A stretch of DNA of 8,622 nucleotides, taken from Pseudomonadota bacterium. Its GTDB lineage: Bacteria > Pseudomonadota > Gammaproteobacteria > Competibacterales > Competibacteraceae. Of the stretch, positions 1-8,622 are shown piece after piece (the stretch's first letter is position 1; each line of letters starts with the position of its first letter). The stretch covers positions 1-8,622 of the forward strand of contig JAGTSD010000056.1 of NCBI GenBank assembly GCA_018262135.1, given 5' to 3'. Under the pieces are notes generated by a model that was not told the origin of the DNA, searched no databases, and saw nothing but the letters and a program-made list of their open reading frames with translations. The translations under genes and the position numbers were made by a program.

Positions 1-69
1 TTCGGAAGATTGCGCGGGTTTCATAGGTTTAAAACTAACCCAAGCGGTGATTCCGGGTCAAGCACCTGT

Positions 70-145
70 CCACGGAAGACACGGAAAACACGGAAGAAAA
101 TTAAAAATTTTTATTCTTTTTCCGTGCCTTCCGTGTTTTCCGTGG
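70..145. repeat. Imperfect inverted repeat of CACGGAA heptamers
   Basis: Two 26-base arms (70-95 and 120-145) are reverse complements at 23 of 26 positions and flank a 24-base AT-rich centre. The left arm is itself a 9-base-period repeat, CACGGAA followed by two purines, three times over. The transcript could fold into a long stem just upstream of the cytochrome b gene. Similar CACGGAA/TTCCGTG repeats occur between genes in various environmental bacteria (recollection, not checked). It could be a dispersed non-coding repeat or a terminator for a gene left of the window. The remainder of 1-179 shows no supportable gene; the open frames across it are accounted for by the repeat. Confidence 0.75.
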
Positions 146-179
146 ATAATGGTTTTTTCATCGAAGCGAGGAATCCAGC

Positions 180-854
180 ATGTCTGAAAACCCAACAACT
201 TTGCACACCGTCAAGGTCTGGGATTTGCCGACCCGGCTGTTTCACTGGACGCTGGTGGCGCTCATGATCGTGCAATGGCTGACCGCCGAGCAAAGCAGCA
301 CCATGGATTACCACGTCTGGGGCGGTTACGCGGTGCTGGCGCTGGTGCTGTTTCGGCTGATCTGGGGATTCGTGGGCAGCGAAACCGCCCGCTTCAGCGA
401 TTTCGTGCGCGGGCCAGGCGCGGCGCTGGAGTACGTCAGAGCGATGCTGCGCGGCGAGACGCCGCACTATCTCGGCCATAATCCGATGGGCGCCTGGTCC
501 ATCGTGGCGCTGCTGATCTTGCTGCTGATTCAGGCGGTCACCGGGCTGTTCGCCAACGACGATATCCTGATCGAGGGGCCGTTGTACGCCTGGGTGTCGA
601 AAGGAACCAGCGACTGGTTGACCACCGTCCATAAGCTCAACTTCAATCTACTGTTGCTGGTCATCGCCGTCCACATTTCGGCGGTGCTGTTCTACCTGCT
701 GGTCAAGCGCGAAAACCTGATCCATCCGATGCTGAGCGGCCACAAGCGCCTGCCGCCGGAACTGGCCCAGCCGGCCCCGCGCCTCGTGAGTCCATGGCGG
801 GCGTTAGCGGCGCTGGCGGCGGTAGGAGTGGCGGTCTGGTCGCTGGTGCGTTGA
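180..854 (+). CDS. Cytochrome b561-like membrane protein (cytochrome b/b6 domain)
   Basis: This 224-residue integral membrane protein belongs to the bacterial cytochrome b561 / Ni-Fe hydrogenase b-type cytochrome family (established family: four-helix heme b subunits passing electrons between quinones and periplasmic carriers). About four hydrophobic helices are visible, near residues 22-36, 47-66, 105-125 and 155-175, with another hydrophobic stretch at the C-terminus (about 206-222). Candidate heme-ligand histidines are H22 (RLFHW), H45 (DYHVWGGY), H151 (TVHKLNF) and H165 (AVHIS). The GHNPMGAWS segment at 99-107 is typical of the family. A GCGAGGA ribosome-binding site at 166-172 lies 7 nt before the ATG. 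The gene converges on a cytochrome c' gene; the two families are often neighbours, so cytochrome c' is a plausible redox partner (inference). Confidence 0.9.
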   Translation: MSENPTTLHTVKVWDLPTRLFHWTLVALMIVQWLTAEQSSTMDYHVWGGYAVLALVLFRLIWGFVGSETARFSDFVRGPGAALEYVRAMLRGETPHYLGHNPMGAWSIVALLILLLIQAVTGLFANDDILIEGPLYAWVSKGTSDWLTTVHKLNFNLLLLVIAVHISAVLFYLLVKRENLIHPMLSGHKRLPPELAQPAPRLVSPWRALAALAAVGVAVWSLVR

Positions 855-873
855 GCGGGCGGAGCGGAAACGA

Positions 874-901
874 GAAAGGCCATGCGCAAGCATGGCCTTT
901 C
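874..901. terminator. Hairpin between convergent cytochrome genes
   Basis: A perfect 12-bp stem (874-885 with 890-901) closes a GCAA loop, a stable GNRA-type tetraloop. It starts 20 nt after the cytochrome b stop and lies 28 nt beyond the cytochrome c' stop, so it could end transcription from both sides. No clear T-run follows on either strand beyond the TTT within the stem, so Rho-independent termination is likely but not certain. Confidence 0.6.
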
Positions 902-929
902 GAGTCGAGAGTTTCTGGCGAGGACTGGC

Positions 930-1397
930 CTAATCCTTGCGGAATTCGTCGTGGCAGGCTTTGCAGGTTTCGGCGGTCTTGCCGAATTGCGCCTTGATCG
1001 CCTTTTCGTCGCTGCCCTTGGCGACTTCGGCCAGCTTGGCCGCCTCCTGTTGGAAGCTGTCCATTTTATTCTTGAACTCGGCCGGTTTCGTCCAGATTTC
1101 CGGCTTGGCCTCGGTGTTCTTCACCACGTCCGGCCCGGTGCCCTTCGGAAAACCCTCGAAGGTCGCCTTGCTCATCATTTCGACATACTGGGCGTGGCGG
1201 GCCACGGCGGCGGCGTCGAATGGAATTTCGCCCTTGACCATCGCGCCGATGGGCTTGAAGTTCCAGCCGATAACGGTGTAGACCGACTGCCGGTATTTGA
1301 CCACGTCTTCCGGCTTCTGGTCAGCCGCGCTGCCGGTCGTCAGTACCCCCATGCCCAGGATGCCGCCCGCCAACATCATCGCCCATGGCTTGTTCAT
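930..1397 (-). CDS. Cytochrome c' (class II c-type cytochrome), periplasmic
   Basis: The product is 155 residues: a signal peptide (about 1-24, ending in GSAA) followed by a four-helix class II cytochrome c. The heme is attached by C145-K-A-C-H149 near the C-terminus (CKACHDEFRKD), as in cytochrome c', with the conserved Arg four residues after the His. The N-terminal helix carries KYRQS followed by GWNFKPIGAMVKG, which is characteristic. By alignment from memory with the Alcaligenes protein, a Tyr (in QSVYT) replaces the usual distal Leu16, as in Allochromatium cytochrome c'. Family members bind NO and CO and may protect against nitrosative stress. A start at 1460 is possible, but the ATG at 1397 is preferred: GGGGAG lies 6 nt upstream and the signal peptide begins there. 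The 93-nt gap up to the cupin stop shows no clear promoter. Confidence 0.93.
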   Translation of the reverse strand: MNKPWAMMLAGGILGMGVLTTGSAADQKPEDVVKYRQSVYTVIGWNFKPIGAMVKGEIPFDAAAVARHAQYVEMMSKATFEGFPKGTGPDVVKNTEAKPEIWTKPAEFKNKMDSFQQEAAKLAEVAKGSDEKAIKAQFGKTAETCKACHDEFRKD

Positions 1398-1490
1398 CGT
1401 TTGCTCCCCATTGTGATTAAACAGGTCTGATACAGGATCATCTTGCCACAGGCCCGACATTTTGCAAGGTCAAACTGAAACCAGGCTGAA

Positions 1491-1838
1491 TCAGCGGGCG
1501 TTACCATCGCCTTCAAGATGCAGCGCCAGCCAGATCGCCGGCGGATGTGCGCTGGTCCATTCCACCCGATGCCGGCAATGCGCCGGAATCCAGACGTAAT
1601 CGCCCGGCGTCAGGTGGCGCGCGCCGTCCTCGTCGGCGAAGCGCAGCCCGGCCCCACCTTGCAGCAATACCACCCATTCGTCTTCATCCTGGTCGTACCA
1701 TTCGCCGGGCGGGGTAGCATGGCCGATGGAAATGATGCGCTCCAGCCGGCAGGCGCCGGTTTGCAGCAGGGTGTCGAACCGTTCCGCTGACAAGGCGGTC
1801 GGGATGCCGGTAAACAAGTGGCCGGTGCTGGGAATCAT
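1491..1838 (-). CDS. Small cupin-domain protein
   Basis: This 115-residue soluble protein is a single cupin barrel. Motif 1 runs over about residues 39-61 (GHATPPGEWYDQDEDEW...LLQG). The usual HxH is missing there, but acidic residues and E54 remain. Motif 2 is clear: P78-G79-D80, P85, then H87 and H90. The WYDQ-E-EWV pattern marks a widespread subgroup usually annotated only as cupin domain-containing. The reduced set of His ligands leaves metal binding and catalysis open; the substrate is unknown. The start has a GGAG about 10 nt upstream. The gene is divergent from the hydratase/acyltransferase gene across 115 bp, so control may be shared (inference). Confidence 0.88.
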   Translation of the reverse strand: MIPSTGHLFTGIPTALSAERFDTLLQTGACRLERIISIGHATPPGEWYDQDEDEWVVLLQGGAGLRFADEDGARHLTPGDYVWIPAHCRHRVEWTSAHPPAIWLALHLEGDGNAR

Positions 1839-1953
1839 CAGAGTCGAACTCCAATTGTCAGCAATGTTGCAATGCGGAATCGGCTAGAATCTCCGATAGC
1901 CGCTGAATCACTCAAAGAATCAGCCTGCGACGCCTGCTTTGGGAGGAATTGCC

Positions 1954-3348
1954 ATGAACGCCGACACGATGACCAACCGCACCTTCGCCGAGATCGAGAT
2001 CGGCGAAAAGGCCAGCTTGACCCGTACCCTGAAACCGCTGGATATTCAACTCTTTGCCACGCTGACCGGCGACCTGAATCCCACCCACCTGGACGAAAAC
2101 TTTGCCCGCGAGCATCAGGCCGGTCAACGGGTTGGCCACAGCATGTGGGTGGCCAGTTTGCTCTCGGGGCTGTTTGGCTGCCAGTTGCCGGGGCCAGGCA
2201 GCGTGTTCGCCAGCCAGTCGTTCCGCTACCTGCGGCCGGTCCATCTGAACGATACCCTCACCCTGACCGCCGAGGCGCGGGAAAAACGCCCGGACACCCG
2301 GACTGTGGTATTCGCCTGCACCGCTGTCAACCAGCGCGGCGAGACGGTGATGGAAGCCACGGTCGAGGTGGTCGCGCCGGCGGACAAGATTGTCGCGCCC
2401 CGGCCCGAACTGGCTGCGATGGCGATTCAGACCCATGACAAGTTCAATCGGCTGATTGACTATTGCGCTCCGCTGCCCGATATCGTCACCGCCGTCGCCC
2501 ATCCCTGCGACCAGTCCTCGCTCACGGCAGCGGCGGAGGCGGCGGAGGCCAGTCTGATCCTGCCGATTCTGGTCGGGCCGGCGGACAAGATTCGCGCCAC
2601 GGCGGACAAGCACCAGATTGATATCAGCCGCTTCGAGATCGTGGACGTTCCGCACAGCCATGCCGCCGCCGCCAAAGCGGTGGAACTGGTGCGCAACGGT
2701 CAGGCGGAAGTGCTGATGAAGGGCAGCCTGCACACCGACGAACTGATGCACGAGGTGATGCGCGCCGATACCGGGATTCGCACCGAGCGCCGGGTCAGCC
2801 ATGTGTTTTGCATGGACGTGCCGTCCTATCACAAATTGCTGCTGATTACCGACGCCGCGATCAATATCTATCCCGCGCTGGACGACAAGCGCGACATCTG
2901 CCAGAACGCCATTGATCTGGCCAGGATTCTGGGGATCGAGATACCCAAGGTAGCGATTCTGTCGGCAGTGGAGACTATCAGCGTCAAGATCGCCTCGACG
3001 ACCGAGGCCGCTTCGCTGTGCAAGATGGCGGACCGGGGGCAGATCACCGGCGGGCTGCTGGACGGGCCGCTGGCGATGGATAACGCGATTAGCAAGGTGG
3101 CGGCGGAGATCAAGGGCATCAAGTCCGAGGTGGCGGGCGATGCCGACATTCTGCTGGTGCCCGATCTGGAAGCCGGCAACATCCTGGCCAAGCAGCTCAC
3201 CTTCATGGCGCAGGCCGATGCCGCCGGCATCGTGCTGGGCGCGCGGGCGCCGATCATTCTCACCAGCCGCGCCGACAACGTCCGCACCCGCATGGCGTCC
3301 TGCGCGGTGGCGGTGCTGATCGCTCACACGCGGCGCGGCAGCCGGTAA
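1954..3348 (+). CDS. Bifunctional enoyl-CoA hydratase / phosphate acetyl(butyryl)transferase
   Basis: This 464-residue protein has two domains. Residues about 11-152 are a MaoC-type hot-dog hydratase with the catalytic D40 and H45 in [14 protein letters not shown], followed by GHSMW. Residues about 165-460 are a phosphate acetyl/butyryltransferase domain, recognisable by [48 protein letters not shown] and [11 protein letters not shown]. The known fusion should hydrate enoyl-CoA to 3-hydroxyacyl-CoA and exchange acyl-CoA with acyl-phosphate. Roles in short-chain acyl metabolism or supply of PHA monomers are inferred. An open frame runs back to a TTG at 1939, but the ATG at 1954 is chosen because GGAGG (1942-1946) sits 7 nt before it. 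The acetate kinase and enoyl-ACP reductase genes that often accompany this family are absent here. The last 25 bp overlap rluE on the other strand. Confidence 0.92.
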
Positions 3349-3923
3349 CCACTGGGATCAAGCTGGCGGCGCTCGGGCGCGACTACGGTCAGTTCCCGCC
3401 ACTGGCCGGGCGCCAGCCCATCCAGGGTCCAGTCGCCGATCCGGTAGCGGATCAGGCGCAAGGTCGGATGACCGACGGCGGCGGTCATGCGCCGGACCTG
3501 GCGGTTGCGGCCCTCGCGCAGGGTGATTTCCAGCCAGGCGGTGGGGATCGCCGCCCGGTACCGAATCGGCGGATCGCGCGGCCACAAGCCGGCCGGTTCG
3601 GCGATGCGCCGGACGGTGGCGGGCAAGGTGGGGCCATCGTTCAACTCGACCCCGCGCCGTAACCGCTCCAGAGCCAGGTCGTCAGGGATGCCCTCTACTT
3701 GCGCCCAATAGGTCTTGGGCCGTTGGTGGCGCGGGTGGCTGAGCCGGGCCTGCAACGCGCCATCAGCGGTCAGGGCCAGCAGGCCCTCGCTGTCCCGGTC
3801 CAGCCGGCCGGCGACGTACACGCCGGGGATAGCCAGATACGCCGCCAGCGTGGGCCGCCCGGCGGTATCGGTGAACTGGCTCAGCACGCCATAGGGCTTG
3901 TTGAACAGGATCAGCCGCGGCAT
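3324..3923 (-). CDS. rluE: 23S rRNA pseudouridine synthase (RluE-type)
   Basis: This 199-residue enzyme of the RsuA/RluB/E/F family isomerises a uridine in 23S rRNA (U2457 in E. coli). The N-terminus reads [14 protein letters not shown], close to E. coli RluE, and the catalytic Asp is D42 in [12 protein letters not shown]. Further RluE-like signatures are [20 protein letters not shown], and [21 protein letters not shown] in the C-terminal part. There is no N-terminal S4 domain, as expected for RluE. The ATG directly follows the TGA of the patatin gene (TGAATG), and only a weak GGCAGG lies upstream, so translation is probably coupled. The 3' end overlaps the convergent acyltransferase gene by 25 bp. 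Confidence 0.93.
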
Positions 3924-6173
3924 TCAAAACAGCCTGCCCAGCATCAAATACAGCGAAGCGTCGCTCTTGGCCAGGCCGCCGGCCAGGTAAAGCGGTCCCA
4001 GCGGCGTATCCGCGCCCAGGAACAGGCTGCCCGCTGGAATTAGCGAATCGAGGGTGATCTCGTCGATGGCGTTCCAGGCCCCGCCGACTTCCAGCGAGCC
4101 ACCTGCGTAAAGGGGGATGGTAAATGCCGCCGAGGCGTTATCGAGTCGATACATGTAGATGAGTTGGCCAAGACCGGCGTACTGCCCTGAGATCTGGCCC
4201 GCCTGGTAACCCGACAGGTTCAGGAATCCTCCCAGTAGAAACAGATCCTGAACGCCCAGATCCCCCGACAGCCTGCCAGCCAGAATCGTTCGCGGAATGA
4301 GCGTCTGCTTGCCCCAGGTGTAAGCCTTGGCGGCGCTCAGGCTGAGCGTGCTGAAATTATTGCTGGCCCCCAGCGCGGTCAGGGAGTCGTAGAAAACCAG
4401 ATTGGCGTAATAGCCCGAGGTTGGGAAGTTGAGGTTATCCAGCGTGTCCGCCGCCCAGCGAATCGAATAACCGCCATCGTCGAAGCTGCCTTCATTGATT
4501 GTGTTCTCGTTAGTAGAGATTTGGCCAAAGCGGAGATCGTTCTTGCCAGGACCATACCGCAAACCCAACGACAGCCGGCCCCAGTGCTCCAGATTGCGCC
4601 CCACTTCCATGCCGATGTTGGCCCGATAGATTCGGAAGCTGGCGTTGTCCTCGTTGGAATCGTCGAGCAAATCCAGGTTGTATTGTTGGTAGCTGAAGTA
4701 GGGATTGATGAAGTATTCCTGGGCCGCGTCGAGCGGCTGGTAGAAATCGGTTTCCAGTTTGATATTGCCGCCGATCTGAACGAAGTTACGCCATTGTCCA
4801 CCGAGGGAGTTGATCTTGGACATGGTGTAGGCGACGCTGAGGTTGAACAGGGAATCTCCCTTCATGTTGGCGCCGAGAAAGAGCCCAAAATTGAGGGCGT
4901 TGGTGCCAATGTGCTGCTGCGTGGCCTCGACCACCAGCCCGGTTTTGCCATCCTTTTCGACCAGCGAGTAGGTGACCTGCTGGAAATCACCCATGCCGTA
5001 GATAATGTTGAGATTGCGATTGAGTTCCTCGGGATCGAGCGGTTCGCCTGGCTTGACGTTCAGTTGCTTTTCGATGACCTGGTCGGACAGCCGGGTAGTG
5101 TTCTTGATCCGGATGAAATCGATGACCGGCTGGTGATTTTCGGGCAGCTCCGGCCGCCCGGCCAGATGCGCTTGATAAGCGGCCAGCGATAACGACAGTT
5201 GGCTCAGTTCGCCCCGCTTGTCATTGGCCGCGGCGTAGCCGATGGTGACCGCTGCCCGGGAGCGGTCGAAGGCAATACTGGAAATATCCCCCATATCGGG
5301 TGTGATCAGGATGTCCCGGCGCCCCAGGGTTCTGATCTGTTGCTGGGCGTTGCGCACGGTCAGAATGGAGGTGAGTTGCCCCGTGATGGAGAGCAGCGAA
5401 TTCAGTTCGCTGGCGGGAGCCAGCGGCGAGCCCACATCCACCGCGATGATGACATCCGGGCGACAGAGTTCCCGCACCACATCCACGGGGATATTGTTCG
5501 ACACGCCGCCGTCCACCAGCAGCTTGCCGTCCAGTTCGACCGGCACCAGGGCGCTGGGGATGGACATGCTGGCGCGCATCGCCATGGCCAGATCGCCGGA
5601 TTTCAGTACCACGGGCGCGCCGGTAGCCAGATCGGTCGCCACGGCCCGGTAGGGAACCCGCAACTGGTCGAAGTCGCGAATTTTGGCGGCCGGGAGCGAC
5701 AGTTCCTGCAGCAACAGCAGCAGGTTCTGCCCTTGCAACAGCCCTTGGGGAAGCTGCACCTGGCCGCCCTTGATACCGACGCCGTTGTTCGTCAGGAGAA
5801 CGCGCTGTTGCTGTTTGGTGCGGAAGGGTAAATCGGCGCGCGGTGGCCCGTCGGTGAACGCCGCCGGCCAGTCGATGCGTTGTACGGTCTTGGTCATTTC
5901 CTCGGGGGTCATGCCGGCTGCATACAACCCGCCGATGATCGATCCCATGCTGGTGCCGGCGACGCAGTCGACCGGAACGTGCAACTCCTGCAGCATCTGG
6001 AGTACGCCGACGTGGGCGATGCCACGCGCCCCGCCACCGCCTAGCACCAGGCCGACGCGGTGCCGGCCCGGCGCAGTGCCGGCAGTGCTGATCATCGGAG
6101 GACCGGCCAGGGCGAGCAGGGACAGGACAAAAACTAAACCGGATAGCAAGCGTTGCATTCGAGGGTTGCGCAT
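3924..6173 (-). CDS. Patatin-like phospholipase with POTRA and outer-membrane beta-barrel (PlpD-like)
   Basis: This 749-residue protein has a signal peptide (about 1-32) and a patatin domain (about 38-230). The oxyanion loop is GGGGARG (45-51), the nucleophile is S75 in G-T-S-M-G, and the dyad Asp is D221 in DGG. A POTRA-like segment follows at about 350-420 (FIRIKNTTRLSDQVIEKQL, then DPEELNRNLNIIYGMGDF), then a BamA-type barrel to the C-terminal Phe (LMLGRLF), a usual outer-membrane insertion signal. This order is that of type Vd (PlpD-like) autotransporters, which display or release a phospholipase at the cell surface. All catalytic residues are intact. Two starts are possible (6173 and an ATG five codons on), neither with a good ribosome-binding site; the longer is kept because it adds positive charge to the signal peptide. 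Substrate and whether the lipase is released are unknown. Confidence 0.92.
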   Translation of the reverse strand: MRNPRMQRLLSGLVFVLSLLALAGPPMISTAGTAPGRHRVGLVLGGGGARGIAHVGVLQMLQELHVPVDCVAGTSMGSIIGGLYAAGMTPEEMTKTVQRIDWPAAFTDGPPRADLPFRTKQQQRVLLTNNGVGIKGGQVQLPQGLLQGQNLLLLLQELSLPAAKIRDFDQLRVPYRAVATDLATGAPVVLKSGDLAMAMRASMSIPSALVPVELDGKLLVDGGVSNNIPVDVVRELCRPDVIIAVDVGSPLAPASELNSLLSITGQLTSILTVRNAQQQIRTLGRRDILITPDMGDISSIAFDRSRAAVTIGYAAANDKRGELSQLSLSLAAYQAHLAGRPELPENHQPVIDFIRIKNTTRLSDQVIEKQLNVKPGEPLDPEELNRNLNIIYGMGDFQQVTYSLVEKDGKTGLVVEATQQHIGTNALNFGLFLGANMKGDSLFNLSVAYTMSKINSLGGQWRNFVQIGGNIKLETDFYQPLDAAQEYFINPYFSYQQYNLDLLDDSNEDNASFRIYRANIGMEVGRNLEHWGRLSLGLRYGPGKNDLRFGQISTNENTINEGSFDDGGYSIRWAADTLDNLNFPTSGYYANLVFYDSLTALGASNNFSTLSLSAAKAYTWGKQTLIPRTILAGRLSGDLGVQDLFLLGGFLNLSGYQAGQISGQYAGLGQLIYMYRLDNASAAFTIPLYAGGSLEVGGAWNAIDEITLDSLIPAGSLFLGADTPLGPLYLAGGLAKSDASLYLMLGRLF

Positions 6174-6206
6174 GGAATGGAACCCAAAATGGTTGTCCGT
6201 GGGAAT

Positions 6207-6230
6207 ATTCAGTATTCAGCGGAAATTCAG
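6207..6230. repeat. Three ATTCAG hexamers in a divergent promoter region
   Basis: ATTCAG occurs at 6207-6212, 6214-6219 and 6225-6230 in the 129-bp AT-richer gap between the patatin gene and the Trp-rich repeat gene. The region must carry promoters for both, yet no convincing -35/-10 pair at normal spacing was found on either strand. The hexamers could be regulator half-sites, but chance is quite possible. Confidence 0.3.
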
Positions 6231-6237
6231 AAAGTTT

Positions 6238-6306
6238 ATGCCAGGATTACCAGCAAAGTACGATGAAAATTTTGCAAAGGCCGATGCGGCGGGGTTGATT
6301 CCATGA
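6238..6306 (+). other. Possible 22-codon upstream ORF overlapping the next start (ATGA)
   Basis: An ATG at 6238 opens a 22-codon frame (begins MPGLPAKYDENF, ends AAGLIP) whose TGA at 6304-6306 overlaps the ATG of the repeat protein at 6303 in an ATGA junction, a layout typical of translational coupling. Only a weak purine stretch (AGAAAG) precedes the ATG, with a 3-nt spacer, which is short. The composition is unremarkable and no family is recognised. It may be a leader ORF or an accident of an open frame that extends antisense through the patatin gene. Confidence 0.25.
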
Positions 6307-6716
6307 GCGACAAACAATTCGAATCCGAATCCTTGCCTGGTGGCCTGGTGGCCACAGATCTTGAGGCACGCGAACGGCGAGAGTTTCTACTGAGCCTGGG
6401 CAAATGGTCGAAGGCGGTTATCGGCGGCGTCCTGCTGGGCGGAGTGCTGGTTCCTGGGCAGGAGGCCAGAGCGCAAGGTGGCGCTGGTCTTTGGTACAAC
6501 TCCGGCCGCGGCTGGGGCGGGTGGGTCCAGCAGCCCTGGGGCTGGTATGACGGACCGAGCTGGTATGATGGACCGCGCTGGTATGACGGACCGCGCTGGT
6601 ATGATGGACCGTACCGGCGTCGCCGGCCGTACTGGCGCGGCCACGGCTGGTATAACGGCCCCCGGCACGGACATCCCTGGCATAACGGCTGGCATAACGG
6701 CTGGTATAACCGCTGA
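6303..6716 (+). CDS. Tat-exported Trp-rich W-[Y/H]-[N/D] repeat protein, candidate RiPP precursor
   Basis: The 137-residue product has a twin-arginine signal: R25-R26-E-F-L, two lysines, a hydrophobic stretch (about 38-51) and a likely cleavage after A57 (ARA/QG). The mature part (58-137) has no cysteine and 13 tryptophans. Nine three-residue motifs begin with Trp and end in Asn or Asp: W64YN, W81YD, W87YD, W93YD, W99YD, W116YN, W126HN, W130HN and W134YN. The middle four sit in WYDGP repeats and the last three in WHNG/WYNR units, around a basic RRRR linker (105-108). Aromatic-X-Asn/Asp motifs are what cyclophane-forming radical-SAM enzymes modify in known Xye/Grr-type peptides. That this protein is such a substrate is inference from the motifs and from the SPASM-like gene 7 nt downstream. 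A weak GGCGGGG (6288-6294) lies 8 nt before the ATG. Alternatively it is an unmodified Trp/Gly-rich exported structural or metal-binding protein. Confidence 0.85.
   Translation: MSDKQFESESLPGGLVATDLEARERREFLLSLGKWSKAVIGGVLLGGVLVPGQEARAQGGAGLWYNSGRGWGGWVQQPWGWYDGPSWYDGPRWYDGPRWYDGPYRRRRPYWRGHGWYNGPRHGHPWHNGWHNGWYNR
6540..6611 (+). repeat. Four 18-bp tandem units encoding WYDGP repeats
   Basis: Four 18-base units starting at 6540, 6558, 6576 and 6594 each encode a WYDGP unit plus one variable residue. The Asp codon alternates GAC, GAT, GAC, GAT. Units 1-2 and 3-4 form two 35-base blocks (6541-6575 and 6577-6611) that differ at a single base (AGC versus CGC, Ser to Arg), which points to a recent 36-bp duplication. 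Confidence 0.9.
6677..6712 (+). repeat. Three 12-bp tandem units encoding WHNG/WYNR
   Basis: Units start at 6677, 6689 and 6701. The first two are identical (CTGGCATAACGG) and the third differs by C to T (His to Tyr) and G to C (Gly to Arg). The shorter period and Asn in place of Asp set this array apart from the 18-bp array, so the repeat protein carries two independently expanded arrays. Confidence 0.85.
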
Positions 6717-6723
6717 CCTCCCC

Positions 6724-7530
6724 ATGAACGATTTCATCTATGAGGTTCCCGTGGAGCGGGTTTCTGCCTACCGGGGCCGGCGGCTCATCGTTCGCGCCCA
6801 CGAGCCGGCGACGCTGATAACCGCCCTGGCGGACGAAGAATTTGAACGCCTCGTCGGCTTGCGGCTGTTGTCCCTGGCCGCCGATTCCGAACCATTGAAT
6901 GCCTGGGCGCCGGAGCTGCCGGTGGATTTGGTCATGGCCGATCCTGGCGCCGAGTTTCCCCTGTTGTATCGGCACGCCGAGTTGCTCGAACACCATCCGG
7001 TGCGGGTCATGATCCCGGTTCGGCCCGGATTCGCCAGGGCGGTCAAGGTCGCAGTATCGCTGCATTTCGCGGTATGGCTGGAGCCGGGCCAGCCCGAACC
7101 GGCGCTGATCGAGGAACTGGCCGAGGTCATGGCGTTCTATCTGCGCCAGCCGACCGTCGCCCAGCCGGTCGAATTCTTTCACAGCACGCTGCTGGGCTTT
7201 TATCACGACGATCCGGCGCCTCTGTGGGTGGTGCTGGATGCCGATCCCGAATGTTTGCGTCATGTCGCCGACGAAGGCGCGGAATCCTTGCCGGGACGAC
7301 TGGCGGGCGTCGAAGCCACGGTCGCGGCCGATGCCGATCTCGGCGAATGGATCGCTCGGGTGCTGGCAACGGCGGACGAGTGCCGGAACTGCGAATTTCT
7401 CCCGAGTTGCGGCGGCTATTTCAAATGGCCGCGCCGTGATTACGACTGTGCGGGCGTCAAGCGGCTGTTCGGTCTGTTGCGGGAGGCCGCCGCCGAATTG
7501 CGCCGCGATCTCGGCTCGGCCCCGGTCTAG
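6724..7530 (+). CDS. SPASM-like, pseudo-radical-SAM protein next to the repeat peptide
   Basis: This 268-residue cytoplasmic protein has no signal peptide or membrane segment. Its C-terminus carries C220-x2-C223-x5-C229-x12-C242 (ECRNCEFLPSCGGYFK, then YDCAGVK), resembling the auxiliary iron-sulfur part of SPASM domains in radical-SAM peptide maturases; C177 is the only other Cys. The radical-SAM CxxxCxxC motif is absent. The middle (about 66-175) reads like the later half of a radical-SAM barrel, with hydrophobic segments (VRVMIPV, AVWLEPG, LWVVLDADP). Pseudo-radical-SAM/SPASM proteins are known in other peptide-modification systems. A function as peptide-binding or maturation partner for the upstream repeat protein is inferred. 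The ATG lies 7 nt after the upstream stop with no Shine-Dalgarno, suggesting translational coupling. The same frame is open back to a GTG at 6478, but that part is a frame-shadow of the repeats. Confidence 0.82.
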   Translation: MNDFIYEVPVERVSAYRGRRLIVRAHEPATLITALADEEFERLVGLRLLSLAADSEPLNAWAPELPVDLVMADPGAEFPLLYRHAELLEHHPVRVMIPVRPGFARAVKVAVSLHFAVWLEPGQPEPALIEELAEVMAFYLRQPTVAQPVEFFHSTLLGFYHDDPAPLWVVLDADPECLRHVADEGAESLPGRLAGVEATVAADADLGEWIARVLATADECRNCEFLPSCGGYFKWPRRDYDCAGVKRLFGLLREAAAELRRDLGSAPV

Positions 7531-7536
7531 CGAAAG

Positions 7537-7564
7537 TTCCCGCCGGAGCTGATGCCGGCGGGAA
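7537..7564. terminator. Perfect 10-bp hairpin after the SPASM-like gene
   Basis: TTCCCGCCGG (7537-7546) pairs perfectly with CCGGCGGGAA (7555-7564) across an 8-base loop, starting 6 nt after the stop. Downstream sequence is only moderately T-rich (TGGTTCTTC), and on the other strand ACTTTC follows. It is a probable terminator, perhaps serving both converging units. Two weaker palindromes follow: CGGTCGACCG then TTTT (7584-7597), and a 6-bp stem with a 5-nt loop (7597-7613). Confidence 0.7.
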
Positions 7565-7616
7565 TGGTTCTTCGGCGACTGGGCGGTCGACCGTTTTAGT
7601 AGCGATACTACTATTA

Positions 7617-7838
7617 CTACTTGTTTCGGCCGTAGATGTTGCCGACCACGGCGCCCGCCGCGCCGCCGATCAGCGCGCCGGTCCCGGCGCTGCCGCCGCT
7701 TAACCCGCCGATGGCCGCGCCGCCCAGCGCGCCGATGGCCGCGCCGCTCATCGTGCTCTGCTGGGTGGGCGTCATGTTGGTGCAGCCGACGCCGAGGGCG
7801 AGAGCGGGAACCGCGAACAAATAACCGATCTTCTTCAT
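7617..7838 (-). CDS. Glycine-zipper lipoprotein (OsmB-like)
   Basis: The 73-residue product has a short signal (MKKIGYLFAVPALALGVGC) with a cysteine at 19, then TNMTPTQQ and a glycine-zipper region (about 31-70) of GAAIG, GG and GALIGGAAGAVVG units. Such proteins are small envelope lipoproteins, sometimes stress-induced; the exact role is unknown. The lipobox is atypical, with Gly rather than Leu/Val at -3 (LGVGC), so lipidation is likely but not certain. AAGGGG lies 6 nt before the ATG. The start is 3 nt after the stop of the upstream gene, so the two are almost certainly co-transcribed. Confidence 0.85.
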   Translation of the reverse strand: MKKIGYLFAVPALALGVGCTNMTPTQQSTMSGAAIGALGGAAIGGLSGGSAGTGALIGGAAGAVVGNIYGRNK

Positions 7839-7841
7839 GAT

Positions 7842-8318
7842 TTACCCCTTGTTCGCCTTGGGCGTGCTGGATTCTTCGGGCTTGGCCTTGGGTGCGACCA
7901 TCTGGAACCAGATCACTTCGATAATTGGCTGCTGCTGCTTTTCAGGATTGGCCTTGTAGTAGGCATCCACGGTTTCCACGATCTGCGGTACGGCCATGCC
8001 ATCCAGGGCCTTGACCAGTTTGGCGACGGTGGTGCGGTGCTTGGGGTTGGGGCCGCTCAACTGGTATTCAACCATCGCCATGTTCAGGATGCCGAGCACG
8101 TAGGCGCGTCTCTCGGTATCGGTGGCTTTCGACCAGTGCTCGCCGGTGGGCATCCGCCATTCCTGCTTGGCCGGCGTTGCGGATTGCGCCGATGGGGATT
8201 CGGCGGGCTTGGCCGCCGGTTTCGCCGGTTCGGCGGCCTGGGCGATGGACCAGCCAGCCAGGCCGGCGACCAGGCCGAGCGATAGCAGGGTTGTCGTGAA
8301 ACGACGTTTTGTCAGCAT
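7842..8318 (-). CDS. Secreted protein of unknown function, possibly Rap1a/Tai-like
   Basis: This 158-residue protein has a signal peptide (about 1-28, ending AQA/AE), an Ala/Pro/Lys-rich linker (about 29-52), a compact domain (about 53-140) and a Lys/Pro/Ser-rich tail. The domain features RRAYVLGILNMAMVEYQL, then VETVDAYYKANPEK and QQPIIEVIW. The YYKANPEK...PVIEVIW style recalls small Rap1a/Tai-type periplasmic domains, but this is only a resemblance. There are no cysteines and no catalytic motif I recognise. A longer frame starts with GTG at 8384, but the ATG at 8318 is chosen: AGGAGG lies 6 nt upstream and the signal peptide begins there. It precedes the glycine-zipper gene by 3 nt and follows a membrane protein gene by 69 nt, so all three may share a transcript. 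Confidence 0.8.
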   Translation of the reverse strand: MLTKRRFTTTLLSLGLVAGLAGWSIAQAAEPAKPAAKPAESPSAQSATPAKQEWRMPTGEHWSKATDTERRAYVLGILNMAMVEYQLSGPNPKHRTTVAKLVKALDGMAVPQIVETVDAYYKANPEKQQQPIIEVIWFQMVAPKAKPEESSTPKANKG

Positions 8319-8387
8319 GGAGTTCCTCCTTGGGAGGGTGGGTTTGGAAAGGAAATTCTGATGCGGTTCGCGGCGCTTCGCCACATC

Positions 8388-8622
8388 CTACGGGCTGGCC
8401 TGGGCCGCCTTGCGTTCCTGCCAGCGGTTATAAATCCAGACCCCGACGAAATAGGCGATGGTAACCCCAAGGCCTATCCAGATTAGCAGGGGCGCGAGGT
8501 TGGAAAAGGCCACATTGATGATCCCGCCGGTGAGGATGAAGGCGGCGACCACGCACAGGCGCCAGTCGTAATAAATACCGGCCAGATAGGCGCTCAGCGC
8601 GATGACCAGCGTGATGATGAAC
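8388..8622 (-). CDS. Small integral membrane protein, partial (5' end beyond window)
   Basis: The frame enters from the right edge and ends at TAG (8388-8390), giving 77 C-terminal residues. It shows two to three hydrophobic segments (FIITLVIALSAYLAGIYY, CVVAAFILTGGIINVAF, LLIWIGLGVTIAYFVGVWIY) and a basic cytoplasmic-looking tail (NRWQERKAAQASP). I do not recognise the family. It lies 69 nt upstream of the secreted unknown on the same strand and may start the same operon. No N-terminus, start codon or promoter is visible. Confidence 0.75.
   Translation of the reverse strand, partial: FIITLVIALSAYLAGIYYDWRLCVVAAFILTGGIINVAFSNLAPLLIWIGLGVTIAYFVGVWIYNRWQERKAAQASP

Follow-up and report, generated by a model that had tools for sequence, protein, structure and literature searches.

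A tryptophan-repeat protein with a Tat-like signal, its radical-SAM and radical-SAM-like candidate partners and a candidate peptide-stapling gene set in Competibacteraceae and other phyla

In a Competibacteraceae genome, a Trp-rich, apparently exported protein with regularly spaced W-x-N/D motifs is followed within a few nucleotides by a protein ending in a SPASM-like cysteine cluster. Does this gene pair encode a RiPP precursor and its maturase, and if so, which protein performs the chemistry? The pair lies in the window, by which we mean the whole stretch of DNA that was analyzed (8,622 nucleotides; contig C404 of draft genome G000). It belongs to a set of four gene families, denoted here A (W-x-N/D repeat protein), P (radical-SAM-like partner), M (radical-SAM enzyme with intact CxxxCxxC and SPASM-region cysteines) and N (SnoaL-like protein), which co-occur and share a gene order; P has no CxxxCxxC, and the order N-A-P-M seen in other phyla is apparently split at the window locus. 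The features of the pair are as follows.

6303..6716, forward strand: gene A, the proposed precursor, with W-x-N/D repeats and a Tat-like signal (137 aa; homologues and leader family)
6375..6410, forward strand: Tat-like motif and conserved block RREFLLSLGKWS, proposed to act in export and as a RiPP leader (pattern in A ORFs)
6465..6473, forward strand: ARA, proposed signal-peptidase site ahead of the repeats (from the sequence; cleavage predicted)
6492..6713, forward strand: repeat part of A, with nine W-x-N/D motifs at which cyclophanes are proposed (motif counts and shuffles)
6724..7530, forward strand: gene P, radical-SAM/SPASM-like partner without CxxxCxxC (268 aa; starts 7 nt past the A stop)
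7381..7449, forward strand: four-Cys cluster C220-C223-C229-C242 with CGGYFKWP, which may bind one auxiliary [4Fe-4S] cluster (alignments)

The repeat protein and its Tat-like signal

The original prediction described A as a cysteine-free, Trp-rich protein with nine W-x-N/D motifs, and this description was borne out: the 137-aa product contains no Cys and carries nine motifs, four of them W-Y-D and five W-x-N. In the 79-residue stretch assumed to be mature, all nine Asn/Asp residues are located exactly at Trp+2, compared with an expectation of 1.47, and none of 100,000 shuffles reached nine (maximum, 7); the other spacings between 1 and 8 from Trp held just 0 to 3 Asn/Asp, and 4 of the 13 Trp of this stretch fall outside any motif. 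No Pfam family fits the window protein, and a search of NCBIfam lists nothing for it at E≤1. Among the matches listed, the wider set of 60 A-type ORFs (59 distinct, because L144 duplicates L040) has 428 of the 483 Asn of its mature parts at Trp+2, a Cys in the mature part of a single ORF, and as many as 17 motifs per ORF (in L076). The choice of Asn or Asp and the spacing fit the chemistry of the Grr-type enzyme OscB, for which an i,i+2 link between Trp C7 and the Asn or Asp Cβ has been reported (PMC11002830).

The claim that A is exported through the Tat pathway holds as far as the RRxFL motif goes, from which A is a predicted Tat substrate, and the layout of such a signal is present as well (RRxFL motif, hydrophobic stretch and AxA site); it is not echoed by the curated Tat model TIGR01409 (within NCBIfam), which does not list the window protein at E≤1 and gives the sister A protein of L051 14.3 bits, against a cut-off of 16.7. 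The pattern RRx[FV][LMV]..[LIA][GSR][KR]W[SG] was found in the signal of all 59 distinct A ORFs, a count that is partly circular because the seeds were chosen by a similar pattern; A genes at loci outside the family, first spotted by their W-x-N count or by the short RRxF[LM], share the leader block too. This block exceeds what a Tat motif requires. Ahead of the first motif, a loose [AVSTG]xA site is present in 57 of the 59.

A radical-SAM-like partner and an intact enzyme

The partner had been placed 7 nt after A and said to have no radical-SAM core, and both points proved correct, with P starting at 6724 and containing no CxxxCxxC. Its C terminus reads C220-x2-C223-x5-C229-x12-C242, a cluster that aligns with the last SPASM cysteines of M; the four Cys are invariant in a 40-row alignment, and in the wide P set C223, C229 and C242 are invariant and C220 is conserved in at least 90%. 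The SAM-cluster motif CxxxCxxC is absent from P in both P alignments and at all 17 loci outside the family, of which L151 and L152 are 5′-truncated. P differs from the radical-SAM/SPASM structures of anaerobic sulfatase maturase and ChlB in having no CxxxCxxC and one four-Cys cluster instead of the full SPASM set. The label "SPASM-like" draws support from the four-Cys C terminus and from fold comparison, and little from profiles: P has no Pfam match at E≤0.1, the SPASM model TIGR04085 gives 14.8 bits, under its 27-bit cut-off, and the remaining profile matches, confined to SPASM-type and radical-SAM maturase models, are likewise far under theirs. In the AlphaFold model, P is predicted to adopt the radical-SAM/SPASM fold, with a partial TIM barrel and a SPASM-like C terminus, and this comparison backs the label better than the profiles do. 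Two results count against it: Foldseek alone places transaldolases at the top for the P model (E 7e-4), with the first radical-SAM match at E 0.0027, and the profile match between P and M is restricted to C-terminal columns (115 columns, E 3.5e-5, probability 72%). We take the "pseudo-rSAM" family of Bacteroidales (TIGR04150) to be a precedent for P-like proteins; a search with P did not list this family at E≤1.

The part of the original prediction that cast the SPASM-like partner as the maturase did not survive, since P has no catalytic cluster motif, the candidate maturase is the separate gene M, and a fourth family, N, belongs to the set. A CxxxCxxC gene, the presence of which near the pair in other genomes had been suggested as a check, is indeed found there, directly after P at all 17 loci outside the family and in G013, where a gene with the radical-SAM motif CNAACEYC starts directly after P and is cut off by the end of the contig, and also at the second A locus of the window's own genome; a fusion of a radical-SAM gene with P or A was seen at none of the loci examined. 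In the window's genome, M (P0174, 382 aa) carries CNADCEYC and is encoded on a separate contig, C297. The CxxxCxxC and the SPASM-region cysteines of M are invariant in a 22-row alignment, and M appears to be under stronger constraint than P (dN/dS 0.08–0.11 vs 0.22–0.31), which is itself under purifying selection.

Searched against NCBIfam, M scored highest with anaerobic sulfatase maturase (TIGR03942; 131 bits vs a cut-off of 349), followed by the dynobactin maturase DynA (NF041298; 123 vs 450), DarW (112), DarE (96) and GrrM/OscB (TIGR04261; 90.6 vs 310, the alignment spanning positions 3–339). All these scores are far under the cut-offs, and four models outscore GrrM, which counts against the stapling reading; none of 38 genomes has a protein above the 310-bit GrrM/OscB cut-off. 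Because it falls under the cut-offs of the sulfatase maturase, DynA, DarW, DarE and GrrM models, M appears to be a group of its own.

The scores bear on an unlikely alternative, in which the same trio carries out other chemistry and M acts on Trp-x-Asn/Asp but does something else, such as joining Trp to Asn through a C-N or ether bond, linking residues at i,i+3, epimerizing or desaturating: the families with which M scores best are not GrrM but sulfatase maturase, DynA and DarW, and their reactions differ. This alternative is opposed by the precursor, in which the window Asn/Asp are all at Trp+2 and none at Trp+3 and the wider set shows the same preference, matching the i,i+2 chemistry reported for OscB (PMC11002830).

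Returning to Trp-to-Asn/Asp stapling, the closest comparison is with the triceptide systems (XncB, OscB and MscB), in which a radical-SAM/SPASM enzyme is likewise encoded beside a precursor with aromatic-x-residue motifs. Both traits are found here: the CxxxCxxC radical-SAM/SPASM enzyme M is encoded with the precursor (adjacent in other phyla and at the second A locus of G000), and A carries the motif type aromatic-x-Asn/Asp/Arg/Ser at i,i+2. Unlike triceptide systems, as these are described, the present set has a separate radical-SAM-like protein P without the cluster motif, a Tat-like leader, a SnoaL-like N, up to 17 motifs per precursor, and an enzyme and precursor that are often at different loci; the cross-link here is a predicted one. 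The likeness to the Grr system (GrrA, TIGR04260; GrrM/OscB) lies in a Gly-rich repeat precursor family and in the alignment of M to GrrM. The GrrA model weakly matches the A protein of L140 (18.8 bits, the best of four other A proteins, against a cut-off of 31) and has no match to the window protein at E≤1. The dynobactin and darobactin maturases DynA, DarW and DarE provide the second to fourth best scores of M, under their cut-offs; darobactin is reported to contain Trp cross-links (PMC11002830), and unlike in those systems the precursor here is long, repetitive and preceded by a Tat-like signal. The RiPP/triceptide interpretation gains strong comparative support, with proteins that stay under the curated Grr cut-offs and a chemistry that would follow by analogy. 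Among the titles listed in a literature search with thin coverage of subscription journals, none concerned the A/P/M/N set, which triceptide source tables may nevertheless list.

Gene order and co-occurrence across genomes

A scan of 84,980 species, each represented by one genome, with two peptide patterns derived from the P alignment yielded 47 loci, of which 17 (L133–L143 and L147–L152, in 16 genomes) come from other groups; L131, L144, L145 and L146 were left out of these, the last two being pieces from Competibacteraceae bins. The hosts are Pyrinomonadaceae, another Acidobacteria bin, Thiodictyon, Thiorhodococcus, Lamprocystis, another Chromatiaceae bin, Desulfobacteraceae, Accumulibacter, Verrucomicrobiota, Armatimonadetes and Hydrogenedentes. 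P is present at all 17 by construction, because the loci were found by P patterns. M lies directly after P in all 17, A before P in 14 and N before A in 12; two loci (L151 and L152) start inside P, three (L136, L140 and L149) have no nearby N, and the Armatimonadetes bin has an N-A pair on another contig (L201). With start codons chosen by the analyst, the P and M reading frames overlap at 15 of the 17 loci and are separated by 3 nt (L138) and 6 nt (L136) at the other two. The A leader was clear in 14 of the 15 outside genomes searched and marginal in Hydrogenedentes. Most simply, N-A-P-M would be the ancestral order, with M and spare precursors having split off in Competibacteraceae. The Verrucomicrobiota bin also carries a second N-A pair apart from its P-M locus (L202, 1788–2816), the N of which has a Tat-like start, MNRREAI.

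N, an exported-looking SnoaL-like protein, is encoded between M and the second A gene in the window's genome and matches PF13474 with 61.7 bits there and 49.7 bits in Thiorhodococcus, above the cut-off of 22. Its gene precedes A-P in three genomes (G012, G022 and G031), whereas in G000, G001, G002, G025, G028 and G036 it sits between M and A. N-A pairs without P or M occur as well, including one on contig C176 of the window's genome. This last is a third precursor locus, in which N is followed by an A-type gene (L186, 604–1738), and a gene near it presumably encodes an RND efflux pump; similar pairs are present in other genomes (L187–L191, L193–L196 and L200).

Within the 59 genomes searched, P was identified in 28, all of them among the 37 genomes of the family. 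A is upstream of P at 26 of these 28 family loci. One exception is L028 (G008), where the contig starts inside an A-like W-x-N tail; the other is G019 (L041), where P has no adjacent A, which counts against the stapling reading, and where an A with 16 motifs adjoins M. In G002 (L047), P is frame-broken and split over two frames, and A lies 214 nt ahead of the part that matched. Taking family and outside loci together, A precedes 41 of 49 P ORFs and pieces; six of the eight that lack it are truncated where the contig begins (L028, L145, L146 twice, L151 and L152), and L041 and L149 are not. Further partial pieces of P are present in G029 and G035. Partial or broken extra P pieces open contigs of Competibacter phosphatis (L146, 1–576) and bin HKST-UBA199 (L145, 4–345). 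The P protein of G002, which is placed in the window's genus, is 69% identical to that of the window.

Of the 37 family genomes, 26 have M, as do two further family genomes from a wider set. In the flanks of the family P loci, an M-type gene was seen only in G013 (L025 has a different radical-SAM gene 4–5 kb from P), and 23 of the 24 genomes having both genes carry P and M on separate contigs. At 29 M loci (G024 counted twice, the G013 locus being the A-P-M one), a scan to 1.5 kb placed an A-type gene beside M in 17, including that of the window's genome, with 7 motifs; three A genes adjoin M in G036. At the other 12, several of them on contigs that end close by, no A was found within 1.5 kb or the wider flanks, and this counts against stapling by M.

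By genome, 24 of the 37 have both P and M, four have P only (G008, G018, G027 and G029), two have M only (G030 and G033) and seven have neither. Each of the 30 genomes with P or M has the A leader, and the seven without either lack it (a marginal match in G014, E 0.003 in a 575-aa frame, was left out), so that the repeat protein does not regularly occur apart from SPASM or radical-SAM genes, the pattern that would have spoken against the original prediction. Relatedness of the genomes inflates such co-occurrence tests, and draft bins blur the absences. In an even sample of the class (369 genomes), P and M occur in the same three, all Competibacteraceae.

The P-only genomes are 82–99% complete, and the P-only and M-only cases count against the stapling reading. 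They also favor a second alternative, in which M alone is the cyclophane maturase and P has a separate job, such as supplying electrons via its auxiliary cluster, or a second modification; P retains four Cys fitting one auxiliary [4Fe-4S] cluster and evolves faster than M. We regard this division of labor as quite unlikely, given the overlapping P and M frames at 15 of 17 outside loci, the purifying selection on P and the draft status of every genome with only one of the two.

Among the loci examined, N, P or M lies within 1.5 kb on the same strand of 72 of 76 distinct A ORFs. The four others, one at a contig start (L192) and one degenerate (L199), count against the proposal and agree with a third alternative, that A stays unmodified and is a surface or structural protein rich in Gly and Trp, the gene neighbors of which act on something else; Gly-rich repeats do occur in structural proteins. 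That A goes unmodified nonetheless seems highly improbable, because the presence of A tracks that of P/M in 37 of 37 Competibacteraceae genomes, its leader block goes beyond the Tat motif, and A keeps the same place in the gene order in distant phyla. The lone genes of L197 (4936–5481) and L198 (4448–4975) have 12 and 13 W-x-N/D motifs and no N, P or M within 1.5 kb; the gene near them we take to be that of DNA gyrase subunit A. The degenerate gene of L199 (6485–6952, G013) has two W-x-N/D motifs, with W-V-T-P or W-x-x-P-N-Q repeats instead.

A proposed route of maturation and export

We consider it probable that the window pair is one part of a conserved N-A-P-M set in which M staples the W-x-N/D motifs of A, with P as a partner subunit, before export by Tat. 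In this scheme, a complex of P and M would read the leader block RRxFLxxLG[KR]WS of A, so that the export signal would double as the RiPP leader. M would generate a 5′-deoxyadenosyl radical that removes a β-hydrogen of Asn/Asp, the Cβ of which would then be joined to the Trp indole, with a loss of 2 Da per motif. Tat would be used because a multiply stapled chain presumably cannot thread through Sec, and no dedicated protease or transporter would be needed if signal peptidase removes the A leader. The exported SnoaL-like N may handle mature A in the periplasm. In Competibacteraceae, M and the extra precursors, relocated to other loci, would act in trans.

A fuller version of this proposal is put forward more tentatively, as possible but somewhat short of probable: a two-subunit cyclophane synthase in which the dead radical-SAM paralogue P hands the Tat signal, identical with the leader, to the live M, with up to 17 staples made in the cytoplasm, folded Tat export, cleavage by ordinary signal peptidase and reception by N. 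The products would form a class of exported proteins with multiple staples, distributed across six phyla, and several precursors in each genome would be modified in trans.

If correct, the proposal would join RiPP chemistry to Tat export, with one signal peptide serving as leader and export tag, and one reason for a cofactor-free protein to need Tat, namely that staples cannot be threaded, would become testable. Radical-SAM-like proteins that lack a SAM cluster would also gain a working role, and maturases and precursors would be shown to lie at times at separate loci, an arrangement missed by locus-based mining. Competibacter and Accumulibacter are organisms of phosphorus-removal sludge. Purple sulfur strains from culture collections (Lamprocystis purpurea DSM 4197 and Thiorhodococcus mannitoliphagus DSM 18266) make a test on the native protein possible.

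The surroundings of A-P in the window were annotated as well. Upstream and divergent is a patatin plus POTRA/Omp85 gene (3924–6173, reverse strand; Pfam). A reverse-strand ORF of 738–784 aa, compared by length and place only, occupies the same position at most of the 28 Competibacteraceae P loci, and the A-P neighborhood therefore looks conserved. Farther away, the window encodes a fused MaoC-type hydratase and phosphate acetyl/butyryltransferase (1939–3348, forward; NF006045, 698.6 bits) and, by Pfam, ordinary electron-transfer proteins of the cytochrome b561 type (180–854, forward) and cytochrome c′ (930–1460, reverse). Downstream of P are reverse-strand genes for a glycine-zipper protein (7617–7838; Pfam) and for a protein of 180 aa that matches nothing in Pfam or NCBIfam (7842–8384); a reverse-strand ORF of 141–172 aa recurs roughly downstream of P in several relatives.
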